Shown here: piece after piece, positions 1-40,820 of the stretch
Numbering within the stretch: the first letter of the stretch is position 1
Layout: each line of letters opens with the position of its first letter
Assembly (NCBI GenBank): GCA_947457935.1
Contig: CANGXP010000013.1
Location: 1-40,820, forward strand
Direction: 5' to 3'
Length of the DNA stretch: 40,820 nucleotides
Source of the DNA: Alphaproteobacteria bacterium
Lineage (GTDB): Bacteria; Pseudomonadota; Alphaproteobacteria; JAJTHO01; CANGXP01
The notes under the pieces: generated by a model
The model's input: the letters and a program-made list of their open reading frames with translations, nothing else
What the model was told of the DNA's origin: nothing
Databases searched by the model: none
Translations under genes and position numbers: made by a program

Positions 1-622
1 CACTGCTGACGCTGGAGAGGTCATAAGTTGCCGTACCAAGACTATCTGCACCGATAACCGAGCCTGTGGTGATGGTATATCCTGTTGGCGCGGCAACGCT
101 GTTGCCATAGATGTGACTTAGAGTGTTGGGGGTTGCGGTGACAAGGCGCGGTGTGATGGCAAGACTGCGTCCTGCGGTGTCGATGGTGAGGGTGTAGTTA
201 CTGCTGAGCGCAAGGTTGCCGTTATTAAGGGCATAGGCGCCAATATTTTCCCCTGCTGTGCGACTAAGTGCGCCTGTGAAGGCATCGGAACTATAGAGGC
301 TGCCGCTGGTGATAGTGTAGGCGAGAGTTGGGTCTGTATCGCCGTATTGTTTAGTTAGACCGGCGTTAGCGGTTACTGTTATAGCACGAGAGGTTACGTT
401 ATAGGCGCCGTTCGCAAAAGTGATGGTGTAGTTCGCGTTGCTAAGACCGCTCATGGTGTAAGTGTAAGCCCCCACGTTGCTGGCACTGCTGACGCTGGAG
501 AGGTCATAAGTTGCCGTACCAAGACTATCTGCACCGATAACCGAGCCTGTGGTGATGGTATATCCTGTTGGCGCGGCAACGCTGTTGCCATAGATGTGAC
601 TTAGAGTGTTGGGGGTTGCGGT
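1..622 (-). repeat. Direct repeat of MBG-domain DNA, 483-bp period
   Basis: Bases 1-139 and 484-622 are identical, an offset of 483 bp. They encode the same strand pattern (YGNSVAAPTGYTIT, then GADSLGTATYDLSS). Between the copies lie two other MBG-type units. 483 is a multiple of three, so recombination between copies would keep the frame and change only the length of the exoprotein. Confidence 0.85.
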
Positions 623-3600
623 AATGGCGCGCGTGTCAACAGTGAGTGCACCCGTTGCATAGGCAAGCGTGTAACCGCTTGCAGCCAATGTTCCTGCGGA
701 GGCAGTAAGACCCGCCGCATAAAAGCCTGCGTTAGGGCTAGCGGGTGTAGTGGCTAGAAGCGGCGCACCTGTCACTGTATCGCCAAACAATAAACCGCTG
801 AGCGTGTAAGCAGATTGCGAGATGCTATCACCATAAGTGATGGTTTGCGCGGTTGGTCTAACGGTCAATGTTTGCGCAGGTGCAGCACCCGTGTTGTAGA
901 AAATATAATTCCCTGTTGGATAGGCGCTAATGTCATCACCAAATACAATACCGTTTACTTGCGTGTAGGGTGTTAAACCGCCGATGGTGTGCGTGCCTGC
1001 GGTGCGGAGATAAACAAGAAAACGCCCAGAGGGGGTTGCAAGTGCAGAGGCGCCTGCGTTATTCACAAAGTCTGCATTGCGAATATACAAAACAAGAGGT
1101 GTGCCGCCACCGGTTGCTGTAATGACACCATTAAGTGTTATGTTGCCCGTCCTAGCAACGCCGTTTACCGTTGTAGCATTGATGGTGCGTAAGGTTGCAT
1201 TTGTTGCAGCATTAACAATCACATCGTCGGCAGTTAATATGCCCGTGCTATGGGTGATGCTGCCATTCGTTGAGAAAAGCGATAAATCATACGCGCCGCC
1301 TGTAATACTTTGAAAACTCAATAGGCTTCCAGCGCCTGTTGTACGCAACACTGTGTTTCCAGTTAGCGTTGCGTTGTTGTTAACTGTAAAAGTACTGGCT
1401 GCTTGGAACGTGCCTTGCATGTTAATCGCGGTGGTGCCCGTTAGCTGTATTTGCGATGCTGAAGTTAAATTGTTTCCAATTGTAAGAGTTCCGTTTGCTG
1501 TTAAGGAAATATTCCCTGATGTTGTTGTGAGTGTGTTGTTTATCGCAAGAGTAGATCCGCCAACAGCGTTGTTAAAGACAGTGAGAGCACCAGCGCTCAG
1601 TGCCCCATTCACCGTTACGCCTGTTGTCCCGTATATACTTATATTACCATAAACAGTCCTTGAGTTATTGATTGTTACTGTACCACCAAGCGTGTTTCCG
1701 CCTGCACAGCTTGCACCATCAATTCCAACGCAGGCACGGAACTGTGAAGTTGGTCTCACCTTGTTCATGTCAACTGTTAAGTTACCATTACGATTGTACA
1801 GATGGATTGCGGCGGCATCCAGTGTACCAAGAACAGAAATACCCTCAGCGCTGTTATAGGTAAAAGCAGCGATCGTTCCAAATGTTGAGGTAAGTGCCCC
1901 ATTCACCGTTACGCCTGTTGTCCCATATAAGTACATACCATAAGAAACAGTCCTTGAGTTATTGATTGTTACTGTACCACCAAGCGAGTTTCCGGTTCCA
2001 CAGCCTATACCATCAATTCCAACGCAGGCACGGAACTGTGAAGTTGGTCTCACCTTGTTCATGTCAACTGTTAAGTTACCATTACGATTGTACAGATTGA
2101 TTATTGGGGCATCCAGTGTACCAAGAACAGAAATACCCTCAGCGCTGTTCTCAGTGTAAGCATCGATTGAGCTGGCTGCTTGGAACGTGCCTTGCATGTT
2201 AATCGCGGTGCCCCTTAGATATATTTGCATTGCTGAAGTTAAATTGTTTCCAATTGTAAGAGTTCCGTTTGCTGTTAAGGTAATACTCCCTGATGTTGTT
2301 GTGAGTGTGTTGTTTATCGCAAGAGTAGATCCGCCAACAGCGTTGTTAAAGACAATGAGATCACCAGCGCTCAGTGCCCCATTCACCGTTACGCCTGTTG
2401 TCCCATATAAGTAAGTATAACCAGAAACAGTCCTTGAGTTATTGATTGTTACTGTACCACCAAGCGTGTTTGCGGGTCCACAGAATGCACCATCAATTCC
2501 AACGCAGGCACTGAACGAAGAAGTTGGTCTCACGTTGTTCATGTCAACTGTTAAGTTACCATTACGATTGTACAGATTGATTGTTGGGGCATCCAGTGTA
2601 CCAAGAACAGAAATACCCTCAGCGCTGTTATAGGTAAAAGCATAGATCGATCCAGGTGTTGAGGCAGTAAGTGCCCCATTCACCGTTACGCCTGTTGTCC
2701 CGTATAACAGAATAGGACCAGAAACAGTCCTTGAGTTATTGATTGTTACTGTACCACCAAGCGAGTTTCCGGTTCCACAGCTTGCACCATCAATTCCAAC
2801 GCAGGCAAAGAAGTGTGAAGTTGGTCTCACCTTGTTCATGTCAACTGTTAAGTTACCATTACGATTGTACAGATGGATTGTGTGGGCATCCAGTGTACCA
2901 AGAACAGAAATACCCTCAGCGCTGTTATAGGTAAAAGCATGGATCGATGCACCTGGACTTGTTGAGGTAGTAAGTGCCCCATTCACCGTTACGCCTGTTG
3001 TCCCGTATAACTGAATATAACCATAAACAGTCCTTGAGTTATTGATTGTTACTGTACCACCAAGCGTGTTTCCGCCTGCGCAGCTTGCACCATCAATTCC
3101 AACGCAGGCACTGAACGAAGAAGTTGGTCTCACCTTGTTCATGTCAACTGTTAAGTTACCATTACGATTGTACAGACTGATTGCTGGGGCATCCAGTGTA
3201 CCAAGAACAGAAATACCCTCAGTGCTGTTAGAAGTGAAAGCAGTGATTGAGCCACCCATTGAAACAGCAGCGTTAACGCTAATGGATCCGCCTGCATTGA
3301 CTGTAAGTCCGCCTGTTCCGCTGTTGGTGATGGCGGCGTTAATGACCGTGTCGCCGTGTGAGTTAAGCGTGAGGCTGTAAAAACTGTTCCACACAATGGG
3401 ATCGCTAACAGTTAACAAACCTGTGCCTGTGCCGCCGCTCCCTGCGGCATTTGTTGCAACGGTGACGTTATTACTGGCTAATAATGTTGTGAGTGTTGAA
3501 ACGTTAAGTATGGAGGTTGCGTCAGCTATTGCGGTGCGGGTTAGGTTGGGCGACGTACCTGTGCTGGTAACGCCGCCGTCTGTGCCGCTAGAAATAGTTA

Positions 3601-4975
3601 GATCAGTAGGATCAAGCAACAACAGTCCAGCACTTCCGTTAGTTGCCAGTGTGTTCACTGTTCCGTCAAAATTTAATACGGTTTTACCGGATGTTTCAAC
3701 AAAGCCTCCCGAGCCGGAAATCGCACCACCCCGAGCAGAAATGTCACCGTAAAAGCTGGTTTCCCCGTCTGCCCAAATAACGGTGCGCCCGGCATCACCA
3801 TTTTGCAGAGCATCGTTTTTAATCGTGCTGCCGCGACTCACGGTAACGTTTTTTGCCCTGGGTGTGCTTCCCTGCCCCTGATAATCACCACCGATTTTTA
3901 TGCTGCCGCCGGCACGCGCGCTGTTGGCGATGAACTCTTGTTCCGTTCGCACCGCCCCGCTTGCGGTGAGGGTTGCGGTTGCTTTGCTGGTTACATCGGG
4001 CGTTAGCGCGGCGCTGTTGCCTGAGGCATCGAGAACGGCTGTTGATTCAAGCGTAATTTTATCGGCCAAGACGTCAATTTGCCCGCCGCGCTGTCCGGCA
4101 TTTTTACCGCTTGCATCGAGAGTGCCGCTGATTTCAACGCGGCTGTCCCCCTGTTTCGCCGTGTTGTTGCTGCCCGCAGCATAGATGATAATTTTACCCC
4201 CTTCTGTGCGCGCAGCGGGAGCTTTTATCATCCCGCTGATGCTGATAAGGCTGTTTACAACCTCACGACCCGCAGCGGCAGTAAGCCAAACGCTGCCGTC
4301 TGTTGCTTCAATAAGCCCTCCATTGCTGACAAGCTGTTGCTTAACAGTATCACTTATGGTGATGCCCATCAGGCCATCACCGTATAAATCAAGCGTCATG
4401 CCGTCGCCAGAGGCAAGCTGAACTTTTTTAGCGCGGATAACTCCGTTGTTCAATACATTCGGCGCAACAAAACCAACAAGCCCTGCATCTTTCGCGGTGA
4501 TGTTCCCTTCATTGGTGATGGACGCATTCGCATTGCCCGTTTCGCGAAATTCCATGTTGCTTGCCATGAAATCATTATTTTTAATATTCGCGGTGGTGGC
4601 AATTAGTCCATTAACATCAATAACCGAATCTTTACCGAAAAATACCCCATTGGGGTTAATGAGAATAACGTTTCCATTAGCAGACAACCTGCCCATAATC
4701 CGCGACGGATCATTACTGTTCACTCGATTCAGCGCCACAGCGTTTGCGGAAGGTTGGATAAATTTTGTGTGTTCGTCAGCCTCAATATCAAAAGAGCGCC
4801 AGTCAATAATTGCTTTGTCACTTAGTTGATTAACAATAAGTTCTTTACCAACACTGCTTATGGTGGCGTTGCCCGCTGCAACCACGCCATCTTGCGGGTT
4901 TGCAAACGCAGGGGAAGCCGCATTAAGCAGCAAACTTGCTATGCACACTCTGATATAAAGAGAACTCCCACACAT
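1..4975 (-). CDS. TpsA-type filamentous haemagglutinin-like exoprotein (3' end outside window)
   Basis: Open on the minus strand from an ATG at 4975 to the window edge, at least 1658 codons. The N-terminus has a short signal peptide with a likely cut after SPAFA (residues 22-26). A haemagglutination/TPS secretion domain follows, with the signature NPNGVFFG (about residues 108-115) and, around residues 400-440, the stretch GRTVIWADGETSFYGD and GGFVETSGK typical of large FHA-like exoproteins. Next come five nearly identical modules (see repeat entry) and then MBG-type beta repeats (for example KQYGDTDPTLAYTITSG). In TPS systems this protein is threaded across the outer membrane by the TpsB partner, whose gene ends 35 bp upstream. 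It probably acts as an adhesin or surface fibre; the ligand is unknown. No good ribosome-binding site is visible before the ATG, so coupling to tpsB is likely. Frame checks at several points found no stop, but this was not done base by base. Confidence 0.9.
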   Translation of the reverse strand, partial: MCGSSLYIRVCIASLLLNAASPAFANPQDGVVAAGNATISSVGKELIVNQLSDKAIIDWRSFDIEADEHTKFIQPSANAVALNRVNSNDPSRIMGRLSANGNVILINPNGVFFGKDSVIDVNGLIATTANIKNNDFMASNMEFRETGNANASITNEGNITAKDAGLVGFVAPNVLNNGVIRAKKVQLASGDGMTLDLYGDGLMGITISDTVKQQLVSNGGLIEATDGSVWLTAAAGREVVNSLISISGMIKAPAARTEGGKIIIYAAGSNNTAKQGDSRVEISGTLDASGKNAGQRGGQIDVLADKITLESTAVLDASGNSAALTPDVTSKATATLTASGAVRTEQEFIANSARAGGSIKIGGDYQGQGSTPRAKNVTVSRGSTIKNDALQNGDAGRTVIWADGETSFYGDISARGGAISGSGGFVETSGKTVLNFDGTVNTLATNGSAGLLLLDPTDLTISSGTDGGVTSTGTSPNLTRTAIADATSILNVSTLTTLLASNNVTVATNAAGSGGTGTGLLTVSDPIVWNSFYSLTLNSHGDTVINAAITNSGTGGLTVNAGGSISVNAAVSMGGSITAFTSNSTEGISVLGTLDAPAISLYNRNGNLTVDMNKVRPTSSFSACVGIDGASCAGGNTLGGTVTINNSRTVYGYIQLYGTTGVTVNGALTTSTSPGASIHAFTYNSAEGISVLGTLDAHTIHLYNRNGNLTVDMNKVRPTSHFFACVGIDGASCGTGNSLGGTVTINNSRTVSGPILLYGTTGVTVNGALTASTPGSIYAFTYNSAEGISVLGTLDAPTINLYNRNGNLTVDMNNVRPTSSFSACVGIDGAFCGPANTLGGTVTINNSRTVSGYTYLYGTTGVTVNGALSAGDLIVFNNAVGGSTLAINNTLTTTSGSITLTANGTLTIGNNLTSAMQIYLRGTAINMQGTFQAASSIDAYTENSAEGISVLGTLDAPIINLYNRNGNLTVDMNKVRPTSQFRACVGIDGIGCGTGNSLGGTVTINNSRTVSYGMYLYGTTGVTVNGALTSTFGTIAAFTYNSAEGISVLGTLDAAAIHLYNRNGNLTVDMNKVRPTSQFRACVGIDGASCAGGNTLGGTVTINNSRTVYGNISIYGTTGVTVNGALSAGALTVFNNAVGGSTLAINNTLTTTSGNISLTANGTLTIGNNLTSASQIQLTGTTAINMQGTFQAASTFTVNNNATLTGNTVLRTTGAGSLLSFQSITGGAYDLSLFSTNGSITHSTGILTADDVIVNAATNATLRTINATTVNGVARTGNITLNGVITATGGGTPLVLYIRNADFVNNAGASALATPSGRFLVYLRTAGTHTIGGLTPYTQVNGIVFGDDISAYPTGNYIFYNTGAAPAQTLTVRPTAQTITYGDSISQSAYTLSGLLFGDTVTGAPLLATTPASPNAGFYAAGLTASAGTLAASGYTLAYATGALTVDTRAITATPNTLSHIYGNSVAAPTGYTITTGSVIGADSLGTATYDLSSVSSASNVGAYTYTMSGLSNANYTITFANGAYNVTSRAITVTANAGLTKQYGDTDPTLAYTITSGSLYSSDAFTGALSRTAGENIGAYALNNGNLALSSNYTLTIDTAGRSLAITPRLVTATPNTLSHIYGNSVAAPTGYTITTGSVIGADSLGTATYDLSSVSS
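1651..3237 (-). repeat. Five near-identical ~300-bp modules inside tpsA
   Basis: Five copies begin (plus-strand coordinates) near 1653, 1949, 2429, 2725 and 3028. Each contains a shared block of about 200 bp coding for GISVLGTLDA, LYNRNGNLTVDMN(K/N)VRPTS, a CVGIDGxxC loop and GGTVTINNSRTV. Spacing is about 296-303 bp except between copies 2 and 3 (480 bp), where an extra segment (about 2165-2415) duplicates 1385-1640. Variation between copies is concentrated in short windows just after the cysteine loop and just after the YGTTGVTVNGAL stretch. The spacings appear to be multiples of three. Confidence 0.85.
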
Positions 4976-5010
4976 TGTTACGATAATGCCACAATTTGAT
5001 TAACTATTTG

Positions 5011-6696
5011 TTAAAAGCGGATACCAAACTCAACCAATAATACAGGGTTTTTGCCACTATTACCAAAACGGGGCGTGTCAATACGCCGCAGCAGCGGTTG
5101 CGCCAAAGTTGATTTTATTCCTAGGCCACTGTCATGCCCCAAGCGCAAACCAGCACCCACCGAAGCAGCGGTTGCATTACGACCATCCGTATCATTATTC
5201 CAAACCTTGGCACGATCGTAAAAAATAAACGGCGTGTAACTGAATTTTTTATAAGGTAAACTTGTGTATTGCAGCTCTAATGAGGCGCTTATCCCTTTAT
5301 CTCCGCTTATTTCACCCACATCGAACGCGCGTCCCATTGTTGCGCCGCCATAACTAAACTCTTGCGATGAAAAAAGCGGTGTATCAGCAAAAAGACCATT
5401 TGCTTTTGTTACAACAGACAGTCGCTCGTTTATGGGCTGTTCTCTGGTTAGATTAAGTTGCAGCGTTGTAAAATCGGCGCTTGCTTCCGCGCGAGAAATA
5501 TCAGCATCACCCCTCCCTCGCGCACCCCATACATCCAGCCCTTTTGTAATAATCAACTGAGAAGAATTTATAGCATCCGTCGCGTCCGTCACATCATAAG
5601 CAGCCTCCAAACTTAACAGCCGCAAGCTGTCTTTGCTCAGTAAGCTGTCTGATGCTTTGCTCTCACTATCTTTCAAACTGATACTTGCGGAGAATACCAA
5701 ATTTTCATCACGTTGGCGAAGGGGTTGGAAGCTAACATTGACAGTTGCATCCAGTGAATTGCTTGTAATATCTTGGTCTGTAAGCGTAAATCCGGGGGCA
5801 GCTTTGGCAAAACTTGTTGAAAGTTGGAGCCGCCATTGCGGGCTAAGCGGTATTTGATGCACGATGCTGCCAAACTGTAATTCTTTTAAAGGGATGGTGC
5901 TGCTGGCGGAAATAGTTGTTCTTTGCAGGGGTATAAAACTGTGCTGATACCCAAATTGTTGTCGCCAAGGCCCCAAAAAGCGGGAACTGTAGTTATTGAT
6001 GCTATAAATACCCTGTGCGCCTTCTTTTTTTTCTGAAAGAATGAGCTTTATTGCGCCTTCTTGTGCGGGGTTTGTTACCTCCCTGATACTGCCAAAAACA
6101 CGCGCGCCGTTTATATCGTTAAGCCGCAATAAGAAACTTTCTAACGTGTCAAGACGAGGCGGATTTTGCTCTAAAAGTTTTGTAACAAGCCTTTTAACAA
6201 CGCGATTTTCTTTCATGCTATCAGGCACGTCAACCGATGCAATATGCCCTTCTATAACACGAATAAGAACAGTACCGTTGTCGATTTCTTGAGCAGGAAT
6301 ATAGGCAGTTGCAAGAAAATATCCCTTTTCTTTATAAAGGCTTACTAATTTATCTTTTATCGCCCAAACGTCTTTCAACAGTATTTTTTTGTTGATGAAG
6401 GGAGCATATACGCCCTTTAACTCCTTCCCAGAAAATACAGTGACGCCTTCAATTTTCACGCTCCTAAGCAACAAGGGTATTTGTGCGTTTTCTTTGGTAA
6501 GCGGTTGTTGATTGACTGTATTGGGAATACGAATTGCGGGAATAGGAGACGCAATATTTTCGAGGAATTGTAGCGGTTTTATGCGCGATACATCAGCCGT
6601 ATTCGGGATAACTTGCGCTTTAGCAGAACCATGCACTAGAATTGAGCACAATACTATGGCTCGCAAAAAAGAGTTGTGTATGTGCCTTTTCCTCAT
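5011..6696 (-). CDS. TpsB / ShlB-FhaC-type two-partner secretion transporter
   Basis: An outer-membrane pore of the Omp85/TpsB superfamily that exports the neighbouring TpsA. From the ATG at 6696 it is 561 aa, opening with a basic, hydrophobic signal peptide (RKRHIHNSFLRAIVLCSIL, cut near AKA). POTRA domains follow: the motif GYFLATAYIPAQ and then VLIRVIEGHI is the typical ShlB POTRA_2 signature, with a second POTRA after it. The rest is a 16-strand-type beta barrel. The protein ends in phenylalanine (EFGIRF), as expected for BAM-dependent barrel insertion. A GTG at 6726 would add ten residues; neither start has a clear ribosome-binding site, and the ATG gives the better signal peptide. It is followed 35 bp later by tpsA on the same strand, so the two are probably one transcript. 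Confidence 0.9.
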   Translation of the reverse strand: MRKRHIHNSFLRAIVLCSILVHGSAKAQVIPNTADVSRIKPLQFLENIASPIPAIRIPNTVNQQPLTKENAQIPLLLRSVKIEGVTVFSGKELKGVYAPFINKKILLKDVWAIKDKLVSLYKEKGYFLATAYIPAQEIDNGTVLIRVIEGHIASVDVPDSMKENRVVKRLVTKLLEQNPPRLDTLESFLLRLNDINGARVFGSIREVTNPAQEGAIKLILSEKKEGAQGIYSINNYSSRFLGPWRQQFGYQHSFIPLQRTTISASSTIPLKELQFGSIVHQIPLSPQWRLQLSTSFAKAAPGFTLTDQDITSNSLDATVNVSFQPLRQRDENLVFSASISLKDSESKASDSLLSKDSLRLLSLEAAYDVTDATDAINSSQLIITKGLDVWGARGRGDADISRAEASADFTTLQLNLTREQPINERLSVVTKANGLFADTPLFSSQEFSYGGATMGRAFDVGEISGDKGISASLELQYTSLPYKKFSYTPFIFYDRAKVWNNDTDGRNATAASVGAGLRLGHDSGLGIKSTLAQPLLRRIDTPRFGNSGKNPVLLVEFGIRF

Positions 6697-6786
6697 TGAA
6701 CGTAACTTTATGCCGTGGTTTTTCACTTAGAAGTAAATTTTACTGTGGGGATGTTTAAAAAGAGTTAAAGTGGTAATGCAGCCCGT

Positions 6787-6815
6787 ATAATATTTACCCG
6801 CTAAGAACTAGTCAT
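6787..6815 (-). promoter_or_regulatory. Candidate sigma-70-like promoter for tpsB-tpsA
   Basis: On the minus strand ATGACT (6815-6810) and TATTAT (6792-6787) are 17 bp apart, matching four and five of six consensus bases. The 7-bp inverted repeat TAGTCAT/ATGACTA (6809-6815 and 6834-6840) covers the -35 region and could be an operator. Sequence inspection only. Confidence 0.35.
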
Positions 6816-6842
6816 GAGTAACTTTCTTTTGAAATGACTATA

Positions 6843-8480
6843 TTACTCCCCAAACGTAAAAGCATAGCCTTCTAGCCCTGCGTCACCCGCCGTGATTTCC
6901 AATAACCCGTTTTGCTTCTTGTTCTGATTAACCAGTTCATAAAGGGTGTGGTTCTTGACGGTGACAATGCCATCAACAACATCTTTTCCTGCGCTTGTGC
7001 CCAGCGGCAAACCATTTAAGGTGAGGGTGGCAGGAATGGTTTTGCCATCTTGTGCACCCAACACAAGAAAAACTTTTTTGGCGGTGAAATTGAGTTGTAG
7101 CGTTGCGCCTTTTTCAAGCGAGACAATATATTGCTGCTTGATTGCCCATTTGCCGCTTAAGCTCCAGTTATCAGTAGGAAGGAATTTAGGGGGTGTAAAC
7201 GCGCCGTCTGTCTGCTGTATTGTGCCTGAAAATATGTCACCGCGTCCATATCCTAAATAGGTCTCAGGTGTTTGCGTGCGAGAGAAGGGTTGCGGCGCAA
7301 CAGCAGTTTCCATTTTTTTATCTAACCCTAATAAATGACGAATGTTATTCTCTGTTTGTGCATAATTTCCCTCTCCAAAATGGGTGTAAACAACTTGTCC
7401 TTGCTGATTAATTAAATAGTGGGCAGGCCAATAGCGGTTTTGAAAAGCTGTCCATGTATCAAGGCGATTGTCCACCGCAACGGGGTATTGAATGCCATGT
7501 TTTTTCAAGGCTGCCCGCACATTATCCACGTTTTTCTCAAACTCAAATTCAGGGGCATGAATGCCAATTATCACAAGCCCCTTGTCGCGATACGTTGCAT
7601 CCCATTTTGTAATATACGGCAGGGTACGGATGCAGTTGATGCAAGAATATGTCCAAAAATCAATCAGCACCAACTTGCCTTTAAGAGATGCCATGGTGCG
7701 TGGGTTGCTATTCAGCCATTCCTGAATGCCTGTAAATTCAGGGGCAGGGTACGGTTTTTCTAAAGCGTCTTGCAGCCCTGTTTCCGTTATAACGGATGGT
7801 TGAGGGGGATTTGTAAACAGTGTTTGTGCGTCAAGTCCTGAAGCAATAAACGCAACGGCAAGGAGGATTATTACCCCAAAACCCTTGCGGATTTTTTGCG
7901 CATGGATAGCGAAAAAATTAAGTTTAGTCATCGCTTTTCTTCCCATGAGTGAAATGAGGAGCATGGGAATGCCTGCCCCCATTGCGAAGGAAACTATCAA
8001 CGCGAGTGCTTGTGCGTCAGACTCTTGGCGGATGATCTGCACCAAGGCAACGGCGAGGAGGGGGCCTGCACAGGGTGTCCACACCACACCAATCAACAGC
8101 CCGATGAGAATGCCGCTTAATAAACCATCGTCTGTCTTAGAGCTAAGTCTGTTTCCCATGTTGGCAAATCGTTGTGTGGCGGCGGAAAATTTGTCTGAAA
8201 GCGTTGTGGAGAGCAGTACACAGCCGAATACGGCAAGCAACACGAGAGAAGCATTTTTAAGGCTATCAAGGTTAATGCCCAGCGTGCTCACAAGGGCACG
8301 GGAGAAAAGCGCAAATGCCGAAAACGCAAGTACAAAGCCAATAATAATCCCAAACGGTCGTTTTCTGCCACCGTCAAGCGATGCCCCTAGCACCAGTGGC
8401 AGCACGGGCAAAATACACGGGCTGGCGATGAGCGCGAGTCCTTCAAGGAAGGAAAGCCCAATTTCTAACGGTGCGAGCAT
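6843..8480 (-). CDS. dipZ: DipZ-like protein: CcdA/DsbD membrane domain + thioredoxin-like domain + C-terminal beta domain
   Basis: 545 aa. The first ~210 residues form a CcdA/DsbD-type membrane electron carrier with two conserved cysteine motifs (SPCILPVLPLVLG near the start and TPCAGPLLAVAL around residue 136) and about six transmembrane helices. Next is a TlpA/AhpC-like thioredoxin domain with a CINC active site in FWTYSCINCIRTLP (about residues 275-290), and then a ~150-residue beta-rich domain found in DipZ proteins. Members of this family move electrons from cytoplasmic thioredoxin to the periplasm. The gene is last in the msrA-msrB-small peptide-dipZ run, starting 4 bp after the small ORF's stop. 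The obvious role, inferred from context, is recycling the exported MsrB. Family assignment is firm; the partner is inferred. Confidence 0.9.
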   Translation of the reverse strand: MLAPLEIGLSFLEGLALIASPCILPVLPLVLGASLDGGRKRPFGIIIGFVLAFSAFALFSRALVSTLGINLDSLKNASLVLLAVFGCVLLSTTLSDKFSAATQRFANMGNRLSSKTDDGLLSGILIGLLIGVVWTPCAGPLLAVALVQIIRQESDAQALALIVSFAMGAGIPMLLISLMGRKAMTKLNFFAIHAQKIRKGFGVIILLAVAFIASGLDAQTLFTNPPQPSVITETGLQDALEKPYPAPEFTGIQEWLNSNPRTMASLKGKLVLIDFWTYSCINCIRTLPYITKWDATYRDKGLVIIGIHAPEFEFEKNVDNVRAALKKHGIQYPVAVDNRLDTWTAFQNRYWPAHYLINQQGQVVYTHFGEGNYAQTENNIRHLLGLDKKMETAVAPQPFSRTQTPETYLGYGRGDIFSGTIQQTDGAFTPPKFLPTDNWSLSGKWAIKQQYIVSLEKGATLQLNFTAKKVFLVLGAQDGKTIPATLTLNGLPLGTSAGKDVVDGIVTVKNHTLYELVNQNKKQNGLLEITAGDAGLEGYAFTFGE

Positions 8481-8484
8481 CTGC

Positions 8485-8571
8485 TTAACCGTGTGCGTGG
8501 AATTGTGCTACAACGCAAATAATCAGGGCAATAGACCCGAGCAACCATAGTTTTAAGATGTTTTTTTTCAT
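8485..8571 (-). CDS. 28-codon single-span membrane peptide between msrB and dipZ
   Basis: A short reading frame whose ATG (8571-8569) shares one base with the msrB stop (TAATG). Its TAA (8487-8485) lies 4 bp before the dipZ ATG. The peptide starts MKKNILKLW, has one hydrophobic stretch (LLGSIALIICVVA) with a single cysteine, and ends in a short His-containing tail (QFHAHG). It fills the msrB-dipZ gap exactly, as expected of a translationally coupled gene. I recognise no family. It may be a small subunit of the redox relay or only a coupling leader for dipZ. Confidence 0.5.
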   Translation of the reverse strand: MKKNILKLWLLGSIALIICVVAQFHAHG

Positions 8572-9068
8572 TACCCGTTGTCCTTAGGGATAAATTTCAA
8601 AGCAATCCCGTTGTTGCAATAGCGCAAGCCCGTGGGGGCGGGGCCATCGTCGAAAACGTGTCCGTGGTGTCCGCCACATTTCGCGCAATGATATTCCGTA
8701 CGCGTTTGAAATAAAGTGCGGTCAATTTTTGTGCCCAGATGCCCTTCTATGGCATCAAAAAAACTTGGCCAGCCTGTGCCTGAATCAAATTTTGTGCTCG
8801 ATAAGAACAATGGCAAGTCACAGCCAACACAGGAAAAAGTGCCCTCACGATGCTCATCTAGCAACGCACTTGTATACGGGCGTTCTGTGCCTTCTTCGCG
8901 TAAAATGTTGTATTGGGCGGGGGTGAGCCGCTTTTTCCATTCATCTTTTGACAAATTTAGAATAGCAAATTTTTCCAAAGCAAATGCTTTGCTGGCTTGT
9001 ATTAAAGGCAGTGCTGCAAGGCTTAAAAGTCCGCCGCTGAAGAGTTTTAAAAGGGTGCGTCGTTGCAT
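8571..9068 (-). CDS. msrB: Peptide-methionine (R)-S-oxide reductase MsrB, Tat-exported
   Basis: 165 aa. Reduces the R-epimer of methionine sulfoxide in proteins. The core motifs are all present: zinc-binding CVGC and CAKC pairs, GTGWPSF, HGHVFDDGP and the catalytic cysteine in RYCNNGIALKF. The N-terminus reads MQRRTLLKLFSGG followed by a hydrophobic stretch and an AFA-like cut site near residue 30. This is a twin-arginine signal, so the enzyme should act folded in the periplasm, where it would need an electron donor such as the DipZ-like protein encoded just downstream. The gene starts 9 bp after msrA, and its stop overlaps the start of a 28-codon ORF. Family assignment is certain; Tat export is inferred from the signal. 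Confidence 0.95.
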   Translation of the reverse strand: MQRRTLLKLFSGGLLSLAALPLIQASKAFALEKFAILNLSKDEWKKRLTPAQYNILREEGTERPYTSALLDEHREGTFSCVGCDLPLFLSSTKFDSGTGWPSFFDAIEGHLGTKIDRTLFQTRTEYHCAKCGGHHGHVFDDGPAPTGLRYCNNGIALKFIPKDNG

Positions 9069-9077
9069 GAAAAGCCT

Positions 9078-9581
9078 TTAAGTAAGAGTCCACTCTGGAC
9101 GTATAAAATGGCAAGTATAGCCGTTGGGATAGCGCACTAAGTAATCTTGGTGATAGCCTTCTGCTATGGTGAATTCGCCAAGAGGCACAACGTCGGTTAC
9201 AATCTTTGCTGGCCATTTTTTCGAGGCATCAAGCGTGGCGATAAGATCAAGCGCTGTTTGCCGTTGCGTGTCATCAGTATAGAATATGGCAGAGCGATAG
9301 GACGCGCCCACATCATTCCCTTGACGGTTTTTTGTAGTAGGATCATGAATTTTAAAGAAAAATTCTAACAGTGTGCGATAGGAAATAACGGTTTCATCGA
9401 AAATTATTTCGAGTGCTTCTGCATGGCCTGTGTCTTTATTTTTAATGTCTTCGTATGTGGGATTGGGGAACGTGCCCCCTGTGTAGCCCACTGTTGTGTC
9501 AATAACGCCGTGAAGTTTGCGAAACAAATCTTCCATGCCCCAAAAGCAGCCGCCTGCAAGAATCGCGCGTTGGTGTGTCAT
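9078..9581 (-). CDS. msrA: Peptide-methionine (S)-S-oxide reductase MsrA
   Basis: About 167 aa from the ATG at 9581 (a second ATG follows at 9584). Both are served by GGAGAG a few bases upstream, so a longer upstream in-frame extension is probably not used. The catalytic motif GGCFWG is near residue 12, followed by VGYTGG, GHAEA and AEGYHQDYL, all standard for MsrA. It repairs the S-epimer of methionine sulfoxide. Unlike msrB next to it, no signal peptide is visible, so this enzyme looks cytoplasmic. First gene of the msrA-msrB-small ORF-dipZ run, divergent from an ECF sigma gene only 79 bp away, which suggests control by that sigma factor. Confidence 0.95.
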
Positions 9582-9641
9582 CATTGCTCTCCACAAAAAT
9601 TTTGTAAAACGGAAAACATATTGTATGGGTGCATACCTTCT

Positions 9642-9669
9642 ATTCGAAAGTGTGCCCAAAATGGTTACA
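9642..9669 (-). promoter_or_regulatory. Candidate ECF (sigma-F/ECF16-like) promoter for msrA
   Basis: On the minus strand TGTAACC (9669-9663) is followed by 16 bases and CGAAT (9646-9642), about 60 bp before the msrA start. A GTAACC-N16-CGAA-type promoter is what I recall for Caulobacter sigma-F, which is also paired with a DUF1109/NrsF anti-sigma factor; this is from memory. The -35 box lies inside the first codons of the divergent sigma gene. Confidence 0.5.
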
Positions 9670-10215
9670 AACATCGATAAACACGCACAATTAGCCACGT
9701 TATTACGCAATGGTCTCGCGGGAAACCAAGCAGACTATGCTAAGTTTTTGTCGACTATAACGCCCTTATTGCGTCGTGTGGTGAGTGGGCGCATTGCAAT
9801 GAGCGATGTAGAAGATGTAGTGCAGGAAGTGCTGATTTCAATCCACAAAGCACGCCATACATATGATGGTGAACGCCCGATTATGCCGTGGGTGATGGCA
9901 ATTACGCGGTTTAGGCTTACTGACCATTTGCGAAAATATTACGCAACCATGCAACATCAGACGATGGACATCAGCGATTTAGAAGAAATTCTGCCTAATT
10001 TGAATAATGATGTAACGGAAGAGGGGGCATCAAGCGAATCCGTTGCAGAATTGTTAAAAGATGTTCCCCAAAAGCAACAGCGCATTCTTAACATGATGCA
10101 TGTTGAAGGCTACACCGCAAAAGAAGTCGGCAAGCAACTTGATATGCAAGAATCAGCAGTGAAAGTGGCGGCGCACCGTGCGCTCAAAAAGATTAGAGAG
10201 AAATTTGCGTCATGA
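9661..10215 (+). CDS. ECF RNA polymerase sigma factor (sigma-F/ECF16-like)
   Basis: 184 aa from the ATG at 9661; an in-frame ATG at 9625 would add 12 residues. Region 2 includes [21 protein letters not shown] and the promoter-melting part [17 protein letters not shown]. Region 4 includes [42 protein letters not shown], a standard helix-turn-helix. No regions 1.1 or 3 are present, as in the ECF group. Its stop overlaps the start of the DUF1109/NrsF gene (ATGA), the usual arrangement of an ECF factor with its membrane anti-sigma factor. The divergent methionine sulfoxide reductase operon is the likely target; in Neisseria an unrelated ECF factor also controls msrAB, which makes the link plausible. 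Confidence 0.92.
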
Positions 10216-10856
10216 ATACGGAAACACTGATACAAAGTTTAAGCCAGCAAGCCCCCCCTGTGGCAGTATTGCGTCCACCGCGACATTGGGGTGCGCGTAT
10301 TGTGGGTGTTTTAGGGATTTATGGCTTGGCAGTGCAATATTTTTTAGGGTTACGTCCTGATTTATTGCTCCAACTCAGCCGCCCGTTGTTTGCAGTAGAA
10401 ATTTTCTTACTCGTCGTACTCATCTTCACCAGTGCTATTGCTACAATTTTGGCGATGTATCCCGATGCCTATCAAAAGCCCGCACTGTTAAAATTACCTT
10501 ACGGTATATTTGGCGTTTTGGTTCTGTTAATGACAACACAACTGTTATTACCGCATCATGTATCAATGGTTATGCCGCCCTTAGGAGCGCACGCCTTGGA
10601 ATGTGCGCTGTGTATTGGTGTTGTGGCACTCATCCCCTCTGCCATACTTTTTATGATTGTGCGCAAAGGCGCGAGTGTGGTTGGGTGGCATGCAGGGGCA
10701 TTCGCGGTGCTGGCGGCGAGTGGTGTTGGCTGTTTAACATTACGCTTAGCAGAATTGAATGATTCCATCGAGCATCTGTTGCAATGGCATTATGTGCCCA
10801 CTCTGTTGTTTGCAGCAGGAGGCGCGATGATTGGCAAATGGTTGCTGCGGTGGTAA
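10212..10856 (+). CDS. nrsF: DUF1109/NrsF-family membrane anti-sigma factor
   Basis: 214 aa with about six transmembrane helices and almost no soluble part apart from the first ~25 residues. Conserved features include a cysteine pair in HALECALCIGVVALIP (about residues 126-141), ILFMIVRKGAS and the C-terminal LGxxxGKWLLRW-like end. NrsF of Caulobacter holds its sigma factor at the membrane and needs two conserved cysteines to respond to chromate, cadmium or oxidative stress; the cysteines here fit that. The ATG overlaps the sigma stop by 4 bases. The next gene starts inside this one's 3' end, so the three are probably cotranscribed. Confidence 0.85.
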   Translation: MNTETLIQSLSQQAPPVAVLRPPRHWGARIVGVLGIYGLAVQYFLGLRPDLLLQLSRPLFAVEIFLLVVLIFTSAIATILAMYPDAYQKPALLKLPYGIFGVLVLLMTTQLLLPHHVSMVMPPLGAHALECALCIGVVALIPSAILFMIVRKGASVVGWHAGAFAVLAASGVGCLTLRLAELNDSIEHLLQWHYVPTLLFAAGGAMIGKWLLRW

Positions 10857-11362
10857 GACTTAAAATTTATGCGGATGCGGTTGCTGAAATAGCGGGTAAA
10901 TCCTTTCGTTGTGCCTTGGGCAAAAACGGCATTACGCATGACAAAAAAGAAGGCGATAATGCAACGCCTATCGGCCGATTTCCGTTGCGGTGTGCATATT
11001 ATCGCCCTGATGCTTTTGTTACCCCGCCTAAAACGGGCTTGCCGCTGTATGCGCTCACCCCTGAAGATGGCTGGTGTGACGATGTTGCCTCTCCTGATTA
11101 TAATACGTTTGTAAAACTGCCCCATCCTGCACGGCATGAAAAATTATGGCGGGATGATGCGGTGTATGACTTGATTGTTGTGGTGGGGTATAATGACGCC
11201 CCTGTGGTTATAGGCAAAGGCAGCGCGATCTTTATCCATATCGCCCGAGAGAATTTTGCAGGCACAGAAGGCTGTGTTGCCTTTACTCGCGAGGATTTAG
11301 AGTGGATTGTGGAGCGGTTGGGGGCGGGTGATGAGATAGAGATTATGGGGAGTGATTTTTAA
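10838..11362 (+). CDS. L,D-transpeptidase (YkuD) family protein
   Basis: 174 aa from the ATG at 10838, which overlaps nrsF by 19 bp; GTG at 10850 is another possible start, and AGGAGG at 10817-10822 is rather distant. The catalytic YkuD-type core is His134, Thr143 and Cys146 in HIARENFAGTEGCVAF. Upstream are LGKNGITHDKKEGDNATPIG and DGWCDD, typical of the COG3786 branch common in alphaproteobacteria. L,D-transpeptidases cross-link peptidoglycan or attach proteins to it. No signal peptide is visible from any of these starts, which is odd for a periplasmic enzyme. Its stop overlaps the convergent moeB/thiF-like stop by 4 bases. Confidence 0.85.
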   Translation: MVAAVVRLKIYADAVAEIAGKSFRCALGKNGITHDKKEGDNATPIGRFPLRCAYYRPDAFVTPPKTGLPLYALTPEDGWCDDVASPDYNTFVKLPHPARHEKLWRDDAVYDLIVVVGYNDAPVVIGKGSAIFIHIARENFAGTEGCVAFTREDLEWIVERLGAGDEIEIMGSDF

Positions 11363-12108
11363 CCACATACCGCACAGGCAGGGTCTTTGGCAACACGCAC
11401 CGTTTGTCCGCGCATGGTCAGCGCATCAAAAGTAAAGAGTGTTTTCCCTGAATCACCAAGTCCTAAAATTTCTTGTATAATGGCGGTTGCTTGCAACGTG
11501 CCTGCAACACCTGCAACAGGGCTGAGTACCCCATTTTCCGCGCAATTTCCTCTGTCGGATTGTTCGGGGCTTGCACCATATAAACATTGATAACAAGGAT
11601 AGTGGTTGTTTAAGTATGCTTTAAACGTCATCACCTGCACGCCAAAGCCTGTAACGGCAGCAGAAACCAACGGTTTGTTGTGCGTAAAGCAAAGTTTGTT
11701 GAGCAACAGGCGCGTTGCGAAATTATCGCTGCCATCGGCGATGATGTCATAGTCGTTGAGGAAAGCAGCATGGTTTTCCGTAAAGCGTGTAGCGTAGGGT
11801 ATGCAATGCACATCAGAATTAAGAGCGTGTAATTTTTCTGCTGCAACAACAGCCTTTTGCTTGCCAATATCTTGTTCTGTATAGAGGATTTGCCGTGCGA
11901 GATTGGATGTTTCCACAACATCATCATCCATAATCCCTAGCGTGCCCACCCCCGCTGCGGCAAGATATTGAAGGGCAGGGCAGCCCAAGCCGCCCGCCCC
12001 GATATACAGCACTTTGGCGTTCAGGAGGGCTTTCTGTCCCTTGCTGCCCACTTCGGGCAAGAGGATATGACGGGAATAGCGGTCGATTTGAGAGTCGGTG
12101 AGAGGCAT
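11359..12108 (-). CDS. moeB: HesA/MoeB/ThiF family adenylyltransferase
   Basis: 249 aa from the ATG at 12108 (MPLTDSQIDRYSRHILLPE, the usual start of this family). The nucleotide-binding loop is IGAGGLGCP, followed by DDDVVETSNLARQIL. An SDRGNCAENGVLSPVAG segment and two CxxC pairs (CYQC, CAVC) make the structural zinc site. These enzymes adenylate the C-terminal glycine of a ubiquitin-like sulfur carrier (MoaD or ThiS). Neither carrier is encoded here, so molybdopterin versus thiamine cannot be settled; MoeB is the common annotation. No rhodanese domain follows. Lies downstream of cysK on the same strand, separated by a structured palindromic element. Confidence 0.88.
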   Translation of the reverse strand: MPLTDSQIDRYSRHILLPEVGSKGQKALLNAKVLYIGAGGLGCPALQYLAAAGVGTLGIMDDDVVETSNLARQILYTEQDIGKQKAVVAAEKLHALNSDVHCIPYATRFTENHAAFLNDYDIIADGSDNFATRLLLNKLCFTHNKPLVSAAVTGFGVQVMTFKAYLNNHYPCYQCLYGASPEQSDRGNCAENGVLSPVAGVAGTLQATAIIQEILGLGDSGKTLFTFDALTMRGQTVRVAKDPACAVCG

Positions 12109-12131
12109 AGAAAAGCATCGCAGTGTTGCGG

Positions 12132-12246
12132 GCGGGCGCGCCAAAAATCTTCGATTTTTATAAAAAGAGCGGGGGAGTGTTGTGTGTTACGAGGAAAGGA
12201 CACAGCAGGCTCTTTTTATGTGCCGCTGTGCGGCAGGCGCGCCCGC
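12132..12246. repeat. Structured palindromic element, copy 1 (cloverleaf-like, 115 bp)
   Basis: The whole cysK-moeB gap folds into nested palindromes. The outer arms are GCGGGCGCGCC (12132-12142) and its exact complement (12236-12246). Inside are a hairpin AAAAATC-TTC-GATTTTT (12143-12159), a central 11-bp stem ATAAAAAGAGC/GCTCTTTTTAT (12160-12170, 12209-12219) around a 38-base loop, and a hairpin TGCCGC-TGT-GCGGCA (12221-12235). Outer stem plus three arms gives a tRNA-like cloverleaf outline, but it has no tRNA features. A second element with the same plan is at 31612-31725. Confidence 0.6.
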
Positions 12247-12254
12247 GTATCGCT

Positions 12255-13241
12255 TTACTCCAACCCATCAAACAACGCCGTAGACAAATACCGCTCCGCA
12301 AACGAGGCGATAATCACCACAATTTGTTTGCCCTTATTTTCAGGGCGGGCGGCAACACGGAATGCGGCTGCTAGGGCAGCACCGCTGGAAATACCAATCG
12401 GCAAGCCTTCGGTGGCGGCTGCTTCACGCGCCATTGTAAAGGCATCCTCGTTGCTTACCTGCACCACTTCATCAATTACGCCTTTGTCCAAAATGTCGGG
12501 CACAAAACCTGCACCAATTCCTTGGATTTTATGCGGGCCTGCTGTACCACCACTGAGCACAGGGCTGTCTTGTGGCTCGACAGCAATCATTTTGACCGAG
12601 GGTTTACGCGCTTTCAGCACTTGCCCAATCCCTGTGATGGTGCCGCCTGTGCCCACACCACTGATAACAATATCAACCGCGCCTTTTGTATCTAACCAGA
12701 TTTCTTCTGCCGTGGTGGCGCGATGAATAGCAGGGTTTGCCGTGTTTTGGAATTGTTGCAGCATGAGGGCATCGGGCAGGCTTGTGACCAGCTCTTCTGC
12801 CTTAGCAATCGCGCCTTTCATGCCTAAGGGGGCAGGGGTAAGTTCTAACTGCGCCCCCAATAATTTCAGCATTTTGCGGCGTTCCACCGACATGCTCTCA
12901 GGCATGGTGAGAATCAGTTTATAGCCCTTGGCGGCGGCAACAAAGGCTAATGCAATCCCTGTGTTGCCCGAGGTTGGCTCCACTAACACCGTGCCTGCTT
13001 TCAGTTTGCCACTTTTCTCTGCCGCCTCAATCATCGCAAAACCAATGCGGTCTTTTACAGAAGAAGTAGGGTTGAAAAACTCGAGTTTCGCCACCACGTC
13101 TGCCACCGCGTTATATTTTTCAGAAAGTTTTGCAACGCGCACAAGCGGGGTGCCGCCGATGGTGTCAATAATGCTGTCATAAATTTTACCGCGATGAAAC
13201 GGCGCGTTTTCAGGGGTAGCAGGGTTGGAAAGGGTGGTCAT
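12255..13241 (-). CDS. cysK: Cysteine synthase A (O-acetylserine sulfhydrylase)
   Basis: 328 aa. Makes cysteine from O-acetylserine and sulfide. The PLP lysine is Lys63 in [11 protein letters not shown], followed by the substrate loop [14 protein letters not shown], the phosphate-binding [13 protein letters not shown] and the C-terminal [11 protein letters not shown]. All match CysK rather than the CysM or cystathionine beta-synthase branches, and no extra domain is present. Full length for the family, with an N-terminal extension of about 15 residues. Separated from dut upstream by about 70 bp. Downstream, a palindromic element lies between it and the moeB-like gene. Confidence 0.95.
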
Positions 13242-13313
13242 AAAAGCCTCTTGAACTGTGTATGGAAAGAACGTAGCGCAATGACGGTTTAAAGTCTACT
13301 CATTTTATAGAAT

Positions 13314-13766
13314 TTATGCCGCCACCCCCGTCGACCCAAATCCCCCCGCACCACGGGCAGTCTCATCAAGGCTATCAGTTTGCTGCCATGATAACTGTTC
13401 TACTTTCGCGAGAATCAGTTGCGCAATCCGCATTCCCCGTGTGATGGTGAACGCTTCATTGCTCAAGTTTACGAGCAAAACTTTGATTTCCCCGCGATAA
13501 TCCGCATCAATAGTACCGGGGGCATTGAGCACTGTAACGCCATTTTTAAAGGCAAGCCCCGAACGAGGGCGAATTTGCACTTCATAGCCTGCTGATAAGG
13601 CAATCGCAATCCCTGTGGGGACAAGCACGCGCTGTAACGGCTGCAAAACAAGGTCAGTATCAATAGCGGCGAGTAGGTCTGCCCCTGCACTTTGGGAGGT
13701 GGCGTATTGCGGCAAGGGTAAGTTTGCGCCATGTTCAAGAATTTGCACAGAGACGGGTGTTGTCAT
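13314..13766 (-). CDS. dut: Deoxyuridine 5'-triphosphate nucleotidohydrolase
   Basis: 150 aa from the ATG at 13766, chosen because it overlaps the coaBC stop in the ATGA pattern; the longer in-frame extension would run into coaBC. Trimeric dUTPase motifs are present in order: [53 protein letters not shown] and the C-terminal P-loop-like [10 protein letters not shown]. It hydrolyses dUTP to dUMP and pyrophosphate, keeping uracil out of DNA and feeding thymidylate synthesis. coaBC-dut is a common alphaproteobacterial pair. Confidence 0.95.
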
Positions 13767-14953
13767 AAAATTTCTTTCTCTATTAACGCCAGAAGCTTTT
13801 GCGCGATGGTTTGCTTGGGCAGCATTCCCCACGCTTGCACCTCTTGTTCTAGCAAGACTGTCACCGTATTGCAATCGTCTCCGAACACAGGATTTTCTAG
13901 GGAAATTTCATTCAGCACCAACCAATCACAGCCTTTGCGTTGTTTTTTTGCGCTAGCATTCTCTAATGCATTGCTGGTTTCCGCCGCAAAACCAATGACT
14001 AAGCGCGGGCGTTGCTCATCTGTGCATAACGCCCCCAGAATATCAGGGGTTTGCACAAGCTCTAGGGTAAGTGTATCGATCGTTTTCTTCTGTTTCTCTG
14101 TGGGAATATTCTGCATTTGCCAATCCGCAACGGCCGCTGTGCAAATCGCTATATCCACAGGGAGCGCACTTAAACACGCTTCCAGCATCGCTTGGGCGGT
14201 GGAGGCATGGATGGCGACTACCCCGTCAGGCAACGGCACATCAACATGCCCATGAATGAGCGTAACTGCCGCGCCTGCCTGCACAAGGGCGGTTGCAATC
14301 GCAATACCCTGTTTGCCGCTGGAATGATTGCTGATAAACCGCACGGGGTCAAGCGGTTCGCGGGTTGCCCCCACCGTGATAAGGGCAGTAAGCCCCCGCA
14401 ATGGTTGCGCCGCCTTCAGCTCATCTTCTACAAAGCTGATAATGTCGCTAATTTCAGGAAAACGTCCTGCGCCCACTTCCCCGCATGCCATCTCGCCCGA
14501 TGCAGGCGGAATCACCGTAATGCCGCGCCGCTCCAGTGTTTCGATGTTGTCGAGGGTAGCAGGATTCTGCCACATTTGTGGATTCATGGCGGGGGCAATA
14601 AGAATCGGTTTGTCGGTGGCAAGCAGCACGGCGGTTGCTAAGTCATCTGCCCTGCCGCTTGCGATTTTTGCAATGAAATCCGCACTTGCAGGGGCAACCA
14701 GCGCAAGGTCATGTTCTCGGGCAAGTTTGATATGCCCCATTTCCGCTTCATCGGTAACAGAAAATAGCTCGGTATAGACTCTCTCCCCACTGAGGGCAGA
14801 AACGGACAGTTCGGTGATAAATTCCGCGCCCCCTTGGGTGAGAATGCAGCGCACCGTTGCGCCCTGTCGTCGCAATTCTCTGATAACATCTAACGCTTTA
14901 TACGCGGCGATGCTTCCCGTAATAATAAATAATATCTTTGTGTTGTGCAGCAT
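13763..14953 (-). CDS. coaBC: Phosphopantothenoylcysteine decarboxylase / phosphopantothenate-cysteine ligase
   Basis: 396 aa bifunctional coenzyme A biosynthesis enzyme. The N-terminal CoaC flavoprotein half shows [15 protein letters not shown], the PAMN substrate motif ([13 protein letters not shown], about residue 118) and the catalytic lid cysteine in [12 protein letters not shown] (about 155-166). The C-terminal CoaB half starts near residue 188 with [19 protein letters not shown] and SSGKQG, followed by AAVADW. Together they convert 4'-phosphopantothenate and cysteine to 4'-phosphopantetheine. Full length, and translationally coupled to dut by a 4-base overlap. Confidence 0.96.
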
Positions 14954-15021
14954 TATAGAGCGAACATATATTTTTGTAAAAAGACATGCCAGTATTTCTT
15001 AATGTAATGAAGCGTTTATTT

Positions 15022-15858
15022 CTATCGAGTTATATTGTTTTGTAGAGCATTCCATAAATATGTGAACGTTGGGAACATGTTTGCTGCGTGATTTTCCTCT
15101 GGCGGTGTCAAGCTTGATTGTTGAGACGGCTGTATGATTGGCTGTTGTTCTGCGGTATCTAAAGACGATGGAATTACAGCCATCCATTTACTATTTCTAA
15201 GTAGTGCCCTTCCTAAAGTTTGGTTTCCCTCGTCGGTTGTTACTTCCTGTTTTAAGGCGGCAATTTGACCGACTAAACTTGGTTCCTCTATCAAGTTCTG
15301 AATAAGCTGAACAGCGTGTTCGTATGTTTCTGCACCTATCTGTTCTTTATAGTTATTAATACGCGGAATAAGATAGTCATCGCATAGGCTTTGGCATTCT
15401 AAGGTATCTATGGGGACAGCACCAAGCCTTGCCCAATACCAGCCACCATCTGCCAATCCAGGATGAACGATAAATTTGTTAAGACCTAATTCTTCAGTCA
15501 AAGCCCGTAATTTATTAACAATAGGGCGCCCCCAGCCCTTATGTTTGCTTTCAGGGAGCCTTTCCAGTCGTGCACAGAAAAGCTGGCTATTTGCGGATGA
15601 AAGCGAAATATCAAAAACATAAGATGGATTATCATCGTCGAGTAAAAAACCATCAAATCTGATTGCAGCGTTTGGAATAATACGGATTTTTCCAGAAAAA
15701 TGAACGTTTTCTGAGAACTCCACACGTCCTATAATACTCTGAATGCTTTCATTAGGAAATACGGATTGAATTAAAGCATCAGCTTCTTGTGAAGAGATTT
15801 CTATCTCTTCACTCTTGGTCTGCACATCGTCTGCTTTGTAATATCTTACTTCCTTCAC
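15022..15858 (-). CDS. Hypothetical protein with a possible GNAT-like segment
   Basis: 278 aa, function not recognised. Residues about 75-155 run as a beta-rich stretch, then ESKHKGWGRPIVNKLRAL, LGLNKFIVHPG and GGWYWARLGAV. This is the order seen around the acetyl-CoA loop and last strands of some GNAT acetyltransferases, where a G-x-G turn is followed by a helix and a Y(W)xxLG motif. That similarity is only suggestive. The last ~50 residues are rich in Gln, Ser and Pro and look disordered. No signal peptide or membrane helix. It stands alone between coaBC and cyaY and looks more A+T-rich than either, consistent with acquired DNA. Confidence 0.7.
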   Translation of the reverse strand: MKEVRYYKADDVQTKSEEIEISSQEADALIQSVFPNESIQSIIGRVEFSENVHFSGKIRIIPNAAIRFDGFLLDDDNPSYVFDISLSSANSQLFCARLERLPESKHKGWGRPIVNKLRALTEELGLNKFIVHPGLADGGWYWARLGAVPIDTLECQSLCDDYLIPRINNYKEQIGAETYEHAVQLIQNLIEEPSLVGQIAALKQEVTTDEGNQTLGRALLRNSKWMAVIPSSLDTAEQQPIIQPSQQSSLTPPEENHAANMFPTFTYLWNALQNNITR

Positions 15859-15960
15859 ACAAAATATTCCTCTTATTCACTCTGTAGAATATCGAGAAAC
15901 TCTTAATGTTTTCTTATCTGTTGCTTTTATTTCTATGCGAAAAGTAAAAATTATTAATTA

Positions 15961-16251
15961 TCAGATTTTTATCTGTAACTCCTCTTCTAAAATATTATCA
16001 AGCGTTGTTGTGCCCCGCGTACTCACCCATGCATCATTTTTCCACACAAAATGCCACGCACCGCTTACGGGTGACGACAACCACAACTGTTCGGTCGGCG
16101 CATGTTTATTGAACACATATTGTTTGCCGTCCACATCCTCAAGGGTAAGGATTTCGCCCGCCCAATCTACGCTATAGGCATCCCCAAGGGTATTTTCCAC
16201 GGCATCGGCAATGGCATCCAGCGTTTGTGTCGCCTGTTTTTGAAAAGGCAT
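15961..16251 (-). CDS. cyaY: Frataxin-like iron donor CyaY
   Basis: 96 aa, the normal size for CyaY. Frataxin signatures are present: an acidic first helix ([14 protein letters not shown]), [21 protein letters not shown] and [16 protein letters not shown]. CyaY binds iron on its acidic ridge and controls iron supply and cysteine desulfurase activity during Fe-S cluster assembly in the cytoplasm. Single gene, divergent from secA with about 70 bp between them. Confidence 0.93.
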
Positions 16252-16322
16252 CCTTGCATCTTTCTGTTAAGGACAGTAACTATGTAGCCTATCTACTGTA
16301 TCAAAAAAAACAAAGAAAAAAT

Positions 16323-19031
16323 ATGTTCTCTGCTCTTCTCAATGCCCTATTTGGTTCTGCAAATGATCGGGTGGTCAATCGCTTTAAGGCAACCGTACAG
16401 CAAATCAGCGCCCTTGAGGCAACCATCGCGCCGTTGTCTGATACAGCGTTGCAAGCAAAAACTGCATACTTTAAGGAACAACTGAGCAAGGGCAAAACGC
16501 TCAATGATATTCTGCCTGAAGCCTTCGCGGTGGTGCGGGAAGCGTCCAAGCGCACCCTTGGTTTACGCCCGTTCGATGTGCAGTTGATTGGCGGGATTGT
16601 GCTCCACAACGGCATGATTTCTGAAATGAAAACAGGGGAGGGGAAAACGCTGGTTTCCGCGCTGCCTGCCTACCTTAATGCACTCACAGGAAAAGGCGTA
16701 CACATCGTCACTGTCAACGACTACCTTGCAAAACGCGATGCCGAATGGATGGGCAAAATCCACCGTTTCTTGGGGCTGTCGGTGGGGTGTATTGTCAACG
16801 GGCTGAATGACACGCAGCGACGCGAGCAATATGCCTGTGACATCACCTATGCCACCAACAACGAACTGGGGTTTGATTACCTCCGCGACAACATGAAATT
16901 CACGCTGCAACAAATGGCGCAACGCCCTCTGCATTATGCGATTGTGGACGAGGTGGATAGTATTTTGATTGATGAAGCGCGTACCCCGCTCATCATCTCA
17001 GGGCCTGCCGAATCTTCTTCAGAACTTTATATCAAAGTTAATGCAGTGCTTAAAAATATTCCTGCAACTGCTTATGAAATAGATGAAAAACAAAAAAATC
17101 TTACCATGAGTGAGGACGGGCAAGAACAAATTGAAAAAGTCTTGCAAGAAGGCGGGCTGATTACCACAGGCGGGTTGTATGACACCCACAACATCAGCCT
17201 GTTGCACCATGTTCAGCAAGCCTTGAACGCGCAATATCTCTTTGTCCGCGACAGAGATTACATCGTCAAAGACAGCCGTGTGATTATCATTGATGAATTC
17301 AGCGGGCGGATGATGGAAGGGCGGCGGTATTCCAATGGTCTGCACCAAGCCATTGAAGCCAAAGAAAATGTGCCCGTGCAGCTTGAGAACCAAACACTCG
17401 CCTCCATCACTTTCCAGAACTATTTCCGTATGTACGAAAAATTGGCGGGCATGACGGGCACAGCGATGACGGAAGCCCCTGAATTTGAAGAAATTTATAA
17501 CTTAAGGGCAGTGGAAGTGCCCACTAACGTGAAACCACAGCGGATTGATGAGCACGATATTGTGTTCCGCACGGAAGCGGAGAAAATCAAGGCAATCACC
17601 GCGCTCATTGAAGAACGACACGCCAAAAAACAACCTATTCTGGTCGGCACGGTGAGCATCGCGAAGTCAGAAGAACTCGCCGCGCACTTGAAGAAAAAGA
17701 AAATCCCCCATGCGGTGCTGAATGCCCGCTATCACGAGCAGGAAGCTGCCATTATCGCTCAAGCAGGGCGGTTGGGCGCGGTGACCATTGCCACCAACAT
17801 GGCAGGGCGCGGCACGGATATTCAACTGGGGGGTAACCTAGAAAGAATGTTGGAAGAGGCAGGGGCAGACAAGGCGGAAGCCGTAAAAGCGCAATACCTT
17901 GCTGATAAACAAGCGGTGATTGAGGCAGGTGGATTGTATGTTATCGGCACAGAACGCCACGAAAGCCGCCGCATTGACAATCAGTTGCGCGGGCGATCAG
18001 GACGGCAAGGGGATAAGGGACACTCGTTGTTTTACATTTCCCTCGAAGATGATTTGATGCGGATTTTTGGCTCAGAACGGATTGATGGGGTGTTGAAAAC
18101 CATGGGGTTGAAAGAGGATGAACCAATCACCCATCCACTGCTCAATAAAGCCTTGGAACGTGCCCAAAAGAAGGTGGAGGCGCGGAACTTTGACATTCGC
18201 AAAACCTTGCTGAAATTTGATGACGTGATGAACGATCAGCGCAAGGTTGTTTATGAACAACGGCGCGAAATCATGCAGTCTACGACGCTGGCTGAAGTAA
18301 TAGATGAATTCCGCGAAGAAATCATCGAGACAATTGTGCATAAGGCGATGCCCCAAGGCACGTACGCTGAGCAGTGGGATATTGACGGATTATCAGAGGA
18401 CGTGAAACGCCTTCTTGCGCTGGATGCCCCTGTGCACGCTTGGGCAAAAGAAGAGGGCGTTGCGGAGGGCGAGGTTATCCGCCGCTTGTCGGAGATGACC
18501 GCCGCCATCATGGCAGCAAAACGCAGCACCGTTGAGCCGCACATTCGCCATCATGCGGAAAAGTCGTTGTTATTACAGATCTTTGATCAAGAATGGAAGG
18601 ATCACCTGCTTGCGTTGGATCACCTACGCCAAGGAATCAATTTGCGCTCTTACGGCCAAAAAGACCCACTCAATGAATACAAACGCGAAGCATTCGATTA
18701 TTTCGGGGCAATGCTCAATAGCGTGAAGGAAAAATGCACGGAATTTTCGATGCGGATGGAGATTCACACAGAAGTGGCGCAAATGCCTGAAGGACTGCCC
18801 GAGGGCATGGAACAACGCCTGAAAATGTTGCGCCATGATCCGTTTCTGAATGCAGACGAAAGCGCATTACCCTCAGATGATGATGCTCTGCCGCAAACCC
18901 GCGTGGTGCGCCAAGTTGAGGTGGAATTTGATCAAAATGACCCGAGCACATGGGGGCGCGTGCAACGCAATGCGCCGTGCCCGTGTGGATCGGGCAAGAA
19001 GTATAAACAGTGCCATGGGGTGTTGGTGTAG
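16323..19031 (+). CDS. secA: Protein translocase ATPase SecA
   Basis: 902 aa from the ATG at 16323, which gives the expected N-terminus ([16 protein letters not shown]). An in-frame upstream start overlapping cyaY is unlikely. Walker A is [14 protein letters not shown] and Walker B is [16 protein letters not shown]. Other landmarks are [38 protein letters not shown] and [16 protein letters not shown]. The C-terminus ends in the zinc/SecB-binding tail [15 protein letters not shown]. SecA drives preproteins through SecYEG; here clients would include TpsB, TpsA and the periplasmic half of the bc1 complex. The TAG stop coincides with the left tip of a MITE-like inverted repeat. Confidence 0.97.
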
Positions 19032-19192
19032 AGCTTGTCCTGAAACTAACGCATAAGTTTAAAACTGATCTTTTTGGCTGCAAAAGTACCCCAAAATAGG
19101 GAAAATACCCCAATATACCCCGCTATTTTGGTGCCATTTTTCGCCCAAAAATCTCAACTTTCTCCTCATACGTTAATTTTGGGACAAGCTCT
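19030..19192. mobile_element. MITE-like element with ~50-bp imperfect terminal inverted repeats
   Basis: AGAGCTTGTCC (19030-19040) is matched exactly by its complement at 19182-19192. The similarity continues inward imperfectly for about 50 bases (AAA, TAACG, TTTTTGG blocks in register). Total about 163 bp with no coding capacity. A TA dinucleotide flanks both sides, which would suit IS630/Tc1- or IS5-like transposases, but the duplication is too short to prove. It starts on the secA stop codon and ends about 20 bp before the promoter region of the toxin-antitoxin pair. Confidence 0.55.
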
Positions 19193-19210
19193 TAGGAAAA
19201 AATCTTGCAA

Positions 19211-19232
19211 TATGATAGCGTATGTGCTATCA
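19211..19232 (+). promoter_or_regulatory. Operator palindrome overlapping the -10 of the PIN/RHH pair
   Basis: TGATAGC (19213-19219) and GCTATCA (19226-19232) form a perfect 7-bp inverted repeat with a 6-base spacer. It overlaps the -10-like TATGAT (19211-19216) and ends 7 bp before the toxin ATG. A third, partial half-site (GATAGT) lies at 19245-19250. This is where an RHH antitoxin would be expected to bind for autoregulation. Confidence 0.5.
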
Positions 19233-19239
19233 ATGATTC

Positions 19240-19686
19240 ATGGCGATAGTGTGTGTAGTCGATACTAATGTTTTCTTAGGTGCATTGATAGGGCAGCATG
19301 GCATTAATCGTAAGTTGATACGCTATTGTTTGCAAAAGAAAATAATTCCTCTGATGGGGAATGCTTTGTTTGCTGAGTATGAAGATGTGTTGCAAAGAGA
19401 ACCACTTTTTTTGAAGTGCCCTCTTACGCCAAAAGAGCGAGAATCCTTGTTCGAAGCATTTCTCTCGGTATGCATTTGGACAAAAATTTACTATGGTTTT
19501 CGCCCTAATCTGATTGATGAAGGTGATAACCACCTCATGGAATTAGCGATTGCGGGGTGTGCGACACACATCATCACGCATAATGGTAAGGATTTTAAGG
19601 ATAGTAATTTGCGTTTTCCGCACATTGCTATCCAATCTCCGCAAGCATTCTTTGAACAACAGGAGGATATTTTATGGCAACAATGA
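19240..19686 (+). CDS. PIN-domain toxin (putative RNase) of a type II toxin-antitoxin pair
   Basis: 148 aa PIN-fold protein of the COG1569-like group. Acidic metal ligands are visible in VVDTNVF (Asp8), at the middle glutamate of LFAEYEDVL (about residue 45) and in DEGDNHLMELA (about 95-105), with THNGKDF near residue 115. PIN toxins cleave RNA with Mg2+ and are blocked by their antitoxin. The antitoxin gene overlaps this one by 13 bases, so the order is toxin first, the less common arrangement. No good ribosome-binding site precedes this ATG, while the antitoxin has AGGAGG. This suggests low toxin and high antitoxin translation. The target RNA is unknown. Confidence 0.88.
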   Translation: MAIVCVVDTNVFLGALIGQHGINRKLIRYCLQKKIIPLMGNALFAEYEDVLQREPLFLKCPLTPKERESLFEAFLSVCIWTKIYYGFRPNLIDEGDNHLMELAIAGCATHIITHNGKDFKDSNLRFPHIAIQSPQAFFEQQEDILWQQ

Positions 19687-19907
19687 CCATCCGTCTGCCC
19701 GACGATCAGCACCATCGCCTGAAAAGCCTTGCGACACAGCGCGGTATCAGTCTGAATAAATTGATTGAAGAGTTGTCAATCAGTGCCTTGGCGAGTTTTG
19801 ATGCGGAAAACAGGTTTCACCTTCGTGCAGCGCGTGGCAACGTGGCAGCAGGGCTTGCGGTGCTGGATAAAGCGGAGGCGTTTTTTAACCCTATCCCCTC
19901 AAAATAG
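19674..19907 (+). CDS. Ribbon-helix-helix (Arc/CopG-like) antitoxin
   Basis: 77 aa. The N-terminus MATMTIRLPDDQHHRLKSLA is the RHH strand and first helix; RGISLNKLIEELS is the second helix. A C-terminal tail with LRAARGNVAAGLAVLDKAE probably wraps the toxin. The ribosome-binding site AGGAGG lies 7 bases before the ATG, inside the toxin gene. RHH antitoxins dimerise and repress their own promoter, fitting the palindrome at 19213-19232. The last 17 bp overlap the 3' end of pheT on the opposite strand, so the end of this gene is embedded in an essential gene. Confidence 0.88.
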   Translation: MATMTIRLPDDQHHRLKSLATQRGISLNKLIEELSISALASFDAENRFHLRAARGNVAAGLAVLDKAEAFFNPIPSK

Positions 19908-22308
19908 CCCCCACTTTTGCAGCAGACTCAATAATTTTGCCACTCAACGCCTGCAGTTCTGCCTCTTCCAGCGTTTTTTCGGTGGGTTCAAAGCGCACGG
20001 CAACAGCAAGGGATTTCTTACCCTCCGCAACGCCTTTGCCTTGGTACACATCAAACACAGAAACTTGGCTGATCATGGTTCTATCGCTCAGTCTTATGGC
20101 TTTGAGCAGTGTTTCTGCGGCAAGATTTTCATCCACCACAAACGCAAAATCGCGAGAAACAGGCTGAAACGCGCTGTTTTTAAGCGGTTGACGGGTTTTT
20201 GTGGTTTTGACTTTCGGGTAGGGTAATCTTTCTAAAAACAACTCGAACGCCGCTATTTTCAAGCCTTCCGTGAGATTAGGATGAATTTCGCCCACATAGC
20301 CCACTACCACATTCCCTAATTTGAGGGTAGCAGAGCGGGTGGGATGAAAGTGGTTTGGTACATCGTCTGAATGGCTCAGATTTTCTGGGTTTGCGCCGCA
20401 CTGTTCTAAAATCGCAAACGCTGTTTGTTTGGCATCAAAAACGGTTACGGATTTTGGGGCTGAAAGCCAGTGTTTCTCAGTGTTTTCGCCCCAAAGAATA
20501 CCGCTTGCGCAAACGGTTTGCCCATCGGGTTTTGCGGAGAAATATACGGGTGCCACTTCAAACAGCCGATTGCCGCGCACGCTCTGGGCTGTATTATATT
20601 GAGCACTGATTAATAAATTTGGCAACAAGCTAGGGCGCATGGTGGTGAGATCGGCACTAATCGGGTTTTTCAGCACTAATTTTGTATTAGTCTGCCCGAA
20701 TTGCGCGGCTTTCTCAGGGCTGAGGAACGACCATGTGACGGCTTCTGCATAGCCTAACGAGGCGCACAAGCGTTTTACCGCCAACTCCCTTTGTTGCTGC
20801 GGCTTGTGGGGTGTTTTTGGCAGTTTTGTAGGGATAGGGAGCGATTGGCTCGGAATGCTTGCATAGCCTGCCACACGGAGGATTTCTTCCACAATATCGT
20901 GCTGCCCGCTGATGTCATGCCGCCATGAGGGGATGGTGAGCGTTACAGGAATGTTGCCTTGTGGGGACTTATTGCCTGCGAAAATAACAGGAAAATCGTC
21001 TGGACTGCTAGTGAAACCAAGGCGTTCGAGGATGTTTTGTATTTCTAACACAGGCAGTGTGAGTCCCCCATAGTGTTGCACAGAATTGAGGTCGAACACC
21101 ACTGTTTTCAAGGCGTTCGGGATGTTCCCACTGTGAGAAATTTCAGAAATCTCCCCACCGCAAATTTCTTGGATGAGATTTGCTGCAATATCTAACGCAT
21201 AGTGCGTAATAGCAGGATCAATATTGCGCTCAAAGCGGTAGCGGGCATCGGTTTGCAAGGTAAGGGCTTGCCCTGTGAGCGCAATGGTTGGCGCATCGAA
21301 CACCGCCGCTTCTAAAAGAACACTGGTTGTGTCAGATGAACAGGCAGTACTTGCCCCGCCGATGATGCCTGCAAGGCTGATAATCCCGCTGGAGTCTTTG
21401 ATAACAATTGCTTTTTCAGGCAGGGTGTAGGTATTACCATTTAATCCAGCAAACGACTCCCCGCCTGTGGTTTGGGTAATTTCTAGGGGGTGTCCTACAA
21501 TTTTCGCCGCATCAAAGGCATGGAGCGGCTGTCCGAGGCTGAGCATCACAAAATTGGTCACATCCACCACTGCTGAAATGGGCTTTAAGCCCAAGGCTTT
21601 GAGCCGATTTTGCAGCCATTCAGGACTCGGTTTATTTTGAACACTGATTAATAAACGGGTGGCGAAAAACGAACAAGCAGGGGTGTTGAGCGTGATGGTG
21701 TAGGGATTTTTGGTGGTTGCGTTGAGCGCCACCGTTTCTAAGGGTTTTAGCCTGCCAATGCCGCGTGCGGCTAAATCCCGCGCAATGCCGTGAACACTCA
21801 AGCAATCCCCGCGATTCGGCGTGATGGCAATTTCAATGACGGCATCGTCAAGCCCTAGGGCTGCGGCGGCAGACGTGCCCACTTTTGCCTCAGCAGGCAG
21901 TTCGATAATTCCCTCGCTATCGCCCGCTATCCCTAGTTCCTCGAACGAGCAAAGCATCCCGTTGCTTTCCACATCGCGGATTTTGCTGATTTTAATAACC
22001 ATGCCGTTGGTGGGGATAATGGTGTTAGGCGAGGCGAGCACGACTTTGATGCCTGCACGGGCATTGGGTGCGCCGCACACTATCTGTTTTACGCCGTCTT
22101 TGGTATTGACTTGGCACACGCGAAGGCGGTCTGCCTTCGGGTGCGGCACGGCTTCCACGATTTCTGCCACGGTAAAATCTTTTAAGAGGGAGGCATAGTC
22201 GGTGATGCTTTCCACCTCTAACCCGAGGGAGGTTAACGCATCGCTGATTGTGTCAACAGACGCATCAGTTTCAAGAGAGTTTTTAAGCCAAGAGAGGGTG
22301 AATTTCAT
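19891..22308 (-). CDS. pheT: Phenylalanine-tRNA ligase beta subunit
   Basis: 805 aa, the bacterial long form. Domain order: tRNA-binding EMAP/OB fold (CQVNTKDGVKQIVCGAPNAR, about residues 66-85), B3/B4 editing domain (PNRGDCLSVHGIARDLAA and onwards), B5 region, the catalytic-like core (VEEILRVAGYASIPS) and the FDX-ACB domain at the C-terminus (QPVSRDFAFVVDENL). With PheS it forms the alpha2beta2 enzyme that charges tRNA-Phe and hydrolyses Tyr-tRNA-Phe. Lies 123 bp downstream of pheS; that gap holds a hairpin with a heptamer repeat. The 3' end overlaps the convergent antitoxin gene by 17 bp. Confidence 0.96.
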   Translation of the reverse strand: MKFTLSWLKNSLETDASVDTISDALTSLGLEVESITDYASLLKDFTVAEIVEAVPHPKADRLRVCQVNTKDGVKQIVCGAPNARAGIKVVLASPNTIIPTNGMVIKISKIRDVESNGMLCSFEELGIAGDSEGIIELPAEAKVGTSAAAALGLDDAVIEIAITPNRGDCLSVHGIARDLAARGIGRLKPLETVALNATTKNPYTITLNTPACSFFATRLLISVQNKPSPEWLQNRLKALGLKPISAVVDVTNFVMLSLGQPLHAFDAAKIVGHPLEITQTTGGESFAGLNGNTYTLPEKAIVIKDSSGIISLAGIIGGASTACSSDTTSVLLEAAVFDAPTIALTGQALTLQTDARYRFERNIDPAITHYALDIAANLIQEICGGEISEISHSGNIPNALKTVVFDLNSVQHYGGLTLPVLEIQNILERLGFTSSPDDFPVIFAGNKSPQGNIPVTLTIPSWRHDISGQHDIVEEILRVAGYASIPSQSLPIPTKLPKTPHKPQQQRELAVKRLCASLGYAEAVTWSFLSPEKAAQFGQTNTKLVLKNPISADLTTMRPSLLPNLLISAQYNTAQSVRGNRLFEVAPVYFSAKPDGQTVCASGILWGENTEKHWLSAPKSVTVFDAKQTAFAILEQCGANPENLSHSDDVPNHFHPTRSATLKLGNVVVGYVGEIHPNLTEGLKIAAFELFLERLPYPKVKTTKTRQPLKNSAFQPVSRDFAFVVDENLAAETLLKAIRLSDRTMISQVSVFDVYQGKGVAEGKKSLAVAVRFEPTEKTLEEAELQALSGKIIESAAKVGAILRG

Positions 22309-22345
22309 AATCTATTTTCGAGAAAGTTGAGAAAAGGAGGGGATT

Positions 22346-22414
22346 AGGCACGAGGCTCGAGGCTCGAGGAGAAAGGCATTTTAGGATGTTTTTTTCTCCT
22401 CGCGCCGCGTGCCT
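22346..22414 (-). repeat. Hairpin with heptamer repeat between pheS and pheT
   Basis: AGGCACG (22346-22352) pairs with CGTGCCT (22408-22414), and CGAGGAGAAA (22365-22374) pairs with TTTCTCCTCG (22393-22402) around an 18-base loop. The left arm is longer because it holds tandem CGAGGCT units (22351-22364). It could act as an attenuator or mRNA stabiliser inside the pheST transcript; no T-run follows that would make a normal terminator. Confidence 0.5.
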
Positions 22415-22431
22415 TACCTCTCGCGCCTTCT

Positions 22432-23469
22432 TTAAAAACCATAATGACGCAACCATCTGAGATCGCTTGCAAAAAAGGCGCGCAAGTCTGGAATGCCGTA
22501 TTTCAGCATGGCGAGACGCTCCACCCCCATGCCAAAGGCAAAACCTTGATGGGTTGCGGGATCTACACCTGCTGCTTTCAGCACATTCGGATGCACCATG
22601 CCACAGCCAAGGATTTCCAGCCAATCGTCGCCGATGCCGATTTGGAGGGATTCCTTACTTTTCTTACAACCGATGTCTACTTCCGCCGAGGGTTCGGTGA
22701 ACGGGAAAAAGCTGGGGCGAAACCGCACTTTCAGGTCATCAATTTCAAAAAACTCAGCGAGGAAATTTTCAATCGTGCCTTTGAGGTGCCCGAAATGCAC
22801 GCCCTCTTCAATCACCAACCCCTCGATTTGATGGAACATGGGGGTGTGGGTCATATCCGAATCGCAACGGAAGGTGCGCCCCATGGCGAGCATCCGCAGC
22901 GGCGGTTGCTTCTCTTTGAGGGTGCGGATTTGCACAGGGGAGGTGTGCGTGCGGAGGAGTTGTGATGCGCCGTTCTCGCTGGTTGCCTCTAGGTAAAACG
23001 TATCATGCATTTGCCGTGCGGGGTGTTCAGGCGGGATGTTAAGCGCGGTAAAATTATGAAAATCATCCTCAATGTCAGGCCCTACCTCGACCGTGAAGCC
23101 TTGACGCGCAAAAATGGCGGTCACTTCCTCCATCACGCGGGTGATGGGGTGGAGCGTGCCTTTGGGCAAGGGGAGGGGAGGGAGCGATACATCCACCGCT
23201 TCTGCCGCAAGTTGCGCGGTGAGGGCGGCTGCCTCGAGGGTTTCCTTGCGGGTGTTCAGTGCGGTGGTGATGGCTTCTTTCAGCGTGTTGAATACCGCGC
23301 CCTGTGCCTTGCGGTCTTCCGCTGGCAGGCTGCCAAGGGTGTTGAACAGCGCGGTGACGCTGCCTTTTTTCCCCAACGCCTCGACACGCACGGCATCTAG
23401 CGCGGTGAGGTCATTTGCCGTGTTGATGGCAGAGAGAAGGGTGGTTTGGAGGGTATGGAGATCAGTCAT
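22432..23469 (-). CDS. pheS: Phenylalanine-tRNA ligase alpha subunit
   Basis: 345 aa, normal length for bacterial PheS. An N-terminal coiled coil for tRNA contact (about residues 1-90) is followed by the class II catalytic core: motif 2 region [22 protein letters not shown] and motif 3 [22 protein letters not shown]. The phenylalanine-specificity helix region SFFPFTEPS is present. First structural gene of pheST on the minus strand. Unlike in gammaproteobacteria, no ihfA or rplT lies next to it. A 35-codon ORF upstream overlaps its first codons. Confidence 0.97.
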
Positions 23470-23569
23470 AATGTGGCAATTCTATTAATTCCTTTTCTAG
23501 GGCGATTGGCATCGTCAGGTCAAAACTCACAATCCGCACGTACCCAAAAGTACGCTTGCGTTTGCTCAT
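23462..23569 (-). CDS. Possible 35-codon leader ORF overlapping the pheS start
   Basis: ATG at 23569, preceded by AAGGGCG; the TGA (23464-23462) lies inside the first codons of pheS, so ribosomes finishing here could restart on pheS. The peptide is basic at the start ([18 protein letters not shown]) and acidic at the end. It has only two Phe codons, so it is not a classical phenylalanine attenuator leader. The DNA contains a small hairpin (CGTAC-CCAAAA-GTACG, 23539-23554) that may belong to a dispersed repeat instead, so this could be a chance ORF. Confidence 0.25.
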
Positions 23570-23628
23570 TTCGCCCTTTCTCGCCACTCATCCCGATAAA
23601 AGGCTTAATAGAGATGCCCATGACAGAC

Positions 23629-23657
23629 TGTTTAGAGGGAAAAGTAGGGGTTTTCAA
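23629..23657 (-). promoter_or_regulatory. Weak candidate promoter for pheST
   Basis: On the minus strand TTGAAA (23657-23652) is followed after 17 bases by TAAACA (23634-23629). The -10 match is poor. The MITE-like element at 23673 begins about 15 bp upstream of the -35 box. Confidence 0.25.
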
Positions 23658-23666
23658 GTTTTCTGT

Positions 23667-23817
23667 AACAATACCAGAGCCATTTAATTATTGATGAAAG
23701 CTAAGTTTTTAACTCCGCTTGTCATCCCCGCGAAAGCGGGGATCCACACTTTTTGAAGAAGAGTGGATTCCCGTTTGCACGGGAATGACAGAATAATTAA
23801 ATGGCTCTGGTAACAAT
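23667..23817. mobile_element. MITE-like element with perfect 21-bp inverted repeats and target-site duplication
   Basis: The element proper is 23673-23811 (139 bp). ACCAGAGCCATTTAATTATT at the left tip is mirrored exactly at the right tip. AACAAT flanks it on both sides (23667-23672 and 23812-23817), the direct repeat expected of transposition. Nested inside are two REP-like palindromes in opposite orientation: CCCCGCGAAAGCGGGG (23726-23741) and CCCGTTTGCACGGG (23770-23783). No reading frame of note. It sits in the 478-bp gap between pheS and the next gene. Apart from this element, the leader ORF and an A+T-rich tail (23818-23948), I see nothing in that gap. Confidence 0.75.
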
Positions 23818-23948
23818 ACGCTGTTTAAAAAATAAAATGATTAATTTTAATTAAACAGTTGATTTTTTTTTCCTTTTGCTAGTCTAAAAACATAACTTCT
23901 TTGCTTGTCAAAGTAGTAGACCGTTCAGTAAATTATTTTAAAGGAAAC

Positions 23949-24659
23949 ATGAACAATTCTAATCAAGATAACACTTCCAATCTTCAAGAAAACGCTCAGC
24001 CTTCTGAGAGTTCTATTACGGGGTTAGAGAAGAAAAATTTCAGAGAACGTTTCCTCTATGATGCGTATACTGGAGTTTCTCGAGTTTTCAATGCTCCGAT
24101 TGATTTTTGGTGTGGTGTTTGTAAGCTTCCTGAAGCGTTTGCTGGTTACTTAAAAAACAGCAAACATGATAGGAATACAGTTTCTCATGACATTTCTCCG
24201 ATGTCTTTGCTCTGGCTGCTTCTTGCTGGTGGATTTGTCAGTATGGTCTTGTTGTTCTACTTCGGCGACGTGGCATCTGTCACGCGCCGAGTCTCGGAAA
24301 ACTTGAAGGCATCTCGTAGTGCTATTCCTGAAATTCAGACAGCGATACAGCCTGCTACAAAACCTCTTGATACGGAAGAGGCTGATCTGGTCGAAGTCCA
24401 GATTAAGTTTCAGGCGCAAAAAGAGGCTTTTGAAAAAGCCTGCCGTGATCATAAAGCAGAAGTGTTGCCTCAAGGCCGTTATCCTCTTGGTGTTTACACC
24501 GTGAGAGGGGGTGGTGAAGGTGAATACCTCACTTACACCACAATCCTCATCCCTACGGGGAACATTTGCACTTTTCTGTCTGGTAACGCTGAAAAGGCGG
24601 TTGATTTAGCGCAGTGGTACAAAACCAAGCCTGTTCAGCCTTGGAAAGTTGGTCTTTAA
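23949..24659 (+). CDS. Orphan single-span membrane protein, unknown function
   Basis: 236 aa from the ATG at 23949, preceded by AAAGGAAA; I recognise no family. The first ~30 residues are polar and Asn/Gln/Ser-rich, then comes a moderately hydrophobic region (about 40-70). One clear transmembrane helix spans residues 86-106 (SLLWLLLAGGFVSMVLLFYF). After it come a coiled-coil-like stretch (about 150-175) and a C-terminal domain with repeated Thr/Tyr/Gly residues. Visible A+T richness and isolation between a MITE-like element and its own terminator suggest an acquired single-gene unit. The C-terminal domain could face either side of the membrane. Confidence 0.75.
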   Translation: MNNSNQDNTSNLQENAQPSESSITGLEKKNFRERFLYDAYTGVSRVFNAPIDFWCGVCKLPEAFAGYLKNSKHDRNTVSHDISPMSLLWLLLAGGFVSMVLLFYFGDVASVTRRVSENLKASRSAIPEIQTAIQPATKPLDTEEADLVEVQIKFQAQKEAFEKACRDHKAEVLPQGRYPLGVYTVRGGGEGEYLTYTTILIPTGNICTFLSGNAEKAVDLAQWYKTKPVQPWKVGL

Positions 24660-24667
24660 CTGAATTG

Positions 24668-24692
24668 AAAAGCCTCCCATTGGGAGGCTTTT
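24668..24692 (+). terminator. Rho-independent terminator after the orphan membrane protein gene
   Basis: AAAAGCCTCCC (24668-24678), loop ATT, then GGGAGGCTTTT (24682-24692) followed by CTTT. An 11-bp perfect stem, 8 bp after the stop codon. The A-run before and T-run after make it usable in both directions, so it could also end hemF transcription from the other strand. Confidence 0.85.
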
Positions 24693-24699
24693 CTTTGCT

Positions 24700-25548
24700 T
24701 CATTCCCACTTCACCTCTGGCGGCAAGGACATCAAAATCGCTTCCACATTGCCGCCTGTCTTCAGTCCAAAGGTGGTGCCTCTGTCATACAGTAAATTAA
24801 ATTCTACATAGCGGCCGCGCCGTTGCAGTTGGTGGTCGCGTTGTTCTTTTGTCCAAGGAAGAGCGAGTTTTGCAGCGGCGATACGGGGATAGACATCGAG
24901 GAAGGCGCGCCCCACATCTTGGGTGAAGGCAAAGTCATTATCCCAATTGCCCGTGTTGTGATTGTCATAAAAAATGCCGCCAACACCGCGCGGTTCATTG
25001 CGATGGGGCAGGAAGAAATAGCGGTCGCACCATTCTTTAAATTTGGGGTAATAGGCGGGGTCGTGCTTGTCACACGCTTGCTGGAAGGCTTGATGGAAGA
25101 GGGCTGTTTCTGCGTTGTCTGGATACATCGGTGTTAAATCGCCGCCGCCGCCAAACCAATGATTTTCCGTGACAATAAACCGCGTGTTGAAATGCACCGC
25201 AGGCACCAACGGCGAGTGCATATGCGCAACGAGCGAAATGCCGCTTGCCCAAAACGCGCCGCTGTTTTCTGTGCCCTTGATTTGCCCGCGAAACTCTGGG
25301 GAAAATTCGCCATATACGGTGGACACATTCACGCCCACTTTTTCAAATACGCGCCCTTTCATCAGCGACATCACACCGCCGCCGCCCTCGGCTCTGTTCC
25401 ATTGTGTGCGTTCGAATCTGCCTGCGGGTCTGTCATTCAGCACACAAGAGGCGTTGTCTTCTAACGCTTCAAACGCTGCGCAAATTTGGTCGCGAAGGGA
25501 GATGAACCAGCTTTCAGCGGTGGCTTTTTGGGTGTCTATGGGTTGCAT
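24700..25548 (-). CDS. hemF: Oxygen-dependent coproporphyrinogen III oxidase
   Basis: 282 aa from the ATG at 25548, which has GGAGG six bases upstream; this start lies 13 bp inside trmL. It oxidatively decarboxylates coproporphyrinogen III to protoporphyrinogen IX with O2. Signatures include [49 protein letters not shown] and [16 protein letters not shown]. Full length for the family. The need for O2 fits the aerobic bc1-based respiration encoded further right. Convergent with the orphan membrane protein gene and sharing its bidirectional terminator. Confidence 0.96.
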
Positions 25549-26018
25549 GATGCCTCCAGAAAAAGGGTTTGCCACTGTGGCTCTGTTTGCCTTAGAGCTT
25601 CACTCACCACAATCCCTGCACTCATCGCCACATTCAGCGAACGAGCGGTCGGCACTTGGGGAATGCGCACGGCGGTGGTTGTTTCTGCAAACACAGTGGC
25701 AGGCACGCCCGCACTTTCCGATCCCAACAATAAAATATCATCAGGTTGATAGGCAAGCGTGCAATAGGATTGGGTTGCTTTGGTGCTGAGGAGAATAATC
25801 CGCTGCGCTGCCCGTGCCTCTTTAAAGTGTTCCCAACTGCCAAAGCGGGTAATGGTAACATCCGCGCCATAATCCATGGCAACGCGCTTCAAGCGTTTGT
25901 CATCCAGCACAAAGCCGCACGGCTCGATAATATCCAAGCCAATTCCAAAGCAAGCGGCAAGCCTTAAGAGTGCGCCTGTGTTTTGGGGAATGTCGGGTTG
26001 GTAGAGAGCGAGTTTCAT
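25536..26018 (-). CDS. trmL: tRNA (cytidine/uridine-2'-O-)-methyltransferase TrmL
   Basis: 160 aa SPOUT-class methyltransferase. It starts [22 protein letters not shown], the TrmL/SpoU motif 1. The trefoil-knot SAM site is [11 protein letters not shown], followed by [20 protein letters not shown]. It 2'-O-methylates the wobble base of tRNA-Leu isoacceptors. Size and motifs fit TrmL rather than TrmH or RlmB, which have extra domains. The 3' end overlaps hemF by 13 bases, so the two are cotranscribed. Confidence 0.93.
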
Positions 26019-26061
26019 AGGCGAGAGTAGGGGGGTGAGAGGCTGGAGTGGGTGTATCGCC

Positions 26062-27447
26062 TCACCCTAATACTCTTTTAAGCATCTCCACATCATCAGC
26101 AAAGGCTTTATCGTCTTTCACCAGTTCTTCAATGGTTTTCACGGCATGCATGACGGTGGTGTGGTCTCGCCCGCCAAAACTCCGCCCAATATCGGGGAGG
26201 GAGCGGGAGGTGAGGATTTTGGAGAGATACATCGCAACTTGGCGGGGACGTGCCACGTTACGCGCACGACGCGCCGAATGCATATCACTCACGCGCACGT
26301 TGAAATGTTCCGCCACTTTGGTTTGAATATCTTCGATGGTGAGTTTTTTATCGTTGGCACGGAGGAGGTCTTTCAGCAGCCGCTGGGTGCTTTCCAGTGT
26401 GAGCGGTTCCCCCACAAACTGCGCATGCGCCGCAATACGGTTGAGTGCGCCTTCTAATTCTCTTACGTTGGAGTTTATTTTGGTGGCGAGGAATTCTAGT
26501 ACATTCTGCGGGACAATTGCCCCCAATTTTTCAACCTTAGATTGCAAAATTCCTAGTCTTAACTCGAAAGTTGCAGGGTGAATGTCGGCGACTAACCCCC
26601 ATCCAAGGCGGGATTTAAGGCGGTCTTCCATGCCCTCTAAGTCGCTAGGGGATTTATCAGCGGAGATAATCACCTGCCTGTTTTGGTCAACCAAGGCATT
26701 GAAAGTATGGAAAAATTCTTCTTGGGTGGAGTCTTTCCCGCTGATGAACTGCACATCATCAATCATCAACACATCAACCGAACGAAAATTCTCCTTAAAC
26801 GACATGGTATCCTTAAAGCGCAAGGCTTTGATAAACTGATACATGAACTTTTCAGCGGAGAGGTATAGTACGCGACGTTTTGGATGTTTTGTTGCAATGT
26901 GCCATGCAATGGCATGCATGAGGTGCGTTTTGCCTAAGCCTACGCCGCCATAGAGAAATAGGGGGTTGAACCCGACCGCTTCTGATTCCGCCACGCGGCG
27001 GGCAGCGGCGAATGCCAGTTCATTCGATTTGCCCACTATGAAATTATCAAACGTATAGCGCGGGTCAAGCAGGGAGGTGAATTGCTGCGGATTGCTTAAA
27101 ATATCGATGGTGTCAGCGGCTGGAGTAACGGGCGGGTTTGATGCGGCAACGGGCGCATTGTCTTGCAAAGGAGCGTTGTTCTCTTTAGTTTCTTTGCTGT
27201 CGGCGATGATCAGTTCAACATTGCTAATGCGGGGGTTTTCAAGGCGTACACATTTTCGGATTTGATCGCCATAATGGCTTTCAATCCAATTCCGCATAAA
27301 CTTGCTGGGAACGGTAAGGCGCACCGTTTGTGCTTCAACATTGCCCATTTCAACGGGTTGCAACCAGCTTCGAAAAGCAGCATCGCCCACTTCAGAGCGC
27401 AGGCGTTCCTTAACTGTTGTCCATTGTGCAGGGTTCACGCACGTCAT
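26062..27447 (-). CDS. dnaA: Chromosomal replication initiator DnaA
   Basis: About 461 aa from the ATG at 27447. A GTG at 27438 has AGAGG at better spacing (9 bases) and may be the real start; a GTG at 27480 is less likely. Domain I starts NPAQWTTVKERL. A low-complexity linker rich in Asn, Pro and Ala lies at about 100-120. The AAA+ domain has Walker A GGVGLGKTHLMHA, Walker B VDVLMIDDVQFISG and the arginine-finger region MEDRLKSRLGWGL. The C-terminal DNA-binding domain carries the DnaA signature GRSFGGRDHTTVMHAVKTIEEL. Follows rpsT by 122 bp on the same strand, a common alphaproteobacterial order. Confidence 0.97.
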   Translation of the reverse strand: MTCVNPAQWTTVKERLRSEVGDAAFRSWLQPVEMGNVEAQTVRLTVPSKFMRNWIESHYGDQIRKCVRLENPRISNVELIIADSKETKENNAPLQDNAPVAASNPPVTPAADTIDILSNPQQFTSLLDPRYTFDNFIVGKSNELAFAAARRVAESEAVGFNPLFLYGGVGLGKTHLMHAIAWHIATKHPKRRVLYLSAEKFMYQFIKALRFKDTMSFKENFRSVDVLMIDDVQFISGKDSTQEEFFHTFNALVDQNRQVIISADKSPSDLEGMEDRLKSRLGWGLVADIHPATFELRLGILQSKVEKLGAIVPQNVLEFLATKINSNVRELEGALNRIAAHAQFVGEPLTLESTQRLLKDLLRANDKKLTIEDIQTKVAEHFNVRVSDMHSARRARNVARPRQVAMYLSKILTSRSLPDIGRSFGGRDHTTVMHAVKTIEELVKDDKAFADDVEMLKRVLG

Positions 27448-27569
27448 CCTCTGTAAGTAAGTAGGGCGCAATAACCCCACAACAAGAAACTGTTTTCAAA
27501 AAATCAACAGGAAGGAAGGGGAAAAAATGACTGCTTGTGTATGCAGTTCTTATTGAAGAGTATAAACGC

Positions 27570-27839
27570 TTACGCCGCTTTTAACAGCTTTAAACGTTTT
27601 ACTAAACGAGATACTTTGCGTGCCGCTGTATTCTTGGGCACAACACCTTTAGAAACACCGCTCATCAACTCAGATTCTACGGCTAAAACAGCAGCTTTTG
27701 CTTCTACAGGGTTGCCCGCAGCCAGTGTTTCTTCGGCTTTACGCACAAAGGTTCTGATGCGGCTAACGCGTGAACGGTTTACAGCCGTGCGGCGTTCTGT
27801 TTGACGAATACGTTTTTTTGCAGAAAGATGGTGAGCCAT
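27570..27839 (-). CDS. rpsT: 30S ribosomal protein S20
   Basis: 89 aa, very basic, the usual S20 length. It begins MAHHLSAKKRIRQTERRTAVN and ends in KNTAARKVSRLVKRL, both typical. Binds 16S rRNA early in 30S assembly. Lies upstream of dnaA on the same strand. A DnaA-box-like site lies upstream of its start. Confidence 0.96.
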   Translation of the reverse strand: MAHHLSAKKRIRQTERRTAVNRSRVSRIRTFVRKAEETLAAGNPVEAKAAVLAVESELMSGVSKGVVPKNTAARKVSRLVKRLKLLKAA

Positions 27840-27857
27840 GAATATTACTCAAGTGAT

Positions 27858-27933
27858 TATGGATAAGAAGGGAATCTGACAATATCGGCGTAAAAGGGAT
27901 TGGTCAAGGAGTTTTGCATTTGCCTGTGGATAA
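27858..27933. promoter_or_regulatory. DnaA box(es) upstream of rpsT-dnaA
   Basis: TGTGGATAA at 27925-27933 is a perfect DnaA box (complement TTATCCACA). TATGGATAA at 27858-27866 is a one-mismatch version in the same orientation. They lie in the 183-bp A+T-rich gap between rpsT and the divergent pgeF. Two sites suit DnaA autoregulation better than a full origin; no cluster or 13-mer array is seen. Confidence 0.5.
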
Positions 27934-27996
27934 TTTTTTCAGAAGGAATGTTTTGAAAAACAGCTTTACCTGTCTGGTCTTCAGTTTTACGTTGTT

Positions 27997-28020
27997 CGAA
28001 ACCCGAAACCCGAAACCCGA
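27997..28020. repeat. Heptamer tandem repeat (CGAAACC)3 next to the pgeF start
   Basis: Three exact CGAAACC units (27997-28017) and a partial fourth end two bases before the pgeF ATG at 28023, where a ribosome-binding site would be expected. The unit resembles the CGAGGCT heptamer in the pheS-pheT gap. Confidence 0.8.
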
Positions 28021-28022
28021 GC

Positions 28023-28787
28023 ATGATTACCACACCTCTTTTAACCCATCCTGCCATTGCCCACGCGTTTTTTGGACGACAAGGGGGGGTGAGTGACGGT
28101 GTGTATGCCTCGCTGAATATTGGTTATGGTAGCAAGGACACGCGAGAAAACATCACGCAAAACCGTGCGCTCGCCATGCAAGCCTTGGGGTTGCCCGATG
28201 TGCCGTTGGTCACCACGACGCAAACGCATAGCGCGATTGTTCATGCGGTCACCACGCCTTTTGAACCGATAAACGCGCCTGAAGGCGATGGATTAGTAAC
28301 CAATATAAAAAATATAGCATTAGGCGTACAAACGGCGGATTGCGCTCCCATTTTATTTTATGAACCCCAAGCACAAGTGATTGGCGGTGCCCATGCAGGC
28401 TGGAAAGGGGCGTTAGGCGGCATTCTGGAAGCAACCGTGCGGGCAATGGAAGGGCTTGGCGCAGCAGCGGAGAAAATTATTGCGGTGATTGGCCCGTGTA
28501 TTCAGCCAGCGTCTTATGAAGTGGACAGTGTGTTTTATCAGACGTTTCTCGCGCAATCGGCTGCGTATCACACGTTTTTTACAGAAGGTGACACGCCGCT
28601 GAAATTTTATTTCGACTTACCGAGCTTTGTGCGGTTTCGTCTTTATAATTGTGGCGTGACAAAAATTGACGATGTGGCGGAAGACACGGTAAGCCAGCCA
28701 GAGAGATTTTTCAGCTTTCGGCGGGCAACGCAACAAGGAGAAACCGACTATGGACGGGAGCTTTCTGTGATTTGTTTGCATGGGTGA
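28023..28787 (+). CDS. pgeF: Peptidoglycan editing factor PgeF (YfiH/laccase-domain protein)
   Basis: 254 aa. The COG1496 active-site residues are visible in TQTHSAIVHA (His), VQTADCAPILF (Cys) and GGAHAGWKGALGG (His), with GPCIQPASYEV further on. The family was once annotated as polyphenol oxidase/laccase and purine nucleoside phosphorylase. In E. coli YfiH removes wrongly incorporated L-Ser from muropeptide precursors. Single gene, divergent from rpsT. A heptamer tandem repeat occupies the position of its ribosome-binding site, so translation may be weak or unusual. Confidence 0.92.
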   Translation: MITTPLLTHPAIAHAFFGRQGGVSDGVYASLNIGYGSKDTRENITQNRALAMQALGLPDVPLVTTTQTHSAIVHAVTTPFEPINAPEGDGLVTNIKNIALGVQTADCAPILFYEPQAQVIGGAHAGWKGALGGILEATVRAMEGLGAAAEKIIAVIGPCIQPASYEVDSVFYQTFLAQSAAYHTFFTEGDTPLKFYFDLPSFVRFRLYNCGVTKIDDVAEDTVSQPERFFSFRRATQQGETDYGRELSVICLHG

Positions 28788-28856
28788 TAAATACTTTTAT
28801 GCAACAGGTGTTGATTGCTGATTGCCACTGAAAATTTTTTATTCTATAGAGCAACA

Positions 28857-28875
28857 TTGACGTTTAGTCCGTCAA
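28857..28875. promoter_or_regulatory. Inverted repeat upstream of petABC
   Basis: TTGACG (28857-28862) and CGTCAA (28870-28875) are perfect complements around a 7-base loop, 64 bp before the petA start. A second, smaller palindrome (AATCT-AATTC-AGATT) follows at 28876-28890. Arm sequence and spacing differ from an FNR box. TTGACG could also be a -35 box, but no good -10 sits 17 bp on. Confidence 0.35.
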
Positions 28876-28938
28876 ATCTAATTCAGATTAGCTGGACATA
28901 AGCGCGCTTTTTATAACATTTTCATTGATGTATTTTTT

Positions 28939-29502
28939 ATGGCGACGAAAAAAACTTCTTCTTCTCATCCCGCAGCCGATGCGCCGAAAGACCCCACAAA
29001 ACGGGATTTCTTGGCAATGGCATCAGGCGCTGTTGCCGTGGCGGGAGCCGCAGGGGCTGCATGGCCGCTGCTGGATAGTTTGCGTCCTGCAGCAGACGTG
29101 CTTGCGCTTTCCACCACAGAAGTTGATTTGAGCAAGATTCCTGTGGGACAAAGTTTAACGGTGATGTGGCGCGGTAAGCCTGTATTCGTGAAGCATCGCA
29201 CTGAGGAAGAAATTGCAGCGGCAAAGGACGTGAATATTTCTCAGTTGCCTGACCCTGAAACAGATGACGTGCGTGTTAAAAAGCCCGAATGGCTCGTTAC
29301 GGTGGGTGTGTGTACGCACCTTGGTTGTGTGCCGACAGGGCAGGGGATGACGGATAATAAGGGCGAGTTTAACGGCTGGTTCTGTCCGTGTCATGGTTCT
29401 GCTTACGATACCTCAGGGCGCATCCGCAAAGGCCCTGCCCCTAAAAACCTTGTCGTTCCCCCGTACGCGTTCCTCAACGATACCACCATTAAAATTGGAT
29501 AA
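28939..29502 (+). CDS. petA: Ubiquinol-cytochrome c reductase iron-sulfur (Rieske) subunit
   Basis: 187 aa. The 2Fe-2S ligands are in CTHLGC (Cys125, His127, Cys130) and CPCHGS (Cys149, Cys151, His152), with the disulfide cysteines included. The N-terminus has [21 protein letters not shown], a Tat-type anchor with KR in place of RR, as in other Rieske proteins; it stays uncleaved as the membrane anchor. It takes electrons from ubiquinol in the bc1 complex. First gene of petABC, 5 bp before petB. Confidence 0.96.
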
Positions 29503-29507
29503 GACAC

Positions 29508-30818
29508 ATGGCGAGCACTGTTTATAATCCGAATACTAAAGGCTGGAAAGAGTGGCTAGACCACCGCTTGCCTGTGTTTACATTCATGGACCATGAATTA
29601 AATAAGTATCCTACGCCCAAAAACTTAAACTATTGGTGGAATTTTGGGTCGTTAGCAGGGATTACGCTTGTCATTATGATTATGACAGGGTTGTTCCTTG
29701 CCATGCATTATACCAGCAGCACGACACTCGCGTTTAACAGTGTGGAACGTATTATGCGCGATGTGAACGGTGGCTGGCTCATTCGCTATGTCCATGCGAA
29801 TGGCGCGTCCATGTTCTTTATGGTGGTGTATATTCATATTTTTCGCGGGCTGTATTTCGGCTCGTATAAGCCGCCACGGGAAGTATTGTGGGCGTTGGGC
29901 GTGGTGATTTTCCTCCTGATGATGGCAACCGCGTTTATGGGGTATGTGTTGCCATGGGGACAAATGAGTTTCTGGGGCGCAACGGTTATTACTAACTTGT
30001 TTTCCGCCATTCCTGTGATTGGCGATACCATTGTAACATGGTTGTGGGGCGGTTTTTCGGTGGATAACCCCACCTTAACCCGTTTCTTTGCGTTACACTT
30101 TTTGATGCCGTTTCTGATTGTGGGCGTGGTGATTCTGCACATTGTGGCGTTGCACCGTTTTGGCTCGAATAACCCCCTTGGTATTGATATTAAAGAGAAA
30201 AAAGATACCATTCCGTTCCATCCCTATTACACCATTAAAGATATGTATGGTTTGGGCGTGTTCTTGTGCATCTGGGCGGCGTTTGTATTTTATGCGCCGA
30301 ACTATTTAGGGCATCCTGATAACTACACCCCCGCAAACCCGATGGTAACGCCCGCGCACATTGTGCCAGAGTGGTATTTCTTGCCGTTCTATGCGATTTT
30401 GCGTGCCGTAGATTTCAATATTCCGCTTGGATTTTACACGATTGAGGCAAAATTAGGCGGCGTGATTGCGATGTTTGGTTCAATTCTCGTCCTGTTCGCG
30501 TTGCCATGGTTGGATAAACACCCTGTGCGCTCTGCACGGTTTCGCCCGTATTACAAGTGGATTTATTGGACATGGATTATCGCATTTGTAACATTAGGGC
30601 AAACAGGGGCATTACTGCCCGATCAGCCGTTCTATTTCATTTTCTTCGGGCATGAAGTGAGCTTTGGCATCAAAACCATTACGGTCGCGCAAATCTCAAC
30701 ATTTTGGTATTTCTTTGTGTTCTTAGGAGTTATGCCGATTTTGAGTAAAATAGAACCCGTGAAAGCGTTGCCGTATAGCATTAGCAACCCTGTGCTGACC
30801 GCAAAAGAGGGGAAATAG
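29508..30818 (+). CDS. petB: Ubiquinol-cytochrome c reductase cytochrome b
   Basis: 436 aa, full-length cytochrome b with eight predicted membrane helices, not the split b6/subunit IV form. The haem-binding histidines are in LAMHYT and [10 protein letters not shown] (first half) and in LHFLMPF and [14 protein letters not shown] (second half). The quinol-site motif [13 protein letters not shown] is intact. It sits between petA and petC with 4-5 bp gaps, so the three are one operon. Confidence 0.97.
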
Positions 30819-30822
30819 TATA

Positions 30823-31593
30823 ATGAAAAAGACTATCTTTTCCCTTGTTGCGAGTGCGTTGGTGTTTGCGAGTGTGCCTGTATTTGCAGGGGGTGGGGCT
30901 GTTCTTGAGCCGCCGCAACACCCGTGGTCATTTGAAGGCGTGACAGGAAAATTTGATAAGCAACAGTTACAGCGAGGCTTTCAGGTGTATAAAGAGGTGT
31001 GCTCCACCTGTCATGCCTTGTCAAAAATTGCCTTTCGTAATTTAAGTGACCTAGGCTATTCAGAAGACGAACTAAAAGCCTTAGCAGGGCAATATAAAGT
31101 GATTGATGGGCCGAATGATGCGGGCGATATGTTTGAGCGTCCTGCGCGTCCGAGCGATATTATCCCTGGTCCCTTTGCGAATGAAAAAGCAGCGCGTGCC
31201 GCCAATGGCGGGGCGTATCCGTTGGATTTGTCCCTTATTGCGAAAGCACGCCATGATGGTAGCAACTATGTGCGTGCCTTGTTAATGGGGTATGAGAATG
31301 CGCCGCATGACATGAAAATGCCCGATGGAATGTATTATAATAAATACTTTGCAGGACATCAAATTGCTATGCCGTCGCCTTTTTCTGATGGTGCGGTGGA
31401 TTATCAGGATAATTCCCCTGAAACAGTGCAGCAATATGCAACCGATGTTGCAGCGTTCTTAACATGGGCAGCAGAACCAAAGCTAGAAACACGCAAAGCC
31501 TTAGGGTTGCGGGTGATGACGTTCTTGTTGTCATTAACCGTATTGCTCTATCTCTATAAGCGCAAGGTTTGGAAAGATGTTAAGGGGCACTAG
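30823..31593 (+). CDS. petC: Ubiquinol-cytochrome c reductase cytochrome c1
   Basis: 256 aa. A cleavable Sec signal (VASALVFASVPVFA) precedes the mature start GGGAVLEPP. The haem c motif is CSTCH (residues 60-64), and the axial methionine is probably in GHQIAMPSPF. A single C-terminal membrane anchor (VMTFLLSLTVLLYLYKRKVW) holds it in the inner membrane. It passes electrons from the Rieske centre to cytochrome c. Last gene of petABC, followed by the second cloverleaf-like palindromic element. Confidence 0.96.
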   Translation: MKKTIFSLVASALVFASVPVFAGGGAVLEPPQHPWSFEGVTGKFDKQQLQRGFQVYKEVCSTCHALSKIAFRNLSDLGYSEDELKALAGQYKVIDGPNDAGDMFERPARPSDIIPGPFANEKAARAANGGAYPLDLSLIAKARHDGSNYVRALLMGYENAPHDMKMPDGMYYNKYFAGHQIAMPSPFSDGAVDYQDNSPETVQQYATDVAAFLTWAAEPKLETRKALGLRVMTFLLSLTVLLYLYKRKVWKDVKGH

Positions 31594-31611
31594 ATGCACT
31601 TGATGGCGGTT

Positions 31612-31725
31612 GGCGCGGCGCGGCGGGACAAGAGTCCCGCAAACGAGCACTTTGCTGCAATGAGTTTGTTGGCAACGATAATTGCTGTGTGCTCGTTTCC
31701 AAAATCAAAGATTTTGCGCCGCGCC
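31612..31725. repeat. Structured palindromic element, copy 2 (cloverleaf-like, 114 bp)
   Basis: The outer arms are GGCGCGGCGC (31612-31621) and its exact complement (31716-31725). Inside are a hairpin GCGGGAC-AAGA-GTCCCGC (31623-31640), a central 10-bp stem AAACGAGCAC/GTGCTCGTTT (31641-31650, 31689-31698) around a 38-base loop, and a hairpin AAAATC-AAA-GATTTT (31701-31715). Read on the minus strand, arm order and sizes match the element at 12132-12246, including the 38-base central loop and the AAAATC/GATTTT arm. It fills the gap between the convergent petC and DUF2237 genes. Confidence 0.6.
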
Positions 31726-31726
31726 T

Positions 31727-32110
31727 TCAAGCATACTTCTGCAGCATCTCTAATGAGGCGAGTGCAAGCATATTCTCATGTGTTGCCTCTAAATGCACCT
31801 TCGGCGCAACGCTCGCTTTTTCGGCTTCCATCCAACGTAACGCGCACAAACACCAGCGATCACCTGCCTTTAAGCCCTGAAAAGCATACTCAGGGCGCGG
31901 CGTGGAGAGGTCATTCCCCACTTGCTTGCTAAAGGTGAGGAATTCTTCCGTAACGGTTACCGCGATAATATGCCTGCCTGTATCATCTGCCCCTGTGCGG
32001 CAATAGCCATCACGGTAAAATCCTGTAAGCGGGTCTATGCTACACGCCTGTAATGGCTGTCCGAAGACGTTTTTTTGTTGGAGGGGAGGGAAGCTTTGAA
32101 AATCTGTCAT
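31727..32110 (-). CDS. DUF2237 family protein
   Basis: 127 aa, the usual size of DUF2237 proteins. Recognised from GQPLQACSIDPLTGFYRDGYC near the start, then VTEEFLTFSKQVGNDLSTPRPEYAFQGLKAGDRWCLCALRW and HLEATHENMLALASL. The three spaced cysteines (residues about 23, 37 and 87) are conserved as far as I recall. No signal peptide. The biochemical function of the family is unknown. Convergent with petC; the next gene on the same strand is the glutathione peroxidase. Confidence 0.88.
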   Translation of the reverse strand: MTDFQSFPPLQQKNVFGQPLQACSIDPLTGFYRDGYCRTGADDTGRHIIAVTVTEEFLTFSKQVGNDLSTPRPEYAFQGLKAGDRWCLCALRWMEAEKASVAPKVHLEATHENMLALASLEMLQKYA

Positions 32111-32133
32111 CAGAATTTTCTACCACAGCCTCT

Positions 32134-32697
32134 TTATTTTGCAAGCAGTGCCTCAATGGCTTTCGTCACGCGTTCCGCATCGGGCGCGGTGGTTGAGTTA
32201 AAGTAATCAACCAGCTTGCCATCTTTATCTATCAGATATTTATGGAAATTCCATTTTGGGGCAGTGCCAAAGCCGAGTGTTTTTACTGCCCATTTATAGA
32301 ACGGGTGGGCATTGTCGCCTGTGACTTCTTCTTTGCCCGTCATCGGGAAGGTTACGCCGTAATTCAGTTCACAAAATTTGGCGATGCCCTCTGCATTCAG
32401 CGGTTCTTGCCCGCCAAAATCGTTGCTGGGCACGCCAATCATCACAAAACCACGGTCTTTGTACTTTGCATTAACCGCCTCTAATACCTTAAATTGTGGG
32501 GTGAAGCCGCATTTTGAGGCAGTGTTCACAATCATCACCACCTTGCCTTTAAAGTCGGAAAGTGGCAACGGGTCACCGCCTAACAGCTTTGTGAAGGTAA
32601 AATCGTGGGCGCTTCCTTGTTGCTCAGCAGCTTTACTGGAAAGAAAAGAAAACATAACGAACGCTCCTAATGCGACGAAAAAAACTAAACGGTTCAT
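32134..32697 (-). CDS. Exported glutathione peroxidase-like protein (GPx/BtuE family)
   Basis: 187 aa from the ATG at 32697 (MNRLVFFVALGAFVMFSFL), a typical Sec signal cut near SSKAA. The peroxidatic cysteine is in NTASKCGFTPQ (Cys where animal enzymes have Sec); the other catalytic-tetrad residues are in GVPSNDFGGQEP and WNFHKYLIDKDG. Members reduce hydroperoxides with thioredoxin or glutathione. Periplasmic placement fits the exported MsrB/DipZ repair system at 7-9 kb. A longer in-frame start would give a worse signal peptide. Divergent from the glycosyltransferase gene. Confidence 0.92.
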   Translation of the reverse strand: MNRLVFFVALGAFVMFSFLSSKAAEQQGSAHDFTFTKLLGGDPLPLSDFKGKVVMIVNTASKCGFTPQFKVLEAVNAKYKDRGFVMIGVPSNDFGGQEPLNAEGIAKFCELNYGVTFPMTGKEEVTGDNAHPFYKWAVKTLGFGTAPKWNFHKYLIDKDGKLVDYFNSTTAPDAERVTKAIEALLAK

Positions 32698-32753
32698 GGT
32701 GGATTTCCTATTTGATAAAGAACATAGCGTGCGCTTTGCAATTTTCCAGATGA

Positions 32754-32786
32754 CATACAAATCATACAACCGTATGGTGTTGTATG
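32754..32786 (+). promoter_or_regulatory. Possible operator at the start of the glycosyltransferase gene
   Basis: CATACAA occurs twice directly (32754-32760, 32763-32769). The second copy is part of a perfect 8-bp inverted repeat CATACAAC/GTTGTATG (32763-32770 and 32779-32786) with an 8-base spacer. The right arm includes the ATG of the glycosyltransferase gene. Three half-sites at a start codon in a divergent gap suggest a repressor site or an RNA hairpin blocking translation. Confidence 0.45.
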
Positions 32787-34316
32787 CGTTTTTTACCAGC
32801 ACAGTATTCACCGCCGCACACGCCGCTTCTTTTATGGAGTATACAGCTTCTTGGGTATAGTGCGCTGATTTTTATGGCGCTCTTATTGCTCCCCGCTGAG
32901 GCGCGCGCGCTGGCAGACTATAAAGGGGTGTATGCGTTAGGCGTGATTGGCGTGTGGCGATACGGTTGGGCAGCAATAAACTTTATCCGTACAGCGTTTT
33001 ATTTGCGCTATAAATTTCCCAAAATTCGCCGTGCGGCACAACAACAGGCAACAGGTGCGCCGCTCTATGTGATGGTGCTGTCCTATAAAAGCCCGCCTGA
33101 AGTGTTTGCCGCTTGTTATGAAAAACTCATCGCAGAAGCATGCGCGTGTGGGCGCACCGTGACAATTGTCGCGAGCGTTACGAATGAAGTAGATCAACAA
33201 CACATCGCCTCCCTGTTTGCAGCCCACCCCCACCATAAAGCGGTGAAATTGCTGTTAATGCAACAAAGTGGTTCGGGCAAAAGAGCAGCACTAGCACAGG
33301 CGTTGCGCGCTGTTTCACGCACGCTGCCGCCCCCTAATGCAGAAATTATACTGATGGATGGGGATACGTTGGTTCGTCCGCAAACTTTCCGTAACATAGC
33401 AGGTTTTTTTGAGCAAAATCCTAAGCTAGGCGCGTTTACGGTTGATAATCAAGTGTTATGCAAGGGTACGGCCGTGGTGCGCGCTTGGTATGACCTACGA
33501 TTTATGCAACGGCATATTTTGATGAGTTCACAAAGCCTTTCCAATCGCGTGTTGGTGCTCACGGGCAGATTTTCTGTGTTTAGAGCAAGCCTTGCCCTGC
33601 AACCCAGTTTCATTAACGCGTTGGAAAACGATGCGTTGGAGCACTGGCATTATGGGCGCATTCCGTTTGTAACGGGGGATGATAAATCAACATGGTTTTG
33701 GTTGCTGCAACGCGGCTATGACATGCTCTATGTCCCTGATGTTATGGTGGATTGTTGCGAGACGCAGCGTGATAAGAATTTTATTGCCCATTCTGTGCCG
33801 CTGATGCAACGCTGGTTTGGCAATATGTTGCGGAATAACGGGCGTGCCTTGGCACTCACGCCGAAACGGATGCCGTTTTTTCTGTGGTGGAGTTTGCTTG
33901 ACCAACGCCTGAGTATGTGGACGGCTCTGTTTGCGCCCACTGCGGCGCTACTGCTAACAACATTCATATCGCATCACTATGCATGGCTTTACGCAGTGTG
34001 GTTACTCTTAACCCGCCTTGCTTATGGTCTACTTATCGGCAGTTACAGGCGGCGGTTCTCGCCCTTTTTTCCGTTTTTATTAGTGTATAATCAGGTGGTT
34101 GGCGCATGGATTAAAATCACCATGCAATTTCATTTACCCAAACAAGGGTGGCGGCAGCTTAAGGTATTCTCCGCGCCTGTGTTGAAACGCACTGCATCCT
34201 ATAGCACATCGTTTGCTCTTTTTACGCAAACGGTGGCGGTGTTAACTTTTGTTTATGGAGTTGCGGGTATGGTGTTTTATCGAGATAGCTTTTTACACCA
34301 CGCGATTGTATGGTAA
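32784..34316 (+). CDS. Alg8-like membrane glycosyltransferase (GT2 family)
   Basis: 510 aa from the ATG at 32784; an ATG at 32874 would remove the first membrane helix. Two N-terminal helices (about 15-40 and 50-65) precede a GT2 catalytic domain: ILMDGDTLVRP (nucleotide-sugar Asp motif, about residue 190), LTGRFSVFRA, TGDDKSTWFW (about 292-301) and MQRWFGNMLRNNGRALAL in the QxxRW-like position. Several C-terminal helices follow. Layout and the RWxxNMLRN segment resemble Alg8, the alginate polymerase, more than cellulose synthase. The next gene encodes an Alg44-like PilZ protein, supporting a c-di-GMP-activated exopolysaccharide synthase. The sugar is unknown: no GDP-mannose dehydrogenase, epimerase, lyase or outer-membrane porin gene is nearby. 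Confidence 0.85.
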   Translation: MRFLPAQYSPPHTPLLLWSIQLLGYSALIFMALLLLPAEARALADYKGVYALGVIGVWRYGWAAINFIRTAFYLRYKFPKIRRAAQQQATGAPLYVMVLSYKSPPEVFAACYEKLIAEACACGRTVTIVASVTNEVDQQHIASLFAAHPHHKAVKLLLMQQSGSGKRAALAQALRAVSRTLPPPNAEIILMDGDTLVRPQTFRNIAGFFEQNPKLGAFTVDNQVLCKGTAVVRAWYDLRFMQRHILMSSQSLSNRVLVLTGRFSVFRASLALQPSFINALENDALEHWHYGRIPFVTGDDKSTWFWLLQRGYDMLYVPDVMVDCCETQRDKNFIAHSVPLMQRWFGNMLRNNGRALALTPKRMPFFLWWSLLDQRLSMWTALFAPTAALLLTTFISHHYAWLYAVWLLLTRLAYGLLIGSYRRRFSPFFPFLLVYNQVVGAWIKITMQFHLPKQGWRQLKVFSAPVLKRTASYSTSFALFTQTVAVLTFVYGVAGMVFYRDSFLHHAIVW

Positions 34317-34341
34317 GCAAACTACACGCTAGAGAAAATCC

Positions 34342-35913
34342 ATGACGGCAACTGAGACCAACATCATCCCGCTGAAAGACAGCCGTCGTCACTATGACCG
34401 CTTGGGGGGTGGGTTGGTGATGCAGTGGCGCAATACAACCCTGTCGTTGGCAAATTGGTCGCTAGGCGGCGTGGGCGTTGTGTTTCCCAATTGCCCGTGG
34501 GATTTTGATGAGGAAATCACTCTTAAAGTGCAAATTCCTGTGGGGAATGAAATTTTCCCATTGTTGTTAAAAGCAACGGTGGTGCATCACGATGTAGAAC
34601 GGCACTATGTTGGCTTGAAATTCCTGCCCCTCCCTGCTGCCACGTATTATGTGCTGAAATACATGTTCACGCAAATTAAAGACAGCAATGAGATTACAGC
34701 AACAGGGCTGCTGAGTGCCTATCAACAACACGCAACAGAAGAAGAGGCGTTGCCCTTTCTGCCGTTGCGAAAACGATCGCTCAGTCAAGCAATTGCGCTT
34801 TATGGTTTAATAAGCGTTGTGGCAACAGCGGTGTTTTATTTACTGCTGATGACAGTCAATGCCTACTTTTTCACGGTGCAATCAAGCTATGCAGCGGTGA
34901 CAGCACCCGCCTATACGCTGAACGCGCCAGCAGATGGCATTGTTGAACCCCTTGAAGGATTAAATAAAGGGATTTTGGGGAAAAATACCCTGCTGTTGCG
35001 CCTTAAAAGCCCGACATTAAGCACGGAAATTTCTCTGCAAAAGGCAGAAATGGCGTTGCATCAAGATAAAATCCGCATTTTGCAGCAGCATTTAACGTCA
35101 ATAGAATCATTTTTTAAAGACTATCGCAAAACAGCGGATAGCCAACATCAAGAAAAACAAGCCGATGTGCTGGCCGCAACAGCCGCCCTCACCGAAGCAA
35201 CGGCAAACCATGCGCGCATTACTGCCTTATTGGAAAAAGGTCATGCCACCAAGAAAATGCTGGAAGAATCAACCAATCGTCTTGCACAGGCAACAGCAGC
35301 AGTAACCGCCGCAAAAGCAACGGTTGCAGAAGCCGCTGCAAAGAAAAAGCAAGCAGGCAATGATTTTTTCATCAGCGGGACAGAGGCAGACAAAGGCACG
35401 CCCAATGACATTCGGCGCGAGATTGCGCTCGCAGAGGCAGAATATACCAACATGCAACGTAAATTAAGTGTGCTCTTGGGGCAACAAAGCGCGTTAGAAA
35501 TTCGTAGCCCGTGTGATTGCAGCCTCAGCCACCGTTTAGTAGAAGAAAACACGTTTGTGAAAGCAGGACAGCCGTTGCTTGAGCTGCAAGGCACAACTAC
35601 CAGCGATTTACTCATTGAAACACGCGTACCCCAAGAAGAGGTGGCGCGCCTGAAAATAGGGGCGGATGCAACCGTGTTGCTTGCAAATTCTGCACAAGAA
35701 GTGCGGGGAGAAGTGTTGGAAATTCGACGGCTCCCCTCCGTTGCGCCGCGCATCGGGATGCCAGAGGATGCAACAGAGGATAAAACACTCGCAACCGTCT
35801 TAGTGCGAACACAAGAGCCATTACCAGCCCAACAAGCAGGATTGCCTGCAAGCGTGAGTTTTGACGTGTCTTATAACAATCCGTTGGTGCGTTTTTTTCA
35901 GCAAGCCTTTTAA
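34342..35913 (+). CDS. Alg44-like PilZ domain + membrane-fusion (HlyD-like) protein
   Basis: 523 aa. The N-terminal cytoplasmic PilZ domain keeps both c-di-GMP motifs: RxxxR (Arg16-Arg20 in RRHYDR) and NxSxxG (Asn38-Gly43, NWSLGG). One membrane helix (about 152-178) leads to a periplasmic adaptor: a first lipoyl-like half (APADGIVEPLEG), a long Ala/Lys/Glu-rich coiled coil (about 230-345) and a second half (LEIRSPCDCSL and VKAGQPLLELQG), then a beta barrel. This is the architecture of Alg44, which activates Alg8 on binding c-di-GMP. Starts 25 bp after the glycosyltransferase gene. The pair looks like a minimal c-di-GMP-gated polymer exporter. Confidence 0.88.
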   Translation: MTATETNIIPLKDSRRHYDRLGGGLVMQWRNTTLSLANWSLGGVGVVFPNCPWDFDEEITLKVQIPVGNEIFPLLLKATVVHHDVERHYVGLKFLPLPAATYYVLKYMFTQIKDSNEITATGLLSAYQQHATEEEALPFLPLRKRSLSQAIALYGLISVVATAVFYLLLMTVNAYFFTVQSSYAAVTAPAYTLNAPADGIVEPLEGLNKGILGKNTLLLRLKSPTLSTEISLQKAEMALHQDKIRILQQHLTSIESFFKDYRKTADSQHQEKQADVLAATAALTEATANHARITALLEKGHATKKMLEESTNRLAQATAAVTAAKATVAEAAAKKKQAGNDFFISGTEADKGTPNDIRREIALAEAEYTNMQRKLSVLLGQQSALEIRSPCDCSLSHRLVEENTFVKAGQPLLELQGTTTSDLLIETRVPQEEVARLKIGADATVLLANSAQEVRGEVLEIRRLPSVAPRIGMPEDATEDKTLATVLVRTQEPLPAQQAGLPASVSFDVSYNNPLVRFFQQAF

Positions 35914-35995
35914 TTTACGCGGTTCGTTAACTAACCTTTTACTTTCCTGCCCTACACTTCTTTATAACAATAAAAAATATTCTGAGGAAGAGACG

Positions 35996-36583
35996 ATGGC
36001 ACTGAAAAAGAAAAAACTCATCATCATTTTGCTTCCCCTGCTGCTCATTGGCGGCGGGGCGGGGGCGTATTTTGGCGGTCTCTTAGGCGGGGGGGACAAA
36101 AAACCCAAAGCCCATAAAGAAGTTGCGGCTGAAGAAGGCGAGCATGGTGAAGAAGAAGCCCCCGCTGAAGGCGAACATGGTGAAGAACCTGCCGCAGAAG
36201 AACACGGTGATGCTAAAGAAGAAGAAAAAAGCGAGGGTGGGCACGGCGAGGAAAAAGGCGGTGGCGGTGGCTCAAGCAAATTCACTTTTTATGAACTGCC
36301 CGATATTGTGGTGAACCTCAGCAACCCAGGTCGAAAAAGCACCTTTTTAAAGATTAAAATCAATCTTGAGTTGGCAGATAAAAAACAAATTAAAACGATC
36401 GAAGCGGTGTTGCCCCGTATTGTGGATAACCTGCAAATTTATCTCCGTGAATTAAAAGTGGAAGATTTACAAGGGTCTGAAGGACTCTACCGCTTGCGTG
36501 AGGAGCTGTTGCATCGTGTCTCTATGGCAGCCGAACCTGCACAGGTGAAAGATGTACTTTTTGGTGAAATGATTATGCAGTAA
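35996..36583 (+). CDS. fliL: Flagellar basal body-associated protein FliL
   Basis: 195 aa from the ATG at 35996, preceded by GAGGAAG; upstream in-frame sequence overlaps the previous gene and is not needed. One membrane helix (about 8-30, LIIILLPLLLIGGGAGAYFG), then a long charged linker (about 35-95) made of repeated Glu/His/Gly runs, then the conserved FliL periplasmic domain (FYELPDIVVNLSNPG, FLKIKINLEL, LREELLHRVS and VKDVLFGEMIMQ at the end). FliL rings stabilise stators around the motor. The His/Glu-rich linker is unusually long. First flagellar gene after the polymer-synthase pair. Confidence 0.93.
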   Translation: MALKKKKLIIILLPLLLIGGGAGAYFGGLLGGGDKKPKAHKEVAAEEGEHGEEEAPAEGEHGEEPAAEEHGDAKEEEKSEGGHGEEKGGGGGSSKFTFYELPDIVVNLSNPGRKSTFLKIKINLELADKKQIKTIEAVLPRIVDNLQIYLRELKVEDLQGSEGLYRLREELLHRVSMAAEPAQVKDVLFGEMIMQ

Positions 36584-36626
36584 AATCTCTTACAGAAGTC
36601 AACCTAGCGGCTTTTGAAAGAGATTT
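36583..36626 (+). promoter_or_regulatory. Hairpin between fliL and fliM
   Basis: AAATCTCTT (36583-36591) and AAGAGATTT (36618-36626) form a perfect 9-bp inverted repeat with a 26-base loop, starting on the last base of the fliL stop codon. No T-run follows, so it is not an ordinary terminator. It could be a processing or partial-termination site that lowers fliM relative to fliL, or a protein-binding site. Confidence 0.35.
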
Positions 36627-36673
36627 AAAGGACGGCAATCTAAACAACTCTCTCAAACAATAAAAACAAAAAT

Positions 36674-37765
36674 ATGACCGATACAGACACCCTCCCAGAC
36701 GAAGAGACAGTTGACCAAGATGCCTTGGCAGCCGAGTGGGGCGTTGAGGAGGGCGATGCCACAGGCGGCGACATGGCGTCTGCCATGGGGTTTGGCGATG
36801 ACGACGACGGGCAAGCCCGCATTCTCAATCAAGATGAAATCGATAGCCTGTTAGGCTTTGATGACGGCTCAAACGATGGCGCAATTTCAGGCATTCACGC
36901 GATTGTGAATAGCTCGATGGTGTCTTATGAGCGATTGCCCATGCTAGAGGTGGTGTTCGACCGCCTTGTGCGCCTTATGTCAACATCGTTGCGGAATTTC
37001 ACGTCGGATAACGTCGAAGTCTCTCTTGATAAGATCACCTCCATTCGTTTCGGCGATTACCTCAATTCCATCCCGCTTCCTGCCTTACTCGGCGTGGTAA
37101 AGGCAGAAGAATGGGACAACATGATTCTACTCACGGTGGATAGCTCGCTTATTTATTCTATCGTGGATGTATTATTAGGCGGCCGCAAAAGTAACGCGGT
37201 GATGCGCGTTGAAGGCAGACCCTATACCACCATTGAACGCAACCTCATTGAGCGTATGACGAGCATTGTCCTTAATGACGTGACTGCAGCGTTTGACCCG
37301 TTAAGCCCTGTCACCTTCAGCTTTGAACGCCTCGAGACAAATCCTCGTTTTGCAACCATTGCGCGCCCTGCGAATGCGGCGGTGTTGGTGCGGTTGCGGA
37401 TTGATATGGAAGGCAGAGGCGGGCGGTTAGAACTGTGCATTCCCTATGCAACGCTTGAGCCTGTGCGGGAAATTCTTTTGCAAATGTTCATGGGGGAAAA
37501 ATTCGGGCGTGACTCTATTTGGGAGAATCACTTAGCCTCCGAACTGTGGTTCACAGACGTTCCCGTGGATGCCGTGTTGGGGGAAACCATCATGTCCTTG
37601 AACGAGGTTATTCACTGGAAAATTGGCACGCATATTGAACTTGATGCAACACCGCAATCAATCATTCAGCTCCGTGCAGGGGAAGTGAACTTGTTCGGCG
37701 GGCAAATGGGACAACGAAATCGCAACATGGCGATTCAAGTCAACAAACGATTTATGAAGCAGTAA
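36674..37765 (+). CDS. fliM: Flagellar motor switch protein FliM
   Basis: 363 aa. The CheY-binding motif LNQDEIDSLLG is at residues 51-61, pushed inward by an acidic N-terminal extension rich in Asp/Glu (DTLPDEETVDQD at 5-16, GFGDDDDGQ at 39-47); in E. coli it sits at the very start. Then come the middle CheC-like domain (YERLPMLEVVFDRLVR, LGGRKSNAV) and the C-terminal SpoA/FliN-like domain (LRAGEVNLFGGQMG). FliM forms the cytoplasmic C-ring and changes rotation when CheY-P binds. It heads the fliM, DUF6468-like, motE run, with gaps of 3-4 bp. Confidence 0.96.
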   Translation: MTDTDTLPDEETVDQDALAAEWGVEEGDATGGDMASAMGFGDDDDGQARILNQDEIDSLLGFDDGSNDGAISGIHAIVNSSMVSYERLPMLEVVFDRLVRLMSTSLRNFTSDNVEVSLDKITSIRFGDYLNSIPLPALLGVVKAEEWDNMILLTVDSSLIYSIVDVLLGGRKSNAVMRVEGRPYTTIERNLIERMTSIVLNDVTAAFDPLSPVTFSFERLETNPRFATIARPANAAVLVRLRIDMEGRGGRLELCIPYATLEPVREILLQMFMGEKFGRDSIWENHLASELWFTDVPVDAVLGETIMSLNEVIHWKIGTHIELDATPQSIIQLRAGEVNLFGGQMGQRNRNMAIQVNKRFMKQ

Positions 37766-37769
37766 TGGT

Positions 37770-38255
37770 ATGACAAGTGCAATACTCATGGATGTTGTGT
37801 TGGGCGGATTGCTAGCCGCAACGATTTTTTACACAACACGCCTGTATAGAAAAATGTCGGAACTGAAGCTGTATCAGCAGGATTTGCAACAGCTTGCCGC
37901 GCAATTCACCCGTGCAACAGAAACCGCGCAACAAGCGATTGGCGTTTTAAAAGAAACAACCGAACAATCAGGCGGGCTTCTTGAAAGTCATATCCGCAAA
38001 GCGCACACGCTTAAAGAAGACCTCAATTTTATGAATGATAGAGCGGCAAGCCTCGCAACTGCTCTAGAAGAAAATATTAAGGAGGCGCGTAAAGCCAAAA
38101 ATGATTTAGCCCTTCTTGCCAGCACCATTGCGGGTGCAAAGAAAACCCCTGCCGTTGCGGCGGTGGCGACAACGGAAACGCTCAAGCCTGTAAGACGTGG
38201 GCGTGCCTCAAAAGCAGAAGCAGAATTATTAGCCGCATTAGAAAGTAGGGGGTAG
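37770..38255 (+). CDS. DUF6468-like flagellar-locus membrane protein
   Basis: 161 aa. One N-terminal membrane helix (VVLGGLLAATIFYTTRLYRKM), then a coiled-coil region (about 30-120) with ESHIRKAHTLKEDLNFMNDRA and LEENIKEARKAKNDL, and a basic tail (RRGRASKAEAELLAALES). This fits the alphaproteobacterial DUF6468 family found between fliM and motE. The assignment is from memory and position. It lies 4 bp after fliM and 3 bp before motE, so it is likely a motor-assembly or stator-linked factor; its role is not known. Confidence 0.75.
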   Translation: MTSAILMDVVLGGLLAATIFYTTRLYRKMSELKLYQQDLQQLAAQFTRATETAQQAIGVLKETTEQSGGLLESHIRKAHTLKEDLNFMNDRAASLATALEENIKEARKAKNDLALLASTIAGAKKTPAVAAVATTETLKPVRRGRASKAEAELLAALESRG

Positions 38256-38258
38256 GTC

Positions 38259-39083
38259 ATGCGAAAAAAAATTTCGAGTGTTGCAGAAAAAATACGGCTT
38301 TTACCCCTCGTCATTGTAGTTGCAGTGTGCGTGCTCGGGCTAAAAATGAAGGATACAGCAAACGATTTGGGGCTGTTTGTTTCAGTTGCCGTGGCGGAAG
38401 AAAAGCCTGCTGAGCCGCTCAAAAACGCGAAGCAGCCAGAAGCCCCAGAAACAAAAGATAAAACAGCAGAGAAAAAAGGGGGAGAAGACCACGCTGTTGA
38501 AAAGAAAATTGAAAAAACCGCTGATGAAAAGCCCGCTGTAAAACAGGCAAGCAGCGCACTGCTTGACCCGTTGGCAGAGAGCACCCCTAGTGCCAAAGAT
38601 GCTCCCAAAGATAATTATGACGTGACGGAATTCAGCGAGTCTGAACTAGGACTATTGCAATCGTTGCGCGTGCGCCGTGAAGAGCTTGCCAAAAAAGAAG
38701 AAGCCTTTCAGCAAAAAGAACGGGTGCTAGAGGGCATGGATCAGCGGATGCAAATGAAAATCAATGAACTTAATGACATCAAGATTGCGCTGGAGAATAT
38801 CAAACAAGAAATCGAGGTAAAGTCTGAAAAGTTCAAAGCGAACGAGGATGCACAAATCAAAGAACTGGTGCGTGTTTACGAAAAAATGAAACCAAAAGAC
38901 GCTGCCAAGATTTTTAATAACCTTAATTTAACTATTTTGTTGGATGTTGTTAAGGGAATGCAAGAAACAAAACTTGCCCTTGTGCTGGCTGCGATGGATC
39001 CTAAAAAGGCGACCGAAGTAACTACCGCATTGGGCGAAAGAGAAGAATTACCAACCATTACAAGCACAGCAATAACACAATAA
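38259..39083 (+). CDS. motE: MotE-like flagellar protein (MgtE-N-like domain)
   Basis: 274 aa. A signal anchor (LLPLVIVVAVCVLGLKM) is followed by a long Lys/Glu/Ala-rich linker (about 50-110), a coiled coil (VRREELAKKEEAFQQKERVLE and on, about 128-200) and an MgtE intracellular-like domain at the C-terminus (YEKMKPKDAAKIFNNL and LVLAAMDPKKATEVTTALGER). In Sinorhizobium MotE is a periplasmic chaperone for MotC; proteins of this plan next to fliM are widespread in alphaproteobacteria. End of the fliM operon by spacing. Confidence 0.85.
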   Translation: MRKKISSVAEKIRLLPLVIVVAVCVLGLKMKDTANDLGLFVSVAVAEEKPAEPLKNAKQPEAPETKDKTAEKKGGEDHAVEKKIEKTADEKPAVKQASSALLDPLAESTPSAKDAPKDNYDVTEFSESELGLLQSLRVRREELAKKEEAFQQKERVLEGMDQRMQMKINELNDIKIALENIKQEIEVKSEKFKANEDAQIKELVRVYEKMKPKDAAKIFNNLNLTILLDVVKGMQETKLALVLAAMDPKKATEVTTALGEREELPTITSTAITQ

Positions 39084-39250
39084 ACCTTTGCCAAAGTCTA
39101 CTATGACTTGTTGCAAATGTGATTTTTTTGCGCTTCCGTTGCTCATGTATGAAGAATACACTGCGCTACGGTTCTCAAAAACTCTCATTTTCACTAGCGT
39201 CCTAGCGACTTTTGCCAGAGGTTAAATAGAAAAATTGGAGAGACGCAACC
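39084..39250. other. Intergenic region before cheY
   Basis: 167 bp without a gene. It resembles, in loose order, the pheS upstream region at 23540-23600: TTGCTCAT, then an ATAC-type short repeat, then GCGCT and CTCTCATTTTC-like blocks. This may mark remnants of a dispersed sequence. No clear sigma-54 or sigma-28 promoter is seen. TTGGAGAGACG at 39235-39245 supplies the cheY ribosome-binding site. Confidence 0.4.
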
Positions 39251-39640
39251 ATGAGCACCGTCAACAAAAACATGAACGTCCTTATCGTCGATGATTACAA
39301 GACGATGTTGCGGATTATCGGCAATCTCCTCAACCAGTTAGGATTTAAAAACATTGATGAAGCAATGGATGGCGGCGAAGCCTATAACAAGCTTAAAGAT
39401 AAAGAATACGGACTCATCATTTCCGATTGGAATATGGAGCCGGTGTCTGGCTATGATTTTCTTGTAAAAGTGCGGGCAGATGAGAAGTTTAAGAATATTC
39501 CGTTTGTGTTGGTAACAGCGGAAAGCAAAACCGAAAACGTGATTGCGGCGAAAAAAGCAGGCGTAAGCAATTATATTGTGAAGCCGTTTAACGCCCAAAC
39601 GCTAAAAATGAAACTGAGTGCCGTGTTAGGGCCCTTCTAA
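39251..39640 (+). CDS. cheY: Chemotaxis response regulator CheY
   Basis: 129 aa single receiver domain. Asp14 and Asp15 (IVDDYKTMLR) bind Mg2+, Asp59 (ISDWNMEP) is the phosphorylation site, Thr89 (LVTAESKTENV) and Lys111 (YIVKPFNAQ) complete the switch, and Tyr108 takes the aromatic switch position. The WNMEPVSGYDFL stretch is typical of the FliM-binding CheY branch. No kinase gene (cheA) is nearby. Followed 17 bp later by cheZ, so phosphorylated CheY and its phosphatase are made together. Confidence 0.95.
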   Translation: MSTVNKNMNVLIVDDYKTMLRIIGNLLNQLGFKNIDEAMDGGEAYNKLKDKEYGLIISDWNMEPVSGYDFLVKVRADEKFKNIPFVLVTAESKTENVIAAKKAGVSNYIVKPFNAQTLKMKLSAVLGPF

Positions 39641-39657
39641 ACAAGGAGATACGTCTT

Positions 39658-40263
39658 ATGGCGCACCATACTTTATCGCTCGTACAACGCTTGCAAAATT
39701 TAAGCGAGACGGATTTAAAAGTCCCCAGCCCCGCATTAGCATCGCTCATTCACGATGTGGTGGAAGAGCTGAAAAATGCCAATAGCTACAACGCGCATGA
39801 TTTGCAAAAAGAATTCCAAGAAATCGCGCAATACATTCAACAAGCGCGGAGTGAGATTGCCTCTATTGGGGGGCAAGCAGCCGAACTCGATATTCCTGTT
39901 GCAACCGATGAACTAGAGGCGGTGGTAAAAGCAACAGAGGAAGCCACGGGAAAAATTCTTGATGCCGCAGAAGTGATTGGGCGCATTGCGGGAGAGTTAG
40001 GCGAGGGCGCGAATGCAGATGCTCTCAATGATGCCGCCACCATGATTTATGAAGCCAGCAACTTTCAAGATGTAACAGGACAACGGCTCACCAAGGTTAT
40101 CAAAGCCCTGCAAAAAATTGAGGGCAAAATTCAGAGCTTATCTGGTGGAACACCGACGCAACAAGCGGATATTAACAATTCTGCGTCCCTGCTTAATGGC
40201 CCCCAACTGCCGCAAAACGCTAGCAGTCAAGATGACATTGATGCGTTGTTTGATAGCCTTTAA
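39658..40263 (+). CDS. cheZ: CheY-P phosphatase CheZ
   Basis: 201 aa, mostly helical. The catalytic motif is FQDVTGQ (136-142), with Asp138 and Gln142 in the spacing of E. coli Asp143/Gln147, on a long helical hairpin (about 45-160). The linker is Gln/Asn/Ser-rich. The C-terminus SSQDDIDALFDSL is the CheY-tethering peptide and closely resembles the CheY-binding motif of FliM in this window (LNQDEIDSLLG). Ribosome-binding site AAGGAG. CheZ speeds dephosphorylation of CheY-P; it is found in fewer alphaproteobacteria than in gammaproteobacteria. Confidence 0.93.
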   Translation: MAHHTLSLVQRLQNLSETDLKVPSPALASLIHDVVEELKNANSYNAHDLQKEFQEIAQYIQQARSEIASIGGQAAELDIPVATDELEAVVKATEEATGKILDAAEVIGRIAGELGEGANADALNDAATMIYEASNFQDVTGQRLTKVIKALQKIEGKIQSLSGGTPTQQADINNSASLLNGPQLPQNASSQDDIDALFDSL

Positions 40264-40325
40264 GGGAGGCGGGCGTTGGTTTTAATGTTGGTTGAGATGC
40301 GGTAGGGTTGAGAGCGTATAAAAAA

Positions 40326-40344
40326 AGAAGCCCCCAATGGGGGC
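40326..40344 (-). terminator. Rho-independent terminator for the small orphan gene
   Basis: On the minus strand GCCCCC (40344-40339), loop ATT, GGGGGC (40335-40330), then a T-rich run (TTCTTTTTT) into 40321. It lies about 35 bp after the stop of the gene at 40379-40573. On the plus strand the A-run comes before the stem, so it works mainly for the minus strand. Confidence 0.8.
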
Positions 40345-40378
40345 CGCAATTGTGTTGGATAAACTAGTCTAGTCTAGT

Positions 40379-40573
40379 CTATGGATTCCGACGATCCTCT
40401 TTTCCGTCGGAGAAGCCATTTGTGTAGGCTTTCCTATCCGATTCCCACCCTACTAAATCTGACGTTTTTTTATCAGAATAATTCTCAGAATTATTCTTCT
40501 TAGCAAGGATACCATCTTGGTATCCTTGTTTGTACGCCATCCGATTGCTTGCTTCTGAAATTGATTCCGACAT
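40379..40573 (-). CDS. Small orphan protein, unknown function
   Basis: 64 aa from the ATG at 40573, which has GGAG nine bases upstream; an in-frame start at 40597 would add eight residues. Polar and charged throughout, with no membrane helix or signal. It has two related motifs, AYKQGYQDGILAKK (about 13-26) and AYTNGFSDGKEDRR (about 49-62), so it may be an internal duplication of a Y-x-x-G-[YF]-x-D-G unit, a pattern also seen in short phage-type or helical repeat proteins. The stop codon falls in a CTAGT tandem repeat (40364-40380). It has its own promoter-like region and terminator, which supports a real gene. Confidence 0.6.
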   Translation of the reverse strand: MSESISEASNRMAYKQGYQDGILAKKNNSENYSDKKTSDLVGWESDRKAYTNGFSDGKEDRRNP

Positions 40574-40678
40574 TTTATAAAACTCCATAAAGTACAAGAG
40601 TTCCTAACAAATCCAAATGAGGACTTGGCACCAGTGGGTGCACGTATCAAGAAAGAGACACGTTAAGAATTGCATTAA

Positions 40679-40706
40679 CACTAATATATATATATATCTT
40701 TGTCAA
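40679..40706 (-). promoter_or_regulatory. Promoter region with TTGACA and a (TA)n tract
   Basis: On the minus strand a perfect -35 TTGACA (40706-40701) is followed by AAGA and an uninterrupted TA tract of about seven units (40697-40684). The best -10, GTTAAT (40679-40674), is 21 bases from the -35. Loss of two TA units would bring it to the ideal 17. Dinucleotide tracts between -35 and -10 are known to cause phase variation elsewhere (hifA/hifB in Haemophilus). Confidence 0.4.
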
Positions 40707-40795
40707 GTATTTTATTTAAAAAAATCCTTGAGCCGAGCGTGAAACGATGACGCCGCGTGTCATTCCCGCTGTTAACGATGCCCCCCTCACCCCAG

Positions 40796-40818
40796 CCCTC
40801 TCCCACAAGGGGAGAGGG
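40796..40818. repeat. REP-like palindrome at window end
   Basis: CCCTCTCCC (40796-40804), loop ACAAG, GGGAGAGGG (40810-40818). A GTCATTCCCGC string at 40758-40768 recalls the REP-like arms in the MITE at 23673-23811. The element is cut by the window edge. Confidence 0.5.
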
Positions 40819-40820
40819 GG

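What the first reader, a model, noticed from the sequence alone, without database searches (positions are those of the whole stretch)
12132..12246. Cloverleaf-like structured element in the cysK-moeB gap, one of two of the same plan
Seen directly: perfect outer arms (11 bp), two small hairpins and a central 11-bp stem with a 38-base loop, in 115 bp that fill the gap almost exactly. The partner at 31612-31725 has the same arm order on the opposite strand, the same length to within one base, the same 38-base central loop and a matching AAAATC/GATTTT arm, while the stem sequences differ. Conserved shape with diverged stems suggests compensatory change, as in a mobile palindromic repeat or an RNA family. 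I know no named family with this exact plan.
Basis: partly seen in the sequence, partly recalled or inferred. Interest (0 to 1): 0.65.

Follow-up and report, generated by a model that had tools for sequence, protein, structure and literature searches.

The report
Four-copy cloverleaf-forming palindromic repeat doublet
Two gaps between genes in this bacterial window hold copies of a small, rare repeated DNA element, built from two mirror-image arms that each carry a hairpin, so that single strands fold into a cloverleaf; it resembles the well-known REP-doublet repeats but is a separate family, found only in this genome, whose two hairpins differ so that the cloverleaf is the only good fold.

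Summary
Element A (12132-12246) and partner B (31612-31725, minus strand) have the plan described, and every stem pair is Watson-Crick. I found two more copies in the same genome: C (contig 5) and D (contig 41). All four share the plan: 10-11 bp outer stem, AT-rich hairpin, 9-11 bp central stem, loop of 37-38 nt, GC-rich hairpin. Among B, C and D, seven pairs changed, always on both sides. Similarity stops at the arms: loops and flanks are unrelated. Models and patterns found no copy in up to 385 relatives, phages, plasmids or Rfam. A sequence-free scan of 85% of the genome found the same plan in other repeats: a TGTCAT...ATCCA family (one copy in this window, 23720-23790) that fits published CGTC-1 REP head-to-head dimers, and a CTGGAtACC family. 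Best reading: a small REP-doublet (REPIN/BIME-like) palindromic DNA element, separate in sequence from the GTAG and CGTC superfamilies, made as a heterodimer so that only the 'clover' fold is stable (by 10-13 kcal/mol). No Y1 (RAYT-type) transposase was detected in the genome, so the copies are probably relics or were moved by an enzyme I did not find. A new variant of a known kind, modestly interesting.

The parts
12132..12246 (+). element A (whole), in the gap between cysK (minus strand, stop at 12255) and moeB/ThiF (minus strand, likely ATG at 12108)
12132..12142 (+). A outer stem, 5' arm GCGGGCGCGCC (pairs with 12236-12246)
12143..12159 (+). A AT-rich hairpin AAAAATC-TTC-GATTTTT
12160..12170 (+). 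A central stem, 5' arm ATAAAAAGAGC (pairs with 12209-12219)
12171..12208 (+). A 38-nt loop, no similarity to the loops of the other copies or elsewhere in the sequence in hand
12209..12219 (+). A central stem, 3' arm GCTCTTTTTAT
12221..12235 (+). A GC-rich hairpin TGCCGC-TGT-GCGGCA
12236..12246 (+). A outer stem, 3' arm GGCGCGCCCGC
31612..31725 (-). element B (whole), between cytochrome c1 (plus strand, ends 31593) and a DUF2237 gene (minus strand, stop codon 31727-31729)
31716..31725 (-). B outer stem, 5' arm GGCGCGGCGC (pairs with 31612-31621)
31701..31715 (-). B AT-rich hairpin AAAATC-TTT-GATTTT
31689..31698 (-). B central stem, 5' arm AAACGAGCAC (pairs with 31641-31650)
31651..31688 (-). 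B 38-nt loop, not conserved
31641..31650 (-). B central stem, 3' arm GTGCTCGTTT
31623..31640 (-). B GC-rich hairpin GCGGGAC-TCTT-GTCCCGC
31612..31621 (-). B outer stem, 3' arm GCGCCGCGCC

Best explanation
A, B and two further genomic copies are a small, lineage-limited family of palindromic DNA elements that work like REP doublets (REPIN/BIME-type). Each is an inverted pair of about 36-39-nt units (outer arm, hairpin, inner arm) around a spacer of fixed length but free sequence. When the locus is single-stranded (lagging strand, or extruded cruciform), outer and inner arms pair and the two hairpins stand out, giving a four-way 'clover'. Because the two hairpins in one element differ in sequence, the competing long hairpin (arm against arm) is disfavoured, so the element is held in the clover form, the form proposed for REPINs to be recognised in an IS200-like manner. 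Shown here: anatomy, extra copies, two-sided changes, clover stability, arm-limited similarity, position beside stop codons, absence of a detectable Y1 transposase. Inferred: past mobility as single-stranded DNA by a trans-acting HUH-type enzyme now lost or not recognised; any present effect is probably passive (structure at the 3' ends of messages, or selfish persistence).
For: Two more copies by covariance model: C at contig 5 48234-48343 (E 4e-23) and D at contig 41 2709-2819 (E 4.7e-13); the model rebuilt with D recovers A (E 5.8e-4). In B, C and D 32 of 32 pairs are standard in all three, 7 pairs changed on both sides, none on one side; 0 of 500 shuffles reach that. In A-D 132 of 132 stem pairs are Watson-Crick with no G-U. 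DNA folding gives the clover on either strand of A and B, favoured over arm-to-arm pairing by 13.3, 11.4, 10.4 and 9.6 kcal/mol. Similarity between copies stops at the arms: flanks and loops unrelated, loop length fixed at 38, 38, 37, 38. All lie beside stop codons in unidirectional or convergent gaps, and D supplies the last 14 codons and the stop of a YgfZ-like gene whose homologues mostly end in a different tail, both usual for REPs (PMC3733652). The genome carries other families of the same plan, one fitting CGTC-1 REP dimers.
Against: Only four copies, whereas REP families usually have dozens to thousands. The arms lack GTAG or CGTC tags and CCA tails. No Y1 transposase (PF01797) match in a 99.6% complete genome. 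B and C have nearly identical arms but unrelated loops, which is odd for recent copying and implies old age or loop replacement. No target duplication or empty site was shown. The whole-class model search scored only 9 candidates per genome, so distant relatives may be missed.
Confidence: 0.66

Rival explanations
1. A structured RNA element (3' UTR stabiliser, attenuator or small RNA) maintained by selection on the RNA fold.
For: Strong two-sided changes, strong predicted fold, location just after stop codons, conserved arm sequences with free loops.
Against: No G-U pair in 132, whereas RNA-selected stems usually hold some; both strands fold equally well; orientation relative to neighbouring genes is mixed (A and C antisense to the upstream gene, B and D between convergent genes); no Rfam match; neighbours are functionally unrelated (cysK/moeB, cytochrome c1/DUF2237, a YgfZ-like gene).
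Confidence: 0.17
2. A MITE: ends of an unidentified DDE-type insertion sequence joined around a short spacer, with the hairpins as incidental subterminal palindromes.
For: Perfect terminal inverted repeats of 10-11 bp, intergenic, dispersed.
Against: No target-site duplication visible in the flanks; no longer element with these ends seen in 1.55 Mb in hand; hairpins conserved in structure rather than incidental.
Confidence: 0.12
3. Bidirectional transcription terminators.
For: Positions at gene ends; B and D lie between convergent genes.
Against: No T tract follows the outer stem in either direction; a cloverleaf is not the intrinsic-terminator shape; only four copies genome-wide.
Confidence: 0.04
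4. Chance inverted repeats.
For: GC-rich arms are low in complexity, and the outer-arm pattern alone occurs by chance in GC-rich genomes.
Against: Descriptor controls of 0 and 0/3/0, z-scores of -5.8 to -8.4, model E-values down to 1e-23.
Confidence: 0.01

Closest known systems
REPIN (REP doublet forming hairpin; Bertels and Rainey 2011, PMC3116915)
   Same: Two inverted hairpin-bearing units around a poorly conserved spacer whose length matters; compensatory changes; a 'clover' fold is proposed there as the form recognised for excision.
   Different: No GTAG-type tag, no RAYT gene detected, four copies only, 10-11 bp outer arms, and two different hairpins per element so the long-hairpin fold is weak.
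CGTC-tagged REP head-to-head dimers (Di Nocera et al. 2013, PMC3733652; include RPE-4/RPE-6 of Rickettsia conorii and dRS3 of Neisseria)
   Same: Head-to-head inverted dimers, often heterodimers, between unidirectional or convergent genes, no dedicated transposase known; the same genome carries a family that fits CGTC-1.
   Different: A-D lack the CGTC/TGTC tag, the AT-starting 8-9 bp stem and the CCA tail.
MITEs of DDE-type insertion sequences
   Same: Short, non-coding, terminal inverted repeats, dispersed.
   Different: No target duplication and no parental element seen; conserved internal hairpins.

Membership tests
REPIN / GTAG REP doublet | two inverted hairpin units with a short spacer | tested here: met
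REPIN / GTAG REP doublet | GTAG (or GGAG) tetranucleotide beside the hairpin | tested here: not met
   arms read GGCGCGGCGC-hairpin-AAACGAGC or GCGGGCGCGCC-hairpin-ATAAAAAGAGC
REPIN / GTAG REP doublet | a RAYT (Y1 transposase) gene in the genome | tested here: not met
   no PF01797 match in the own genome while 5 of 14 control genomes ring
REPIN / GTAG REP doublet | high copy number | tested here: not met
   4 copies in the whole genome by covariance model
CGTC REP dimer | CGTC/TGTC tag, 8-9 bp stem starting with AT, CCA tail | tested here: not met
   A-D sequences against the definition in PMC3733652; the window's other element at 23720-23790 does meet it
CGTC REP dimer | located downstream of coding regions, between unidirectional or convergent genes | tested here: met
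   A and C unidirectional, B and D convergent, each within about 11 nt of a stop codon
Rfam structured RNA families | covariance-model score at or above gathering | tested here: not met
Rickettsia palindromic elements | sequence similarity to RPE-1 to RPE-8 | not testable with these tools
   no RPE models held; RPE-4 and RPE-6 are CGTC REPs, which A-D are not
DDE-type MITE | target-site duplication | tested here: inconclusive
   no duplication visible by eye in the flanks of A-D, but no empty site available

The most novel reading that the evidence does not exclude
A family in which the arms are held nearly constant while a loop of fixed length (37-38 nt) is free or replaced at each site, locked by design in the clover form: either a mobile DNA that acquires a new loop at each insertion, or a scaffold whose variable loop has a site-specific role.
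Probability: 0.06. Interest if true: 0.72.

Novelty: new variant of a known kind. Interest (0 to 1): 0.36.

Why it matters
For REP doublets it is unsettled whether the long hairpin or the clover is the working fold. Here two-sided changes occur within each hairpin and within the central stem, while the two hairpins of one element differ, so arm-to-arm pairing is weak. That makes this family a natural test of the clover model. It also adds a non-GTAG, non-CGTC doublet in a genome with no detected RAYT, bearing on what moves such elements.

Tried and rejected
A genome contigs pattern scan for the AT hairpin with its GC arm gave 50 hits; none has the second arm and all look like chance. Searching the outer arms alone in 385 relatives and in viral contigs gave matches in GC-rich DNA, overall not far above the reversed-pattern control; three genomes with an excess (G001, G030, G045) were looked up and their matches show no element, and the viral and other loci gave one descriptor hit against one in the control. 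Blastn to plasmids and phages found nothing. A loop-as-guide idea: the loops match nothing else in 1.55 Mb better than shuffled loops do. Heterodimer preference in the TGTCAT family: C/T-type mixing exceeds random pairing (14 of 17, P 0.007) but mean divergence does not (P 0.15), so it is only suggestive. tRNA, tmRNA and Rfam readings rejected.

Full report
Observation. The partner 31612-31725 on the minus strand has the same order with 10, 6, 10 and 7 bp and a 38-nt loop. Both strands of A and B fold into the clover as single-stranded DNA with z-scores of -6.9 to -8.4.

Further copies. A pattern search and a two-sequence covariance model found C (contig 5, 48234-48343) and D (contig 41, 2709-2819). 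A model rebuilt with B, C and D also recovers A at E 5.8e-4 and nothing else in the genome. Among B, C and D seven pairs are changed on both sides and none on one side, and all cells pair. Across A-D all 132 stem pairs are Watson-Crick. A shares the AT hairpin and most of the central stem with the others but has other outer and GC-hairpin sequences, so it is a diverged member.

Extent. Similarity among B, C and D is confined to two arms of about 36 nt. Loops are unrelated in sequence (alignment scores within shuffled range) yet 37-38 nt long in all four, and flanks do not match.

Context. A lies between cysK and moeB, 8 nt after the cysK stop; B between cytochrome c1 and a DUF2237 gene, 1 nt after the latter's stop; C 3 nt after a stop between two co-directional genes; D between a 76-aa ORF (stop 11 nt away) and a convergent YgfZ-like gene (identified from its homologues in relatives and by general knowledge of the family; no profile search of it was completed, having failed). 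D supplies the last 14 codons and the stop of that gene; many homologues in relatives end in a P-x-W-type tail that D's gene lacks. This looks like insertion at the end of a reading frame, though no empty site is at hand.

Same plan elsewhere in the genome. A descriptor with no sequence content, run on 1.27 Mb and then a further 0.28 Mb, found A-D and further sets of clover-capable inverted doublets: TGTCAT-hairpin-ATCCA pairs, CTGGAyACC-hairpin-ATTCG pairs, a CGTCACCCCG type and a CCCTCACCCC type. The TGTCAT units have the TGTC tag, 8-bp AT-starting stem, 4-nt loop and CCA tail of CGTC-1 REPs, and their hairpins covary heavily (GC 13, TA 10, CG 2, AT 1 at one pair). In the sampled order relatives (292 kb) one weak hit appeared.

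Fold. With DNA parameters, A-D prefer the clover by 9.6-13.3 kcal/mol over structures in which arms may pair only with each other. The TGTCAT heterodimers mostly prefer it by 0.6-7 kcal/mol, while TGTCAT homodimers and the CTGGA family fold as long hairpins. A-D are thus the extreme of a series. Bertels and Rainey (PMC3116915, legend of Figure S11) propose that the long hairpin is unlikely to be recognised and that the clover is recognised in an IS200-like manner; Di Nocera et al. (PMC3733652) note that heterodimers may escape enzymatic clearance. Both ideas fit the design seen here; neither is tested.

Mechanism. The most likely account is a REP-doublet-like DNA element that was spread as single-stranded DNA and now persists as a few old copies. 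The lack of G-U pairs, equal folding of both strands and mixed orientation favour a DNA-level constraint or a hairpin-correcting process over selection on one RNA. No PF01797 gene is detected in the genome, so the mover is unknown.

Distribution. No copy was found by model in 96 relatives and 385 genomes of the class (the latter with few candidates scored), in 84,980 species genomes by pattern, or in plasmid and phage records. Records of the same or a very near genome may be left out of those collections. The organism's name is not known here.

Verdict. Real, repeated and structure-conserved; a new small variant of the REP-doublet kind rather than a new class.

Noticed in passing
window 23720-23790 (and flanks 23672-23692 / 23792-23812): A TGTCAT...ATCCA head-to-head dimer fitting CGTC-1 REPs, nested inside a perfect 21-bp inverted repeat TACCAGAGCCATTTAATTATT, as if the dimer had been inserted into a palindrome.
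   Followed up: partly
L150:17108-17178 and L154:159-229 (own genome), also L123:2492-2570 (10 bp): TGTCAT dimers flanked by an outer inverted repeat (GACTTACGCGAAACG in two, TACGCGAAAC in the third), so some dimers seem to sit inside a larger palindromic element.
   Followed up: partly
L088:6160-6302, L126:11503-11639, L154:19036-19172, L156:10067-10202 (own genome): A family of inverted CCCTCACCCCAACCCTCTCCC pairs with about 95 nt between the arms, a further palindromic repeat; one unit lies at window 40784-40804, near the contig end.
   Followed up: no
L152:13896-13964, L153:371-440, L148:3622-3679 (own genome): CGTCACCCCG-type hairpin doublets, likely another CGTC-type REP family.
   Followed up: no
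window 19030-19192: Imperfect inverted repeat with 70-nt arms (73% complementary, 23 nt apart), beginning at the end of the 934-aa ORF 16227-19031.
   Followed up: no
window 24667-24693: Perfect 13-bp inverted repeat GAAAAGCCTCCCA/TGGGAGGCTTTTC between the ends of two convergent ORFs, probably a terminator.
   Followed up: no
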